Part shown: positions 1 to 57,066 of the stretch, in pieces
Numbering within the stretch: the stretch's first letter is position 1
Layout of the letters: the number at the start of each line of letters is the position of its first letter
Origin: an uncultured Thermomicrobiaceae bacterium
Lineage (GTDB): Bacteria; Chloroflexota; Chloroflexia; Thermomicrobiales; Thermomicrobiaceae
Assembly (NCBI GenBank): GCA_938082375.1
Contig: CALKCJ010000042.1
Span: 1-57,066 of the forward strand
Direction of reading: 5' to 3'
Length of the DNA: 57,066 nt
The notes under the pieces: generated by a model
The model's database searches: none
Told to the model about the DNA's origin: nothing
What the model saw: the letters and a program-made list of their open reading frames with translations, nothing else
Position numbers and translations under genes: made by a program

Positions 1-1
1 G

Positions 2-1201
2 TCAGGCGCGATCCGGTCGAAGGGCGGCACGGATGGCGCGCCCCAACCGGACGATGCCCTCGTCTAACTGGGCCAGGGAGAGCGTGGTAAAGCCCAGCCG
101 GAAGCTGGATCGAGGCGCGCGGTCGTGGTAGAAGGCCGAGCCGGGGATATAGGCCACGCCCTGCCGCGCGCACTCCACCAGCAGCGCGTCGGTATCGACG
201 CCTTCCGGTAAGGTAACCCAGATGAAGAAGCCGCCGGCCGGCTGGTTCCAGGTCGCCAGGGCCTCCAGCTCGCGCTGCAGGCCGCGCAGCACGAGCGCAC
301 AGCGCTCTCGGTAGTGTGCACGCGCCGCCGCCAGATGCTGGTCGAACCACTCGTCCGCGAGCACGCGAGCGAGGGCACGCTGGAGGAGCCGGTCAGCCTG
401 GATGTCGGCACCCTCTTTGGCGTCGACCAGGAGCTTCATCAGGCGACGCGGCGCGGCCAGCCAGCCGATCCGCAGTCCCGGCGCCAGGGTCTTGGAGAAG
501 GTACCCAGGTAGAGCACGTCGGCGTGCAAGGCGCGGAGCGGCGGTGGTGGCGGCCGGTCAAACCACAGCTCGCCGTACGGATCGTCCTCGACGATCGGCA
601 CGCCGTGGCGCTCGGCGAGCGCGACGAGCGCCGCACGTCGCTCCGGGTCGAGCGTTACCCCGGACGGGTTCTGGAAGGTCGGGATCGTGTAGATCAGCTT
701 CGGGCGAGGGCGCGCGAGCAGTTCTCGCTCGAGCGCTTCCACGATGACCCCTCGGTCGTCCACCGGAACGGAAGAGATCTGGACAGCGAACGGCTCGAAG
801 ACCTGCAGGGCGCCGAAATAGGTGGGCGCCTCCACCACCACACGGTCGCCTGCCTCCAAAAGCAAGCGGGCCACCAGGTCGATGCCTTGCTGGGAACCGT
901 TGGTGACGATCAGGTCGTCAGGGTCGATAGCCACGCCACGGTGCCGCATGCGCTCGGCGATGGCGGCCCGGAGCGGCTCGTACCCCTGGGGTTCGCCGTA
1001 GCCGAGCGCGCCAGGCTCGGCGTGCCAGGCGTCGAAGAGCGCCCGCGCGATCTTGTCGACCGGCAAGCATTCCGAGGGAGGAGCGCCGCCGGAGAAGAGG
1101 ATCAGCTCATCGCTCGCTGGCAGGCGGGCGAAGTCGATCAGGAGCGAGGGGCGGATCCGGGTCGCTCGCTCGGCGAGCAGTCGATCCCAGGGGAGGCTCA
1201 C
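2..1201 (-). CDS. PLP-dependent aminotransferase (MocR/AAT-I fold, 2-aminoadipate or aromatic type)
   Basis: A 399-residue fold-type I aminotransferase that should move amino groups between an amino acid and a 2-oxoacid in the cytosol. The internal aldimine lysine is visible in the motif GTFSKTLAPGLRIGW, and VTNGSQQGIDL and EDDPYGEL match the cofactor-binding segments of the LysN/AadR group. There is no N-terminal winged helix, so this is an enzyme and not a MocR/GntR regulator. The start is GTG and shares a GTGA overlap with the stop of the upstream tRNA-editing gene, so the two are probably translationally coupled. The stop codon lies at the very edge of the window, but the gene is complete. 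The exact substrate cannot be read from sequence; aminoadipate, branched-chain and aromatic amino acids are all possible in this family. Confidence 0.88.
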   Translation of the reverse strand: MSLPWDRLLAERATRIRPSLLIDFARLPASDELILFSGGAPPSECLPVDKIARALFDAWHAEPGALGYGEPQGYEPLRAAIAERMRHRGVAIDPDDLIVTNGSQQGIDLVARLLLEAGDRVVVEAPTYFGALQVFEPFAVQISSVPVDDRGVIVEALERELLARPRPKLIYTIPTFQNPSGVTLDPERRAALVALAERHGVPIVEDDPYGELWFDRPPPPPLRALHADVLYLGTFSKTLAPGLRIGWLAAPRRLMKLLVDAKEGADIQADRLLQRALARVLADEWFDQHLAAARAHYRERCALVLRGLQRELEALATWNQPAGGFFIWVTLPEGVDTDALLVECARQGVAYIPGSAFYHDRAPRSSFRLGFTTLSLAQLDEGIVRLGRAIRAALRPDRA

Positions 1202-1950
1202 GCACCTGCTCCCTGTCCCGGCGCGCTGGGATCGACGAGAGCGATCTCGAGCCGCTTGTTGATCCGTCCTTTGGAGCGGGTACCGATCACTTTGATGCCG
1301 CCGACTTCTCGCGTATTGCGCACGTGCGTGCCGCCGTCCGCCTGGAGATCGAGACCGACGATCTCCACCACGCGCACCTCGGTGATGGTCGGGGGGAGCA
1401 GGTTGACCTTGGTGCGGATCAAGTCGGGGATCTGCTCCGCCTCGCTCCGCGGGAGTGTGCGCCAGCGTACCTCGAGTCCCTGGGCGAGGGCTTGGTTGAC
1501 CAGTGCCTCGATCCGGGCGACGCGCTCGGGGTTGAGATCTTCGAGTTCGAAGTCCATGCGCGCCTTGTCCACGTCCATATTGCCGCCGGTGACCAGGGCA
1601 CCGTACTCGCGGAAGACCACACCGCAGAGGACGTGGAGCGCTGTGTGGGTGCGCATCAGCCGGTAGCGGCGCTCCCAGTCGATCGCCCCGTGGACTTCGG
1701 TGCCGATGGCCGGAGGCGGGCCGCCCTCGAGTAAATGCACGATCTGCCCGTACTCCGTTCCCCGGCGGAGCGAGACGACGCGCCAGGCGCGGTCGCCAGC
1801 GTACAGCGTGCCGGTATCATGCGGCTGGCCACCGCCGCCAGGGTAGAACGCGGTGCGGTCGAGCACTACGCCGTTATCTGGGGTGACGGCCACGACGCGG
1901 GCGTCGAACTCGCGGAGATAACTGTCATCGAGGTACAAGGGATCGGTCAT
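1198..1950 (-). CDS. alaX: Alanyl-tRNA editing protein (AlaX type)
   Basis: A 250-residue free-standing homologue of the alanyl-tRNA synthetase editing domain, expected to hydrolyse Ser- or Gly-tRNA(Ala). The first zinc-ligand pair is present as HTALH (His102 and His106). The second site reads DGGTH (Asp205, His209), where AlaRS and many AlaX proteins have Cys, so one zinc ligand may be replaced by Asp. GTAFYPGGGGQPHD-type residues near position 35 fit the family. I chose the ATG at 1950 because GGAGGTGCGG sits directly upstream. A longer reading frame to 2067 would run through a strong promoter and is rejected. The length suits the medium AlaX class. The gene overlaps the downstream aminotransferase by 4 bases. 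Confidence 0.88.
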   Translation of the reverse strand: MTDPLYLDDSYLREFDARVVAVTPDNGVVLDRTAFYPGGGGQPHDTGTLYAGDRAWRVVSLRRGTEYGQIVHLLEGGPPPAIGTEVHGAIDWERRYRLMRTHTALHVLCGVVFREYGALVTGGNMDVDKARMDFELEDLNPERVARIEALVNQALAQGLEVRWRTLPRSEAEQIPDLIRTKVNLLPPTITEVRVVEIVGLDLQADGGTHVRNTREVGGIKVIGTRSKGRINKRLEIALVDPSAPGQGAGA

Positions 1951-1989
1951 CCGCACCTCCTCGCCGCACGTCAGGGCGCAGTCGTCGGG

Positions 1990-2019
1990 ATGATAGGGAG
2001 CAGCGATGCACTCTGTCAA
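1990..2019 (-). promoter_or_regulatory. Sigma70-type promoter for alaX-aminotransferase
   Basis: On the minus strand TTGACA (2014-2019) and TATCAT (1990-1995) are separated by 18 bases. Transcription should start near 1984, giving a leader of about 35 bases before the alaX ATG. The promoter lies back to back with the plus-strand promoter at 2049-2077. Confidence 0.75.
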
Positions 2020-2048
2020 CCTGTGGCAGCGTGGCTGTCGCTGTGTGG

Positions 2049-2077
2049 TTGACACCCCGGTGGCCACATGCTAGGCT
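2049..2077 (+). promoter_or_regulatory. Sigma70-type promoter for the mini-ORF transcript
   Basis: TTGACA (2049-2054), a 17-base spacer and TAGGCT (2072-2077). A start near 2084 is expected. It is one of the best promoter matches in the window and reads into the 15-codon ORF at 2137. Confidence 0.75.
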
Positions 2078-2136
2078 CATGGCGTCGACCGGTGGTCGAG
2101 TTGACCGCGCAGGGTGGAAGGAGGTGATGCCCGGAT

Positions 2137-2184
2137 ATGAGTAGTAGCGCAGTCGCGGGCGTCACCGTGGAGGTCGTCAGCTAG
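2137..2184 (+). CDS. 15-residue valine-rich mini-ORF / leader peptide
   Basis: A short ORF, too small for normal gene calling, reading MSSSAVAGVTVEVVS. It is preceded by AAGGAGGTGA at 2118-2127, a full complement of the 16S rRNA anti-Shine-Dalgarno sequence, with 9 bases to the ATG. Five of its 15 residues are valine (four GTC codons, one GTG). It follows a consensus-like promoter and lies inside a transcript that can fold and that ends in a terminator-like hairpin at 2248-2279. That arrangement fits either an attenuator leader peptide for the downstream DUF1684-pepA pair or an independent small-protein gene. I do not recognise the peptide family. Translation is inferred from the ribosome-binding site, not demonstrated. 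Confidence 0.55.
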   Translation: MSSSAVAGVTVEVVS

Positions 2185-2247
2185 GTCGCATGGCGCGTGG
2201 CGCGGCGAGCGGTATCTGACGCGTCCCGGTGAACGCCCAAGAGAACC

Positions 2248-2282
2248 GGAAGCCGGCCATCTCAATGGGCCGGCTTTCCGTT
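2248..2282 (+). terminator. Intrinsic terminator or attenuator hairpin
   Basis: GGAAGCCGGCC (2248-2258) pairs with GGCCGGCTTTCC (2268-2279), 11 base pairs with one bulged T, around a 9-base loop and followed by a short GTTT. It lies between the mini-ORF and the DUF1684 start at 2369. A weak TATCCT at 2308-2313 is the only promoter-like element after it, so it may work as an attenuator. Confidence 0.55.
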
Positions 2283-2368
2283 TGCCGTGTCCACTTGCCA
2301 CCTGCGGTATCCTAGCCGTCGGGGCCGTCTCTGCCCCCTGGACGTGTACCGAGGACTGGAGCAAGCCG

Positions 2369-2941
2369 ATGAGCCGCCTAGAAGAGTACCGCCGCCGCCG
2401 TGACCAGTTTTTCCGGAGCCACCCGAACTCGCCGCTGCTGCCCGAACAGCGCGAGCGCTTCCAGGGGTTGAGCTACTACCCGGAGAACCCCGCGCTCCGG
2501 TTCGTGGTCGAGCTCGACCGGGAGGCCGTCTCGCACGAGCCGGTCGTGCTCGCGACGACCACCGGTGAGCCGAAAGAGTTCATTCCGGCCGGTAAGATCA
2601 CGGTGACGATCGAGGGCAAGCCCGTCAGTTTCGTTGTCTACCGGGAAGTGGGGCGCGGCCGGTACTTCTTACCGTTCCGCGACGCGACAGCCGGTACGGA
2701 GACCTATCCAGTCGGCCGGTACCTCGACCCTCAGGAAGCGCCCGACGACAAACTGGTGGTCGACTTCAACTACGCGTACAACCCGTACTGCGCGTACAAC
2801 GACCGTTGGACCTGCCCTCTCCCACCGGCTGAGAACGTGGTCGACGTGCCGATCCGGGCCGGTGAGAAGATCTATCCGGACTTCGTCTCGGTTCACTCCC
2901 TCAGCCTGACGCTCGAGAGCTCTGAGGAGGATACCCCATGA
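2369..2941 (+). CDS. DUF1684 family protein
   Basis: A 190-residue cytosolic protein of the DUF1684 family. The family signature is clear in the second half: FLPFRDATAG, then ETYPVGRYLD, then YNPYCAYNDRWTCPLPPAEN, then VPIRAGEK. The function of the family is not established. The start is the ATG at 2369, with GAGGACTGGAG upstream. A longer frame to 2282 begins inside the terminator hairpin and is unlikely. The stop overlaps the start of pepA as ATGA, so the two genes form a coupled pair. Confidence 0.85.
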   Translation: MSRLEEYRRRRDQFFRSHPNSPLLPEQRERFQGLSYYPENPALRFVVELDREAVSHEPVVLATTTGEPKEFIPAGKITVTIEGKPVSFVVYREVGRGRYFLPFRDATAGTETYPVGRYLDPQEAPDDKLVVDFNYAYNPYCAYNDRWTCPLPPAENVVDVPIRAGEKIYPDFVSVHSLSLTLESSEEDTP

Positions 2942-4422
2942 GTGTCCGCTTCAGCGCCGAGCTGCGCTCCCCGCTCGAGGTCACCGACACTTTGCTGGTG
3001 CCAGTCCTGGCCGATGGAAGCCTGGACGCATCGGTGCAGGAACTTGATCGTGCACTCGATGGCGCGCTGCGCCAGGGCTTGGCTGGTCTGGGGCTGAGTG
3101 GCCGAGTGGGCCAGGCCGCTGTGTTGCCGACCTGGGGGCGGCTACCGGCTCGGCGCTTGGTCGTGACCGGCATCGGGTCGCAGGGAAGGCAGACAGCCGA
3201 CCAGATCCGGCGCGCCTGGGGAGCAGCAGCGCAGGCAGCGGCGGAAGCTGGAGTACGCACGCTCTTCTCACCGCTACCGGCGGTCGAAGGTCTCGACCCG
3301 GGGGCAGTCTGTCGGGCCGCCGTCGAAGGGGTGGGGTTGGGAGCCTATCGCTTTCTCGAGTACCGCACCGGCTCTGAGGCGACTCGGCAGCTCGAACATG
3401 TCGTCTTCCTCGCCGATCCAGCCACCGTGGAGCGGCCCATCGCGCGTGGCCGGACGACGGTCGAAGCGGTGAGCTTGGCTCGCGATCTCGTCAACCGCCC
3501 GGCCAATGACCTCTCTCCTGAGCGATTGGCGGGGATCGCCTGGGAGCTCGCCGAGCAGGTCGGGCTTGAGTGTAGGGTCTACGACCGAGGCATGTTAGAG
3601 GAGATCGGAGCTGGTGCAATCCTGGCCGTCGGGCAGGGCAGCCGACATGAGCCACGGCTGATTCACCTCGTCTATCGACCGGCCGGCGACTCTCGAGCGA
3701 GCATCGGGCTGGTCGGCAAGGGGGTCACCTTCGACAGCGGCGGTCTCAGTATCAAGCCAGCCGAGGGTATGGAGCGGATGAAGGGTGACATGGCCGGCGC
3801 AGCGGCGGTGATCGGCGCGATGCGGGCGGTGGCTGAGTTGGGCCTGCCGTTAACCGTCCACGGGGTGGTGGCGGCGGCCGAGAATATGCCGGACGGCGCA
3901 GCGTTCCGTCCCGGCGATATCCTGCGCGCGCTCAACGGCAAGACGATCGAAGTGATCAGCACTGATGCGGAGGGGCGGCTGCTGCTTGCTGATGCGCTGA
4001 CCTATGCCGCTCGGCAGGGCGTCCAGCTCTTGATCGACCTGGCGACACTGACGGGGGCGTGTGTCGTGGCACTTGGGAAGCAGGGTACCGGGCTTTTCGG
4101 TACCGACCGGGCGCTGCTCGATGCGTTGGCGCGCGCTGGCGAGCGTGCTGGCGAGAAGCTGTGGCCTATGCCGCTCTGGGATGAGTACCTGGAGCTGTTG
4201 AAGAGCGAGCATGCGGACATCAAGAACACCGGCGGCCGCTGGGGAGGGGCGGTCAACGCGGCGTTGTTCCTCCGGGAATTCACTGAGGGCGTCACGTGGG
4301 CCCACCTCGACATCGCTGGGCCGGCCTGGGCCGAGCGCGCGGGCCCACTCGGGCCCGCTGGCGGTACCGGACACGGTGTGTGCACCCTGGTGTACTTCCT
4401 GGAGGAATACACGAGCCGGTAG
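2938..4422 (+). CDS. pepA: Leucyl aminopeptidase (M17, PepA)
   Basis: A 494-residue M17 cytosol aminopeptidase that removes N-terminal Leu, Val and similar residues from peptides with two divalent metal ions. The C-terminal catalytic domain shows GKGVTFDSGG with the catalytic lysine region SIKPAEGMERMKGDMAGA, and the metal-binding STDAEGRLLLADAL. The usual first residue of that last motif is Asn and here it is Ser. The N-terminal third is the less conserved macro-like domain. The length is normal for the family. The gene overlaps the DUF1684 stop by 4 bases, so expression probably depends on transcription through the upstream leader region. Confidence 0.93.
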   Translation: MSVRFSAELRSPLEVTDTLLVPVLADGSLDASVQELDRALDGALRQGLAGLGLSGRVGQAAVLPTWGRLPARRLVVTGIGSQGRQTADQIRRAWGAAAQAAAEAGVRTLFSPLPAVEGLDPGAVCRAAVEGVGLGAYRFLEYRTGSEATRQLEHVVFLADPATVERPIARGRTTVEAVSLARDLVNRPANDLSPERLAGIAWELAEQVGLECRVYDRGMLEEIGAGAILAVGQGSRHEPRLIHLVYRPAGDSRASIGLVGKGVTFDSGGLSIKPAEGMERMKGDMAGAAAVIGAMRAVAELGLPLTVHGVVAAAENMPDGAAFRPGDILRALNGKTIEVISTDAEGRLLLADALTYAARQGVQLLIDLATLTGACVVALGKQGTGLFGTDRALLDALARAGERAGEKLWPMPLWDEYLELLKSEHADIKNTGGRWGGAVNAALFLREFTEGVTWAHLDIAGPAWAERAGPLGPAGGTGHGVCTLVYFLEEYTSR

Positions 4423-4615
4423 CGAGCGGGCCACCGAGGGTCTCGGAGAGTAGAGGCGAACGTGGCCGCTGTGGCATCCCGCCTGTAAAGGCGGCAACAG
4501 ACGATCGCCTTGTACCGGTGAGACGCGGTGAGCGGTTACGGCTGCGGCGCACTCAGTGGCCGCGTTGTCCAACCGTGAGCCAACGGTCTGTGGGGAAGCG
4601 AAACGGGTGTCGATC

Positions 4616-5038
4616 ATGTGCAAGGTCTACTCGGCTCGCGCTCAAGTCCCGACACGCGGGAACGACCAGATGATCGACCTCACGCCGATGGTTCGTCAGG
4701 CGATCGCCGCAAGCGCGCTCCAGACTGGCGTCGTTACTGTCTTCGTCGCACACTCGACCGCCGGGGTCACGGTCAGTGAGTATGAGCCAGGGCTGATCGA
4801 AGACGTGAAACAGGTTGGCGAGCGGATCGCGCCGGCGGGGGTGGACTACCTGCATGACCGGCTCAACTACGACGACAATGCGCATAGTCATCTGCGGGCG
4901 CTGGTCATCGGCCCCTCCGTGACGATTCCCTTCGAGCGAGGTGAGGTGTTGTTGGGGACCTGGCAGCGCGTGGTGCTCATCGACTTCGATACGCATCCCC
5001 GAACACGCAACGTGGTGATTCAGGTGTTAGGCGAGTGA
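4616..5038 (+). CDS. YjbQ family protein (UPF0047)
   Basis: A 140-residue member of the YjbQ/UPF0047 family, for which secondary thiamine-phosphate synthase activity has been reported. Family motifs are AHSTAGVTVSEYEPGL, LNYDDNAHSHL and GTWQRVVLIDFD. The ATG at 4616 is chosen from the family start region; its ribosome-binding site is weak, a GGGGAAG about 20 bases upstream. The 193 bases before it contain only two small hairpins (CGCC/GGCG near 4490, ACCGT/ACGGT near 4573) and no recognisable gene. The stop overlaps the GTG start of the following XRE regulator as GTGA, so the two are coupled. Confidence 0.85.
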   Translation: MCKVYSARAQVPTRGNDQMIDLTPMVRQAIAASALQTGVVTVFVAHSTAGVTVSEYEPGLIEDVKQVGERIAPAGVDYLHDRLNYDDNAHSHLRALVIGPSVTIPFERGEVLLGTWQRVVLIDFDTHPRTRNVVIQVLGE

Positions 5039-5436
5039 GTGGGCACTCAGGTAAAGCCGCCGACTCCGAGCCCGCTGGAGCGGAGTACCGCGCGGCGTTA
5101 GGGCGGGCGCTGTCGGACTTGCGGCGAAACCGCGGCTGGTCGCTGCGCGCGCTGAGCGAGCGCTCTGGCCTGTCGGTTCCGTACCTGAGCGAGCTCGAAC
5201 GGGGACGGAAGGCGCCTTCGCCGGAGGCGCTGGGCAGCCTGGCAGCAGCCTACAGCCTTTCGCTGGCTGGCTTGCTGCGCGCGATCGCCAGCCGGCTCGA
5301 GCCGGCCGGGGAGGGGACGGCTGCTGAATCTCCACCCGATCTCCTCACCGGCCTGACGCAGGACGACCTAGCCGAGTTGCTGCGGTTCGCGGCGTACCTT
5401 CGCTGGCGAAGGGAACGGGCTCAGCAAGGCGGATGA
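5035..5436 (+). CDS. XRE-family helix-turn-helix regulator
   Basis: A 133-residue DNA-binding protein with one Cro/C1-type HTH at about residues 18-75: ALSDLRRNRGWSLRALSERS followed by SGLSVPYLSELERGRK and SPEALGSLAAAYSLSLAGLL. The C-terminal part ends in a short acidic then basic helix and has no recognisable ligand domain. The GTG start overlaps the yjbQ stop. Regulators of this shape in Actinobacteria and Chloroflexota often control their own operon; its target here is unknown. Confidence 0.85.
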   Translation: MSGHSGKAADSEPAGAEYRAALGRALSDLRRNRGWSLRALSERSGLSVPYLSELERGRKAPSPEALGSLAAAYSLSLAGLLRAIASRLEPAGEGTAAESPPDLLTGLTQDDLAELLRFAAYLRWRRERAQQGG

Positions 5437-5453
5437 CGTGCCGGTGAGGCCCG

Positions 5454-5459
5454 TATACT
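5454..5459 (+). promoter_or_regulatory. Possible -10 element for the rhodanese gene
   Basis: TATACT lies 36 bases before the chosen GTG start. The upstream ATGACG (5433-5438) is only 15 bases away, so the -35 is poor. The same TATACT box recurs before def. Confidence 0.35.
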
Positions 5460-5494
5460 CAGAGGCGATGCAGGGGCGCGATAGGAGGTCGCAC

Positions 5495-6370
5495 GTGCGT
5501 CTCGAACTTCGCCGAGAGGACGTCCTCGTCACGACCGAGTGGTTGGCCGCGCGGCTGGGTGAACCGGGCCTACGGATCCTCGACTGCCGCTATTACTTCG
5601 ATGGCCGCGATGCGTTCGAGGAGTACCGCCGAGGGCATATCCCTGGCGCGACGTACTTCGACTGGAATGCTGCGCTAAGCGACCCTGACCACCCTGTCGA
5701 GTACATGATGGCCTCGCCGGAGCGTGTCGCCGCTGAACTGAGCCGCTACGGGATCGGGGACGAGCACCTGATCGTCACCTACGACGATGAGGGCGGGCAC
5801 TTCGGCGCTCGGGTCTGGTTCGTCCTCACCCGCTACGGGCGTGGCCATCAGGTGCGCATCCTCGAGGGCGGCTGGACGAAGTGGTTGGCCGAAGAGCGCC
5901 CGGTCACGACTGACGAGGCGATCGTCGTCCCTGCTCGCTTCACGCTCGGCGGCGATGTTCATCCTGAGCTGATCGCAACACTCGACGACGTACGCCGAGC
6001 GATCGACACCGGCGAGGCGGTTGTCCTTGATGTGCGTCGGCTGAGTGAGTACACCGGCGAGGAGGTGCGGGCGCGGCGCGGCGGGCACGTGCCGGGTGCT
6101 GTCCACCGTTTTTGGCAAGAGAACCTTGACTGGGACGGTGACCGTACCTTCCGGTCACCGGCCGAGATCCGTGCACGCCACGAGGCGGTTGGGGTGTCGC
6201 CCGACACCCCGGTGATCACCTACTGCCAGGGAGGCGTCCGCGCTGCCCACGCGGCGCTGGCGTTGCTGTTGTCCGGCTACCAGAACGTGCGGGTCTACGA
6301 CGGGAGCTGGGCCGAGTGGGGCAACCGCGACGACGTGCCGGTCGAGACCGGGCTGCCTCGTCGTACCTGA
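5495..6370 (+). CDS. Two-domain rhodanese sulfurtransferase
   Basis: A 291-residue thiosulfate or 3-mercaptopyruvate sulfurtransferase with two tandem rhodanese domains. The N-terminal domain (about residues 12-130) carries LRILDCRYYFDGRDA but no active cysteine. The C-terminal domain (about 160-285) has VVLDVRR and the catalytic loop YCQGGVRA. The GTG at 5495 is preferred because ATAGGAGGTCGCAC is immediately upstream. A longer frame starting at 5438 would overlap the -10 box. The protein is cytosolic with no signal peptide. The CQGGVR loop favours thiosulfate-type enzymes, but the donor cannot be fixed by sequence alone. It converges on the methyltransferase gene with only 7 bases between stops. 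Confidence 0.9.
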   Translation: MRLELRREDVLVTTEWLAARLGEPGLRILDCRYYFDGRDAFEEYRRGHIPGATYFDWNAALSDPDHPVEYMMASPERVAAELSRYGIGDEHLIVTYDDEGGHFGARVWFVLTRYGRGHQVRILEGGWTKWLAEERPVTTDEAIVVPARFTLGGDVHPELIATLDDVRRAIDTGEAVVLDVRRLSEYTGEEVRARRGGHVPGAVHRFWQENLDWDGDRTFRSPAEIRARHEAVGVSPDTPVITYCQGGVRAAHAALALLLSGYQNVRVYDGSWAEWGNRDDVPVETGLPRRT

Positions 6371-6377
6371 AGCTGGA

Positions 6378-7088
6378 TCAGCTCGGCTTACGGGCGACGA
6401 GCCGCTCAACGAGACCGAGCCGGGAACGGTCTACCTGCTCCACCACCAGCCCGGCCGCCTGGACATACTCGAGTGGCTCGCGCAGCAGGTGGTCGTGTTC
6501 CAGCCGCAGCGTCAACGGCTCCAGTAGGCGCTGGACGCACCGGACGAGGAGGAGCGGGCTCCGCACGTGCTCGAGCAGCACAAGCCGCCCGCCGGGCCGG
6601 AGCACGCGGGCAGCTTCGCGGACCGCCCTCTCCGCGTCGGGGATCGTGCAGAGCGAGAGTGTGGAGAGCACCGTGTCAAACGAGCTGTCTGGGAAGGCAA
6701 GCGCCTGGGCGTCGCCGACTCGCAGCTCGACCTGGCGGCCCAGGCGCTGTGCCCGTTCCTGTGCGAGCGCGAGCATCGCCGGGCTGATGTCGATTCCGGT
6801 GAGACGGACGTCGTCAGCGTAGTACGGCAGGTTGCGCCCGGTACCGATGGCGATCTCCAGCGTATCTCCGCGGGCCTGCGCGGCCGCCCACCGGCGCCCG
6901 TCTTTGAACAGCATCCACTCAGCCAACCGTATCACTCGGTCGTAGCGTGGCGCTGCCCGGTCATAGAAGCGCCGCACGTCTGCAGTCGCTTCATCTGGCG
7001 TGACGGGCGGCCGCTGGTTGAGCCTGTGCCCGAAGACGAGCAGCCCCAGCACCACCAGGAATGTGAGGAACCGTCGCACCCGGCGCAC
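6378..7088 (-). CDS. Membrane-anchored class I SAM-dependent methyltransferase
   Basis: A 236-residue methyltransferase with a Rossmann-type SAM site: motif I EIAIGTGRNLPYY, an acidic strand end GIDISPAML, motif II-like VGDAQALAFPDSSFD and post-II VLRPGGRLVLLEH. It starts with a short basic stretch and a hydrophobic segment (about residues 6-20, LTFLVVLGLLVFG), suggesting a single N-terminal membrane anchor with the catalytic domain inside. The UbiE/phosphatidylethanolamine methyltransferase-like core plus an anchor hints at a lipid or quinone substrate, which is inference. The start is GTG with AGGGGATGAGGC upstream. Confidence 0.85.
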   Translation of the reverse strand: MRRVRRFLTFLVVLGLLVFGHRLNQRPPVTPDEATADVRRFYDRAAPRYDRVIRLAEWMLFKDGRRWAAAQARGDTLEIAIGTGRNLPYYADDVRLTGIDISPAMLALAQERAQRLGRQVELRVGDAQALAFPDSSFDTVLSTLSLCTIPDAERAVREAARVLRPGGRLVLLEHVRSPLLLVRCVQRLLEPLTLRLEHDHLLREPLEYVQAAGLVVEQVDRSRLGLVERLVARKPS

Positions 7089-7211
7089 GCCTCATCCCCT
7101 TCACCTTGTGGTCGGCAGGCGCAGAGGCGTCCCTGCCTTCCCGCGATCCCGAAGACTACTCTACCAGGGCCACGCGCGCTCGCTGCCACGACTGCAGTCT
7201 CATGGACGCGA

Positions 7212-7241
7212 ATGACCGCGGCCGGTGGACTCTGGTACGAT
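7212..7241 (+). promoter_or_regulatory. Candidate promoter for nfeD-floA
   Basis: ATGACC (7212-7217) and TACGAT (7236-7241) with an 18-base spacer. The predicted start near 7248 lies upstream of every possible nfeD start codon. Confidence 0.45.
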
Positions 7242-7355
7242 ACGTCAAGAACTTAAGCGCGCGTGCAACAGTCTCGTGCCGCGATGAAGCGCTCCCTGAG
7301 TGTCGCAGCACGTAGGGGCGCAGTTGGTGCAAGCGGGAGAGTGACGGGTGAGGCG

Positions 7356-8864
7356 ATGCTGCCACTGGAGGCACTCCGACCGGAGCGAGTGAGCTCTTCG
7401 CTTGGGCGGTGGGCTGCATGTGTCCTCCTTGCGGTGGGGCTGGGCCTCGGCCTCCTCGCCTCTGGCGTCGACCACCGAGGTCCTGTTGCTGCCCAGAGCC
7501 TCGAGGCGCCCGTCTATATCGCGCGGGTCGATGGCACGATCGACCTCGGCTTAGCACCGTACCTGCGGCGGGTGCTCGAAGAGGCCTACGAGGGGGGCGC
7601 AGCGGCTGTCGTCCTGGTCATCAACACGCCTGGTGGGCGACTCGACGCGGCGCTCCAGATGCGCGACGCGCTGCTCGGCTCGCGCGTGCGCACCATCGCG
7701 TACATCGACCGCGAGGCGTTCTCCGCTGGGGCGCTCATCGCGATCGCGTCGCAGCAGATCTACTTCGCTCCCGGTGGAGTGATGGGGGCTGCGACTCCTG
7801 TCGCTGTGACCGGCGAGACGGCTGACCCGAAGGTGATCTCAGCAGTGCGCAAGACCTTTAAGTCCACGGCTGAGGCACGAGGGCGCGAGCCGGCGGTGGC
7901 CGAAGCGATGGTCGACCCGGCAATCGTAGTCGAAGGGCTGGTAGCGGAGGGAGAGCTGCTGACCCTGACGGCGGACGAAGCGTTAGCGTGGGGTTACGCC
8001 GAGGGTACGGCACGTGACCTCACTGATCTATTCCGCCAGCTCGACCTCTCGGGTGCTGAGCTCAGGTCGCTCCAGCCCAGCCCGGCGGAGCGCCTCGTCC
8101 GATTCTTGACCGAGCCGGTGATCGCCTCGCTGTTCTTCACCATCGGGTTCCTGTTGCTCCTGGGCGAGCTGTTCACCGAGGGGTTCGGCGTGCTCGGGCT
8201 CTCCGGGCTGGCGTCACTGGCTGCGTTCTTCTGGGGACACTACCTGGCTGGGCTGACCGGCTGGGAGGGTACTGCACTGATTGTGCTCGGGCTTGGACTC
8301 CTCGCCGTCGAGGCATTCGTCCTGCCTGGCTTCGGCATCGCTGGCATTGTTGGCATCGTTGCGCTGCTCGGTGGCCTCTTTCTCACCGTGGCCGGACGCG
8401 AGATCGTGACCAGCGAGGACATCGCTCGGGGCATAACGGCGGTGGCGGTCGCGCTGGTGACCGCCGTATTCGGCGTGCTGATGGGGCTGCTCCTGCTACC
8501 CCGGCTTGCGACGTTCCGCGGTCTGGTCTTGCAGGCACGGGTCGACCAAGCAGGGACGTCGCCCAGGAGACGACTCTGGGAGGCGAGTGCCCCATCGGTT
8601 CCTACCCTGCAAGAGAGCACCGGAGGAGCCCAGCCAGGGTTAGTCGGTCGCCGGGGAATTGCCCTGACTGACCTCCGGCCGGGGGGCTTCGCATCGATTG
8701 AAGGAGAACGGGTCGACGTTGTCACCGAGGGCGAGTATCTGCGCGCTGGTGAGCCGGTGGAGGTGGTGCGCGACGAGGGGTACCGCCGTGTGGTTCGCCG
8801 GCTGCGTCGTGATCGCGGCGTGCCCGGAGATATCGAGGACAAGGAGGAACGATGGACTGGGTGA
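7356..8864 (+). CDS. nfeD: NfeD family membrane serine protease (long form, ClpP-class)
   Basis: A 502-residue long-form NfeD protein. After a signal peptide (hydrophobic run [15 protein letters not shown], cleavage near PVAAQS) comes a ClpP-like protease domain. The nucleophile is in [11 protein letters not shown] and the likely general-base lysine in VRKTFKS. Four or five membrane segments follow (about residues 250-390), then a soluble OB-fold NfeD domain ([20 protein letters not shown]). It resembles Bacillus YqeZ, whose gene is next to the flotillin gene yqfA, the same order as here. The start is uncertain: GTG 7263, ATG 7287 and ATG 7356 are all open, and I chose 7356 for a normal signal-peptide length. 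It overlaps floA by 13 bases. Confidence 0.88.
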
Positions 8865-9802
8865 ATCTTCCGGTGATCGCGCTGGCGCTGGGCGCGCTGA
8901 TTCTGGTTGTGGCGTTTCTCTACTTTGTGCCGGTTGGGCTATGGATCACCGCGCTCTTCTCCGGCGTCCGCGTGGGGTTGGGAACACTGCTCGGGATGCG
9001 GCTGCGCAAGGTGAAGCCGCAGGAGATCATCCGGCCGTTGATCAGTGCGGCTAAGGCTGGGCTCCAGCTCGACATTGGGCAGATGGAGGCACATTACCTC
9101 GCTGGTGGCAATGTCGGCCGCGTCGTCACGGCGTTGATCTCGGCCGACCGGGCGAACATCGACCTCTCGTGGCGCCGTGCAACCGCGATCGACCTGGCCG
9201 GCCGCGATGTGCTGGAAGCCGTTCGGGTGAGCGTGAACCCGAAGGTGATCCAAACGCCGCGAATCTCTGCGGTGGCAAAGGACGGCATCCAGCTCATCGC
9301 CGTGGCTCGTGTGACCGTACGCGCAAACATCGACCGCCTGGTCGGCGGGGCTGGCGAGGAGACGATTATCGCACGCGTCGGCGAGGGGACTGTGTCGGCT
9401 ATTGGATCAGCCGAGTCACATAAGTTCGTCCTGGAGAACCCCGACATCATTTCCCGCCGGGTGCTGGAGCGAGGACTCGACGCGGGTACGGCCTACGAGA
9501 TCCTCTCAATCGATATCGCCGATGTCGATATCGGGCGGAACATCGGCGCCGAGCTGCGGACGGATCAGGCTGAAGCCGACAAGCGGATCGCTCAGGCAGC
9601 GGCCGAGCAGCGGCGGGCCATGGCTGTCGCAGCGGAGCAGGAGATGCGGGCTCGTCTCGTCGAGGCCGAGGCCCAGATTCCGCTCGCGCTCGCTGAGGCG
9701 TTGCGGGCTGGGAACCTGGGAGCGATGGATTACTATCGACTGCGTAACCTGGAGTCCGATACCCGGATGCGAGAGTCGCTCGCCCGTGAGGAGCAGCTGT
9801 GA
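8852..9802 (+). CDS. floA: Flotillin-like protein FloA
   Basis: A 316-residue bacterial flotillin of the FloA/YqfA type. A hydrophobic hairpin at residues 5-40 anchors it in the membrane. An SPFH-related domain follows ([10 protein letters not shown]-like start, [30 protein letters not shown]). The C-terminal helix is rich in Ala, Glu and Gln (about residues 230-300) and forms the coiled coil used for oligomerisation. FloA organises membrane microdomains, and the NfeD partner is encoded immediately upstream. The ATG lies inside the nfeD tail, preceded by ACAAGGAGGAACG, so its own ribosome-binding site is strong. The length is close to the 331 residues of the Bacillus protein. Confidence 0.95.
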
Positions 9803-10065
9803 TGACCAAGCCAACCCGACGTTCCGACGCGTCTGATCCCCAAACGATCGCAGTCAGCCAAGACTGGCGTCGCACCATTCAAGATGTGGAGCCCTCGCGT
9901 GCCCGGCGCGCTCACGCCACAGGAGACAGCGAGGCCAAGACCGATGGGACTGAGGCGCATGCCACGCTCCGGACGCGCCTGCGGTCACCGCAACGCCTGC
10001 GCGAGGCGTTCCTTCTCCGCGAGATCATCGGCCCGCCGAGGGGGTTAGAGCCAGGGCGTCGCTAG
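9802..10065 (+). CDS. Small hypothetical protein downstream of floA
   Basis: An 87-residue, polar, highly charged protein whose ATG overlaps the floA stop by one base (TGATG), with GAGGAGCAG upstream. This indicates that it belongs to the nfeD-floA operon. The first 60 residues are low in hydrophobics and probably disordered. The C-terminus (about residues 62-83) is compact, SPQRLREAFLLREIIGPP, and resembles short conserved tails of small Firmicutes and Chloroflexota proteins that end in an LREIxGPP motif. No function is known to me. Bacillus also has a small gene, yqfB, after yqfA, but I see no sequence similarity to it. Confidence 0.6.
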   Translation: MTKPTRRSDASDPQTIAVSQDWRRTIQDVEPSRARRAHATGDSEAKTDGTEAHATLRTRLRSPQRLREAFLLREIIGPPRGLEPGRR

Positions 10066-10161
10066 CTCTGCTGAGGGGATGGCTGCGCGCTGGCGCGCCT
10101 CAGACGATTCCAGTATCCTTGGTATCGTTGGTCGGGTGTCGAGCAGAGGCGGCGAGCGACC

Positions 10162-10713
10162 GTGTGGCTGATCGTCCCGCTTGTCTTTCTCCTCTCCTGG
10201 AGGACGTGTCACCGCTTCGGGCAAGCGGTTAACGAGACTGCGGCCTGGATCATCGGCTACCTGCTCACCGCGGGGGTCATCTTGGTCACGGATGTCGGTG
10301 GGGTTGACATCATCTCGGCGAACCCGCTCGGCACGGGAGCGGTAGTCGCCTATTCCGGCGGCTTCGTCGGGATGATCGTCAGTCGATACCGCTGGAAGCG
10401 CCGTGGCGGACACCTGCAGCCGGCCGACGACCGCCTCACCCGCGTGATCCGCGCGATGCGGACAAAGCCAGCCCCATCGGCTTCTCGTATCGCCCAGTCG
10501 TCATCGACGACCCAGTCCGAGACCGGACAATCAGCGACTCCGCGCGTGCCACAGGCATCAGCACGACCGCGGTCGGCAGAGCCGTCGCTCGGCCGCACGC
10601 TCGGCCTGATGGTGCGTGCTGCCGGGACGCGACCGGATGGTAAGCCGAACCGGTGGGCGCGCGCGCTCGCGGCCATGCTCGACAGCGAGTCTCCTCGCAG
10701 TCGTCGCCAGTGA
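10162..10713 (+). CDS. Hypothetical membrane protein with disordered basic tail
   Basis: A 183-residue protein of unrecognised family. Residues 1-14 and about 25-80 contain two or three hydrophobic stretches (LIVPLVFLLSW, AAWIIGYLLTAGVILVTDVG, GTGAVVAYSGGFVGMIV), so the N-terminal half is in the membrane. The remainder, about residues 85-183, is rich in Ser, Arg, Pro and Ala and looks unstructured. The GTG at 10162 has GAGGCGGCGAGCGACC upstream, a modest ribosome-binding site. It lies 96 bases after the small floA-linked gene, on the same strand, and could be the last gene of that transcript. Confidence 0.6.
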   Translation: MWLIVPLVFLLSWRTCHRFGQAVNETAAWIIGYLLTAGVILVTDVGGVDIISANPLGTGAVVAYSGGFVGMIVSRYRWKRRGGHLQPADDRLTRVIRAMRTKPAPSASRIAQSSSTTQSETGQSATPRVPQASARPRSAEPSLGRTLGLMVRAAGTRPDGKPNRWARALAAMLDSESPRSRRQ

Positions 10714-10877
10714 GCGCGGCGGGAAGCCGTGGTGCTCCGTTCAACCCGCAGTGACGGCAGCTTGGCACCTGCCCCCTTTCCCACACGGTCTCGACCTATG
10801 GTGGCGTGCGAGGCGGGTGACGCCCTGAGATAGAACGGGCGACGCGTGGGGATCGTGGGGATAAGGAGGGAGTGCAG

Positions 10878-11921
10878 GTGGACGAAGAGCGCTTCGAGGC
10901 GCTGCGCGAGCTGCTGGAGCTTCCTGGGCCGACAGGGCAGGAAGCGGCCGTCATCGACTGGCTCGAGGCGCGCTGGGCCCCGCGTGCCCGGCGGATCTGG
11001 CGCTCGCGGGTCGGCAACCTGATCGCCCACATCGGTGGCCAGGGGCCGCGCTTGGTGCTTCAGGCACATGCCGACGAGATCGGCTTTGTCGTCCGTAGTA
11101 TCGATCCGCAGGGGTTCCTCTGGCTCACGACCGGCCAGGTGCGGGGCGAGCCGGCCGACCGGTTCCCGGTTGGGCAGCCGGCGCTCGTGCTCGGGCGCAA
11201 GGGGCGGGTCGAGGGGCTGTTCGCAGTCGCCACCGGGCATGTTGTCCCCGAGAGCCAGCGGGCCAAAGCCGTCTCTTATGACGATCTCTTTGTCGACATC
11301 GGTGCCAGATCGCGAGAAGAGGCCATCGAGCGTGGGGTGCACGTCGGTGCTGGCGTGATCTGGAATCCTCCGGTGCGGCGGCTGGGTACGCGTATCTACG
11401 GCAAGGCGATGGACGATCGGGTGGCGCTCGCCGTGATGACGCTCTTGCTAGAGCAGCTCGAGGTGTCACCGCTCGCCTGCGACCTGTACTTTGCGGTCAC
11501 CGTGCAGGAGGAAAACGGGCTGCTCGGTGCCAGCTCGTTACGCCAGGAAGTGGACGCCGACTACGCCATCGCGCTCGAGGTCGGGCTGGTCGGCGACCTG
11601 CCGACGGTGGGAGAGCGGGCCATGCCGACAGCCCTCGGGCAGGGGCCACAACTCGTGCACAAGGACGCATCAGCCCATTACGACTACCGGTTGACCTGGC
11701 GGCTGGCTGAGATCGCCGAACGCGCGAACGTGCCGGTGCAGCATGCGGTGTTCGAGCGCTTCGGCAGCGACGGCGCCGCCCTCATCCGCCAGGGAATCCC
11801 GACCGCGCTGCTCGCCGTCGGTACCAGGTACACCCACGCTGCCTTTGAGATGATCGACGAGCGCGACCTGGAGCTGACGATCACGCTGCTTTCCGCTGTC
11901 GTCCGCACGCCACTCAGTTAG
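10878..11921 (+). CDS. M42 family aminopeptidase
   Basis: A 347-residue M42 metallopeptidase of the FrvX/glutamyl aminopeptidase/DppA-like group, acting on short peptides in the cytosol. The metal-binding motifs are LQAHADEIGF, KAMDDRVAL and the catalytic pair QEENGLLG, with a last ligand in SAHYDYRLTW/GSDGAAL. Two GTG codons are possible. The one at 10878 is 7 bases from AAGGAGGG (10863-10870), while 10872 is too close, so 10878 is chosen. Related thermophile enzymes form tetrahedral dodecamers. The stop overlaps the stop of the convergent dehydrogenase gene by 4 bases. Confidence 0.9.
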   Translation: MDEERFEALRELLELPGPTGQEAAVIDWLEARWAPRARRIWRSRVGNLIAHIGGQGPRLVLQAHADEIGFVVRSIDPQGFLWLTTGQVRGEPADRFPVGQPALVLGRKGRVEGLFAVATGHVVPESQRAKAVSYDDLFVDIGARSREEAIERGVHVGAGVIWNPPVRRLGTRIYGKAMDDRVALAVMTLLLEQLEVSPLACDLYFAVTVQEENGLLGASSLRQEVDADYAIALEVGLVGDLPTVGERAMPTALGQGPQLVHKDASAHYDYRLTWRLAEIAERANVPVQHAVFERFGSDGAALIRQGIPTALLAVGTRYTHAAFEMIDERDLELTITLLSAVVRTPLS

Positions 11922-12628
11922 AGCTTGCCGTAGATCGGGATCACCGCGCCGTTGATCGCCTCTGCCTCTGGAGAGCAGAGGAAGAGCAGCAGTGCAGCCA
12001 CTTCCTCTGGCTTGACCCACCTTGTCGGGTCGGCCTTGGGCATCATCTGTCGGTTCGCCTCGGTGTCGATCGTGCTCGGAACGATGCAGTTGACCGTTAC
12101 GCCAGTGCCACGCAGCTCGCGCGCGATCGACTGAGTCAGGACGATCACCGCTGCCTTCGACGCGGCGTAGAAGGCGGCCCCTGCAGACGGTTCCAGCGCC
12201 TGGCGGGCGCCGATCGTCACTGCACGCCCGCGGCCGCGCTCCACGAAGTGGGGCAAAACGGCGCGCAGCGTGAACACGGTGGGCACCAGGTTGAGCGTCA
12301 GCAGCTGATCCCACTGCCCCGCTTCGACGTCAAGGAAGCGCCCGCTGGCAAAGCCACCCGTCAGGCACAGCAGGTGGTCGATCTGCCGGTGCCGAGCGAG
12401 TGCCTGCGCGGTCGCGCGCTCGACGGCGGTCTGGTCGGTCAGATCAGCGGGCAGGCCATCGACCTGAGCCGCGAGTGCCCCCAGCCATGCGCGTAGTTCC
12501 TCCCACTTCACCGGATTGCGATAGGGAACGATGACCCGCCCACCCTGCTCGGCGAAGCGACGGACGACGACCCGGCCGACCTGCCCCGTGCCGCCAGTGA
12601 CCATCGTGACTGTTCCCGCAAGACTCAT
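11918..12628 (-). CDS. Short-chain dehydrogenase/reductase
   Basis: A 236-residue classical SDR. It has the cofactor motif TGGTGQVGR at about residues 11-19. The catalytic Tyr-Lys pair is in AAFYAASKAAVIV, and GARQAL supplies a less typical residue where many SDRs have the active Ser, so the serine is not clearly seen. The C-terminus has the PEEVAALLLFL and INGAVIPIYG pattern of SDRs that lack a known specific substrate. The ATG at 12628 is preceded by GAGGGAGGAACGCG, a strong ribosome-binding site. A longer frame to 12844 is not supported. Substrate unknown. Confidence 0.86.
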   Translation of the reverse strand: MSLAGTVTMVTGGTGQVGRVVVRRFAEQGGRVIVPYRNPVKWEELRAWLGALAAQVDGLPADLTDQTAVERATAQALARHRQIDHLLCLTGGFASGRFLDVEAGQWDQLLTLNLVPTVFTLRAVLPHFVERGRGRAVTIGARQALEPSAGAAFYAASKAAVIVLTQSIARELRGTGVTVNCIVPSTIDTEANRQMMPKADPTRWVKPEEVAALLLFLCSPEAEAINGAVIPIYGKL

Positions 12629-12957
12629 CGCGTTCCTCCCTCTGGTCAAAGCCCGTGATGCAAGGATGCCTGAGTGGCCTGATCCCCAGTATGAGGCCGT
12701 GATGTGATCCCGGGCGACACAGGCACCTCGCTGGAGACCGCACCAGTCATCGGCACCTGTCTGACCCACTGGATCACCCAGGGCCCGCCGCGAACAGCGA
12801 ATCCCCACCAGCCGTTTCATTCGCCCGGGTGTGCTCACGGACACCTTTAGAAAGCATAGTCAACGACAAGCAGGTACCCCGCGCCCTCTCGCAGTCACCA
12901 GAGACGAGACACCCCCGGCCACCGGCCGGGGGTGTGTGACGGTGCTCGCGACCGCGA
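12629..12957. other. Gene-free region between SDR and CO-dehydrogenase-like gene
   Basis: The 329 bases hold the promoter side of the SDR gene and, at 12910-12936, a terminator hairpin for the upstream minus-strand gene. Weak elements such as TTGACT/TATGCT occur near 12855-12870 on the minus strand, but their spacing is wrong. I see no ORF with a ribosome-binding site and no known riboswitch core. Confidence 0.5.
12910..12936 (-). terminator. Hairpin terminator after the CO-dehydrogenase-like gene
   Basis: ACACCCCCGGCC (12910-12921) and GGCCGGGGGTGT (12925-12936) form a perfect 12-base-pair stem with a 3-base loop, starting 22 bases after the stop. There is no clear T tract on the minus strand. 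Confidence 0.6.
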
Positions 12958-15255
12958 CTAACCCTGGGCCTGCTGGATGGCGGCCCAGACCCGCTGCGGT
13001 GTGAACGGAATGTCCAGGTGCTTGATGCCGAGAGGCTTGAGCGCGTCCATCACCGCGTTGGCGACGGTGGGAGTCGAGCCGATCGTCGCGGCCTCGCCGA
13101 TCCCCTTGGCTCCGAGCGGGTTAAGCGGCGTCGTCGTTTCCGTCTTGTCGGCAATGAACGACGGGAGCATCGCAGCCTTGGGCACGGCGTAGTCCATCAG
13201 CGTGCCGGTCAGGAGCTGGCCGTTCTCGTCGTACTTGACCTCTTCGTACAGCGCCTGGGCGATGCCCTGCGCCAGCCCACCGTGCACCTGCCCCTCGACC
13301 AGCAGCGGGTTCACGCGCGGCCCGCAGTCATCGACTGAAACGTACTGCAGGATCTTGACTTCGCCCGTCTCCGGGATCACCTCGACGACGGCGACGTGTG
13401 TACCGAACGGGAAGACCTCGTCGGCGGGAGCGAAGAAGTCGGTTGCAACCAGGCCGGGCTCGATCTCAGCCGGTAGCGAGCCGCCGTAGGCTGCGTGGGC
13501 GATCTCGGCCAGCGTCACCGTACGGTCAGGCGCTCCTTTGACGCGATACTTGCCGTCGGCGAACTCGATGTCGTCTACCGCCGCCTCGAGCAAGTGAGCT
13601 GCGATGCGCCGCGCCTTCTCACGAACCCGCTCGATGGCCATCAGTAGGGCGCCTCCGCCCACCACTAGGCTGCGGCTCCCCATCGTGCCGTTCCCCTGTG
13701 GGACGCTGGCGGTGTCACCGTGGTGGACGACGACCTCGTCGAAGGTGGCACCGAGCTCATCGGCGACGAGCTGGGCCAGCGCGGTCTCCAGCCCCTGGCC
13801 GTGGGGCGAGGTGCCGGTGTAGACGCTCACCGCGCCGCTCGGCTCGACGCGGACAGTCGCGCTCTCCCAAGGCCCGAAGCCGCAGATTTCCACATAGGAA
13901 GCCATGCCGACTCCGAGGTAACGGCCCTGCTGGCGGAGCTCCTGCTGGCGCTGCCGCCACTCCTGGTAGCGGGAGAGCTCTAGCGCCCGGTTGAGTGCCT
14001 TCTCGTACTCGCCCGTGTCGTACCGCTCCCCCGTTGCGGTGGTGTAGGGGAACTGCTCCGGGCGGATGTAGTTCACCCGCCGCACCTCTGCCGGGTCGAG
14101 CCCCAGCTCGTTGGCGATGAGATCGACCATCCGCTCGATGTAGTAGGCAGCTTCCGGCCGGCCGGCACCGCGATAGGCTCCGACCGCCATCGTATTGGTG
14201 TAGACGCCGACGGCGTGGATCTCGACGGCCGGGATGTCATAGCAGCCGACCGCCATCGTGCCGGTCAACCCCGGTAGGTAGAGCCCCTTAGGGTAGGCGC
14301 CAAGGTTCTGGACGATGTTGGCCCGGAGGGCCAAGATCTTGCCGTCCTTGCGCACTGCAGCTTCGTATTCCACAACCTGGTCGCGACCGTGGTTCGTCAC
14401 CAGCATATGCTCGGAGCGCGTCTCGACCCACTTGACTGGGCGGTGCAGCTTCCAGGCGAGCGCTGCCAGAATCGCGTCCTCCTGGTAGGCACCGATCTTG
14501 ACCCCGAAGCCACCACCGACCTCAGGCGCGATCACCCGCACCTGGCTCTGCGCCAGCCCCAGCACCCCAGCGATCGCGTCACGGTTCCAGTGAGGCGCCT
14601 GGGTCGAGCTCCAGACGGTCACCCCACCGATGAGCGGCTCAGGCGCCGCCGCGACTGCGCGGGGCTCCATCGGATTGCCGGCAAGGCGCTGGTTGACGAA
14701 GCGCTGCTTGACCACCAGATCCGCCTGGGCGAAGGCGCCCTCGACATCGCCGGACGTGCGATCCCAGCGCGCACCGATATTGTTCTTCACCTGCGGGTAG
14801 AGCTGCGGCGCGCCGTCTTTCATCGCCTCCTCAGGGTCGGTGACGACCGGCAGCGGCTCGTAGTCCACCTGTACCGCGGCGACGGCATCGTGGGCGAGGT
14901 AGCGCTCTTCGGCCAGCACGGCGGCGATGGGCTGACCTACGTAGCGAACCACGTCCGCTGCCAGGAGTTCCACCTGCGGCGCGCCACCCTCGTCACCCTC
15001 GCCAGCGCCAAGCGCGGCATGTTTGACCCACTGCCGGAGCTGTTCGCCGGTGATCACCGCGACCACGCCCGGCATCTGCAACGCCGGCGCTGGGTCGATC
15101 CGCCTAATCCGCGCATGTGGATACGTGCTCCGCACGAAGGCGACAGAGAGCATGCCTGGCAGTTTGAGATCGTCGACGTAGAGCGAAATGCCAGTGATGA
15201 GCCGAGGATCCTCCTTACGCCGGACACGCGCGCCGACGTAGCGACTGATCGCCAT
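12958..15255 (-). CDS. Xanthine/CO dehydrogenase-family molybdopterin-binding large subunit (form II CoxL-like)
   Basis: A 765-residue molybdenum hydroxylase large subunit. Visible features are the N-terminal ARVRRKEDPRLITG segment, the molybdopterin motif PEVGGGFGVKIG near residue 244, AYRGAGR at 360-366 and GAKGIGEAATIGSTP near the C-terminus with the catalytic Glu. AYRGAGR is the loop of form II CO dehydrogenases and related enzymes; true form I CoxL has AYxCSFR with the Cu-linked Cys, which is absent here. The real substrate may therefore be an aldehyde, purine or other heterocycle. The usual FAD (CoxM) and iron-sulfur (CoxS) subunit genes are not beside it. The ATG at 15255 has GGAGGGAAGGGG upstream. 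moeA at 44.3 kb serves the cofactor pathway. Confidence 0.9.
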   Translation of the reverse strand: MAISRYVGARVRRKEDPRLITGISLYVDDLKLPGMLSVAFVRSTYPHARIRRIDPAPALQMPGVVAVITGEQLRQWVKHAALGAGEGDEGGAPQVELLAADVVRYVGQPIAAVLAEERYLAHDAVAAVQVDYEPLPVVTDPEEAMKDGAPQLYPQVKNNIGARWDRTSGDVEGAFAQADLVVKQRFVNQRLAGNPMEPRAVAAAPEPLIGGVTVWSSTQAPHWNRDAIAGVLGLAQSQVRVIAPEVGGGFGVKIGAYQEDAILAALAWKLHRPVKWVETRSEHMLVTNHGRDQVVEYEAAVRKDGKILALRANIVQNLGAYPKGLYLPGLTGTMAVGCYDIPAVEIHAVGVYTNTMAVGAYRGAGRPEAAYYIERMVDLIANELGLDPAEVRRVNYIRPEQFPYTTATGERYDTGEYEKALNRALELSRYQEWRQRQQELRQQGRYLGVGMASYVEICGFGPWESATVRVEPSGAVSVYTGTSPHGQGLETALAQLVADELGATFDEVVVHHGDTASVPQGNGTMGSRSLVVGGGALLMAIERVREKARRIAAHLLEAAVDDIEFADGKYRVKGAPDRTVTLAEIAHAAYGGSLPAEIEPGLVATDFFAPADEVFPFGTHVAVVEVIPETGEVKILQYVSVDDCGPRVNPLLVEGQVHGGLAQGIAQALYEEVKYDENGQLLTGTLMDYAVPKAAMLPSFIADKTETTTPLNPLGAKGIGEAATIGSTPTVANAVMDALKPLGIKHLDIPFTPQRVWAAIQQAQG

Positions 15256-15332
15256 GGGCTTTCCCCTTCCCTCCGCGCCTGCTCGGGCGCCGCCGATCTT
15301 CCTCCGCACATCGCTGTCCGGTTTCTGTGCCC

Positions 15333-15361
15333 ATTCTACGAGCAGTCTGCTCTGGCGTCGA
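15333..15361 (-). promoter_or_regulatory. Promoter for the CO-dehydrogenase-like gene
   Basis: On the minus strand TCGACG (15356-15361) and TAGAAT (15333-15338) with a 17-base spacer, about 75 bases upstream of the ATG at 15255. Confidence 0.5.
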
Positions 15362-15489
15362 GAGTTAGAGTGCCTCGCTAGAGGCAAGAGGCTGCTCTGG
15401 TTTCCGGTGACAGCAAGGCAAGCAAGAAACGAGTATCCTCATCGGGGACGTTAGTCGGTCGAGATGCTCGGAGCCAGGAGCTTTGGCCC

Positions 15490-17943
15490 GTGACTGACCC
15501 GCCGCGCGCGCTGTTCGTCGATGTCGCCGCCGACGTGCCAAGCGCCGAGCGGCGCCGGCTGCTGACCTACGCCGTTCCCGAGCACCTGATCGGCCAGATC
15601 GAGGAGCGCCAGCTCGTCTGGGTTCCAGTTCGCGACGAGCTGAGGCTCGCGGTGGTCGTGCGCTGCCACCGCGAGCTGGCGCCGTTCCCTGTCCGCCCGT
15701 TGTACGCACCGGTCGAACCGTCCTTCCGGCTCCAACCCTGGCAATGGGAGATCGCGGAGTGGCTCAGCGAGGAGACCGCCTGCTCCCTGTTCGAGGCGCT
15801 CTCTCCATTCTTGCCTCCCGGTGTCGGCAGCCAGACGGTCGAAGTCCTGCGTCTGCGGCCAGGTGCGCTCGAGGCTGCGGCTACGCTCACGCCGGTACAA
15901 CGCGCGCTGGTGGATCTTCTCGCCGCCAGGGGCGAGATGACCTTGGAGGCCGCGCGCCGGGTGCTCGGCAGGCGCTTGACGACCGTGGTCGAGCGGCTGG
16001 TGACGACGGGCGTCCTGGAGCGAACGGCGCGTGTGCGGCCGTGGACATCGCGGGTGGCGATGGAACGCTTCGTGCGGCTGAGGCTGGGGGGAGAAGACGG
16101 GTTAACTCCGCAACAATGGCAGGTGGTGGAACGGATCCAGCGCTGGCTGGCGCGCCATGGCCAAGCACCCGTCCCCTGGGAAGCATTGCGCCGCGAAGGT
16201 GTGTCGCTGGCCACGCTCCGCAGGCTTGCCGAGCGGGGCACGGTTGAGATTGTGGAGCTCCCGCGGTTGCCGACCACTGTCGTTCCCGAAGGCCCGTCCA
16301 GCGATCTCGACTTGACTCCGGAGCAGGTGCGAGCCTGGTCGCACATCCGCGACGCGCTGCGTGCGCGGCGCGCGCAGGTGTTTCTGCTCCACGGCGTGAC
16401 CGGGAGTGGCAAGACCGAGCTGTACCTGCGCGCAACCGCCGAGTGTCTACGGCAGGGCCGGCAGGTGATCATCCTGGTGCCGGAGATCGCGCTGGCGAGC
16501 CAGGTGGCTGGGCGCTTCGCTGCCAGGTTTCCGGGCCAGGTCGTATTCCTCCATAGCGCGCTCAGCGGCGCCGAGCGGACAGCGGCCTGGCAGGCGGTCG
16601 CTCAGGGACAGGCACCGGTGGTGGTCGGCCCGCGCTCGGCGCTGTTTGCGCCGGTGAAGCAGCTTGGACTGGTGGTCATCGATGAGGAGCATGAGGCAGC
16701 CTACAAACAGGATTCGCCGCCACGCTACCACGCGCGGACCGTGGCTCGGCAGCTCGCCAACCGACACGAGGCGGTACTGGTGCTGGGCAGTGCCACGCCG
16801 GACGTGAGTACCAGCTATGCCTGCGAGCAGGGCGAGGTGATCCGGCTGGAGCTCCGAGAGCGTGTCGGGCCGCGCGTGGTGAGCGCGGACGGACTCGTGA
16901 GCCGCGCACCGCTTCGGCTGCCACCGGTCGAGATCGTCGATATGCGCCTGGAGCTGCAGCGCGGTAACCTGGGGCTGTTCAGTGAGGCTCTGCTCCAAGC
17001 GCTGTCGGAAGCGCTGGCAGCCAGCGAGCAAGTGATCCTGCTGCTGAACCGGCGCGGGCTGGCGACGGTCGTCCAGTGTCGGGCATGCGGGCATGTCGAG
17101 GTCTGCCCGTTGTGCGACGTGCCGCTGGCCTACCATGCCGATCGCAGCCTGTTGTTGTGCCACCGCTGCAATTTCCGCCGCCCGCCGCCCTCCACCTGCC
17201 CGGCCTGTCACAGCGGAGCAGTGAGCTACTATGGGGCCGGGACGCAGCGGGTCGAGCGGGATGTGCGCCGGATCTTTCCCAAAGCACGGGTGGTGCGCTG
17301 GGATCACGACGTCGCTCGCTCGGGAGTCGACCCAGCCGAGCTGGTACAGCAGGCGCGGCGGCACGAGGTCGATATCATCATCGGTACACAGATGGTCGCC
17401 AAGGGGTTCGATTTCCCGCATGTATCGACCATCGGGGTGGTCAACGCCGATACGCAGCTCTACCTGCCGGACTACCGGGCCGGTGAGCGGACGTTCCAGC
17501 TCCTGACACAGGTCGCTGGGAGGGCCGGGCGCAAAAGCCCCGGCGGGCGGGTGATTGTGCAGACCTACACACCGGATCATTACGCGATCCAGGCGGCCAG
17601 CCGGCACGACTACCACGCCTTCTACCGCGAGGAGCTGGCGTTTCGTCGCCGTCACGGCTACCCACCCTTTCGCCGGCTCGTGCGCCTCCTCCACCGGCAC
17701 AGCGACGACCTCGCCTGCCAGATCGCGGCCGAGTCGATGGCCGAGCGCCTACGTGGGACAGCGACCCGTCTCGGCCTCAGCGACGTGGACGTACTGGGGC
17801 CGACACCCGCCTTCATCACGCGCCTGCGTGGCCGGTATCAGTGGCAGATCCTCTTGCGGGGCGCAGATGCCCAGCGCCTGGTCGCAGCCTACCCCATCGA
17901 TCCCGGCTGGGTCGTCGACGTCGACCCGATCAGCCTGCTCTGA
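15490..17943 (+). CDS. priA: Primosomal replication protein PriA (3'-5' helicase)
   Basis: An 817-residue PriA, which reloads the replisome at stalled forks. The order is an N-terminal 3'-primer-binding and winged-helix region (residues 1-260), a superfamily 2 helicase core with Walker A GVTGSGKTEL and DEEH box VIDEEHEAAY, and a zinc-binding module with CRACGHVEVCPLC and CHRCNF then CPACHSG. After these come the second RecA-like domain with GTQMVAKGFDFP and QVAGRAGR, and a C-terminal domain ending at 17943. All eight zinc-ligand cysteines are present. Start is GTG with GCCAGGAGCTTT upstream. Length is slightly above that of E. coli PriA. Confidence 0.96.
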   Translation: MTDPPRALFVDVAADVPSAERRRLLTYAVPEHLIGQIEERQLVWVPVRDELRLAVVVRCHRELAPFPVRPLYAPVEPSFRLQPWQWEIAEWLSEETACSLFEALSPFLPPGVGSQTVEVLRLRPGALEAAATLTPVQRALVDLLAARGEMTLEAARRVLGRRLTTVVERLVTTGVLERTARVRPWTSRVAMERFVRLRLGGEDGLTPQQWQVVERIQRWLARHGQAPVPWEALRREGVSLATLRRLAERGTVEIVELPRLPTTVVPEGPSSDLDLTPEQVRAWSHIRDALRARRAQVFLLHGVTGSGKTELYLRATAECLRQGRQVIILVPEIALASQVAGRFAARFPGQVVFLHSALSGAERTAAWQAVAQGQAPVVVGPRSALFAPVKQLGLVVIDEEHEAAYKQDSPPRYHARTVARQLANRHEAVLVLGSATPDVSTSYACEQGEVIRLELRERVGPRVVSADGLVSRAPLRLPPVEIVDMRLELQRGNLGLFSEALLQALSEALAASEQVILLLNRRGLATVVQCRACGHVEVCPLCDVPLAYHADRSLLLCHRCNFRRPPPSTCPACHSGAVSYYGAGTQRVERDVRRIFPKARVVRWDHDVARSGVDPAELVQQARRHEVDIIIGTQMVAKGFDFPHVSTIGVVNADTQLYLPDYRAGERTFQLLTQVAGRAGRKSPGGRVIVQTYTPDHYAIQAASRHDYHAFYREELAFRRRHGYPPFRRLVRLLHRHSDDLACQIAAESMAERLRGTATRLGLSDVDVLGPTPAFITRLRGRYQWQILLRGADAQRLVAAYPIDPGWVVDVDPISLL

Positions 17944-17992
17944 CTCACGACCGCGTGGTGCTGCCTCGGGGCTGGGAGAGGCGGAAATAGGC

Positions 17993-17998
17993 TATACT
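17993..17998 (+). promoter_or_regulatory. -10 element upstream of def
   Basis: TATACT is 38 bases before the def ATG in an AT-richer patch. No good -35 is visible at the right distance. Confidence 0.4.
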
Positions 17999-18035
17999 TT
18001 GGGGTAACGACGACGCAGAGTGGGGATTACGCTCG

Positions 18036-18602
18036 ATGGCGGCATTGACAATCATCACTGAAGGAGATCCACGGCTACGCCAGAAGGCGGTTCGGGTCAA
18101 GTCGATCGACGAGGGGCTGCGCCGGCTGGCCCGAGACATGTGGGATACCCTGCAAGCGGCCAACGGCGTCGGCCTGGCCGCGCCGCAGGTGGGGGTTCTG
18201 CGTCGCCTGATCATCGTCGGAATCCCGGCGGGGTTCGAGCATGAGGACGACCCCGAGATACGGCTCACGCTGGTCAACCCCGAAATCGTCAAGGCGAGTG
18301 GCCGGCAGGTCGGCCCGGAAGGATGTCTCAGCATCCCTGGATGGGTCGGCGACGTCCCACGATCGATGAACGTCACCGTGAAGGCACGCGATCTTGACGA
18401 CCGGGAGGTGCGGATTAAGGCCAGTGGCTTTCTGGCGCGCGTGCTTCAGCATGAGATCGATCACCTCGACGGCATCCTGTTCGTCGACCGGGTCGAGGAT
18501 CGCTCAACACTCCGCTATGTCCCGGAGGACGAAGAAGCCGAGGCACCGGAGATCGCCGCCGCACGGCCGAGCACCCTTGCTCAGATCACGACTTCCGGTT
18601 GA
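18036..18602 (+). CDS. def: Peptide deformylase
   Basis: A 188-residue peptide deformylase that removes the formyl group from nascent proteins. All three family motifs are present: GVGLAAPQVG (about residues 46-55), EGCLSIPGW with the metal-binding Cys (about 95) and HEIDHLDG with two His ligands (about 139-146). The ATG at 18036 is followed by the usual ITEGDPRLRQKA start. The C-terminal 25 residues are a variable acidic tail that overlaps the tail of the convergent gmk gene by 22 bases, so the end of each gene encodes protein on both strands. Confidence 0.95.
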   Translation: MAALTIITEGDPRLRQKAVRVKSIDEGLRRLARDMWDTLQAANGVGLAAPQVGVLRRLIIVGIPAGFEHEDDPEIRLTLVNPEIVKASGRQVGPEGCLSIPGWVGDVPRSMNVTVKARDLDDREVRIKASGFLARVLQHEIDHLDGILFVDRVEDRSTLRYVPEDEEAEAPEIAAARPSTLAQITTSG

Positions 18603-19234
18603 TGCACCCGGCACTGCTCGGCAAGCAGGATCGCGTTGATCGTGGCCAGCGTCTGGTCGAGCTGGTCACGCTCGTTGAAGACCACGTAGTCGAACTCGAA
18701 GACCTGGGCCAACTCCCGAGAGGCAGTGGCGATCCGCTCCATCAGGGTCGCTGGGTCGTCGGTCTTGCGGCTGCGCAGACGCTGCATCAGTTCGGACATG
18801 GAGGGAGGTGCCAGGAAGATGAGAATGGCCTGGGGTACGAGCCGGCGGATTGAGGCCGCTCCCTGCACGTCGACTTTCACCACCACGGACTTGCCGCTAC
18901 GGAGTGCCTTGCGGACACGATCTTTCGGTACACCGTAGAGATGTCCGTAGACCTCCGCCGATTCGAGAAACTCTCCCCGCTCGCGTGCCTGCAAGAAGTC
19001 ATCGCGGCTCATGAAGTAGTAGTGAATGCCATCGATCTCACCGGGCCGACGCGGTCGAGTGGTCGCCGTGACGGCGAAAAAGAAATCGGGGTACGCCAAG
19101 CGCATCCGCTCGATGACCGAGTCTTTTCCCACGCCAGATGGCCCGGAGATCACGATGATCTTGGGGCGGACGCGCGCGCGGAGCTCGTCGAGAAGATCAT
19201 CAGCCTGGGTGTTGAGTCCGACGTCGTCAGTCAC
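18581..19234 (-). CDS. gmk: Guanylate kinase
   Basis: A 217-residue guanylate kinase making GDP from GMP and ATP. The P-loop is GPSGVGKDS (about residues 31-39). The GMP-binding region includes TTRPRRPGEIDGIHYYF and ESAEVYGHLYGVP, and VDVQGAASIRR and FNERDQLDQTL follow. The GTG at 19234 is chosen because GGGAGGTCGCTGCCG lies upstream; a frame to 19381 adds a tail unlike any GMK. A 17-residue extension precedes the conserved core. The gene converges on def, with 22 shared bases at the ends. Confidence 0.93.
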   Translation of the reverse strand: MTDDVGLNTQADDLLDELRARVRPKIIVISGPSGVGKDSVIERMRLAYPDFFFAVTATTRPRRPGEIDGIHYYFMSRDDFLQARERGEFLESAEVYGHLYGVPKDRVRKALRSGKSVVVKVDVQGAASIRRLVPQAILIFLAPPSMSELMQRLRSRKTDDPATLMERIATASRELAQVFEFDYVVFNERDQLDQTLATINAILLAEQCRVHQPEVVI

Positions 19235-19443
19235 CGGCAGCGACCTCCCACACACTTGCCGCAGCCGGGGATGCTTCCTGATCTCCCACGCTCTCGCTGG
19301 ATGTGACCTTGGCAGGTGCAGCCACCCAGGAACCACCCCCGGCCAGATCTCATTCTGCCATACTGGTTGGGAGAGCAACATAGCCTGCCGCCTACCGGCA
19401 GCTCGTCGAACGTCATGCCGTTAGCGATGCCAGAAGGTGTTCC

Positions 19444-21237
19444 GTGTTCGACATCCTGACCATCGCTGCACTGCGCGAGGAGATCAGCGACCGACTACTG
19501 AGGGGCCGCGTCCAGAAGGTCGTCCAGACTGGGCCGCTCGCACTGGCCATCGAAGTCTACACTGGCCGACGGCTGACGCTTCTGTTCGATGCCGACCCGC
19601 AAGACCCGCGCGTGCTCCTGGCCGAGCACGGGCCAGCCGGTGACCCTGACCAGGTGACACCGCTCTTGCTCCTACTCCGCAAGTATGTGCGGGGAGGGCG
19701 TCTCATCGAGGTCGGCCAGCCGCCACTGGAGCGCATCCTCTGGCTCACGTTCGAGAAGTCCTTCGCAGTCGACGAGCGAGGCCAGCGTCAGGCCGAGGAA
19801 GCTGGGAAGGTGACACGCGTGCATCTTGCGATTGAGCTGATGGGCCGGCACAGCAATCTGATTCTTGTCGGCGACGACGGGCGCATACTCGACGCGATTA
19901 AGCGGGTCACGCCAGCGATGAGCGCCGCCAGGCCGATACTACCAGGCCGGCCCTATGAGCCGCCACCACCCCAGGTGAAGCGTGACCCTCGATGGCTGAC
20001 ACCCGAAAGTGCCTTGTCGCTCGTGCGGGAGGCGACTCCCGCCGCCGAGCTGCCTGGGGTGCTGGTGCAGGCGCTGGCTGGCTTCAGCCCACAGATGGCT
20101 CGTGAGGTCACCTATCGGGCATGCGGCTCCACCGCGGTCACAGCAGGTGAGGTGGCAGCAGACCCGGTGACTGCCGAGCGCGTGGCCCGCGCCGTGAGCG
20201 AGCTGATCGAGCCGCTCCACCGTGGTGGCTGGGAGCCGACGGTCTACCTGAGCGATGACGAGCCGGTGGCGTTCGCGGCGAGCCGACTCACGTATCTTGC
20301 CGGGCTGACGGTCGAGAGCTACCCGACGATGTCCGCCGCGATCGAGCGTTTCTTTGCGCAGCGGGCAACAGGACACCGGGCTGTGCTCGAGCGCCACGCC
20401 CGGCGGCGGCAGCGGCTGCTCGACCACGTCGAAGAGGCGCGGACACGGGCGGAGGCCCGACTGCGCTCGCTTGAGCAGGAGCTGGAGCGAGGGCGCGAGG
20501 CAGAGCAGTGGCGGCGCATGGGAGAGCTCATCTACGCCCACCTGGCCGCCATCCAGCCTGGCCAGACGGAGCTCGTCGCAGAAGGGGTACGGATCTCACT
20601 CGACGCCGACCGTACCCCGAGCGAGAACGCCCAGGCCTATTTCGAACGCTACCGCAAGGCGCAGTCGGCAGTGCAGCACGTACCGCCACTGATCGACGAA
20701 GCGCGCCGCGAACTTGCCTATGTGCAGCAGCTCGCGACGCTGATTCGGTTGGCCGAATCGGCCGAGGAGCTCGATCAGCTCCGTCAGGAGTGGGAAGCGT
20801 TCTGTACCTCGAAGGGGGAGCTCGAATCGGCCCGGAGGAAACGCGAACGAGCTTCAGCGATCCGGCGCCCGCGGGCCTGGGCGACACCGCGCGGTGACCG
20901 GATCTATGTCGGACGGCATGGCCGAGAGAACGACTCGCTGACCTTCGAGCTGGCTCGGCCGGACGATGCCTGGCTCCACGCCCGCGGGTTGCCTGGGGCG
21001 CACGTGGTAGTCCAGTGGGCGGGGCCAGCGGATCCGGCCGTCCTCGAGACCGCGGCCGCACTGGCAGCCTGGTACAGTGAGGGCCGGGAGTCGAGCCACG
21101 TGCTGGTCGACGTGGCGCAGCGGCGGTACGTGCGCCGCATCCCCGGGGCCGGCCCGGGTCTGGTGAGCTACCGCAACGAGCGCACGCTCCGAGTTCGGCC
21201 GCAGAGCCCCGAGGAGCTCGGCCTCCGGCAGGGGTAG
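19444..21237 (+). CDS. rqcH: NFACT protein RqcH (ribosome-associated quality control)
   Basis: A 597-residue homologue of RqcH/FbpA, which binds stalled 50S-peptidyl-tRNA complexes and adds C-terminal alanine tails. The NFACT-N domain spans about 1-230 and includes ELMGRHSNLILV, typical of RqcH. A (HhH) and coiled-coil middle section follows (about 290-450, rich in Arg and Glu). The NFACT-R domain is at about 470-575, with the signature DDAWLHARGLPGAHVV and ESSHVLVDVAQRRYVRR. Older annotations call this family fibronectin-binding protein, but the cytosolic quality-control role is better supported. Start is GTG with AGAAGGTGTTCC upstream. Confidence 0.92.
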   Translation: MFDILTIAALREEISDRLLRGRVQKVVQTGPLALAIEVYTGRRLTLLFDADPQDPRVLLAEHGPAGDPDQVTPLLLLLRKYVRGGRLIEVGQPPLERILWLTFEKSFAVDERGQRQAEEAGKVTRVHLAIELMGRHSNLILVGDDGRILDAIKRVTPAMSAARPILPGRPYEPPPPQVKRDPRWLTPESALSLVREATPAAELPGVLVQALAGFSPQMAREVTYRACGSTAVTAGEVAADPVTAERVARAVSELIEPLHRGGWEPTVYLSDDEPVAFAASRLTYLAGLTVESYPTMSAAIERFFAQRATGHRAVLERHARRRQRLLDHVEEARTRAEARLRSLEQELERGREAEQWRRMGELIYAHLAAIQPGQTELVAEGVRISLDADRTPSENAQAYFERYRKAQSAVQHVPPLIDEARRELAYVQQLATLIRLAESAEELDQLRQEWEAFCTSKGELESARRKRERASAIRRPRAWATPRGDRIYVGRHGRENDSLTFELARPDDAWLHARGLPGAHVVVQWAGPADPAVLETAAALAAWYSEGRESSHVLVDVAQRRYVRRIPGAGPGLVSYRNERTLRVRPQSPEELGLRQG

Positions 21238-21367
21238 TGAACTGCTGGGTTGGCAGGCCCCTCACCTCATGGGTCGCACCTCAAAGAGAACGCGGGCGGG
21301 CACGCCGGTTGAAGCTGGAGGATGGTCAGGCCACAAAAGGCGGCTGCGTCGGTCTTGGCGGCGCCGG

Positions 21368-22153
21368 TTAGCGGGCGATGGGTTTGGCCATGCGTGCCAG
21401 CAACACCCCGATCTCGTAGAGGAAGTACATCGGCGCGGCGACCAGGAACATGTTGAACGGGTCGGGTGTCGGGGTGATGATGGCGGCAGCGACCATGATC
21501 ACCACGAGGGCGTACTTCCGGAGCGAGGCGAGCCGCCGTGCGTCGACGATGCCGAGCTTGGCCAGGATGAAGATCACGACAGGCAGCTCGAAGACGATGC
21601 CCACCCAGAGCAGCAGGGTCATGTAGAAGGAGATCACTTCTTCCGCCCGGAACTGGGCGTTGAACACCTGGCTGCCGAAGTGAGACAGGAAGTTGAGCGC
21701 CCGCGGGATCACGACGAAGAAGGAGAACGCGACACCAGAGAGGAACATCAAACTGACAAACGGCAGAGCGCGATAGAGGTAGCGTCGCTCACGCCGGGTC
21801 AGGCCAGGGGCCAGGAAGCGGACGATCTGGTACACGATCACCGGCATCGCGATCCCGATGCCGATGTAGAGAGCGACCTTCGTGTAGGTGATGAACGACT
21901 CGGTCGGCGAGATGACCTGAAGCCGCTCGAGCCCGGTCATGTGGGTAATCAGATCGAGAGTGGGGAACGCGAGCACCAGCCCGACGATGAAGCCGACTGC
22001 CACGGCAAGGCCAGAGTAGATCAAGCGCTGCCGCAGCTCCTCCAGGTGCTCCTGGAGAGTCATCTCCTTGAACAGATCCTCTGGCTCCGGTTCGGGCTCA
22101 CTCGGGGCAGTGACCACCGAGCGCCCGCGGACGCGGTCGAGCAAACTCACCAT
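21368..22153 (-). CDS. tatC: Sec-independent protein translocase TatC
   Basis: A 261-residue TatC, the receptor for twin-arginine signal peptides. The cytosolic N-terminus carries the signature MTLQEHLEELRQRLIY. Six membrane segments follow, including VAVGFIVGLVLAF and YVIVYQIVRFLAPGL-type segments, with the loop FSFFVVIPRALNF and the conserved pattern FELPVVIFILAKLGIVDARR. No tatA or tatB is adjacent. It lies 132 bases after acpP on the same strand and may be the last gene of the fatty-acid cluster. Confidence 0.95.
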   Translation of the reverse strand: MVSLLDRVRGRSVVTAPSEPEPEPEDLFKEMTLQEHLEELRQRLIYSGLAVAVGFIVGLVLAFPTLDLITHMTGLERLQVISPTESFITYTKVALYIGIGIAMPVIVYQIVRFLAPGLTRRERRYLYRALPFVSLMFLSGVAFSFFVVIPRALNFLSHFGSQVFNAQFRAEEVISFYMTLLLWVGIVFELPVVIFILAKLGIVDARRLASLRKYALVVIMVAAAIITPTPDPFNMFLVAAPMYFLYEIGVLLARMAKPIAR

Positions 22154-22285
22154 TGTCGGTCATTCATCGCGCTAGACGTCACCGCTACCAACTCCGGCCA
22201 TGAAGCGTAACAAAACCGACGCCGTCCCGACTACACTCGGTGCGGCGCCTGCTTGGACACGCCTCGATAGCGGCCTCGTCGCGCT

Positions 22286-22534
22286 TTACTGGTTAATGTG
22301 CTCTTCAATGAAGTTGATCGCGTCCCTCACCGTGACGATGTTCGCTGCCTCCTCGTCGGAGATCTCGATCCCGAACTCTTCCTCGAGCTGCATGATCAAC
22401 TCGACCAGATCGAGCGAGTCGGCATTCAGATCCTTCACGAACTCGGCGTCGAGCGTGACCTCGCTCGGATCGACCCCCAACTGTTCGGCGACAACCGACT
22501 GGACACGCTCGAAGAGCGGTGATGTCGCAGACAC
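22286..22534 (-). CDS. acpP: Acyl carrier protein
   Basis: An 82-residue acidic acyl carrier protein. The phosphopantetheine attachment serine is Ser40 in [12 protein letters not shown] (usual motif DSLD). The remaining helices ([25 protein letters not shown]) match the four-helix ACP fold. The GTG at 22534 is chosen because TGGGGGAGGTAGAAGC lies just upstream; a frame to 22651 would add an unrelated N-terminus. It works with the FabD, FabG and FabH encoded upstream in the same direction. Confidence 0.95.
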
Positions 22535-22647
22535 GCTTCTACCTCCCCCAGACCCCTCCGGAGTACCGGCCTCCTCAACAACTGCTGGCGTAGTATGCCC
22601 GAGACGAAGCCGCGGCGCAAGCGCTCGGTAGACAGCGGAGGCCGAGC

Positions 22648-23070
22648 TCAACTCGACGACGCCAGCTTAGCCGCGATCGTGCCCAGCACCCCGTTGACGA
22701 ACCGGCTCGAACTCTCTCCACCAAACAGCTTGGCCAGTTCGACTGCCTCGTTGATCGCTGCCTTCAACGGCACGTCCGACTCGTACAGGAGTTCGTACAC
22801 GGCCACTCGCAGGATGTTCCGGTCAACCGGAGGGAGCTGTTCAAGGGGGAATGCGGGTGCAGCCGCGGCGATCATGCCATCGATCCTCCCCCGGTGTTCC
22901 TGAACGCCGAGCACGAGCCGCTCAGCGTACCGGCGTACCGGCTGCGGGATCGACTGGTCGTCGAAGTGGCGAGCCAGCACCGCCTCGACAGGGTGGCCCG
23001 CGACGTCGGCTTCGTACAAGATTTGCATCGCAAGGATGCGTGCCTGGCGGCGTGTTCGGCTGACGGTCAT
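22648..23070 (-). CDS. nusB: Transcription antitermination factor NusB
   Basis: A 140-residue NusB, the RNA-binding antitermination factor for rRNA transcription. Conserved features are [16 protein letters not shown] at the start and [17 protein letters not shown], followed by [15 protein letters not shown] and [10 protein letters not shown] near the C-terminus. The ATG at 23070 is preceded by a weak GGAGAC. The frame extends upstream to 23424 but only by overlapping accC in another frame, so the longer version is rejected. A 130-base gap separates it from accC. Confidence 0.94.
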
Positions 23071-23200
23071 CACACGTGTCTCCGGTTTCCCCTGCGGACG
23101 CGCGCTCACCAGTCCCGCCCGTCTGAACACCGCCCGCCCACACTCCGACGCTAAGTGTACAGGACGCGCCTCGTACCGGCCGATTAGGAACCGCAGGGAG

Positions 23201-24565
23201 TCATGGCGAGAGCGCGAAGTTCGCTTCGCGGTCGAGAAACTCTTGCAGGAAGACCGTCGAGTGGCGCCCGGCACGGAAATCGGGATCGCGCAGCACGCGA
23301 CGGTAGAGTGGGATCGGGGTGGGCAGGCCGCTGAGAACGGTCTCGCGCAGGGCGCGGTCGAGGCGCTCAAGGGCTTGCGGGCGATCGAGCGCCCAGGCGA
23401 CGATCTTGGCCAGCAGGGAGTCATAGTGCGGCGGTACGGTGTAGCCCGGATACAGGTGAGTATCGACCCGGATGCCTGGACCCCCGGGCAGGTTCAGCTC
23501 GGTAATCTGCCCGACGCGCGGCGCAAACTGGTTCGCCGGATCTTCAGCCGTTACTCTCACCTCGACCGCATGGCCTCTGGTGGGTACCGGATCCGGCAAG
23601 GTGAGGCGCTCACCGGCCGCGAGGGCGAACTGCCACTGCACGAGATCGATGCCGGTGACCATTTCGGTCACCGGGTGCTCCACCTGGATGCGTGCGTTGA
23701 CCTCAGTGAAGTAAAAGCGGCCGTCTCGATCGAGCAAGAACTCGAACGTCCCCGCCCCGACGTACCCCACTGCCCTCGCTCCGCGCACTGCCGCTTTGCG
23801 CAGCGCTTCGCGCACCTTGGCCGGAAGATTAGGGGCTGGAGCCTCCTCGATCAGCTTCTGGTAGCGGCGTTGGATCGAGCAGTCGCGGTCGCCGAGCGCG
23901 ACGACGCGCCCATGGCGGTCGGCTAAGATTTGCACCTCGACGTGCCGCGGCCGCTCCAGGTAGCGCTCCAAATAGACAGTGGCGTCGCCAAAGGCGGCGT
24001 GGGCTTCCTGCTGGGCCAGGCCCAGCGCCTGCGCGAGTTCTGCTTCCCGGTAGACGATCCGCATGCCGCGCCCACCCCCACCGGCCGCAGCCTTGACCAG
24101 CACGGGATAACCGATCTCCTTGGCGATAGCCCGCGCTTCGGCGATTTCGCGAACCGGCTCCTCACTACCGGGCATGACGGGCACGCCGGCCTGGCCCATC
24201 AACCGCCGTGCTGCCGCCTTGTCACCCAGCGCGGAGAGCACGCGGGCTGGTGGGCCGATGAACGTGATCCCGCACTCGGCACAGATCTCGGCCAGGAGCG
24301 GGTTCTCTGCGAGGAAGCCGTAACCGGGATGCAGGGCGTCGCATCCGGTGACCACCGCTGCGCTGATGATGGCCGGGATGTGGTTGTAGCTGCGTTCTGC
24401 CGGGGCTGGGCCGATGCAGATCGCCTCGTCGGCTAAGCGCACCGGAAGCGAGTCCCGGTCGGCCTCCGAGTAGGCCACCACGGCGGGAACGCCGAGCTCA
24501 CGGCAAGCCCGCAGCACCCGCAGAGCGATTTCCCCGCGGTTTGCGATCAGCACTTTCCGAAACAT
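23201..24565 (-). CDS. accC: Biotin carboxylase subunit of acetyl-CoA carboxylase
   Basis: A 454-residue biotin carboxylase that carboxylates the biotin carrier protein with bicarbonate and ATP. Standard features are FRKVLIANRGEIALRVLRAC at the start, HPGYGFLAEN, the glycine-rich ATP loop AAGGGGRGMR, RDCSIQRRYQKLIEEAP, and VNARIQVEHPVTEMVTGIDL with the catalytic Arg. I chose the ATG at 24565; a GTG at 24574, overlapping the fabG stop, is also possible. No accB is adjacent, so the carrier and the carboxyltransferase are encoded elsewhere. Pyruvate carboxylase subunit A is an alternative assignment, but the fab context favours AccC. Confidence 0.93.
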   Translation of the reverse strand: MFRKVLIANRGEIALRVLRACRELGVPAVVAYSEADRDSLPVRLADEAICIGPAPAERSYNHIPAIISAAVVTGCDALHPGYGFLAENPLLAEICAECGITFIGPPARVLSALGDKAAARRLMGQAGVPVMPGSEEPVREIAEARAIAKEIGYPVLVKAAAGGGGRGMRIVYREAELAQALGLAQQEAHAAFGDATVYLERYLERPRHVEVQILADRHGRVVALGDRDCSIQRRYQKLIEEAPAPNLPAKVREALRKAAVRGARAVGYVGAGTFEFLLDRDGRFYFTEVNARIQVEHPVTEMVTGIDLVQWQFALAAGERLTLPDPVPTRGHAVEVRVTAEDPANQFAPRVGQITELNLPGGPGIRVDTHLYPGYTVPPHYDSLLAKIVAWALDRPQALERLDRALRETVLSGLPTPIPLYRRVLRDPDFRAGRHSTVFLQEFLDREANFALSP

Positions 24566-24570
24566 CGGCC

Positions 24571-25323
24571 TCACGTCGCCATAAACAGGCCACCATCGAC
24601 ACTCAGGACGGCCCCAGTGATGTAGCGAGCGGCGGGTGACGCCAAGAACGCGATCGCCTCGGCGACGTCTTCCGGTGTCCCATAGTAGCCAAGCGGGATC
24701 TGTTTAAGGATCTGCTCCTGGAGTTCCGACGGGATCGCCTCGGTGAGCCGGGTTTGAATAAACCCGGGCGCGACGGCGTTGACCGTGATGCCACGGCTGC
24801 CGACCTCCCGAGCTAGCGCCTTGGTAAGCCCAATGATGCCGGCTTTGGCCGCCGCGTAGTTCGTCTGGCCGATGTTACCCACCAGGCCGACGACCGAGGT
24901 GAGGTTGACGATGCGGCCGTACCGCTGACGCATCATCGGCCGGATGGCGGCTCGGCAACAGAGAAACGTCCCCTTCAGGTTGGTCTCCAGAACGTCGTCC
25001 CAGTCCTGGTCACGCATGCGCATGATCAGCGTGTCTCGTGTGATCCCGGCGTTGTTGACGAGTACCTCGAGCCGGCCGAAACGGTCGATCGCCTGGCTGA
25101 CCATCTCGCCGACTTGGTCGGCATCGGTCACGTCGGCGCGGAAGGCGATTGCGGTGCCGCCGAGCTCCGCGATCTCCGCGACCACCGCCTGGGCGAGTTC
25201 GGTGTCTCCCCGGTAGTTGACCACCACTTTGTACCCGTCGCGTGCCAGGCGTATGGCTGTCGCCCGGCCGATACCCCGCACGGCTCCGGTGACGATAGCC
25301 GCGCCGCGGTCGTCAGTGCTCAT
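24571..25323 (-). CDS. fabG: 3-oxoacyl-ACP reductase
   Basis: A 250-residue NADPH-dependent SDR of the FabG type, which reduces 3-oxoacyl-ACP in fatty acid elongation. The nucleotide loop is TGAVRGIGRA, NNAG follows at about residue 90 and the catalytic Ser and YxxxK are in VNLTSVVGLVGNIGQTNYAA. The C-terminus YITGAVLSVDGGLFM is characteristic. The ATG at 25323 has GGGAGGAGATGAGCG upstream and starts 11 bases before the fabD stop, so the genes are coupled. Its place between fabD and accC fits the fatty-acid role. Confidence 0.95.
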   Translation of the reverse strand: MSTDDRGAAIVTGAVRGIGRATAIRLARDGYKVVVNYRGDTELAQAVVAEIAELGGTAIAFRADVTDADQVGEMVSQAIDRFGRLEVLVNNAGITRDTLIMRMRDQDWDDVLETNLKGTFLCCRAAIRPMMRQRYGRIVNLTSVVGLVGNIGQTNYAAAKAGIIGLTKALAREVGSRGITVNAVAPGFIQTRLTEAIPSELQEQILKQIPLGYYGTPEDVAEAIAFLASPAARYITGAVLSVDGGLFMAT

Positions 25324-26278
25324 CGCTCATCTCCTCCCGGCCCATGTTCCCTCGCCCTGCTCCGCCTCTCCCCGGCACGTGCTCGATGCAGCTCAACAAC
25401 TCCTCAGCCGTGCGGACACTGGCGAGTGGATGGATACGAGCGATGAGTCCGCTCAGCACTCGGCCTGGCCCCACCTCGTAGTAGGTCTGGACGCCGCGTG
25501 CGGCTGCGGCGCTGATCACGTCGACCCAGCGCACCGGCGCAGCGATCTGTGCCAGGAGCTCCTGGCGCAGTTCGTCTGGGTCACTGAGCGGGCGGGCATC
25601 GACATCGGCCAGCAGTGGAGCGATCGGCGGTGCAACGGGGAGCGATTCCACGAGCGGGCGCAGTGCTTCTGCCACCGGACGCATCAGCGACGAGTGAAAG
25701 GCGGCGTTGACCGGCAGCCGGACGACGCGCCGTGCACCGCGCTGCCGGGCCAGCGTCGCCGCGCGCTCGAGTTGGGCTGATCGCCCGCTGAGCGTGATCT
25801 GGCCGGGTGCGTTGATGTTTGCGACTTCGACGCCGGCCTCCTCGGCGATGGTGGCGAGCGTCTCGTAGTCGAGCCCAATCACCGCTAGCATCCCGCCGAG
25901 CCCATGCTCTTCCATCAGCTCGCCGCGCCGCCGGACGAGCCGGATCGCGTCAGCGAAGTCGAGGCTGCCAGCGGCGACCAGTGCGGTGTACTCGCCCAGG
26001 CTGTGCCCGGCCAGGCAGTTCGGCGACGGGAGCCGCTCATAGTGGCGCAGCACCCGCCAGTAGGCGACGCTGGTCGCCACGATAGCCGGCTGCTGGTTGC
26101 GCGTCGCGGCCAGCTCTTCCTCTGGCCCCTCGAAGATGATCCGGGAGAGCGCAAACCCAATCGCCTCGTCTGCCGCGGCGAAGGTCTCACGTGCGATCGG
26201 CTCGCGGTGCGCCAGCTCGCGGCCCATGCCGACTCGTTGGCTCCCTTGTCCGGGGAAGACCCAGGCAATCGCACTCAT
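25313..26278 (-). CDS. fabD: Malonyl-CoA:ACP transacylase
   Basis: A 321-residue malonyl transferase that loads malonate onto ACP. The N-terminal PGQGSQRVGMG loop is present, the nucleophile is Ser93 in GHSLGEYTALVA and the general base is His195 in NAAFHSSLM. The Arg that binds the malonyl carboxylate should lie in the RLVRRRGELM segment (about 114-123). The tail after residue 295 is a short Gly- and Arg-rich extension (GRGGAGRGNMGREE) whose codons also hold the ribosome-binding site of fabG. It starts 3 bases after the fabH stop. Confidence 0.95.
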   Translation of the reverse strand: MSAIAWVFPGQGSQRVGMGRELAHREPIARETFAAADEAIGFALSRIIFEGPEEELAATRNQQPAIVATSVAYWRVLRHYERLPSPNCLAGHSLGEYTALVAAGSLDFADAIRLVRRRGELMEEHGLGGMLAVIGLDYETLATIAEEAGVEVANINAPGQITLSGRSAQLERAATLARQRGARRVVRLPVNAAFHSSLMRPVAEALRPLVESLPVAPPIAPLLADVDARPLSDPDELRQELLAQIAAPVRWVDVISAAAARGVQTYYEVGPGRVLSGLIARIHPLASVRTAEELLSCIEHVPGRGGAGRGNMGREEMSDEH

Positions 26279-26281
26279 CCG

Positions 26282-27292
26282 CTACTCCCGCCCGGGCACA
26301 CCGCTCCAACCCCAGCGGACGACGCTCGCGGCCCAGGACAGCCCGCCTCCGAAGGCGACCAGCACGAGGTTCATGCCCGGCCGCAGGGCTCCGGCGTCCG
26401 CTGCCTCCGCCAGACAGATCGGCACCGACGCTGCCGACGTATTGCCGTATCGGTCGAGGTTGACCCAGACCTTGCTGGGGGGCAGTCCAAGCCGTTTGGC
26501 AGCGGCGTCGATGATCCGCTGGTTCGCCTGGTGTGGGATCAGCAGATCGATGTCGTCCAGCCGCAACCCGGCTCTGGCAATCGCCTCGATCGCCGCCTCG
26601 CCCATGACGCGGACAGAGAACCGGAACACCTCGCTGCCCTGCATCCGCATGTAGGGGCGCTTGGGCGGCAGTACCCCGTTCGCGCTCAAAAGTTCGCGGA
26701 AGCCGTCGAGGTAGAGGTGCATCGCGCCGGTGCCGTCGGAGCCAAGGACGCTCGACAGGACACCCTCCTCAGCGGTGGTTGCCTGCAGCACGGCGGCGCC
26801 CGCGCCGTCGCCGAAGAGCACGCAGGTGCTGCGATCGGTGAAGTCGACCCAGCGTGTCAGCGCGTCTGCGCCGACGACCAGGACGGCATCGGCGGCACCC
26901 GTAGCGATGAACTGGGCGCCAACACTGAGCGCATACATGAAGCCTGAGCAGGCGGCTACCAGGTCGAACGCGCCGGCCCGGCTCGCCCCCAGCTCGGCCT
27001 GCAGGAGGGACGCGGTGGCCGGCATCAGAAGATCCGGCGTGATAGTCGCGAGGACGATCAGGTCCAGCTGCTGAGGATCGATGCCGGCGACCGCGACGGC
27101 CCGCCGTGCTGCCATGGTGGCCATATGCAGCGTGGTCTCGGCCGGGCTGGCGATGCGGCGCTCACGGATGCCCGTACGCGTGACGATCCACTCGTCTGAC
27201 GTTTCGACCATCCGCTCGAGATCCTGATTGGTCAGGACGTGTGGGGGTAGATAGGCGCCCCATCCTGTGATCGCTGCACGCCGTCCGGCCAC
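26282..27292 (-). CDS. fabH: 3-oxoacyl-ACP synthase III
   Basis: A 336-residue KASIII enzyme starting fatty acid synthesis by condensing acyl-CoA with malonyl-ACP. The catalytic triad is complete: Cys115 in LVAACSGFMYAL, His254 in IPHQANQRI and Asn284 in RYGNTSAAS. The N-terminal ITGWGAYLPP and TRTGIRERRI are typical. The start is GTG at 27292 with GGGATGGGAGGGG upstream. It is first of the tightly packed fabH-fabD-fabG block and follows rpmF after 100 bases that contain a 22-base palindrome. Confidence 0.95.
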   Translation of the reverse strand: MAGRRAAITGWGAYLPPHVLTNQDLERMVETSDEWIVTRTGIRERRIASPAETTLHMATMAARRAVAVAGIDPQQLDLIVLATITPDLLMPATASLLQAELGASRAGAFDLVAACSGFMYALSVGAQFIATGAADAVLVVGADALTRWVDFTDRSTCVLFGDGAGAAVLQATTAEEGVLSSVLGSDGTGAMHLYLDGFRELLSANGVLPPKRPYMRMQGSEVFRFSVRVMGEAAIEAIARAGLRLDDIDLLIPHQANQRIIDAAAKRLGLPPSKVWVNLDRYGNTSAASVPICLAEAADAGALRPGMNLVLVAFGGGLSWAASVVRWGWSGVPGRE

Positions 27293-27339
27293 AACGGAAC
27301 CCCTCCCATCCCCACCTCACTGAGGGATCTGGCGCTTGG

Positions 27340-27361
27340 CGCGCTCCGGTACCGGAGCGCG
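27340..27361. promoter_or_regulatory. 22-base perfect palindrome between rpmF and fabH
   Basis: The palindrome runs CGCGCTCCGG then TACCGGAGCGCG. It could be a repressor site before the fabHDG-accC block, or an RNA hairpin of 9 base pairs with a 4-base loop. I do not recognise it as a FapR site. Confidence 0.4.
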
Positions 27362-27392
27362 GCCGGCAGCCTGGGCGATCCCCCTGGTGATG

Positions 27393-27605
27393 CTACTCAG
27401 CCCCGCGCTGGGTTCGCGGGCTCGTCCGGTTCACCTCGATGACCTGCCGACCCCGGTAGGTGCCACAATTGGGGCAGACATGGTGCGTGAGCTTCTTCTC
27501 GCCACAGGCTGGGCAGGTCATGAGCTGTGGCAACTTCAGGTAGTGGTGACGCCGCCGGTTACCCTGGCGACGCCGGCTGACGCGGTGCTTCGGCAATGCT
27601 CCCAT
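27393..27605 (-). CDS. rpmF: 50S ribosomal protein L32
   Basis: A 70-residue L32 with the basic start MGALPKHRVSRRRQGNRRRH and a zinc-ribbon made of Cys31, Cys34, Cys44 and Cys47 (CPACGEKKLTHHVCPNC). The ATG at 27605 has AAGGAGAAGGTCGC upstream. The C-terminus is about 8 residues longer than in many bacteria. It follows yceD, the common order yceD-rpmF before fatty acid genes, although plsX is missing between rpmF and fabH. Confidence 0.95.
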   Translation of the reverse strand: MGALPKHRVSRRRQGNRRRHHYLKLPQLMTCPACGEKKLTHHVCPNCGTYRGRQVIEVNRTSPRTQRGAE

Positions 27606-27687
27606 GCGACCTTCTCCTTCTTTCCTGGGGCCCCCGGGCCATCCGCGCGGAGGGCACTTTGACTTATCCGGTTCATCCAGTTCACGC

Positions 27688-28215
27688 TCAGTCGGTTCGC
27701 TCTTCGAGGAGCGCCTGCAAGACGGCCAGGCGCGCATCGCCGACGTCCTCACGGTCCGGCACCAGCGACGGGTATCCAGGGCAATCTGGCCCACAGACGG
27801 GCTTGATCGGCTGGGCCAGGATCGTTACCTGCCTGAGGATCTCACGCAGGTCGAGCTGGTGGTTCTCATCGATGACGAAAATCTCGTCGTCGGTTGGCGC
27901 TGGTAGTGGCAGCCCGGTAAGGACATCGATGCTCGGCCAGAACTCCGCTTCGAAGGACTCGCTGTACGTGCCCTCGAACTCCGTGAGACAGCGGGCGCAG
28001 ACTTGCGGGCTCGTGGTTTCGACTTCCCCGGTCACCAGGATGCCTGACGCGATGCGCGTGAGCCGTAGCTCAGTCTCTAGCTTGTGGACCAGCAGATCCT
28101 CATCGAGCGCGTAATCGTCGAGTTGCACGGTCACAGTGCGGACTGCGCCGACGCGCGCCTTCAAGAGCTGGGCGACATTGATGACGGTGTCGTTGTGAAG
28201 GTGCGTCGCGATCAT
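27688..28215 (-). CDS. yceD: YceD/DUF177 family protein (23S rRNA accumulation)
   Basis: A 175-residue DUF177 protein; family members are needed for normal 23S rRNA accumulation. The core CARCLTEFEGTYSESFEAEF is present and CGPDCPGY near residue 145 gives the second cysteine pair, as in bacterial YceD proteins. The ATG at 28215 has GGAGGTTCCAACC upstream. A longer frame to 28296 would begin inside the promoter at 28267-28296. It is the first gene of the minus-strand cluster that continues through rpmF and fabH. Confidence 0.9.
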   Translation of the reverse strand: MIATHLHNDTVINVAQLLKARVGAVRTVTVQLDDYALDEDLLVHKLETELRLTRIASGILVTGEVETTSPQVCARCLTEFEGTYSESFEAEFWPSIDVLTGLPLPAPTDDEIFVIDENHQLDLREILRQVTILAQPIKPVCGPDCPGYPSLVPDREDVGDARLAVLQALLEERTD

Positions 28216-28266
28216 GGTTGGAACCTCCGAACCTGCGCTCTCTGGGTGGAGAGGCGCAACTAGCAT

Positions 28267-28296
28267 ACTATACTGGACTGTACAAACGAGGGTCAA
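28267..28296 (-). promoter_or_regulatory. Promoter for the yceD-rpmF-fab cluster
   Basis: On the minus strand TTGACC (28291-28296) and TATAGT (28267-28272) with an 18-base spacer. The AT-rich patch stands out in GC-rich surroundings. Transcription should start near 28260, about 45 bases before the yceD ATG. Confidence 0.75.
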
Positions 28297-28370
28297 GGCG
28301 CGCTGTTGGCCCCCGCACGGTTACTGCGGCCGGGCCGCGGTGTAGAATGCCGCCGACGGGTAAGGTTGAG

Positions 28371-29150
28371 ATGAGGAGCGTGGCGGCGCGAATGCGAGCG
28401 AATGTGGTCAAGCGGAAACTCCAGGCGGGCGAAAACGTGGTCGGGTGTTTCGTCCCGTATCCGTCCAGCGAGCTGGCCGAGATCTGCGGGTTGATCGGGT
28501 TCGACTTCGTGCTGATCGATGCCGAGCACGGGCCGATGTCGCCTGAGTCGGCCTACCAGATGGTGTTGGGAGCCGAGGCCGGGGGTGCGACGCCGATCGT
28601 GCGAGTGCCGCAGAACGAGCGCCAAGTCATCTTACGCTACCTCGACATCGGGGCGCTGGGTGTCATGGTGCCGCAAGTGAACAGCCCTGAGGAGGCGCGG
28701 GCCGTGGTCGCAGCCGCCCGGTACTACCCGCAAGGACTTCGCGGTATCGCCGGTGTACGCGCGGCCGGGTTCGGTCTGCGAGAGTCCTTGGCCGACTATA
28801 CCGTCCAGGCGAACGCGGAGATGTTGGTCGTGGTGCAAATCGAGAGCCGAACGGCGGTCGAGCGGCTTTCGCAGATCTTGGAGGTACCGGGGATCGATGT
28901 CCTCTTCGTCGGTCCCAACGACCTGGCACAGTCGATGGGCTACCCGGGCCAGCCGCTTCACCCGGAGGTGCAGGCGGTCGTTGACCAGGTGGTGCGGCAG
29001 GTCGATAGCCGTGTGCCACTGGGCACGACGGCTGCCACAGTGGAGCTGGCGCGACGCCAGCGAGAACGCGGGTTCCGCATGGTGGTGACCAATGCCACAA
29101 GCCTCCTGGCAGCGAGCGGGCGCGCGCTGATCGAGGCGGCGAAGGGCTAG
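28371..29150 (+). CDS. HpcH/HpaI aldolase family protein
   Basis: A 259-residue class II pyruvate-dependent aldolase of the HpcH/HpaI family, which cleaves 4-hydroxy-2-oxo acids or 2-dehydro-3-deoxyglucarate with a divalent metal. Motifs: FDFVLIDAEHGP, PIVRVPQNE, VMVPQVNSPEEAR with the metal-binding region, and VLFVGPNDLAQSMG with the usual Asp. Two ATGs are possible, 28371 (after AAGGTTGAG) and 28392; I use the first. A TAGAAT at 28343-28348 may be its -10. The physiological substrate is not evident from context; ilvE follows after 50 bases. Confidence 0.87.
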   Translation: MRSVAARMRANVVKRKLQAGENVVGCFVPYPSSELAEICGLIGFDFVLIDAEHGPMSPESAYQMVLGAEAGGATPIVRVPQNERQVILRYLDIGALGVMVPQVNSPEEARAVVAAARYYPQGLRGIAGVRAAGFGLRESLADYTVQANAEMLVVVQIESRTAVERLSQILEVPGIDVLFVGPNDLAQSMGYPGQPLHPEVQAVVDQVVRQVDSRVPLGTTAATVELARRQRERGFRMVVTNATSLLAASGRALIEAAKG

Positions 29151-29200
29151 CACGGGAGCGGTTGGGCGCTGGTGGCTGGTAGTGTGGATCGGAGCGAGTC

Positions 29201-30151
29201 ATGGTGCAAAGCAAACTGTTGCCGTACGCCTTCTTCGAAGGGGACTTCGTTCCCGCCGATCAGGCCAAGGTAAGCATCGCCACCCATGCCCTGCAGTACG
29301 GCACAGGAGTCTTCGGCGGCATCCGCGGCTATCTGGATCGTGACGGCGAGACGATCAACATCTTCCGTCTGCCGGACCACACGCGCCGGCTGATGCAGTC
29401 GGCGCGCTTTCTGCGCGCTGAGCTCCCATACGATGCCGAGCGCGTGGCTGAGATCATCATCGAGCTGGTCAAGCGCAATGCTCCGGGCTTCGATATCTAT
29501 ATCCGGCCATTCATCTACAAGGCTGACCTCGAGCTTGGTCCCAAGCTCAAGGGCATCCGCGACGAGCTGGCGATCTACATGATCCCCCTTCAGGAGTATT
29601 TGCCGATCACTCACCCGATCCGGCTGATGGTCTCGTCTTGGCGACGAACTGAGGACAACATCATCCCGAGCCGCGGGAAGGTCTCGGGTGCGTACATCAA
29701 CTCGGCCCTGGCGCGCGACCAGGCGGAGGAGTGTGGCTTCGACGACGCGATCATGCTTAACTCTGCCGGCAAGGTGGCCGAGGGCAGCGGGGCGAACCTC
29801 TTCATCGCCCGCGGCGGCGTGCTGATCACGACCCCGGTCACCGCGGATATCCTCGAAGGGATTACCCGGCGCTCCCTCATCGAGTTCGCGCGCGATCTGG
29901 GTATCTCGATCGAAGAGCGGGAGATCGACCGCAGCGAGCTGTACATCTGCGATGAGGCGTTCCTGTGCGGCACCGGCGTGCAAATCGCGCCGGTCGGCTC
30001 GATCGATGGCCGGCCGGTCGGGAACGGTCAGATCGGCCCGATCACCGCGAAATTGCAACAGGTCTTCTTCGCGCTCGTGCGCGGTGAGGCGTCACCCTAC
30101 CAACACTACTTGACTCGCGTCAAGATCGCCCAGCCAGCGGAAGCCCATTAG
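29201..30151 (+). CDS. ilvE: Branched-chain amino acid aminotransferase
   Basis: A 316-residue fold-type IV PLP transaminase for Val, Leu and Ile. The start LPYAFFEGDFVPADQAKVSI, the substrate-loop region YGTGVFGGIRGY and the PLP lysine in SRGKVSGAYINSAL are all as in bacterial IlvE. The C-terminal EAFLCGTGVQIAPV is typical as well. The ATG at 29201 has GGAGCGAGTC upstream. It may share a transcript with the aldolase upstream. D-amino acid transaminase is a related family, but the length and motifs favour IlvE. Confidence 0.94.
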   Translation: MVQSKLLPYAFFEGDFVPADQAKVSIATHALQYGTGVFGGIRGYLDRDGETINIFRLPDHTRRLMQSARFLRAELPYDAERVAEIIIELVKRNAPGFDIYIRPFIYKADLELGPKLKGIRDELAIYMIPLQEYLPITHPIRLMVSSWRRTEDNIIPSRGKVSGAYINSALARDQAEECGFDDAIMLNSAGKVAEGSGANLFIARGGVLITTPVTADILEGITRRSLIEFARDLGISIEEREIDRSELYICDEAFLCGTGVQIAPVGSIDGRPVGNGQIGPITAKLQQVFFALVRGEASPYQHYLTRVKIAQPAEAH

Positions 30152-30186
30152 ACCAAGCGGCTGGTCGTTCTCCCGCGAGGTGTGCG

Positions 30187-30222
30187 GACAGCGAGCGGCT
30201 GGCGCAGCTCCTGCTCGCTGTC
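30187..30222 (+). terminator. Hairpin after ilvE
   Basis: GACAGCGAGC (30187-30196) pairs perfectly with GCTCGCTGTC (30213-30222) across a 16-base loop, about 35 bases after the ilvE stop. No T tract follows. Confidence 0.4.
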
Positions 30223-30296
30223 TGGTAACGTGGTACGCTTGCAGCCCGGCGGTCGGGTGCTGGCGCGGAACCACGGACGAGGGTGGCTCCAGGACG

Positions 30297-32006
30297 GTGA
30301 GCGCGAAGGGGCTCCACTGGCAGGGTGTGATCCTGATCGTAGTCGCCGCTCTGCTGCTGGTCGCATGCCAGCGCGGAGGGTCGCGCTCAGCGCCAGCACA
30401 GGGCCCGGCACCCCGTGCCACGACGGTCACGCAGCCAGCGGCCGAGCAGCAAGCCCTGCCTGCCGCCTCTAGTCCAACTGTCGCGCCTCCGGAACAACGC
30501 GTCGCGATCGTCGAGGCGGGCTTCGACGAACCGCGGACGCTCAATCCGCTCTTTGTGGCTGACCCGGTGTCGGAAGAGCTTAGCCGCTTGGTATTCGACA
30601 GCCTGGTCACTATCGATCCGGCGACCGGCGACGTGGCTCCCGCGTTGGCGGCGTCTTGGGAGATCAGTGAGGACAGTACTCGCTATACCTTTCACCTACG
30701 TGCTGGCGTGCGCTGGCACGATGGCCAACCCTTCACCGCGCGCGACGTCGAGTTCACGTACCGTGCAATGCTGGACGTCAACGTCCGCTCACCACGCCAC
30801 GTTCGACTGGCGGAGCGGGTGAAGGCGGTCGGTATGCTCGACCAGCAGACGGTCGTCATCGAGCTGATCAAGCCGGACGCCTCCTTTCTGCCGACGCTGG
30901 CCACACTCGGCATCGTGCCTGAGCACGTCCTGGCGTCCGTGCAGCCGGAGCAGCTCGTCACCGATCCCTTCGGCCTCAGCAGCGCGGTCGGAACCGGGCC
31001 GTTCATGCTCACGAAGTGGGTACGGGGAGAGCAGATCGTCTTCGAGCGGAATCCGCAGTACTATCGCGGAGCGCCGCAGATTCCCCAGTACACCTACCGA
31101 GTTATCGGCTCGCTGGACGAACTGGCTGCCGGGCTGCGGGACGGTCTCATCGACTGGGCTGTGGTCGACGCGGCTCAGGTGGGGGCCGTCCCGGCGATCG
31201 ACGGAGTCACGGTGCAGTCGCTTCCTGGCTTCGAACTCGTCATGGTCGTGTTGCAGTTAGATCCGACCAGGAGCGAACTTTTCCTCGATCCCCGGGTACG
31301 GCAGGCGCTGTTGCTCGCGCTGGATCGCCAGGCCATGGTCGACGAGGTCTGGCACGGCCAGGCGGAAGTCGCGCAGGGGACACAGCCCCCGGCATCCTGG
31401 GCTGCCGGTCCGGCCGGCATCGAGTACTCGTACGATCCCGAGCAAGCGGGCCGGTTGCTCGACGAGGCTGGCTGGCCGATGGGGCCCGACGGCGTTCGGC
31501 AGCGAGAGGGGCAGCGGTTGGGCTTCCGGCTGATCGCGACCGGCGCCGACCCGACTCGCCGCGCGCTCGCCTTCTGGCTGCAGCGCCAGTGGGCACAGAT
31601 CGGTGTCGAGGTACGACTCGAGCTGGAGCGGTGGAGCGACGTTCGCCGCCGGGTCGTCGAGACGCGAGACTTCGATGCGCTCGTGCTCGGCGTGCGTTGG
31701 GATCTCGATCCGGACCAGCGTATCGTCTGGACGACTGACTCGATCTTCGATGGTCTGAACGCGGGCCATTACAGCAATGCCAAATTGGACGCGCTCCTAG
31801 AGCAGGCCATCGCGACGACCGACCGGCAGGAGCGATCGGCGCTGTACCGGCAGGCGCAGGAGATCGTGCTCCGTGAGCTCCCGGTGCTGCCGCTCTGTTT
31901 TCCCAATCTCACCGTGCTGTGGTCGAACCGGATTGAGGCTCCACCGCTCTCAGCGACTGCCGTGCGGCTGCGGGTAGGCGTCGAGCAGTGGCGGTTACGG
32001 CTGTAG
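30297..32006 (+). CDS. Oligopeptide-type ABC transporter substrate-binding lipoprotein
   Basis: A 569-residue family 5 solute-binding protein (OppA/DppA type). The N-terminus is a lipoprotein signal with lipobox LLVAC and the lipid-modified residue at Cys24. A Gln-, Ala- and Pro-rich linker of about 50 residues follows. The binding domain starts at VAIVEAGFDEPRTLNPLF and includes AASWEISEDSTRYTFHLRAG and VRWHDGQPFTARDV, the family signature. The GTG at 30297 is chosen because it places the lipobox correctly; its ribosome-binding site is weak (CCAGGACG). The oppDF-like ATPases are 228 bases downstream, but they have their own promoter and no permease genes lie between. Confidence 0.88.
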   Translation: MSAKGLHWQGVILIVVAALLLVACQRGGSRSAPAQGPAPRATTVTQPAAEQQALPAASSPTVAPPEQRVAIVEAGFDEPRTLNPLFVADPVSEELSRLVFDSLVTIDPATGDVAPALAASWEISEDSTRYTFHLRAGVRWHDGQPFTARDVEFTYRAMLDVNVRSPRHVRLAERVKAVGMLDQQTVVIELIKPDASFLPTLATLGIVPEHVLASVQPEQLVTDPFGLSSAVGTGPFMLTKWVRGEQIVFERNPQYYRGAPQIPQYTYRVIGSLDELAAGLRDGLIDWAVVDAAQVGAVPAIDGVTVQSLPGFELVMVVLQLDPTRSELFLDPRVRQALLLALDRQAMVDEVWHGQAEVAQGTQPPASWAAGPAGIEYSYDPEQAGRLLDEAGWPMGPDGVRQREGQRLGFRLIATGADPTRRALAFWLQRQWAQIGVEVRLELERWSDVRRRVVETRDFDALVLGVRWDLDPDQRIVWTTDSIFDGLNAGHYSNAKLDALLEQAIATTDRQERSALYRQAQEIVLRELPVLPLCFPNLTVLWSNRIEAPPLSATAVRLRVGVEQWRLRL

Positions 32007-32015
32007 GCGACCGTA

Positions 32016-32044
32016 TTGACGGCTGTTGACGGCACGGGTACACT
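32016..32044 (+). promoter_or_regulatory. Promoter for the ABC ATPase pair
   Basis: TTGACG (32016-32021) and TACACT (32039-32044) with a 17-base spacer, just after the stop of the binding protein. The predicted leader is about 180 bases. The remaining 32045-32233 shows no ORF with a ribosome-binding site. Confidence 0.6.
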
Positions 32045-32233
32045 GTCGTGCGGTACCCGCAGCGATCCGGACGGCGAACGGGGACGCTGGATGGGGCATA
32101 GCCAGGCAGCCGCTGCTGGTAGGTACAGGTATGCGAGGTCTGAACGAGTGGCGTGACCGCGAGACTAGCGGGTGGCCGTATTCCGTGTGGTCTGGCGGTC
32201 GGTGTGGCGCGGTCGCGAGGCGAAGGAGAGGCG

Positions 32234-33254
<1,021 letters not shown>

Positions 33255-33265
<11 letters not shown>

Positions 33266-34289
33266 GGTGCGCGCGACTCCGCAGCAGCATGACGGGCGCA
33301 GCCGGGAAGTCCTGCTCGACGTCCGCGACCTGGTGATGTACTTCCCCCTCACCCGTGGCATTATCCTGCAGCGCCGGGTCGGGTGGGTGCAAGCGGTCGA
33401 CCACATCTCGTTCCACGTGTACAAGGGTGAGACCTTGGGGCTGGTGGGAGAGTCCGGCTGCGGCAAGAGCACGACCGGCCGTGCGATCCTCCAGCTCTAC
33501 AAGCCGACGGCTGGCGAGGTGATCTTCAAGGGTACCGACCTCACCAAGCTCAGCCCTGGCGAGATGCGGAAGATGCGCCGTCACCTCCAGATGATCTTCC
33601 AGGATCCGTACGCCTCGCTCAACCCGCGGATGACCGTGGGCAGCATCATCAGTGAGCCGATGCAGATCCACAACCTGGTGCCGAAGAACCAGCGCAACGA
33701 ACGTGTCCAGGAGTTGCTGGAAACGGTCGGGCTCAACCCGTACTTCGCGAACCGCTACCCGCACGAGTTTTCTGGCGGCCAGCGGCAGCGCATCGGCATC
33801 GCCCGCGCCTTGGCGGCCGACCCGGAGTTCATCGTCGCTGATGAGCCGGTCTCGGCGCTCGACGTCTCGATCCAGGCTCAGATTATTAACTTGCTCGAAG
33901 AGCTTCAGGAGCAATTCAGGCTGACGTACCTGTTCATCGCGCACGACCTTAGTGTCGTCCGGCATATCTCCGACCGAGTCGCGGTGATGTACCTCGGAAA
34001 GATCGTCGAGCTGGCCGACCGCAACTCGCTCTACGACGACCCGCTCCACCCCTACACCAAGGCGCTGCTCTCGGCTGTGCCGATCCCCGACCCAGTAGTG
34101 GAGAAGAAGCGCGAGCGGATCATTCTCACCGGCGATGTGCCGAGTCCGATCAACCCGCCGTCAGGATGCCGGTTTCACACGCGCTGCCCCTACGCGATGG
34201 ACATCTGTTCGAAGGTGGAGCCGCGCTTCGTCGACCAAGGTGGCGGTCACTTTGTGGCCTGCCACCTCTACCCCGGCTGCACGCCGTAG
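33255..34289 (+). CDS. Oligopeptide/dipeptide ABC transporter ATPase (OppF/DppF type)
   Basis: A 344-residue ATPase, partner of the preceding OppD-type protein. Walker [10 protein letters not shown] is at 65-73, with [15 protein letters not shown], signature [15 protein letters not shown], Walker [13 protein letters not shown] and [14 protein letters not shown]. The C-terminal extension ends with [17 protein letters not shown] and keeps the family cysteines. An unusual 15-residue polar N-terminal extension precedes the usual start. The two ATPases form a heterodimer in this family. The missing permeases must be supplied elsewhere in the genome. Confidence 0.95.
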
Positions 34290-34303
34290 CAATGTAGGGA
34301 GCG

Positions 34304-34951
34304 GTGTTCGGGCGCGACCCTCAGGTCATCCTGGCGACGATCATCGCCTTCGTCGTCGGGATCACTGTCCACGAGTTCTGCCATGCCTGGTCGGCTTTGA
34401 TGCTGGGGGACGATACTGCCCGGCGTCAAGGTCGTGTGACGCTGAACCCTCTCGCCCACCTCGACCCGATCGGCACGCTCGGCATGCTCATGATTGCTGT
34501 CGTCGGGTTCGGGATCGGATGGGGCCGGCCGGTACCGGTTAACCCCGCACGGCTGCGCGGTCACCAGCGCGGCATGGCCCTCACGGCCCTTGCCGGACCG
34601 CTGTCGAACGTCGTACTGGCGACGGCCTTCGCTCTCCCATACCGGTTCGGTGGAGACCTCACCGTCCCGCTCTTCGTCGCCGTGCTGGTGCAGCAGCTCG
34701 TAGTCGTCAACATCTTGCTGGCCGCTTTCAACCTGATCCCGATCCCCCCGCTCGACGGCCTGAAGATCTTGACCGGCATTCTCCCCGACTTCTGGTACCC
34801 CTACCTGGCACCGCTGGAGCGGTACGGGGTCGGCATCCTGCTGGTGTTGATCTTGCTGGGGAGCTGGGGCGGGGGGAGTATCCTGGCTGAGATGTACCTG
34901 CCGGTCTTTCGGCTCCTCTTCACCTTGATCGTGGGCAGGACGCCGTTCTAA
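34304..34951 (+). CDS. Site-2 protease family membrane metallopeptidase (M50)
   Basis: A 215-residue, mostly hydrophobic protein of the short M50B group. The zinc site is HEFCH (about residues 23-27) inside the first membrane helix, and NLIPIPPLDG at about 147-156 is the second zinc-ligand motif (usual form NLLPIPPLDG). Four to six membrane helices can be placed. Such proteins cleave substrates inside the membrane, but the target of this short group is generally unknown. The GTG at 34304 has TAGGGAGCG upstream. The stop overlaps the scpA start as TAATG, so it is coupled to scpAB, an order often found in Gram-positive-type genomes. Confidence 0.9.
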   Translation: MFGRDPQVILATIIAFVVGITVHEFCHAWSALMLGDDTARRQGRVTLNPLAHLDPIGTLGMLMIAVVGFGIGWGRPVPVNPARLRGHQRGMALTALAGPLSNVVLATAFALPYRFGGDLTVPLFVAVLVQQLVVVNILLAAFNLIPIPPLDGLKILTGILPDFWYPYLAPLERYGVGILLVLILLGSWGGGSILAEMYLPVFRLLFTLIVGRTPF

Positions 34952-35709
34952 TGCTGCTCGAGGCGCGTTTGGTTCGGCTTGCTGACTGCCCGATCGCAGT
35001 CGAGGGGTTTTACGGGCCGCTCGACCTGCTCCTGCGGCTCGTCGAGGAGCGGCACCTTGCCGTGACCGAGCTCTCCCTTGCCACGGTGACCGATCAGTTC
35101 CTGTCCCGCCTCGCGACGCTGGACGACGTCCCGCTCGAGCTCGTGGCCGACTTCGCCGTCGTGGCGGCCCGCCTGGTGGCGCTGAAGGCGCGGGCGTTGT
35201 TGCCTCGCCCGGCTGAGCCCGAACCGGCTGACGCGGCGGAACCCGATGACCTGGTCAAGCAGCTCCAGCTCTACCAGGCGTTTCGGGCGGTGGCGCTGGA
35301 ACTGCGGCACCGCGAGCAGAACGGCCAGCAGGCCTTTCCGCGGCCGCCGAGCAGGCGGCCCCAGCCCTCGCGCCACGCGCTCGTCATGTTGGAGCCGGGT
35401 GCGCTGGCCACCGCGCTGCGGCGCTGGTACCGGCGGGTGACGCCGCCCCCAGCACCGCTACACCTACCGCCTGAGCTCTCGCTTCGCGCCATAGCGCGGC
35501 GGTTGCTCGCGCGACTCCGCCGAGGAGCGCGATCGTTCCGTGAACTCGTTGGCCAGCGAGCCGGGCGCCGGGAACTGGCAGCGGGATTCCTCGCTCTGCT
35601 CGTCTTGATCCGGCATGGACGAGTAATGGCGGAGCAGGCGGTGCCGTTCGGCGAGATCACCGTAACGCTGCGCGAACGGCACAGGCGCGAGGTGATGGGC
35701 GATGACTGA
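34951..35709 (+). CDS. scpA: Segregation and condensation protein A
   Basis: A 252-residue kleisin subunit of the Smc-ScpAB condensin. The N-terminal motif EGFYGPLDLLLRLVEERHLAV is trimmed by one residue from the usual FEGPLDLLL and marks the Smc-binding helix. DFAVVAARLVALKARALLP follows at about 65-85. The middle is a variable Pro- and Arg-rich linker, and the C-terminal winged helix spans about 170-245 (VTLLALLVLIRHGRV-like pattern). It overlaps scpB by 8 bases. ScpA and ScpB act with SMC on chromosome compaction and segregation. Confidence 0.93.
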   Translation: MLLEARLVRLADCPIAVEGFYGPLDLLLRLVEERHLAVTELSLATVTDQFLSRLATLDDVPLELVADFAVVAARLVALKARALLPRPAEPEPADAAEPDDLVKQLQLYQAFRAVALELRHREQNGQQAFPRPPSRRPQPSRHALVMLEPGALATALRRWYRRVTPPPAPLHLPPELSLRAIARRLLARLRRGARSFRELVGQRAGRRELAAGFLALLVLIRHGRVMAEQAVPFGEITVTLRERHRREVMGDD

Positions 35710-36265
35710 GCCCTCCTTCGACCTGGCCGCGCGCCTTGGAGCGCTGCTCTTCGTGAGCGGTGACCCTGTCGAGGGCGTCCGGCTCCTGGAGTTGCTCGGA
35801 TGTGACGAGGCCACACTCGACGCGGCGTTTGAGACATTGCGGGGTCGTTGTCGCGGTCTCGGCCTCGTGCTGGTCGAGCATGCAGGAGCGTACCAGTTGG
35901 CTACCGCCCCTGCCCTGGCCGAACACGTCGAGGCGTTCCTCGGTGTGGATCGCCCGGCCCGGCTCTCGGCAGCGGCGCTAGAGACACTTGCCATCGTCGC
36001 CTACCGCCAGCCGGTTACCCGTGCCGAGATCGAGGCGATCCGCGGGGTGGACTCGAGCGCTGCCCTGCAGACCCTGGTCGCCCGCGGGCTGATCGAGCCG
36101 GTCGGCCGGCTACCGACGGCCGGCCAGCCCATTCAATACGGCACGACACCACAGTTCCTGCAGGCCTTCGGGCTGGCGAGCCTTGAGGAGTTGCCGGAGC
36201 TGCCGCCGGAGATCCAGGCGGCCCTTTGGGGAGCAGGTGATCTAGCGGGCCCGGGCAGCGGTTAG
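35702..36265 (+). CDS. scpB: Segregation and condensation protein B
   Basis: A 187-residue ScpB made of two winged-helix domains, which binds ScpA. Conserved elements are LGALLFVSGDPV at the N-terminus, the hallmark ALETLAIVAYRQPVTRAEIE near residue 95 and IRGVDSSAALQTLVARGLIE. TTPQFLQAFGLASLEELP closes the second domain. The ATG is inside the scpA tail. The last 24 bases overlap the 3' end of the convergent cysteine desulfurase gene, which is a rather long antisense coding overlap. Confidence 0.93.
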   Translation: MTEPSFDLAARLGALLFVSGDPVEGVRLLELLGCDEATLDAAFETLRGRCRGLGLVLVEHAGAYQLATAPALAEHVEAFLGVDRPARLSAAALETLAIVAYRQPVTRAEIEAIRGVDSSAALQTLVARGLIEPVGRLPTAGQPIQYGTTPQFLQAFGLASLEELPELPPEIQAALWGAGDLAGPGSG

Positions 36266-37414
36266 TCGGCGGAGCCGGATGATCGTCTCCTCCAAGACGT
36301 CGAGCGTCCGGTCGATCTCAGCCTCGGTGTTATCTTTGCCCAACGTGAGCCGGATGCTGCCGCGCACCAGTTCCGGGTGCAGGCCGAGAGCCACCAGCAC
36401 GTGGCTGGGCTCGGTGGAGCCGGTCGTGCAGGCCGAGCCGCTCGAGGCCGCGATCCCGTGCATGTCCAGGTTGAGCAGCACCGTCTCACCGTCGACGCCT
36501 TCGAAAGAGACGTTGACGTTGTTCGGTAGCCGCCGCTCGCGGTCGCCGTTGAGCCGGGTGCCGGGGATGCGGCTGAGAAGCCCGTCGATTAGCCGGTCAC
36601 GCAGCCGCTGGACGTGAGCGTTGCGCTGCTCCAGCTCAGCGTAGGCGAGTTCCAGTGCGCTCGCCAGGCCGACGATGCCGGGCACGTTTTCGGTACCGGC
36701 GCGGCGGTTGCTTTCCTGCGCTCCGCCCTGTTGCTGCCAGAGGATTGGAGTCTGCCGACGCACATAGAGCAGCCCGACTCCCTTAGGAGCATAGAACTTG
36801 TGCGCTGATAGCGAGAGCAGGTCGACGTTCAAGGCCTCGACGTCGAGCGGAAGCACACCAGCCGCCTGGACGGCATCCGAGTGGAAGGTGATCCCGCGCT
36901 CGCGCGCCAGCCGGCCGATCTCGGCAATGGGCTGGATCGTGCCGATCTCGTTGTTGGCGTACATGACGGAGATCAGGATCGTGTCGGGGCGAAGGGCTGC
37001 CTCGATGTCCTCGACGCGGATGATACCGTCCGGGCCGGGCCGCACATAGGTGACCTCGAAGCCGAATTTCTCGAGATACTGGGCGCTGTGCAAGACGGCG
37101 TGGTGCTCGAAGGCGGTGGTGACGAGGTGGTTACCCCGACCATGCAGTCGATGCCACCAGGCGACCCCCTTGATCGCCAAGTTGTCGCTCTCGGTGCCCC
37201 CACTGGTGAAAATGATCTCACGGGCCTGACAGTTGAGCAGACGGGCGATACGCGCCCGGGCATGATCTAAAGCAGCGCGCGCCTCCCGACCGGCCGCGTA
37301 AATGCTCGACGGGTTCCCATACTTCTCCGTGAAGTATGGGAGCATTGCCTCCAGCACCCGGGGATCGACCGGGGTCGTGGCGGCATGGTCGAGGTAGATC
37401 TCGGTTCGGTTCAA
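36242..37414 (-). CDS. iscS: Cysteine desulfurase (NifS/IscS type)
   Basis: A 390-residue PLP enzyme that removes sulfur from cysteine for iron-sulfur clusters and tRNA thiolation. Key parts are YLDHAATTPVDPRV at the start, TSGGTESDNLAIKG, the PLP lysine in SLSAHKFYAPKGVG and the active cysteine in SSGSACTTGSTEPSHVL. The short loop after the cysteine makes it NifS-like group I. The start is TTG at 37414, supported by GGGGAGGCTCGCTG immediately upstream. The iscR-like regulator is 83 bases upstream on the same strand. No iscU scaffold gene is adjacent. Confidence 0.94.
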   Translation of the reverse strand: MNRTEIYLDHAATTPVDPRVLEAMLPYFTEKYGNPSSIYAAGREARAALDHARARIARLLNCQAREIIFTSGGTESDNLAIKGVAWWHRLHGRGNHLVTTAFEHHAVLHSAQYLEKFGFEVTYVRPGPDGIIRVEDIEAALRPDTILISVMYANNEIGTIQPIAEIGRLARERGITFHSDAVQAAGVLPLDVEALNVDLLSLSAHKFYAPKGVGLLYVRRQTPILWQQQGGAQESNRRAGTENVPGIVGLASALELAYAELEQRNAHVQRLRDRLIDGLLSRIPGTRLNGDRERRLPNNVNVSFEGVDGETVLLNLDMHGIAASSGSACTTGSTEPSHVLVALGLHPELVRGSIRLTLGKDNTEAEIDRTLDVLEETIIRLRRLTAARAR

Positions 37415-37497
37415 CAGCGAGCCTCCCCTATCTTTAGTTGTGCCGCCAACACGGAGAGCGGCGACCAGCGTGCGCGTGCCGGTACATAACTCGTTAC

Positions 37498-37938
37498 TCA
37501 GACCGATTGCTCGGCATGGGCATGACCGGCCGCGTGCAGAAGGTCAGCCAGTGTCGTCGAGTCCAGCACGTCGATAATGCTGTCGCGGACTCTGAGCCAG
37601 ACGATCCGCGTTGCGCAGCCCTCGATCATAGGACAGGTCTCGTCATCATTTTCCTCGCTGACACAGCTCATGGGGGCTACCGGGCCTTCCATCACCCGGT
37701 AGATCTCGCCCACCTTGACCTGATCTGGAGGGCGGGCGAGCTCGTAGCCGCCGTGTGCACCCCGGGTGCTCACCACCAGCCCCGCGCGGCGGAGCGGCAG
37801 CATAAGTTGTTCGAGGTAGGCCAGCGGCACGGCCGAGTCAGCGGCAATCGTCGCCAGTGGAATCGGCCCCTGCCCGAACAGCTTCGCGAGCGAGACCATC
37901 GCCCTCATCCCGTATTCGCCGCGTGTCGAAACCTTCAT
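37498..37938 (-). CDS. iscR: Rrf2/IscR family transcriptional regulator
   Basis: A 146-residue Rrf2 regulator with an N-terminal winged helix (STRGEYGMRAMVSLAKLFGQ, PLAYLEQLMLPLRRAGLVVS) and a dimer helix. Three cysteines, Cys92, Cys102 and Cys108, are spaced as in IscR and can bind an iron-sulfur cluster. The residue range 60-70 (GAHGGYELARP) is the wing. It is upstream of the cysteine desulfurase and in the same direction, so it probably senses cluster demand and controls this pair. The ATG at 37938 has GAGGAACC upstream. Confidence 0.92.
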   Translation of the reverse strand: MKVSTRGEYGMRAMVSLAKLFGQGPIPLATIAADSAVPLAYLEQLMLPLRRAGLVVSTRGAHGGYELARPPDQVKVGEIYRVMEGPVAPMSCVSEENDDETCPMIEGCATRIVWLRVRDSIIDVLDSTTLADLLHAAGHAHAEQSV

Positions 37939-38248
37939 GGGCCGCGGTTCCTCGTTTACGTTTGCAGAACCGTCGTGTTCTCTATGCTACGCCGGGATCG
38001 AGTGTTGGTCAACGGCGCGAGCGTGGCGGATCTCGTTCGTCACCGGATCGGCTCTCAGGTGCAACTCGATCCCAGGTGAGAATCATTCTTGCTTCCGCCT
38101 CGCCTATACCTTACGCCACGGATCGGGATTCGTCAACCGTGAGAGCCTCGCTGGAAGCAGCGGCTCGTCGAGAGACTGGCTGGTATGGTATAGTAGCGAC
38201 GGGCTGGCCAGTTGGTCAGCCACTTTTGCGCGCCAGGGGTGATGAGCT
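37939..38248. other. Divergent intergenic region between iscR and prfB
   Basis: These 310 bases hold the iscR promoter at 37984-38012 and, on the plus strand, a TATAGT at 38189-38194 that may serve prfB although its -35 is poor. The part between, 38013-38188, is less GC-rich than the genes and shows no ORF with a ribosome-binding site. Confidence 0.5.
37984..38012 (-). promoter_or_regulatory. Promoter for iscR-iscS
   Basis: On the minus strand TTGACC (38007-38012) and TAGCAT (37984-37989) with a 17-base spacer, about 45 bases before the iscR ATG. It is a likely place for IscR autoregulation. Confidence 0.65.
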
Positions 38249-39362
38249 ATGATGCAGTCAATCGACGTCCAGTTGCCTGAGCTGCTCGAGCGTCTCGACC
38301 GGATCGGGGTGCGTCTTTGACCTCGCCGCTAAGCGCCGGGAGATCCTCGAACTCGAGGAGCAGAGTGCCCATCCAGACTTCTGGAACGATCCGCAGCGCG
38401 CTCAGCGGCTGATGCGACGACTGAGCCAGCTCCGCGACCAGGTGGAGCAGTGGGACAGCCTCGTTCTCCATGCGCGTGACGTGCAGGAACTTTTGGCGTT
38501 GGCCGAGGACGACGATGGGCTCCGCGCAGAGCTGGCCGCGGAGGTCGCACAGCTTGCCGACCAGCTTCACCAGCTCGAGCTCCGGCTGATGCTGAGCGGC
38601 CCCTACGACGCGCAGGATGCCATCCTCGCTGTCCACGCGGGCACTGGCGGAGTCGACGCCCAGGACTGGGCCGAGATGCTGCTCCGGATGTACTTGCGTT
38701 GGGCACAGCGCGCGGGCTTCGAGACCGAGGTGCTCGATATTAGCGAGGGCGAGGAAGCGGGTATCAAGAGCGCGACGGTCGAGATCCGAGGCCCGTACGC
38801 CTACGGCTATACCAAGGGAGAAGCCGGCACGCACCGGCTGGTGCGACTCTCGCCGTTTGACGCCGCGCACCGGCGGCATACCGCGTTCGCGCTGGTGGAG
38901 GTACTGCCCGAGGCCGAGGACGACCCAGAAGTCGAGATCCGCGAGGAAGATCTCCGAGTGGATACCTTCCGCGCCTCGGGCGCCGGTGGTCAGCATGTGA
39001 ACAAGACCGAGTCGGCTGTGCGCATTACGCACTTGCCGACGGGGATCGTGGTGACCTGCCAGAATGAGCGCTCACAGATCCAGAACCGCGAGACCGCGAT
39101 GAAGATCCTGCGGGCGCGGTTGATCGAGCTGAAGCTGCGGGAGCGCCAGGAGCAGCAGGCTCGCCTCAAGGGGAAGCCGTCGGTGACCGGCTGGGGTAGT
39201 CGTATCCGCTCCTACGTGCTCCATCCGTACACCATGGTCACCGACCACCGCACTGAGGTGAGCACGCCTAACATCCAGGCGGTGCTAGACGGTGAGCTCG
39301 AGCTGTTCATTGAGGCCTACCTGGAGCGCCAGCTCAGCGATCTCAGCTTGGAGCCGGTGTAG
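38249..39362 (+). CDS. prfB: Peptide chain release factor 2 with programmed +1 frameshift
   Basis: RF2, about 370 residues when the frameshift is included. Translation starts at ATG 38249 (or ATG 38252) after CAGGGGTGATGAGCT, runs for 23 codons and meets an in-frame TGA at 38318-38320. The slippery site is CTTTGAC, preceded at the usual distance by GGGGTG, which can pair with the 16S 3' end. After skipping T38318 translation resumes with DLAAKRREILELEEQS. The peptide-anticodon motif LSPFDAAH and the GGQ loop GAGGQHVNKTESAVR are intact. A caller that begins at 38412 misses about 55 residues. RF2 ends translation at UGA and UAA, so the shift autoregulates its own level. Confidence 0.95.
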
Positions 39363-39392
39363 AGCCAGGCGGCCCTGACCCGCGCTGCGATC

Positions 39393-39422
39393 TCCCCTCT
39401 CCCGAACCTTCGGGAGAGGGGA
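39393..39422. repeat. CCCTCTCCC hairpin repeat
   Basis: CCCCTCTCCCGAA (39394-39406) and TTCGGGAGAGGGG (39409-39421) form a 13-base-pair perfect stem with a 2-base loop and a flanking T-A pair. It resembles the palindromes at 41.8 and 46.6 kb. It lies 31 bases after prfB and may also act as a terminator. Confidence 0.6.
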
Positions 39423-39610
39423 TGCCCATCGTTGTCCGGCTCCGCTTTCCGCTGCTAGAATCGGGCCACTTTACCGGCCGAGCCTCGTTCGAGGCTCGGC
39501 CGGTGAGAGCGGGCATACCAGACTATGAGACGTTTGCCGGCGAGTTCGACCCGCCGGAACACCCGCGGCGCCGTGAATGGCCGGCATGTGTGGGCAGGGA
39601 GCGGACAACG

Positions 39611-40993
39611 ATGGGGCCGGCCCGCCAGGCTCCCTGGCCTGGAAGGAACGAGCGCACGCGCTGGCAGTTGCCCGCGCCGCTTGTCGCTGCACTGCTGACA
39701 CTGCTCCTGGTGCTGTCCTCACCGCCGCTGGTGGCGGCCGAGTCGGGAGTGGCCTTCCGGCAGCTCAGCGCTACGGTCGCTTTCCCAGAGGCGATCGAGT
39801 TCACGCTCGACGCGCGTGCCGAGCGCGAGGTCACTCGCCTCGAGTTGCTCTATTCTCCCGCATTCTCGCCAGTGACCACCGTCGTCAGACCGCCGTTCCA
39901 GCCCGGCCGTGAACTGCGCGTGTTGTACCGGCGCGATATGCTGACGAACTACCTACCTCCCGGCCTCGATATCCACTACCGCTGGCGCCTGCACTTCGCC
40001 GACGAGAGTTGGGTCGACTCGCCGGAGCAAACGCTCCTCTACCTCGACCAGCGGTATTCCTGGGTGCGGACGGAGCAGGGGCCGGTGCAGGTCTTCTCAG
40101 CCGTCGCCGATCCATCTCACGGTCAGGCTGCGCTCCGCGTCACGCTCGCGACCATCGATCGCTTTCACAACGCGTTCGGCCTGGAAATCGAGGGGCCGAT
40201 TCGTGTGGTCGTGTATGGAAGCCAGCGAGATCTGCTCAGCGCTCTACCACCCCAGAGTGCTGAGTGGATCGGCGGGATAGCTCAGCCTGAGCTGCGCTTG
40301 ATCGTCACTGGCGTGTCGCCGGGCGCGGGCGCTGAGACCGAGCTTCGCCGGGTGCTAAGCCACGAGGTCGTCCACTTGCTGGTCGCACAAGCGACGAGAA
40401 ACCCGTACAACTCGCCTCCGGCCTGGCTCGATGAGGGTCTGGCGACCTACTATCAGGAGGTCGAGGACGCGCGGTTCGGCCCGATCCTGGAGCGCGCCGT
40501 CCGCAGCGGGAGGTTGCTCCCGGTGCGGGCGTTGAACTCCAGTTTCCCAGTCGACCCGGAGCAGGCGCTGCTTTCCTATGCCGAGAGCCGGAGCGTCGTT
40601 CAGTTCATTGTCGAGCAGTTGGGTGAGCAGCGGATGGCAGCGCTGCTCCAGGTGTTCCGGGAGGGCGTCTCCTACGACGAAGCCGTGCAGCGCGCGCTCG
40701 GGATGACGCTCGAAGAGTTGGATCAGGCGTGGAAAGCCTGGTTAGGCTATCCGGGAGATCGCGTGGCCGGATCGCTCGACCGGACACCTGCCAACCCGCC
40801 TGCCTCGTCGAATCCCTCACTCCTGCTCATCGCCTTCGTCGCGTCACTGGTACTGGTGTCGATGGCATGGCGGTGGGTACGTGCGCGGAGCCCTCGTGGC
40901 CGCCAGCCGGATGGCCGAACTGGCTCGGAGAGGCCGTCTGATAGCTGGCTGAACCATCACTCGGCGGCCGGTGAGACGGAGGCGCACGGCTAG
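39611..40993 (+). CDS. Membrane-anchored MA-family (gluzincin) metallopeptidase
   Basis: A 460-residue protein with an N-terminal signal or anchor (LVAALLTLLLVLSSPPLVAAE), a beta-rich extracellular region (about 40-220) and a peptidase MA-like domain. The zinc site is HEVVH at about residue 253, with the third ligand in PPAWLDEGLATYY. A second hydrophobic segment (LLLIAFVASLVLVSMAWRWV) near residue 410 precedes a basic cytosolic tail. It is probably an extracytoplasmic protease of unknown target. The ATG at 39611 has AGGGAGCGGACAACG upstream. The first 250 bases after prfB hold the repeat hairpin. Confidence 0.82.
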   Translation: MGPARQAPWPGRNERTRWQLPAPLVAALLTLLLVLSSPPLVAAESGVAFRQLSATVAFPEAIEFTLDARAEREVTRLELLYSPAFSPVTTVVRPPFQPGRELRVLYRRDMLTNYLPPGLDIHYRWRLHFADESWVDSPEQTLLYLDQRYSWVRTEQGPVQVFSAVADPSHGQAALRVTLATIDRFHNAFGLEIEGPIRVVVYGSQRDLLSALPPQSAEWIGGIAQPELRLIVTGVSPGAGAETELRRVLSHEVVHLLVAQATRNPYNSPPAWLDEGLATYYQEVEDARFGPILERAVRSGRLLPVRALNSSFPVDPEQALLSYAESRSVVQFIVEQLGEQRMAALLQVFREGVSYDEAVQRALGMTLEELDQAWKAWLGYPGDRVAGSLDRTPANPPASSNPSLLLIAFVASLVLVSMAWRWVRARSPRGRQPDGRTGSERPSDSWLNHHSAAGETEAHG

Positions 40994-41574
40994 AGGATAG
41001 GTGACCGCTCGGACGCGAGTGGCCGGGCGAGCAGCAACACCTCGATCAGCAACACGATCAGCGCGAGTAACCCGGCATTGACCAGGCTCAGCACGCCCAG
41101 CATGCGGAGCATTAAACAACCGACCACGAACATCGCTGCGAGATAGCCCTGTCGCCGAGCGCGCAGGGCGTCGTAGCGGCGGCCGCGCCGAGCCGCGAGT
41201 CGGGTGCCGAGCAGATAGGCGAGCAGGGTCAGGAGCGTCGCCAGAGACATCGTGAGCGGTATGAGGAAGAGCAGCAGCGCTGGAAGCACCGAAGCCCGTG
41301 TGGGATCGACGAAGGTCAACACATAAAGGAGCGTCGACCATGCGACGACCGCTTCCAAATCGAGCAGCGGGATGGCCGTCAACCGGGCAAGTGGGGTAAA
41401 GGTGAGGGCAGGAGCCAGGATAAACAGGCCGTACGCGAGCAGGCGCTCGGTGGCCCAGAAGTGCGGCACGCTTCCAACATCGTAGGTGACGACCAGGCGA
41501 CCGGCCAAATACCAGGCTGCCACGCTGGCGCTTGCCATCGCGAGGCTGGCCAGGATACGCGCGACGGTGCGCAT
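40990..41574 (-). CDS. Hypothetical multi-pass membrane protein
   Basis: A 194-residue protein of unrecognised family with about five or six hydrophobic segments: ILASLAMASASVAAWYLAG, LLAYGLFILAPALTF, AVVAWSTLLYVLTFV, LPALLLFLIPLTMSLATLL, GYLAAMFVVGCLMLRMLGVL and LALIVLLIEVLLLAR. Basic loops (ARRGRRYDALRARRQ) point to the cytosol. The ATG at 41574 has CCTGGAGGTGGCTTC upstream and a good promoter. It converges on the MA-family peptidase with a 4-base overlap of stops. No function can be given. Confidence 0.72.
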   Translation of the reverse strand: MRTVARILASLAMASASVAAWYLAGRLVVTYDVGSVPHFWATERLLAYGLFILAPALTFTPLARLTAIPLLDLEAVVAWSTLLYVLTFVDPTRASVLPALLLFLIPLTMSLATLLTLLAYLLGTRLAARRGRRYDALRARRQGYLAAMFVVGCLMLRMLGVLSLVNAGLLALIVLLIEVLLLARPLASERSPIL

Positions 41575-41617
41575 GAAGCCACCTCCAGGCCTCTCCGTCG
41601 CGAATCGTTCTTCTTAG

Positions 41618-41645
41618 AGTCTAGCAGCTTAGCTCTGGCTGCCAA
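41618..41645 (-). promoter_or_regulatory. Promoter for the membrane protein at 40990-41574
   Basis: On the minus strand TTGGCA (41640-41645) and TAGACT (41618-41623) with a 16-base spacer. Confidence 0.6.
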
Positions 41646-41784
41646 GCCGCTGGGGTTTGCAGGTCGAGCGGTTTCGCCGTATCTGGGGCAGGCGCGCCCT
41701 GGCGCGGCGCTGCAGCACCGGGCGCAGCGGGTTCCCACAGCGTCACCGGATGCCGCAGGGTGCCTTCATCCCCACCCGCACCAC

Positions 41785-41960
41785 GGCCCTCACCCCGCCC
41801 TCCGGGCATCCCTCTCCCGCACCGGCGGGGGCAAGGTCGGCTCGAACACGGGCGGCGTCACCCGAGCCACCCCCCTCTCCCGCACCGGCGGGAGAGGGGC
41901 TGGGGGGTGAGGGGTCGGGGTGAGGGCCGTTGACCGCTGAGGTTCAGCCCTGCGCTCATC
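41785..41960. repeat. Composite palindromic repeat, two CCCTCTCCC units
   Basis: Two GC-rich units occupy part of a 696-base gap (41575-42270). The second is a perfect 12-base-pair hairpin, CCCCTCTCCCGC (41872-41883) with GCGGGAGAGGGG (41888-41899). The first, near 41810-41830, is an imperfect copy. An outer pair, CCCTCACCCC (about 41788) and GGGGTGAGGG (about 41908-41926), encloses both. The end reads GTTGACCGCTGAGGTTCAGC and resembles the end of the element at 46.7 kb. It is a dispersed repeat, not coding. The rest of the gap, 41646-41784 and 41961-42107, shows nothing I can support. Confidence 0.6.
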
Positions 41961-42107
41961 AGTGCCGATCGGTCGCGCGGCAGGTGAGGACTCGGATGCG
42001 ATCGCCTCTGAGGCTGCGTGTGCTCAAAGAACCATCACCTTCGTGATGCGCGCAGGCAAACAAGGCGCTGTAAAGACCGGCGAGGTCCGTGAGTAGAGGT
42101 GGCCAGG

Positions 42108-42113
42108 TATAGT
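42108..42113 (+). promoter_or_regulatory. -10 element for glpD
   Basis: TATAGT in an AT-rich patch, 158 bases before the glpD ATG. The -35 region is weak, which fits an activator-dependent or regulated promoter. Confidence 0.45.
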
Positions 42114-42118
42114 TTTGT

Positions 42119-42270
42119 CAGGTTCCCACAGACGCCGCTGGCTGCCGTACTCTCGTGCCGGAACCAGTCGAAGGCGTCGGGTCCAGCAGATTGCCGCTCC
42201 AGCGCCGGTTCGAGGGCAAGCCTTCGCCTGCTGGAAAACCCAAGCGGCATGCGATACAGAGGAGGACACC
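42119..42270 (+). promoter_or_regulatory. Structured 5' leader of glpD
   Basis: A leader of about 150 bases with several 7-base complements: CGAAGGC (42169-42175) with GCCTTCG (42220-42226), CCAGCAG (42183-42189) with CTGCTGG (42228-42234) and TGCCGCT (42192-42198) with AGCGGCA (42243-42249). They are in the order 1-2-3-1'-2'-3', so they are mutually exclusive or pseudoknotted. GGTTCC/GGAACC (42121-42126 and 42160-42165) forms an upstream hairpin. The third pair lies just before the ribosome-binding site. No known riboswitch core is recognised. Confidence 0.35.
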
Positions 42271-43995
42271 ATGGTCACGCTACACCGGCTCGATCGTCGG
42301 GAAATCCGCGAGCAGCTCGAAGGTGACCAGTTTGACGTGCTGGTCATCGGTGGCGGCATTACCGGTGCCGGAGTCGCGCTGGATGCGGCTGCCCGCGGGC
42401 TGCGCGTGGGGCTGGTTGAGCGGCGCGATTTTGCCAGCGGTACCAGTAGCTGGTCGACGAAGCTGGTGCACGGTGGGATCCGCTACTTGCCCCAGCTCGA
42501 TCTCGGCCTGGTACACGAGGCACTCGTCGAGCGCGGGCGGCTGATCCGTCTGGCTCCCTACCTCGTGGAGCCACTGCCGTTCGTTCTCCCACTCTACCGC
42601 TTCAACCGTCACCCTCTTGGATTGAAGCGCACGCCACCTCCAGGCTTGTTGATGAGCCTCTACATCCGCACCGGACTGACCGCCTATGACCTGCTGGCTG
42701 GCCGGCTGAACGTCGGGCGTCATCGCCGCCTGTCGCAGAGCGAGGTCGCTCGCCTGGCACCGCGCTTACGCCGCGATGGCCTTTTCGATATCTATGCCTA
42801 CTATGACGCACGGACAGACGATGCTCGTCTGGTCATGAATGTCCTGCTGACCGCCGTTCGGCACGGTGCCGTCATCTGCAACTACTGTGAGGTCGTTGGC
42901 TTCGAGAAGCGGAGTGGGCGGCTGGTGGGCGCCGTCGTGCGCGACACGCTCGACGGGTACGAGTTCGTCGTGCGTGCCCAGGTCTTCGTCAATGCGACCG
43001 GCATCCATGGTGAGGAACTCGAGCGACTGACTGGCGACGGCCCGGACGTGCATATCGTTCCCAGCAAGGGCGTCCACCTTGTCCTCGAGAGAGAGGCTGT
43101 CGAGTTGAGCGAAGCAGCCCTCGTGCTCCCGGAGACGCGCGACAAGCGGCTGTTATTCCTCGTACCGTACGGGCCGCGGGCCATTCTGGGAACCACCGAC
43201 ACCGGGATGGGGCCGCTCGACGAACCGCGGGCCGACGACGAGGACATCGATTACTTGCTCGAACACGCAAATCTTTATTGGACGAGGGCGCTCACACGTC
43301 GAGATGTGGTCAGCGCCTATGCGGGATACCGACCGCTGATCCGGCGTGGCCTGGCCGAGTCGACGGCCGAACTCTCGCGGTCGCACGTGCTGGTCGAGCA
43401 CGAGAACGGGCTGATCTCAATCCTGGGCGGCAAGCTGACCACCTACCGGCACATGGCCGAGGAGACGGTAGACCGCATCACCTTTCGCTTGGGCCTGCCG
43501 CTTCGCCACGTAACACGGCGACTCCCGCTCATCGGCACGCCTGGGTTAGCCAAAGCGCGCCCAGAACTGGAGCGCCTGGCCGCCGAACTAGGCGTCGAAG
43601 CCAGCCTGCCGGCGCTCGTCCATGCACATGGTGTCGTCGCTAAGCTCGTACTCCAGCAGATTGCGGAGGAGGCGCCGCTGGCACGGCCGGTCGTGCCGGG
43701 TCTACCGTACCTTCAGGCACAGGTGGTGCATGCCTGCCGCTACGAGCTCGCTCAGACGCTGGCCGACGCACTGGAGCGCCGGGTGTGGGTCATGTTTGCC
43801 GACTGGGAGCACGGCCTGCCAGCGCTGGAGGCGGTCAGTGCCGTTATGGCTCGCGAGCTCGGGTGGGACGAGACGAAGCGCAGGCAGGAGATCGAGCGTT
43901 ATCGGCAGCGCGTATTCTCTCTCTTCGGAGCAGAGCGTGGTGTGGCCGAGCGCCTGGCCCTCGCGGCGCAGGCGACTGGCGCCGAGGGAGGGTAA
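42271..43995 (+). CDS. glpD: Glycerol-3-phosphate dehydrogenase (FAD, quinone-linked)
   Basis: A 574-residue FAD-dependent glycerol-3-phosphate dehydrogenase that oxidises glycerol 3-phosphate to dihydroxyacetone phosphate and passes electrons to quinone at the membrane. The FAD fold begins at DVLVIGGGITGAGVALDAAA. GTSSWSTKLVHGGIRYL is a hallmark of the family, and PSKGVHLVLER and LGTTDTGMGP follow. The C-terminal GlpD cap domain runs to about residue 565. The ATG at 42271 has GAGGAGGACACC upstream. Glycerol kinase and facilitator genes are not nearby. Confidence 0.94.
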   Translation: MVTLHRLDRREIREQLEGDQFDVLVIGGGITGAGVALDAAARGLRVGLVERRDFASGTSSWSTKLVHGGIRYLPQLDLGLVHEALVERGRLIRLAPYLVEPLPFVLPLYRFNRHPLGLKRTPPPGLLMSLYIRTGLTAYDLLAGRLNVGRHRRLSQSEVARLAPRLRRDGLFDIYAYYDARTDDARLVMNVLLTAVRHGAVICNYCEVVGFEKRSGRLVGAVVRDTLDGYEFVVRAQVFVNATGIHGEELERLTGDGPDVHIVPSKGVHLVLEREAVELSEAALVLPETRDKRLLFLVPYGPRAILGTTDTGMGPLDEPRADDEDIDYLLEHANLYWTRALTRRDVVSAYAGYRPLIRRGLAESTAELSRSHVLVEHENGLISILGGKLTTYRHMAEETVDRITFRLGLPLRHVTRRLPLIGTPGLAKARPELERLAAELGVEASLPALVHAHGVVAKLVLQQIAEEAPLARPVVPGLPYLQAQVVHACRYELAQTLADALERRVWVMFADWEHGLPALEAVSAVMARELGWDETKRRQEIERYRQRVFSLFGAERGVAERLALAAQATGAEGG

Positions 43996-44258
43996 CCTGC
44001 CGGTGTCTCAGTGGGGATGCCCCTTCTTCACCTGACTGTTGAAACGGGCCTCTTTGGCCGCTGGCTGCGTGTGACAGCGTCCGGTGGTGACTGCCGCGGT
44101 AGGGCTACGCGCTCTGGCGGGGCTAGACCGCTCGACGCTCGGTACCTAGTGCGCGGCCATCCGCCTGACTGGCTCTCGACAGCGGCCAGATCGTTGTTCC
44201 TGGTGCTAAGATCATCGCTGTGGACAACGCTTTGCGCGTGGCCGAGGGGCAAGCTGTG

Positions 44259-45512
44259 ATGACCGTGACCGATCGTCTCCTACCGCCAACAGAGGCGCTC
44301 GAGATCATCCTGCGAGAGGTGCGGCGTCTGCCGGTCGAGGTCGTGCCGCTGGCCGAGGCTGGCGACCGGGTGCTGGCCGAGCCGCTGGTTGCCGACCAGG
44401 ATCTGCCGCCCTTCCCGGCGGCGACTATGGACGGCTTCGCGGTGATCCACGACGACACCTCTCCCTGGCGCGAGATTATCGCCGACCAGTTCGCTGGCCG
44501 AGTCGTCGACGTCGAGGTGACGCCTGGTACCGCTGCCCGGATCACGACCGGCGCGCCGCTGCCGCGCGGTGCCGACGCAGTGGTGCCGGTCGAAGAGACC
44601 GAGGTGCGCGACGACCACGTCATCATTGTGCGGGAGGACGTGCGGCCGGGGGAAAACGTGCGGCCGGTCGGGGCCGACCTGCGCCAGGGTGAGGTACTGA
44701 TTCCGGCGGGCACGCTGATCGGCCCGGCCGAGATCGGGCTCTTGGCCAGCCTGGGCCGGGCGCAGGTCGTGGTGAGCCGCCGGCCACGGGTGAGTGTGCT
44801 CTCGACCGGAGATGAGCTGGTCGAACCCGACCAAGAGCCGGGGCCAGGCCAGATCCGCGATTCCAACCGCTTCTCGTTGGTCGTTGCCGCCCGGCGCGCT
44901 GGCGCGGAGGTGGTCTGGGCTGGGCACGGGCCGGACGACGCCGAGGCACTGCGGCGGATGCTGCTTGAGCGGATTGCCGAGAGCGACGTGGTGCTCACCT
45001 CGGGCGGCGTCTCGGTGGGCGAGAAAGACCTGATTACCCGAATCCTCGATGAGATCGGCACGGTGCACTTCCGGCGCCTCTTCATGAAGCCGGGTAAGCC
45101 GTTCCACTTCGCCACGGTTGGCCAGACCTATGTCTTCGGCTTACCCGGCAATCCGGTCTCGGCCATCGTCGGCTTTGAGATTCTGGTGACGGCCGCGCTC
45201 CGCGCGATGACGGGCCAGCAACCGGTGCTGCCGAGGCCGGTGACGGCCGTGCTCGAGCACGACATTGAGAGTGGCGACCGGATCGAGTTCCAGCGGGGTG
45301 TCGTCTGGTCGGACGGCGAGGGGGTACTGCGCGCGCGCAACACCGGGTCGCAGTCGTCGGCCCGGCTGATGTCGCTCATCAGCGCGAATGCGTTCCTGCT
45401 GATCCTGCCGCGCGATCGTCCGTATCGAGCCGGTGAGCGGGTGCGGGCCATCGTCCGCGGGTCGATCGAAGGACAGTCTGAAGGAGCTGGTGGGTGGGAA
45501 CCCGGCGGCTGA
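44259..45512 (+). CDS. moeA: Molybdopterin molybdotransferase MoeA
   Basis: A 417-residue MoeA that inserts molybdate into adenylylated molybdopterin. Domain order is as expected: N-terminal domain with PPFPAATMDGFAV, the linker with TGAPLPRGADAVVPVEE, the MoCF-fold domain III with VSVLSTGDELVEP and LTSGGVSVGEKD, and a C-terminal domain with SSARLMSLISANAFLLILP. The ATG at 44259 follows GAGGGGCAAGCTGTG; GTG 44256 is an alternative. The 263 bases upstream hold no gene and no moco riboswitch core that I can see. It supports molybdoenzymes such as the large subunit at 13-15 kb. Confidence 0.94.
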   Translation: MTVTDRLLPPTEALEIILREVRRLPVEVVPLAEAGDRVLAEPLVADQDLPPFPAATMDGFAVIHDDTSPWREIIADQFAGRVVDVEVTPGTAARITTGAPLPRGADAVVPVEETEVRDDHVIIVREDVRPGENVRPVGADLRQGEVLIPAGTLIGPAEIGLLASLGRAQVVVSRRPRVSVLSTGDELVEPDQEPGPGQIRDSNRFSLVVAARRAGAEVVWAGHGPDDAEALRRMLLERIAESDVVLTSGGVSVGEKDLITRILDEIGTVHFRRLFMKPGKPFHFATVGQTYVFGLPGNPVSAIVGFEILVTAALRAMTGQQPVLPRPVTAVLEHDIESGDRIEFQRGVVWSDGEGVLRARNTGSQSSARLMSLISANAFLLILPRDRPYRAGERVRAIVRGSIEGQSEGAGGWEPGG

Positions 45513-45979
45513 GCTGGCCGCTAGTGTTGCTCGCGCTGGTGACCCTCCTGGCGAGTGCGAACGCTGGTGTCGCCGCGGGCCGGTGGGCCGCCGTGTGGCG
45601 TGCCTTCGACGATCTTCGGATCACGCTCACCGGAATCGAGGCGTCGGGCGATGCGAGTGCCGTGCTGGTCCGGCTACGGTTCGAAAACCGCTCGCCGCGG
45701 CCGCTACAGCTCTCGTTCGCGCGTGCCGGCCTCTGGCTGAACGGCCGGAGCCTGACTGCCGGAGAGGCACATCTGGGTGACTTGCTGCTGCCACCCGGCG
45801 AGCGCTACGAGCTCGAGCTGCAAGCGAACGTGTACGCGGAACTGCGCGACTACCTGCGGCGCGAGCGAGAGAGCGGCCGGCTGAGCTGGCGAGTTGAGGG
45901 TGAGGTGCGGATGCGAGTCGACGAGCTCACCGACTGGGTCCTGGTTCCCTACTGGGCTGTCTGGGAGACGCAAGCGTGA
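45494..45979 (+). CDS. Hypothetical secreted or membrane-anchored protein
   Basis: A 161-residue protein with an N-terminal hydrophobic segment (LVLLALVTLLASANAGVAAG) that is either a signal peptide or an anchor. It is followed by a beta-rich domain with ITLTGIEASGDASAVLVRLR and RPLQLSFARAGLWLNGRSL. The pattern of two paired strands with a charge-poor face suggests an immunoglobulin-like or LEA14-like fold, but this is only a shape argument. GTG start with AAGGAG upstream; it overlaps moeA by 19 bases and is therefore in the same transcript. No close family recognised. Confidence 0.65.
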   Translation: MGTRRLSWPLVLLALVTLLASANAGVAAGRWAAVWRAFDDLRITLTGIEASGDASAVLVRLRFENRSPRPLQLSFARAGLWLNGRSLTAGEAHLGDLLLPPGERYELELQANVYAELRDYLRRERESGRLSWRVEGEVRMRVDELTDWVLVPYWAVWETQA

Positions 45980-46380
45980 GCGGGCTCGGGCACTCGCTCG
46001 TCGTCGTGGGCCTGAGTGGTCTGGCGTTAGCCGGCTTGTATAGCTCAGCGTCGGTCGCACTGGGGCCGCTAGCGCCAGTGCGGTTGCCTGTCTGGGGGAT
46101 GGCCCTCGGCATGGTGCTGGTCGGGGCGCTGATGACTGTAGCCATCGTCGATCTCCGGCGGGCGCTCACCGCAGTGACCGGGGCGGCCCTGCTCGGTGGC
46201 GCCTTCACCTGGGGGCTACTGGCCGGGCCGGGGCTCGTCGTACCGGCCTACGCCGTACGACTGAGCAACTACGGGCTGACACAGGCGGTACTGGCGGTAC
46301 TGTTGGGGCTCCTCTGCGGGCTGGTCGGCGTGCTGCTCGGGACAGTTATCAACAGTGGTCTGCGCGGCCTCGAAGTGTAG
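45976..46380 (+). CDS. Hypothetical four-helix membrane protein
   Basis: A 134-residue hydrophobic protein with four likely membrane helices (LVVVGLSGLALAGLY, LPVWGMALGMVLVGALMTV, ALTAVTGAALLGGAFTWGLL and LAVLLGLLCGLVGVLLG). The GTG start overlaps the stop of the preceding gene as GTGA. Together with the preceding protein it forms a two-gene cassette after moeA; both lack recognised families. The pairing suggests that they act together at the membrane. Confidence 0.62.
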   Translation: MSGLGHSLVVVGLSGLALAGLYSSASVALGPLAPVRLPVWGMALGMVLVGALMTVAIVDLRRALTAVTGAALLGGAFTWGLLAGPGLVVPAYAVRLSNYGLTQAVLAVLLGLLCGLVGVLLGTVINSGLRGLEV

Positions 46381-46559
46381 AACCTGGACTGGGTGGGCAC
46401 GCTCGGGCGTTGCTCGGCCGATCGGCTCGCTGGCCGGCATGCTGCTCACGCGCGGTGCTTAACTCCCGTATTCCACCCGCGGCGTAGACCTCGCGTTGAC
46501 AAGACCCCGCACCCATGGAGAGGACGAATGGGCAGTCGCCCTTTACAGCCGGTTGGGCT

Positions 46560-46770
46560 ACCCACACCCTACCCTCTCTCCCGAAGATTCGGGAGAAAGG
46601 GCTCATTTCGGTGGGAGCGGTGGAACGACAGCACGCCTGCAGCCAATGCCACCGCTCGCCCGCCACGCTCGGGGGAGCAGCGCCGACCCGGGGGTGAGGG
46701 CGAATGAGCCGGCGTTGACGGGGGAGCGCGGGGCTTCAGCCCTGCGCGACGGTGCTGGCAGACCGGAATG
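46560..46770. repeat. Composite palindromic repeat
   Basis: Part of the 508-base gap 46381-46888. TCTCCCGAA (46577-46585) pairs with TTCGGGAGA (46588-46596). Near 46600 GGCTCATTTCG matches the inverse of CGAATGAGCC near 46701. The end reads GGGGCTTCAGCCCTGCG at about 46730, as in the element at 41.9 kb. It is a dispersed non-coding repeat. The stretch 46381-46559 and the rest up to 46853 show nothing that I can support. Confidence 0.55.
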
Positions 46771-46853
46771 GCAGGGGAGGGGCGAAAACCATCGACCCGG
46801 AGCAGCCAGGAGGCTTGGCAAGAGCGCCCAGCGGCATTCTGCTGTGCTCAGAA

Positions 46854-46884
46854 AGTTGATGAAGCAACTATCTCAATTTAGACT
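46854..46884 (+). promoter_or_regulatory. Leaderless-type promoter and inverted-repeat operator of marR
   Basis: TTGATG (46856-46861) and TAGACT (46879-46884) with a 17-base spacer; the ATG begins 5 bases after the -10. AGTTG (46854-46858) and CAACT (46865-46869) form an inverted repeat around the -35. A MarR dimer there would block transcription, so autorepression is likely. Confidence 0.5.
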
Positions 46885-46888
46885 ACCG

Positions 46889-47383
46889 ATGGTCGCTCAA
46901 GAGCAGCAGCCTGTGCATCGCAGCACCACCGAGCCAGCGGCCGACGCCATCGCGCCGCTCGCGATCCACCGTCTCCTGGGTGAAGTCTTCCTCTTGCTGG
47001 ACGACGGAGATAATCGGGTGCTGCGACCGTTCGGCTTGTCGGTCACCCAGTTCCACGCGTTGCGTCACCTGCGCGAGGCCGGCCCGCTCTCGGTCAACGA
47101 GCTGAGCGCCCGCTTGCTCTGCGATAAGAGCAATACCTGCCGGCTACTCGCACGGATGGAGCAGCGGGGCCTTGTGAGCCGTATCCGGGATAGCCGGGAT
47201 CGGCGCGCGCTGCGGCTCTCGCTGACGCCACAGGGGGCACAGCTTCTCGAGGAGGCTGCAGCGGCGTTTCGACGGAGCGTCGAGCATCGATTCGCGGCCA
47301 TGGGGCCGGAGGGGTGCGAGGCGCTCCGTGGCCTGCTCCTCCGGTTGCGCGACCGCCTGGAGGAGCAACTCCGAGCGCGCTGA
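46889..47383 (+). CDS. MarR family transcriptional regulator
   Basis: A 164-residue winged-helix regulator. The HTH and wing (about residues 55-115) are LSVTQFHALRHLREAGPLSV, NELSARLLCDKSNTCRLLAR and MEQRGLVSRIRDSRDRRALR, with the usual DxRxxxLxLTPxG closing as RLSLTPQGAQLLEEA. The C-terminal helices form the dimer. The ATG at 46889 is preferred because the promoter -10 ends 5 bases before it, as in leaderless genes. A frame running back to 46496 crosses the repeat element and the promoter, and the earlier ATG 46859 is inside the -35. Ligand unknown; its nearest downstream genes are the mal transporter. Confidence 0.82.
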   Translation: MVAQEQQPVHRSTTEPAADAIAPLAIHRLLGEVFLLLDDGDNRVLRPFGLSVTQFHALRHLREAGPLSVNELSARLLCDKSNTCRLLARMEQRGLVSRIRDSRDRRALRLSLTPQGAQLLEEAAAAFRRSVEHRFAAMGPEGCEALRGLLLRLRDRLEEQLRAR

Positions 47384-47544
47384 TGGGCCAAGTGCGCACC
47401 GCCGACTCAGGCTGTTGCTCTTCTTCTCCTCAGAGACGAGTTAGCGGGCGAGCGATGGGATCGAGCCGGGAGACGAGTTCGGAGAGCGGGAAGGAGGGCC
47501 GTGCCAGAGCTCTCGGGATTTAGCACGCACGACGAGCGGGGACG

Positions 47545-47558
47545 GTCACGGTCGTGAC
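47545..47558. promoter_or_regulatory. 14-base palindrome upstream of malE
   Basis: GTCACG-GT-CGTGAC is a perfect inverted repeat ending 20 bases before the malE ATG, the position of an operator. The regulator is not known. The rest of 47384-47577 shows no gene. Confidence 0.35.
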
Positions 47559-47577
47559 GTTGAGGGAGGAGGCTGAG

Positions 47578-48952
47578 ATGAGCAGCCGATGGTTCCCGTG
47601 CGGAGTTCCTCTGCTCATTCTTGTGATCGCAAGCCTGCTGGCTGCCTGTGCTGGTGGCAGGGCCCCGAGCCCGACTCCCGCTGGCCAGCAGCCAGGGGCA
47701 GCCGCGACCCCGACCGTGGTCGCGGCGACGCCCGGCGCCGAAGAGGGAGCGACTCCGACCCCCGCAGCGGGCGCCGGGGAGACACCTGAGGCGACCCCTG
47801 AGCCAACGCCGGTCGTGGTGGGAACCGGAGCGAACCGCGTGACCGTCTGGCACAACTGGGCCGGCAGCTACGCCGAGACAAGCACAAAGCTCACGGGGAT
47901 TGGGCGAGCCAGAACAATGTCACTGTTGAGCTGCTACTGGTGCCTGGCCTGACGACAAAGGTCAACGTCGCGGTGCCGGCCGGACAGGGTCCCGACATCA
48001 TCGCCTGGGTGAATGATCAGATCGGCAAGAATGCGGAGATCGAGGTGATCCAGCCCCTCGACGACAAGGGCTTCGACCGCGCGTATCTGGAGCAGAACTT
48101 CTTCGCCACGACGGTCGACGCTATGACCTATCGCGATCGAATCTGGGGCGTACCCGAGTCGATGAAGACAACCGCATTCATCTACAACAAGGACCTGGTT
48201 AGCGAAGATGAGCTGCCGAAGACAACCGACGAGCTGATCGAGAAGGCGAAGGCCTTCAACCAAGCCAATCCGGGCACGTACTCCTTCGTGTACCAGACGG
48301 CGGCTGATCCCTATCACAACGCGCCGTGGTGGTACGGCTTCGGCGCCTACTATGTCCAGGAGGACGGTACGGTTGGCCTGGACACGCCGGAGAGTATCCA
48401 GGCTGGGGAGTTCCTCAAGCAGCTCTCGATCATCATGCCGCAGGATATCGACTACGACGTGGCCCGTGCCCTCTTCACCGAGGGCAAGGCGGCTATCTGG
48501 ATGATCGGCCCCTGGGCCATCGCCGACGTCGAGAAGGCCGGCATCAACGATGGGGTGGCGCCGATCCCGGTGGTAAGCGCGACCGGCCAGCCGGCCCAGT
48601 CGTCGGCGTCAAGTGCATGATGCTGGCTGCCGGGGCCAAGAATGAGGAGGCGGCGCTCGAGCTGATGCGCTACTACGGGAGCGCGGAGTTCCAGGCGCAG
48701 ATGGCCCAGGCGAACAAGCCGGTGCCGACCAACCTCCGGGCGCAGGAGCAGGTGAAGAGCGATCCAGTCATCGCCGCCTTCATCGAGCAGACGGCCAGCG
48801 GCGTGCCAATGCCGAACACGCCGTTCATGGACGCGCTGTGGGGGCCGGCTGGAGAAGCCCAGCGTGCGATCTGGACCGGCGCTCAGCCGCCGGATCAGGC
48901 GCTGAAGGATGCAGCCGAGCTGGCACGCCAGGCGGTGGAGCAGATCGAGTGA
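47578..48952 (+). pseudogene. malE: Maltose/maltodextrin-type binding protein, two frameshifts
   Basis: The coding sense is that of a family 1 sugar-binding lipoprotein: lipobox LLAAC with Cys24, a Thr/Pro/Ala linker, then VTVWHNWAGSY. Near 47882 the frame breaks. The next frame gives DWASQNNVTVELLLVPG, and continues with GPDIIAWVND, RIWGVPESMKTTAFIYNKDL and WMIGPWAIADVEKAG. It breaks again near 48590, after which GVKCMMLAAGAKNEEAALEL follows. Both breaks equal a loss of one base. The ATG at 47578 has GAGGGAGGAGGCTGAG upstream. Either the gene is dead or the assembly has two errors; the permease genes are also damaged, which favours real decay or a poor assembly of this stretch. Confidence 0.8.
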
Positions 48953-48963
48953 TAGTGGTGACG

Positions 48964-48991
48964 GGGCTCGCACGGGATCCCGTGCGAGCCC
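48964..48991. terminator. 28-base perfect palindrome after malE
   Basis: GGGCTCGCACGGGA joined directly to its exact complement, ending 16 bases before the first open codon of malF. It is a strong hairpin of the kind found between binding protein and permease genes to lower downstream expression. Confidence 0.6.
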
Positions 48992-49006
48992 TACCCCGGG
49001 CGAACT

Positions 49007-49696
49007 GTGCTCTACGTGCTGATCTGCGTCATGCTGTTCTTCGTGGTGGGGCTGCTCCTGGCCCTAGCCCTGAACAGCCCGGCCGTGCGGATGCGAGCGC
49101 TCTGGCGCACGTTGCTGATCATTCCCTGGGCAGTACCGAGTTACGTCGCTGCGCTGATCTGGAAGTTCTTCTTCAACCAGGAGTTTGGAACGATCAACAA
49201 CACGCTGCGGCTGCTGGGGCTGCCGGGTGACATCGGCTGGTTGCAGCGGCCCTGGCTCGCCTTCGCCGCGGTCGTCATCGTCAACGTCTGGATGAGCTTT
49301 CCCTTCTTCCTCGTGGTAATCCTGGGGGCGCTACAGTCGATCCCGCGTCAGATGTACGAGGCGGCCGAGGCCGATGGCGCGTCCGGCTGGCAGCAGCTCG
49401 TTCGCATCACGCTCCCGCTGCTGCGCCCGGCCGTCATGCCGGCCATGCTGCTGAGCGCGCTCGTCACCTTCCAGATGTTCGCGACCGTCTGGCTGATTAC
49501 CGAGGGTGGGCTGTTGACGCGCGTCGGCAAGCCGGGGGTGACCGAGTTCGTGATGATCTACGTCTACAAGCAGGCGTTCCGCCAGAACCTCTTCGCGCTC
49601 GGCTCGGCCTTCGGCGTACTGGTCTTCCTCTTGCTCCTTGCTGTCGTTCTGATCCACGTGCGCGTGACGCGACTGACCCGCGCTGTCTACGAGTGA
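49007..49696 (+). pseudogene. malF: Maltose-type permease MalF, N-terminus missing
   Basis: The remaining 229 residues include TM segments from MLYVLICVMLFFVVGLLLAL onwards and the ABC permease EAA loop (YEAAEADGASGWQQLVRITLPLL). MalF proteins of this family have about 290-300 residues, beginning with a cytosolic arm and TM1, which are absent here. No ribosome-binding site precedes the nominal GTG at 49007, because the upstream sequence is the palindrome. A deletion between the hairpin and the NTVLYVLI-like segment is the simplest reading. Confidence 0.75.
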
Positions 49697-49707
49697 GGAG
49701 GCCGGCC

Positions 49708-50236
49708 ATGGCGATCGTTGCCAAGCCTGGCGTGCCCCGAGCCCTTCCTGGCGAGCAGGCCGGTGCTGGCGCTGGTGCCGATCTACCTCCTCCTGCAGCG
49801 CCTGAGCCTGCTCAATCACGGCGGGCTGCTCCTGGCCTATTCGAGCGGAGCGCTGGTCTTCAGCATCTGGAACATGAAGGGCTACTTCGACACGTTGCCC
49901 ACCGAGCTCGTCGATGCCGCGCTGATCGACGGTGCCTCACCGACCCAGGCGTTCCTGCGTGTGATGCTGCCGCTGGCCCGGCCCGTGCTCGCCGTCACCG
50001 CGATGTTCGGGTTCATGTCCGGCTGGAACGAGTTCATCGTCGCCCAGACGATCTTGAACCGGAGCGAGCTCTTCACAGCGCCCGTCGGGCTGGTGGGCAT
50101 GCAGGTCGACCGGTCGGTCCCCTGGGGGTACTTCGCGGCCGGCTCACTGATCGTCTCGGTGCCGGTCATGCTCTTCTTCTTGCTCGTGCAGCGTAGCCTG
50201 GTCTCCGGGCTGGCGGCTGGAGGAGTGAAGGGGTAG
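49708..50236 (+). pseudogene. malG: Maltose-type permease MalG, internal deletion and frame change
   Basis: The ATG at 49708 (after GAGGAGGCCGGCC) opens frame 1 with MAIVAKPGVPRALPG. The recognisable permease is in another frame from about 49755, LASRPVLALVPIYLLLQRLS, then FSIWNMKGYFDTLPTELVDA, the EAA loop ALIDGASPTQAFLRVMLPL, and the C-terminal TMs. MalG normally has about 275-280 residues, so roughly 100 residues with TM1 and TM2 are missing. The junction lies near 49740-49760. The downstream amylase gene starts two bases after its stop and is intact. Confidence 0.75.
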
Positions 50237-50238
50237 CA

Positions 50239-52050
50239 GTGGTTCAGCAGAGCGGTCAGGAGGTCGTTCCGGACTTCATCTTCGGCACTCTCGCGACCGA
50301 GCAGCAACGCGTCGAGCACCTAAAGCGCCAGCGGCGCGGGCTGTGGCACGAGCCTCGGCTCTCCCCGCCTGACCCGTCTCCCGGCGAGGCGATCCGGGTC
50401 GAGGTCTCTCTCGGGCCGGAGATTGCGGCTGACCGGGTCAGCCTCTACTACACGACCGATGGCTCGACGCCGGTCGGAGCCCGCGGCCAGGCGCTGAACG
50501 GCCAGGCGGTGGCGCTGGAGCGCGTCGCCGTTGAGTGGGACACGCTGGTTTGGGGGTATCGCGAGCGGTGGGAGGGGATCATCCCGTCGCACGTGGCCGG
50601 CACCGAGGTGCGCTACATCATCGAGGCCTGGCGGAGCTTCGATGGGTACTCGGTCCAGGCGGGGGAAGAGGGGCCGCGCGTCTTCGCCTTCTTCGTCGAT
50701 CGTGAGACCACGCCCGCCTGGATCCAGGACGCGTTCATCTACCACCTTCTTGTCGACCGGTTCGCGCCCCACCCCGGTCGCGAGTTCGCTCAGCCAGCCG
50801 ACCGGCTCGGCGGCTCCTACGGCGGCACGCTGCGAGGCATTACTGCTCGGCTCGACTATCTGGCCGAGCTCGGCGTGATCTGCCTCTGGCTCTCGCCAGT
50901 CTTCCGCAGCCCCTCCCACCACGGCTACGACGCCACTGACTACGGCCAGGTCGAACCGCGGCTCGGGACGCAGGAAGACGTACTGGCACTGCTCGAGGAG
51001 GCACATCGCAGCAGGCTGCGCGTCATCCTGGACTTCGTCGCCAACCACGTCTCCGCCCAGCATCCAGCTTTCCAGGCTGCCCTCTCGGATGCGACAAGCC
51101 GAGAGGCAGGCTGGTTCTTCTTCAATGAGTGGCCGCACCGGTACCGCACCTTCTTTCAGATACAAGACCTTCCCCAGCTCAACACCGACGCGGCCGAGGT
51201 TCGTGACTACCTAATCGGCCACGCGCAGCGCTGGCTGGCCGCCGGCTTCGACGGGTTCCGCCTGGATTACGCCAATGGCCCCTCGCACGCCTTCTGGTCA
51301 GCGTTCCGCGCCGCCACTCGGGCGGTCAAGCCGGACAGCGTGATGATCGGCGAAGTCGTCGAGCCTCCCACGCTCCAGCGCACCTACCTGGGCCGGATGG
51401 ATGGGTGCCTGGACTTCCTGCTGCTGGAGGCCATGCGCTCATTCTTTAGCTTTAGAACGCTGAGCGCGAGTGGGTTTGAGTCGTTTCTCCGCCGTCACTT
51501 CTCCTTCTTCCCGGCGGACTTCGTGCTTCCCAGCTTCCTCGACAACCACGATATGAACCGTTTTCTCTGGACCGTGCGTGGGGATCGTCGCCGGCTGCGC
51601 CTGGCTGCGCTGTGCCAGTTCACCCTCCCAGGCCCGCCGATCATCTACTATGGCACGGAAGTCGGGCTGAGCCAGGTTAGAGACGTGCGCTACCCCGACG
51701 GGTCCGGACATCCGGAGGAGGCGCGCCTGCCGATGCTCTGGGGGGAGCGACAAGACCGGAAGCTGCTCCAGTTCTACCGCGACCTCATCGCGCTGCGGCG
51801 GGCTGACGGGCGGGTCTGGCGAGACGGCCGCACTCCGCTTATCATCGACGATGCTGCCGGCCTCCTCGCCTACGTCTGTGGACCATACGCCATCGCATTG
51901 AACAATGGCCCGGAGCCAGCTACGATCTCCGTCACGGGCTGGCGGGGAGGGCGTCTCCTGCTCGCGACCGAGGATGGTGTCTCCTGGCAGTCGCGCTCGG
52001 CGAGCCTCTCGCTGCCGCCGTACGCGGGCGCCTGCGTTCGCCAGGAGTAA
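50239..52050 (+). CDS. Glycoside hydrolase family 13 (alpha-amylase/neopullulanase type)
   Basis: A 603-residue GH13 enzyme acting on alpha-glucans. An N-terminal beta-domain (about 40-155, with VSLYYTTDGSTPVG and EVRYIIEAWRSFDGY) precedes the TIM barrel. The barrel has YHLLVDRFAP, GYDATDYGQVEPRLG and the catalytic set Asp343 (DGFRLDYANG), Glu372 (MIGEVVEPP) and Asp438 (FLDNHDMNRF). A short C-terminal beta-domain follows. There is no signal peptide, so the enzyme is probably cytosolic and works on imported maltodextrins, which fits its place after the mal transporter. It is intact although the transporter is not. Start is GTG at 50239. Confidence 0.9.
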   Translation: MVQQSGQEVVPDFIFGTLATEQQRVEHLKRQRRGLWHEPRLSPPDPSPGEAIRVEVSLGPEIAADRVSLYYTTDGSTPVGARGQALNGQAVALERVAVEWDTLVWGYRERWEGIIPSHVAGTEVRYIIEAWRSFDGYSVQAGEEGPRVFAFFVDRETTPAWIQDAFIYHLLVDRFAPHPGREFAQPADRLGGSYGGTLRGITARLDYLAELGVICLWLSPVFRSPSHHGYDATDYGQVEPRLGTQEDVLALLEEAHRSRLRVILDFVANHVSAQHPAFQAALSDATSREAGWFFFNEWPHRYRTFFQIQDLPQLNTDAAEVRDYLIGHAQRWLAAGFDGFRLDYANGPSHAFWSAFRAATRAVKPDSVMIGEVVEPPTLQRTYLGRMDGCLDFLLLEAMRSFFSFRTLSASGFESFLRRHFSFFPADFVLPSFLDNHDMNRFLWTVRGDRRRLRLAALCQFTLPGPPIIYYGTEVGLSQVRDVRYPDGSGHPEEARLPMLWGERQDRKLLQFYRDLIALRRADGRVWRDGRTPLIIDDAAGLLAYVCGPYAIALNNGPEPATISVTGWRGGRLLLATEDGVSWQSRSASLSLPPYAGACVRQE

Positions 52051-52053
52051 CGA

Positions 52054-52081
52054 TCGGGCGTGGTGCACGGACCACGCCCGA
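52054..52081. terminator. Hairpin between the amylase and the S9 peptidase
   Basis: TCGGGCGTGGT (52054-52064) and ACCACGCCCGA (52071-52081) form 11 perfect base pairs around a 6-base loop, directly before the ribosome-binding site of the peptidase. No T tract; it may tune expression of the next gene. Confidence 0.5.
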
Positions 52082-52095
52082 GGGGGTGGTCAACC

Positions 52096-54072
52096 ATGTC
52101 TGGAGGGCGACCGGTTGAGGTGGAGGATCTGCTGCGGATTCGGGTGGTCAGCGACCCGCAGGTGTCGCCAGACGGCCGGCTGGTCGCCTTCGTGGTCACG
52201 ATGCCCGACTGGGAGCAGAACCGCTCCTTGAGCCGGATCTGGATCGTGCCGGTCGAGGGCGGGGCGCCCCGGCCGCTGACGCGGGAGGGGGCGCGCGATC
52301 ACTCGCCGCGCTGGTCGCCTGATGGCCGCTGGCTCGCGTTCCTCTCCGATCGGGGCGGAGACAAGAGCCAGCTCTGGTGCTTGTCGGTGGAGGGCGGCGA
52401 GGCCTGGCAGGTGACCCGGCTCGGCGAGGGGGTGGAGAGCCCCACCTGGTCGCCCGACGGCCGCACCATCGCCTTCGTCAGCAAGGTGCCAATCGGCGAG
52501 GAGCGGCCGGACACCGACGTGCGGGTGATCCGCACCGCCCGCTACCGTTACGACGGCGAGGGCTTCCTCGACGGCAAGTACCGCCAGATCTGGGTGGTCG
52601 ATATCGACCCGGAACGCCGTGCCGCCGGGGAGCCGCGCTGGCTCACCGACGGTCCCTACGAGCACCGGTGGCCGGCCTGGTCGCCGGCCGGCTCCGAGCT
52701 GGCCTTCGCTGCCGCGCGCTACCCTGGCTGGGAGCTCGATATCCGCAGTGACATCTGGGCCGTCCGCCCCGATGGTGCCGGGTTGCGGCAGGTCACGCAG
52801 TCGCCGGGCACCTGGAGCCGGCCGATCTGGTCGCCCGACGGCGCGCGGATCGCGCTGGTCGGCGCGCGCGACCTGGCCCGGGCCGACGACTCGAACCAAC
52901 TCTTGTGGGTAGTCCCGGCGGCCGGCGGCGCGCTGCAGCCGCTGACCGAGCGGCTGGATCGCTGGGTAGGCGACCACATCCTGGGCGACCTGGCGGAGTA
53001 CCCCGCCGGCCCGGCGGCCTGGTGGGCGCCGGACGGGAGCCGGCTCTGGTTCCTGGCCAGCGACCAGGGGAACACCCACCTGTTCGAGGTCTCGAGCGCG
53101 AGCGGGGAGGTGCGGCGGGTGATCGGCGGGCGACGCCGGATCATCAGCTTCGCGCCCTTGCCCGAGGGCCGTGGCTTCGTGTTCCTGGCCAGCACGCCGA
53201 CCGACCCCGGTGAGCTGTTCGTCTGCGGGCCGGACGGCGAGGGGGAGCGGCGGCTGACCGATTTCAACCGCGGTTGGCGGGAGAGCGTCTGGCTGGGCGA
53301 GCCGGAGGAGTTCTGGGTTACTGCGCCGGACGGCGCGCCGCTACAGACCTGGCTGCTGCGGCCACGTGGTTCCCGACCCGGCGCGCTGAGCCCGTTGATC
53401 GTGCAGGTGCACGGTGGGCCGCACACGCTCTACGGCAACGGCTTCATGCACGAGTTCCAGATGCTGGCGAGCCGGGGCTACGCGGTGCTCTACGCCAACC
53501 CCCGCGGGAGCGTCGGCTACGGGGAGGCCTTTACCCAGGGGCTGCACCGTGCCTGGGGTGAGGCTGACCTGCCGGACGTGCTGGCCTGCCTCGATGCCGC
53601 CGTTGCCCGTGGGGGCATCGACCCGCGGCGGATCGGCATCACCGGCGGCTCCTACGGCGGCTACTTCACCAACTGGGCCATCGCACACAGCGACCGCTTC
53701 AAAGCGGCGGTCACTCAGCGCTGCGTCTCCAACCTGGTCAGCACCTACGGCACCGACGACATCAGCCTGAACTGGAGCCGGGTCACGTTCGGGGCCGAGG
53801 TCTGGGAGGACTACGACCTCTACTGGCGGCTCTCGCCGATCGCCTACGTGGATCGCATCGCGACGCCGCTGCTGATCATCGTCCAGGAGGAGGACTACCG
53901 CTGCCCACCCGAGCAGGCGGAGCAGCTCTTCACCGCACTTAAGCGGCGGCGCCAAGTCGTCGAGCTCCTGCGCTTTCCCGGCGAGAGCCACGGCATGTCT
54001 CGCGCCGGGCAGCCGCGGCATCGGATCGAGCGGCTCAAGGCCATCGCCGGCTGGTTCGACCGTTGGCTGTGA
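52096..54072 (+). CDS. S9 family serine peptidase (acylaminoacyl/dipeptidyl peptidase type)
   Basis: A 658-residue peptidase with an N-terminal beta-propeller built from WD40-like PD40 repeats (SPDGRLVAF, SPRWSPDGRWLAFLSD, SPTWSPDGRTIAFVSK, SRPIWSPDGARIALVG). A C-terminal alpha/beta hydrolase domain starts near 430. The catalytic triad is complete: Ser519 in GITGGSYGGYF, Asp600 in VQEEDYRCPPEQ and His632 in GESHGMSRAG. It has no signal peptide and should be cytosolic. It follows the amylase gene after 45 bases containing a hairpin. The ATG at 52096 has GAGGGGGTGG upstream. Confidence 0.93.
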   Translation: MSGGRPVEVEDLLRIRVVSDPQVSPDGRLVAFVVTMPDWEQNRSLSRIWIVPVEGGAPRPLTREGARDHSPRWSPDGRWLAFLSDRGGDKSQLWCLSVEGGEAWQVTRLGEGVESPTWSPDGRTIAFVSKVPIGEERPDTDVRVIRTARYRYDGEGFLDGKYRQIWVVDIDPERRAAGEPRWLTDGPYEHRWPAWSPAGSELAFAAARYPGWELDIRSDIWAVRPDGAGLRQVTQSPGTWSRPIWSPDGARIALVGARDLARADDSNQLLWVVPAAGGALQPLTERLDRWVGDHILGDLAEYPAGPAAWWAPDGSRLWFLASDQGNTHLFEVSSASGEVRRVIGGRRRIISFAPLPEGRGFVFLASTPTDPGELFVCGPDGEGERRLTDFNRGWRESVWLGEPEEFWVTAPDGAPLQTWLLRPRGSRPGALSPLIVQVHGGPHTLYGNGFMHEFQMLASRGYAVLYANPRGSVGYGEAFTQGLHRAWGEADLPDVLACLDAAVARGGIDPRRIGITGGSYGGYFTNWAIAHSDRFKAAVTQRCVSNLVSTYGTDDISLNWSRVTFGAEVWEDYDLYWRLSPIAYVDRIATPLLIIVQEEDYRCPPEQAEQLFTALKRRRQVVELLRFPGESHGMSRAGQPRHRIERLKAIAGWFDRWL

Positions 54073-54088
54073 CCGCGAGCGCACAGCG

Positions 54089-54244
54089 CTACATCATCGG
54101 CTTCCGGGTGATCGCCTCCGCTTCGGTCAGCTCCTGCTGCAGCGACTTACGCCCCTGTGGACGCGCGGCGGCGACCTTCCGGCCGGCCGCGATCAGGAGA
54201 GCCAGGAGGAACCAGGCGCCCGCCGCGAGCACGATCTCCAGCAT
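54089..54244 (-). CDS. 51-residue single-pass membrane protein
   Basis: A small ORF too short for usual calling, between the S9 peptidase and the winged-helix gene on the opposite strand. Its start is the ATG at 54244 with GGCAAGGAGTCCCGCCG upstream, a good ribosome-binding site. The N-terminus, MLEIVLAAGAWFLLALLIAA, is one membrane helix. A basic stretch GRKVAAARPQGRKS and a short helical tail ending RKPMM follow. A TATACT on the minus strand (54313-54318) may be its -10. Family unknown. Confidence 0.55.
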   Translation of the reverse strand: MLEIVLAAGAWFLLALLIAAGRKVAAARPQGRKSLQQELTEAEAITRKPMM

Positions 54245-54447
54245 CGGCGGGACTCCTTGCCGCGCTCGCCTCGTGTCTCCCGGGCCAGCACCCAGAAAGG
54301 AACGCTACCGAAAGTATAGCCGAACTGCTCGCGTACCGCGCCGGGCGGAGGGTACGCGATGGTGCCCCTGCGGCCTCGGCGTGCTAGGCTAGGGCGCATC
54401 GTGGAGAGCACTGGCGCGAGCGGGCCGGACGAGGAGGACAGCGTGTC

Positions 54448-55572
54448 ATGGCGAGCGGGAGCGAGCGGTCACACCGGCTCTCGTGGGAGCAGGCGCTGGC
54501 CTGGCGGATGGAGCGACACCACCTCGTCCGGCGGGCAGCTCCGGCCGACCTCGTGCGGGTCGCCGGCGACCTCTGCGGCCTGCACGCCCAGCTCATGTCC
54601 TCGGCCGAGCTGAGCCTCTGGGCGCGGATCGACGGCCTGGAGCGCGGCGCGCTCGACGAGGCGCTGTGGGAGCGCCGGGCACTAGTGAAGACCTGGGCCA
54701 TGCGCGGCACCCTGCACCTGCTGCCAGCAGAGGAACTCGGGCTCTGGCTCGCCGCGCTCGGTACCCACACCGGCTATGGCAACAACCGGGCGGTCACGAG
54801 CGTGCTGGCCGAAGCCGTCGCCGGGGCACTCGAGGGTCGGATGCTCACGCGCGAGGAGCTGGCGCAGGCGGTCGAGCAGAAGACTGGCTCGCGGGAGTTC
54901 GGCGAGTGGATGCGGTTTAGCTGGGGCTCCTACCTGAAGGCGCTCGCTTTCCGGGGTCTCGTCTGCTTCGCGCCGGGCGCCAGCGGGCGGGTCCGGTTCA
55001 CCACGCCGCGCACCTGGCTGGGCGAGCAGCTCTTCGCCTGGGAGCCAGCCGAGGCGTTGCGTGAGGTCACGCGTCGCTTCCTGGCTGCCTACGCTCCGGC
55101 CACGGCCGAGGATCTGGCCCGCTGGTGGGGCGTCGGCCCGGCGCGGGCGCGCCGCATGCTGGCTGCGCTCGGCGATAAGGTGGCGCAGGTCTGGCTCGAC
55201 GAGACGCCGCGATGGGTCAGGGCACAAGACATCGAACGCCTGGCTGCGGCTGCGCCGCCCGGCGTCGCGCGGCTGCTGCCGGCGTTCGACCCCTGGGTTG
55301 CGGGCGCGTCGCGCGCCGAGCCGGCTGCGCTGATGCCGCGTCACAGGGAGCGGGTGTTCCGGCCGCAGGGCTGGATCTCGCCAGTCGTGTTGGTGGACGG
55401 CCGCATCGCTGGCGTGTGGGGGTATGCCCGCCGCGGCCGGAGCCTGCGCGTCGAGGTCGAGCCGTTCGACGACCTCCCTGCCTGGGCCCGTGAGCAGATC
55501 GAGGCCGAGGCTGAGCGGCTCGCAGTCTTCCTTGCCAGCCAGCTCGACCTCCACTGGCGCCTCCTTATTTGA
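54448..55572 (+). CDS. Winged-helix DNA-binding protein of the HTH_42/AlkZ-like family
   Basis: A 374-residue protein of the HTH_42 (PF06224) family, which includes the AlkZ and YcaQ DNA glycosylases that unhook crosslinks. Typical elements are RRAAPADLVRVAGDLCGLHA near residue 30, LVKTWAMRGTLHLLP at about 78, and LARWWGVGPARARRMLAALG and WVLLDGRIAGVWGY-like parts later. In AlkZ the catalytic motif has two Gln around one residue; here the corresponding site appears to read HAQ. Repair activity is therefore not assured. The ATG at 54448 has GAGGACAGCGTGTC upstream. Confidence 0.8.
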   Translation: MASGSERSHRLSWEQALAWRMERHHLVRRAAPADLVRVAGDLCGLHAQLMSSAELSLWARIDGLERGALDEALWERRALVKTWAMRGTLHLLPAEELGLWLAALGTHTGYGNNRAVTSVLAEAVAGALEGRMLTREELAQAVEQKTGSREFGEWMRFSWGSYLKALAFRGLVCFAPGASGRVRFTTPRTWLGEQLFAWEPAEALREVTRRFLAAYAPATAEDLARWWGVGPARARRMLAALGDKVAQVWLDETPRWVRAQDIERLAAAAPPGVARLLPAFDPWVAGASRAEPAALMPRHRERVFRPQGWISPVVLVDGRIAGVWGYARRGRSLRVEVEPFDDLPAWAREQIEAEAERLAVFLASQLDLHWRLLI

Positions 55573-55639
55573 CATAACCTTAACACTGTCGATGCCTGGG
55601 GATGCCCTGGAGCAGAGCGTTGCTCCGAGCGACCGGTTG

Positions 55640-55667
55640 AGCAGGGCGACCGGCCGATCGCCCTGCT
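55640..55667. terminator. Bidirectional hairpin between convergent genes
   Basis: AGCAGGGCGA (55640-55649) and TCGCCCTGCT (55658-55667) give a perfect 10-base-pair stem with an 8-base loop. GGAGCA/TGCTCC at about 55612-55627 forms a smaller neighbour. Both lie between the winged-helix gene and the M20 peptidase. Confidence 0.55.
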
Positions 55668-55705
55668 GTAACCAGGTCGTGCTCGCGGTACCGCGTCCGG
55701 CGCGG

Positions 55706-57055
55706 CTACGACTGGCCCAGCGTGCGCCAGGCCAGCGCGACGTGGAAGCGCGTCGCCGCGAGCAGGCTCTCGATCCCGGCCGACTCGTCGATGTTGTGGG
55801 CGCCGCTCTTGGATGGGTCGTCGTCTGGGTGGCTGGGCACGAAGCCGTAGGTGACGTTGCCCAGCGGCCGCACGAAGCGAGAGTCGGTGAAGCCGACGGT
55901 CAACCCGGGGACGAAGGCCAGATCCTCGCGGCCCAGCGCATCGCGCGTCGCCTGCTCCACCAGCGCGCGGAACGGGTGGTCGTAGGGCGACTGGTTGGAG
56001 ATGGCCGTCTCGACGACCTCGACCGTGACGCCGTCGAGCCCGGCGAGCAGGCGCTCGAGCTCCTGCCGGACATACTCGCGATCCTGCCACGGCAGAGTGC
56101 GGACATCGCAGGTGACCAGGCAGCGCTCGGCCACGCTGTTGGACTTGACCCCGCCGTGGATCATAGTGGCAACCAGCGTCATCCGCGAGGCGGCGCGGAG
56201 CATCGACGCCAGGTTGACGTCGCGCGTCTCGATCTGCTCCAGGACGCTGTCGATCGCGTCGTCGGTCACCGGGCGGTCGATGCCTGCCAGCGCATCGAGG
56301 TGGCGGAAAAGCTCATGAGCGGTGGAGACCTGAGGCCGGTAGGAGCGGACCCGGCGGATCACTTCTTCCGCCTTGTAGATCGCGTTGTCCGCTCGCCACG
56401 GCTGCGAGGCATGCCAGCCACGGCCCTTGATCCGCAGGTGCGCCTCGAGCCTGCCTTTTTCCCCGGTGGGGATGGGGTACACGAGCCGGCCGCCCGAACG
56501 GATCGGCCAGCCACCGCCCTCGTTGATGGCGTAATCGGCGCGCAGCAGCTCCGGGTGGTGCTGGGCCATCCAGCCGAAGCCGAAGGCGCCGCCGGCCTCC
56601 TCATCGGCGCAGCTCGCCAGCGCGAGCGTGCCCTGGAGCGGGACACTGGCGCGCTGGAGCAGCTTGAGCGCCATGGCCTGCGCGGCGACAGTCGACTTCA
56701 TATCGGCGGCACCGCGGCCCCAGATACGGCCATCGGCAACCACGCCGCCGAAGGGCGGGTGCGCCCACTGGCTCTCGTCCTCCACCGGCACCACGTCGGT
56801 GTGCGACATATAGAGCAGCCGTGGGCCAGAGCCCGAACCGATGGAGGCGACGATGTTGCCGCGGTGCTCGGCTGAGCGGAGGATCTGCGATTCGATGCCG
56901 TCCTCGGCCAGCGAGCGCTGCAGTAACTCGGCCGCGGCCAGCTCGTGCCCGCTCTCCGGCGTGCCGTCGTTGACCGTCGGGATGCGCACCAGTTCCTGGG
57001 TAAGCGCGATCACCTCGTCGCGCGCGTCGTCGACCATCTGGAGCAGTTGATCCAA
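55706..57055 (-). CDS. M20 family metallopeptidase (ArgE/DapE/ACY1 group)
   Basis: A 449-residue zinc peptidase or deacylase. Metal-binding motifs are YMSHTDVVPV, GRGAADMKSTVAAQAMAL and the catalytic acid region CADEEAGGAFGFGW. A dimerisation domain lies at about 195-320. The start is uncertain: TTG at 57055 or ATG at 57037. The frame stays open to the window edge at 57066, so translation could begin further upstream; the N-terminal residues VRIPTVNDGTPESG sit near the family start, so little can be missing. Substrate not evident, possibly an acylated amino acid or a dipeptide. Confidence 0.88.
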   Translation of the reverse strand: MDQLLQMVDDARDEVIALTQELVRIPTVNDGTPESGHELAAAELLQRSLAEDGIESQILRSAEHRGNIVASIGSGSGPRLLYMSHTDVVPVEDESQWAHPPFGGVVADGRIWGRGAADMKSTVAAQAMALKLLQRASVPLQGTLALASCADEEAGGAFGFGWMAQHHPELLRADYAINEGGGWPIRSGGRLVYPIPTGEKGRLEAHLRIKGRGWHASQPWRADNAIYKAEEVIRRVRSYRPQVSTAHELFRHLDALAGIDRPVTDDAIDSVLEQIETRDVNLASMLRAASRMTLVATMIHGGVKSNSVAERCLVTCDVRTLPWQDREYVRQELERLLAGLDGVTVEVVETAISNQSPYDHPFRALVEQATRDALGREDLAFVPGLTVGFTDSRFVRPLGNVTYGFVPSHPDDDPSKSGAHNIDESAGIESLLAATRFHVALAWRTLGQS

Positions 57056-57066
57056 CCGGTTCGCCA

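Follow-up and report, generated by a model that had tools for sequence, protein, structure and literature searches.

In translational attenuators of the ermC type, a leader peptide is accompanied by stems that alternate so as to mask or expose a Shine–Dalgarno (SD) sequence. The element described here lies in a window of 57,066 nucleotides (the whole stretch of DNA that was analyzed) from an uncultured Thermomicrobiaceae bacterium, and it resembles these attenuators in having a tiny open reading frame (ORF), mutually exclusive helices, and a masked SD; here, too, the position of the ribosome would be expected to pick the fold. What sets it apart from the ermC type is that the SD being masked serves the tiny ORF itself and that a terminator closes the unit. 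Because no regulated gene follows the mini-ORF, the element is not an ermC-type attenuator, although it can be likened to one turned on itself. The leaders of the trp, leu, and ilv operons share with it a short ORF, alternative stems, and a terminator-like hairpin, but the element keeps no run of one residue, has no antiterminator for the terminator arm, and precedes no conserved operon. Dual-function RNAs of the SgrS/SgrT, Spot 42, and RNAIII type are also autonomous genes with a promoter, a terminator, and a small ORF, and the element may be a dual-function small RNA (sRNA), its predicted promoter and conserved frame marking it as an autonomous unit of that kind. Unlike those RNAs, it extends across a phylum with a constant small architecture, a near-perfect complement of the anti-SD, an unconserved peptide, and no known target. 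Messengers of hok-type type I toxins are likewise small and combine a hidden SD with refolding, whereas the peptides of this element have 12–17 amino acids and are not hydrophobic, which sets them apart from membrane toxins.

None of the 4227 families in Rfam 15 matches in the window at the gathering threshold, and nothing relevant appears there at E <= 10; a scan of 14 distant loci against the same release found no family that covers the element. The Chloroflexi-1 RNA (RF01698) is a motif reported from Chloroflexus aggregans (PMC2864571); its match in the window, on the other strand, stays below threshold (20.1 bits versus the 80 required), and it is a different RNA. A partial search of the literature found no description of the element, and its novelty is provisional.

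A first-pass annotation of the window had read this stretch as an unlisted, small transcription unit that possesses a promoter, a 15-codon ORF, a leader able to fold, and a hairpin resembling a terminator; every part that it named is present on the forward strand. The predicted promoter consists of TTGACA (2049–2054), a 17-nt spacer, and TAGGCT (2072–2077), the latter matching the −10 consensus at only three of six positions, and transcription would start near 2084. Directly 5′ of the SD lies a leader conserved in Thermomicrobiales, GACCG.GCAGGGTG (2103–2117), in which CC and AGGG are invariant in two Thermomicrobiales alignments. The near-maximal SD, AAGGAGGTGAT (2118–2128), serves a 15-codon ORF that begins with the ATG at 2137, ends with a TAG at 2182–2184, and encodes MSSSAVAGVTVEVVS, in which 5 of the 15 residues are valine. 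Three short segments can pair with one another: region 1, GGTGATGCCC (2123–2132), overlaps the SD; region 2, GGGCGTCACC (2157–2166), spans codons 7–10; and region 3, GGTGAACGCCC (2228–2238), is a downstream mimic of region 1. The unit closes with a terminal hairpin of 11 bp plus 4 bp (2243–2283; the arms of the 11-bp part are at 2248–2258 and 2268–2278), which is probably an intrinsic terminator and has a weak T-tract, without a clean T-run (TTTCCGTTT). The segment folds with a z-score of −3.57, and none of 200 shuffles is equally stable. Generic promoter and terminator scans of the window flag neither the −10 site nor the hairpin; both promoter and terminator are canonical in many relatives, unlike the weak versions in the window.

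Relatives agree that the element is a transcription unit of its own. Of 138 homologous loci, 96 are preceded by a sigma-70-type promoter that matches at least 9 of 12 consensus positions, mostly 35–45 nt 5′ of the SD; among shuffled upstream sequences, the share is 3.5%. The predicted RNA is about 200 nt long in the window and about 150–180 nt in relatives. The neighbors in the window are a divergent AlaX-like gene, a DUF1684 gene, and a gene for an M17 leucyl aminopeptidase. The AlaX-like gene is faced by a divergent promoter, TTGACA-18-TATCAT (11/12; 2019–1990, minus strand), which stands back to back with that of the mini-gene. Genes downstream vary among relatives and include DUF1684, bL25 and pfkA (both on the opposite strand), smpB, and others; the DUF1684–pepA pair follows only in some Thermomicrobiaceae-type genomes, and in 12 loci, a gene for a LysM lipoprotein is found upstream. 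On these comparisons, the element is an autonomous mini-gene with its own promoter and no fixed neighbor.

In one clade (f22/f33; loci L193, L194, L197, L198, L204, L285, L286, and L289), the mini-gene lies between an S41 peptidase gene upstream and smpB, directly before smpB, and the gene for tmRNA (ssrA) is near. The product in L197 is one that we take to be SmpB by its sequence in the ORF listing, without a profile match. This adjacency hints at a link to ribosome rescue in that clade and, because the element stands directly 5′ of smpB, a role in cis is possible there.

A blastn search with a 261-base query located the element in 42 of 61 relatives, nearly always in one main place, and an exact core (GGTGATGCC followed after 0–14 nt by ATGAGTAG) is present in 41 of the 61 and absent from a reversed control. 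That core, as one exact pattern only, was also absent from viral contigs, and the idea of a phage element was rejected. A covariance model built from 33 sequences (R1) matches 135 of the 158 genomes of the class and 88 of the 93 of good quality; the same covariance model matched none of 246 genomes of Actinomycetota. In a phylum sample of 400 genomes, three covariance models from different clades (R1, R2, and R3) match 91, 54, and 99 genomes, respectively, and their union outside the class comes to 102 of some 346 genomes sampled from other classes, counts that are lower bounds and whose weaker matches (E near 0.01) include some chance ones. The three models recover the same loci reciprocally (for instance in G004, G022, and G103). 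Named carriers include Thermalbibacter longus CFH 74404 (L034) and Thermomicrobium sp. CFH 73360 (L031).

Across Chloroflexota, the element is usually single-copy per genome, and the genome of the window holds one full copy only, so that it is not a repeated element there. Two copies at separate places, with different peptides, were seen in G113 (L236/L237), G122 (L242/L243), and G131 (L188/L245). Near a contig end of G047 (C533, 5817 on the plus strand and 5911 on the minus strand; L101), two different copies point toward each other at a distance of about 90 bases, and each is antisense to the 3′ part of the other.

The SD of the 141 homologous ORFs has the consensus AGG[A/G]GGTG[A/G]TG. In the window, its 11 nt are complementary to the 16S tail ATCACCTCCTT; this sequence, which reads AAAGGAGGTGAT in many homologs, matches the last 11–12 nt of the tail ATCACCTCCTTT as their complement. 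The 16S tail was taken from close relatives (a 13-nt tail pattern in the assembly of the window matched a protein gene), and GCGGCTGGATCACCTCCTTT is present in 8 of 12 relatives tested. The genome of the window contains three occurrences of AAGGAGGTGATG in total. In E. coli, a six-nucleotide SD outperforms longer ones (PMC2176067); thus, an SD of 11–12 nt is probably not kept merely for maximal output.

Region 2 is the arm common to two mutually exclusive helices, since it can pair either with region 1, at the SD, or with region 3, the SD mimic past the stop codon. The first-pass annotation had expected conservation and covariation in the stem formed by 2157–2167 and 2227–2238, and both were found in relatives; it had missed the pairing of region 2 with the SD region (2123–2132), which is the more important one. 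For the region 2–3 helix together with the terminator, covariation is 0.412 versus 0.162 when shuffled (0/500), and slid versions reach at most 0.101. The terminal hairpin has two-sided changes at 7 of 10 counted pairs (33 sequences), and among Anaerolineae-type homologs the covariation of helix and terminator is 0.450 versus 0.187 when shuffled. In the region 1–2 helix, 93.3% of cells are paired. Within the aligned order, region 1 does not vary, so that this helix has no two-sided compensation there; region 2, which reads GGGCRUCRCC in the window's class, carries either A or G where it varies opposite an invariant U, and the helix therefore stays paired. The duplex between SD and ORF has a z-score below −1.5 in 133 of 137 homologs across the phylum, with a median of −19.7 kcal/mol, and the accessibility of the SD is below that with a shuffled ORF in 63 of 68. 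Judged by eye, the pairing partners differ by clade: GGUGAUGCCC/GGGCAUCACC, GAGGUGAUGUGCAG/CUGCACCACCUC, GGUGGUGUG/CACGCCACC, and GGAGGAGGUGAUG/CAUCCCUCCUC.

Simple sequestration of the SD followed by its release through region 3 was considered and rejected. With ViennaRNA at 37 °C, the median unpaired value of the SD is 0.24 without region 3 and 0.26 with it, and a clear opening is predicted in 25 of 135 homologs. Because most homologs lack such an opening, the direction of the switch is put forward as a proposal only, and because thermodynamic folding alone does not suffice to release the SD, involvement of the ribosome or kinetics would be needed.

The 141 homologous ORFs have 12–17 codons (one has 24), start with ATG or GTG, and end with TAG, TAA, or TGA. 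Among the 108 distinct ORFs in which region 2 could be located, the distance from the start codon to region 2 is 18, 21, 24, or 27 nt and a multiple of three in 107, while the untranslated spacing between SD and start varies (3, 6, or 7 nt); thus, changes in ORF length respect the frame. By this comparative evidence, the mini-ORF is translated and under selection for its frame and its stop. The encoded peptides are dissimilar across the phylum beyond starts of the M-S/D-S type and residues forced by pairing (for instance MSSHGTKGITVEAARR, MDSSNKPSAAASLLK, VSSSCHATTEAVR, MSSKRMGVTAGEAR, and VSDSPRSCTTSKEMSV). Given that no peptide sequence is conserved phylum-wide, selection seems to act on a switch in the RNA that is tied to the engagement of ribosomes, and the peptide seems less important than the RNA and its being translated.

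Two further observations concern the ends of the ORF. The start ATGAGTAG (2137–2145 in the window, and likewise in homologs) puts immediate stops in both other frames: among 134 distinct ORFs, the first codon of the +1 frame is a stop in 107 and the second codon of the +2 frame in 100, as if initiation in a wrong frame had to be cut short without delay. Many Thermomicrobiales homologs also carry a small hairpin around the stop codon, which sits in the loop (e.g., GTGCGC-GTCTAA-GCGCAC), and in the Thermomicrobiales alignment this hairpin seems, by eye, to covary.

Several other readings have been weighed against these data. The first-pass annotation had offered an independent small-protein gene as an alternative; an independent small gene is nearer to what the relatives show, but they do not conserve the peptide across the phylum. 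If the 12–17-residue peptide were the product, with the structure merely tuning its translation, the selection on frame and stop would be accounted for, as would an MSS start that is nearly constant within Thermomicrobiales, but such a product would share no sequence across the phylum apart from the start type and the residues forced by pairing. Its median GRAVY of −0.06, which is about 0, also means that it is not a membrane peptide, and we regard this explanation as unlikely. Far less credible is the valine attenuator that the first-pass annotation suggested, in which valine supply would gate leucyl aminopeptidase through the downstream DUF1684–pepA operon. The window does offer 5 valine codons in 15, alternative stems, and a terminator, and DUF1684 is found downstream in several Thermomicrobiaceae-type genomes. 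Relatives contradict the idea: the expected retention of valine codons fails, with a median of one valine in about 15 residues and none in 26 of 128 distinct peptides, the downstream gene varies, and the DUF1684–pepA pair is not conserved. Moreover, neither helix takes in the terminator arm, so that there is no antiterminator, an absence that the first-pass annotation had also remarked.

Two further alternatives were considered. In one, the element is a base-pairing sRNA whose anti-SD-like region 2 (CACCACCUC, or in other classes CCCUCCUC or AUCACCUC) targets the SDs of other mRNAs, the ORF being a timing or decay device of a dual-function RNA. Anaerolineae-type homologs place the CCCUCCUC of region 2 in a hairpin loop, and region 2 in f33 and f35 is close to the 16S anti-SD; in the window's class, however, the GGGCRUCRCC of region 2 is fully engaged in the two alternative helices, and the proposal appears improbable. 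In the other, which we find rather doubtful, the RNA is a 30S decoy that buffers translation capacity: its near-maximal SD would hold 30S subunits in slow initiation complexes at the tiny ORF, and the folds would set the number held. An SD of 11–12 nt exceeds the six-nucleotide optimum of E. coli (PMC2176067), neither peptide nor target gene is conserved, and smpB and tmRNA are adjacent in one clade, but a decoy of this kind would require a very high abundance of the RNA.

The explanation that we prefer, with a probability of roughly one half, is that the element is an autonomous Chloroflexota mini-gene encoding an initiation-gated regulatory RNA that reports or buffers free 30S subunits or initiation capacity. 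Comparison among relatives shows a gene with a promoter, selection on its frame, both helices, a terminator, usually a single copy, and no fixed neighbor, and the two folds would be alternative states of a working RNA. A sigma-70 promoter would make a short RNA that ends at the terminator hairpin. Pairing of regions 1 and 2 would close the SD, pairing of regions 2 and 3 would leave it open, and an RNA free of ribosomes would favor the closed state. The region 1–2 helix would be opened by a 30S subunit bound at the SD or by a ribosome that passes through codons 7–10; region 3 would then capture region 2 and keep the SD open. Ribosome engagement would set the fold because no ribosome can initiate at the SD or move across region 2 while the SD-closing helix is intact. 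The effect would be in trans, exerted by the RNA itself or by ribosome occupancy and not by a conserved peptide. A stronger form of this proposal, which we advance only tentatively, is that a near-universal Chloroflexota RNA senses or buffers initiation capacity, with ribosome availability flipping its two folds and the output delivered in trans. An RNA that senses in this way would set a 16S-complementary SD in competition with an internal anti-SD, which is itself captured by an SD mimic.

A gene that occurs once per genome throughout a large phylum, and in which the frame and two folds are selected but not the peptide, suggests a fundamental part in translation, either housekeeping or regulatory, and one that seems uncataloged. 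With an SD complementary to nearly the full length of the 16S tail and an internal competitor that resembles this tail, the element may be a compact natural system for gauging or rationing ribosomes. It would add a missing RNA family to the annotation of a phylum in which very few RNAs have been characterized.
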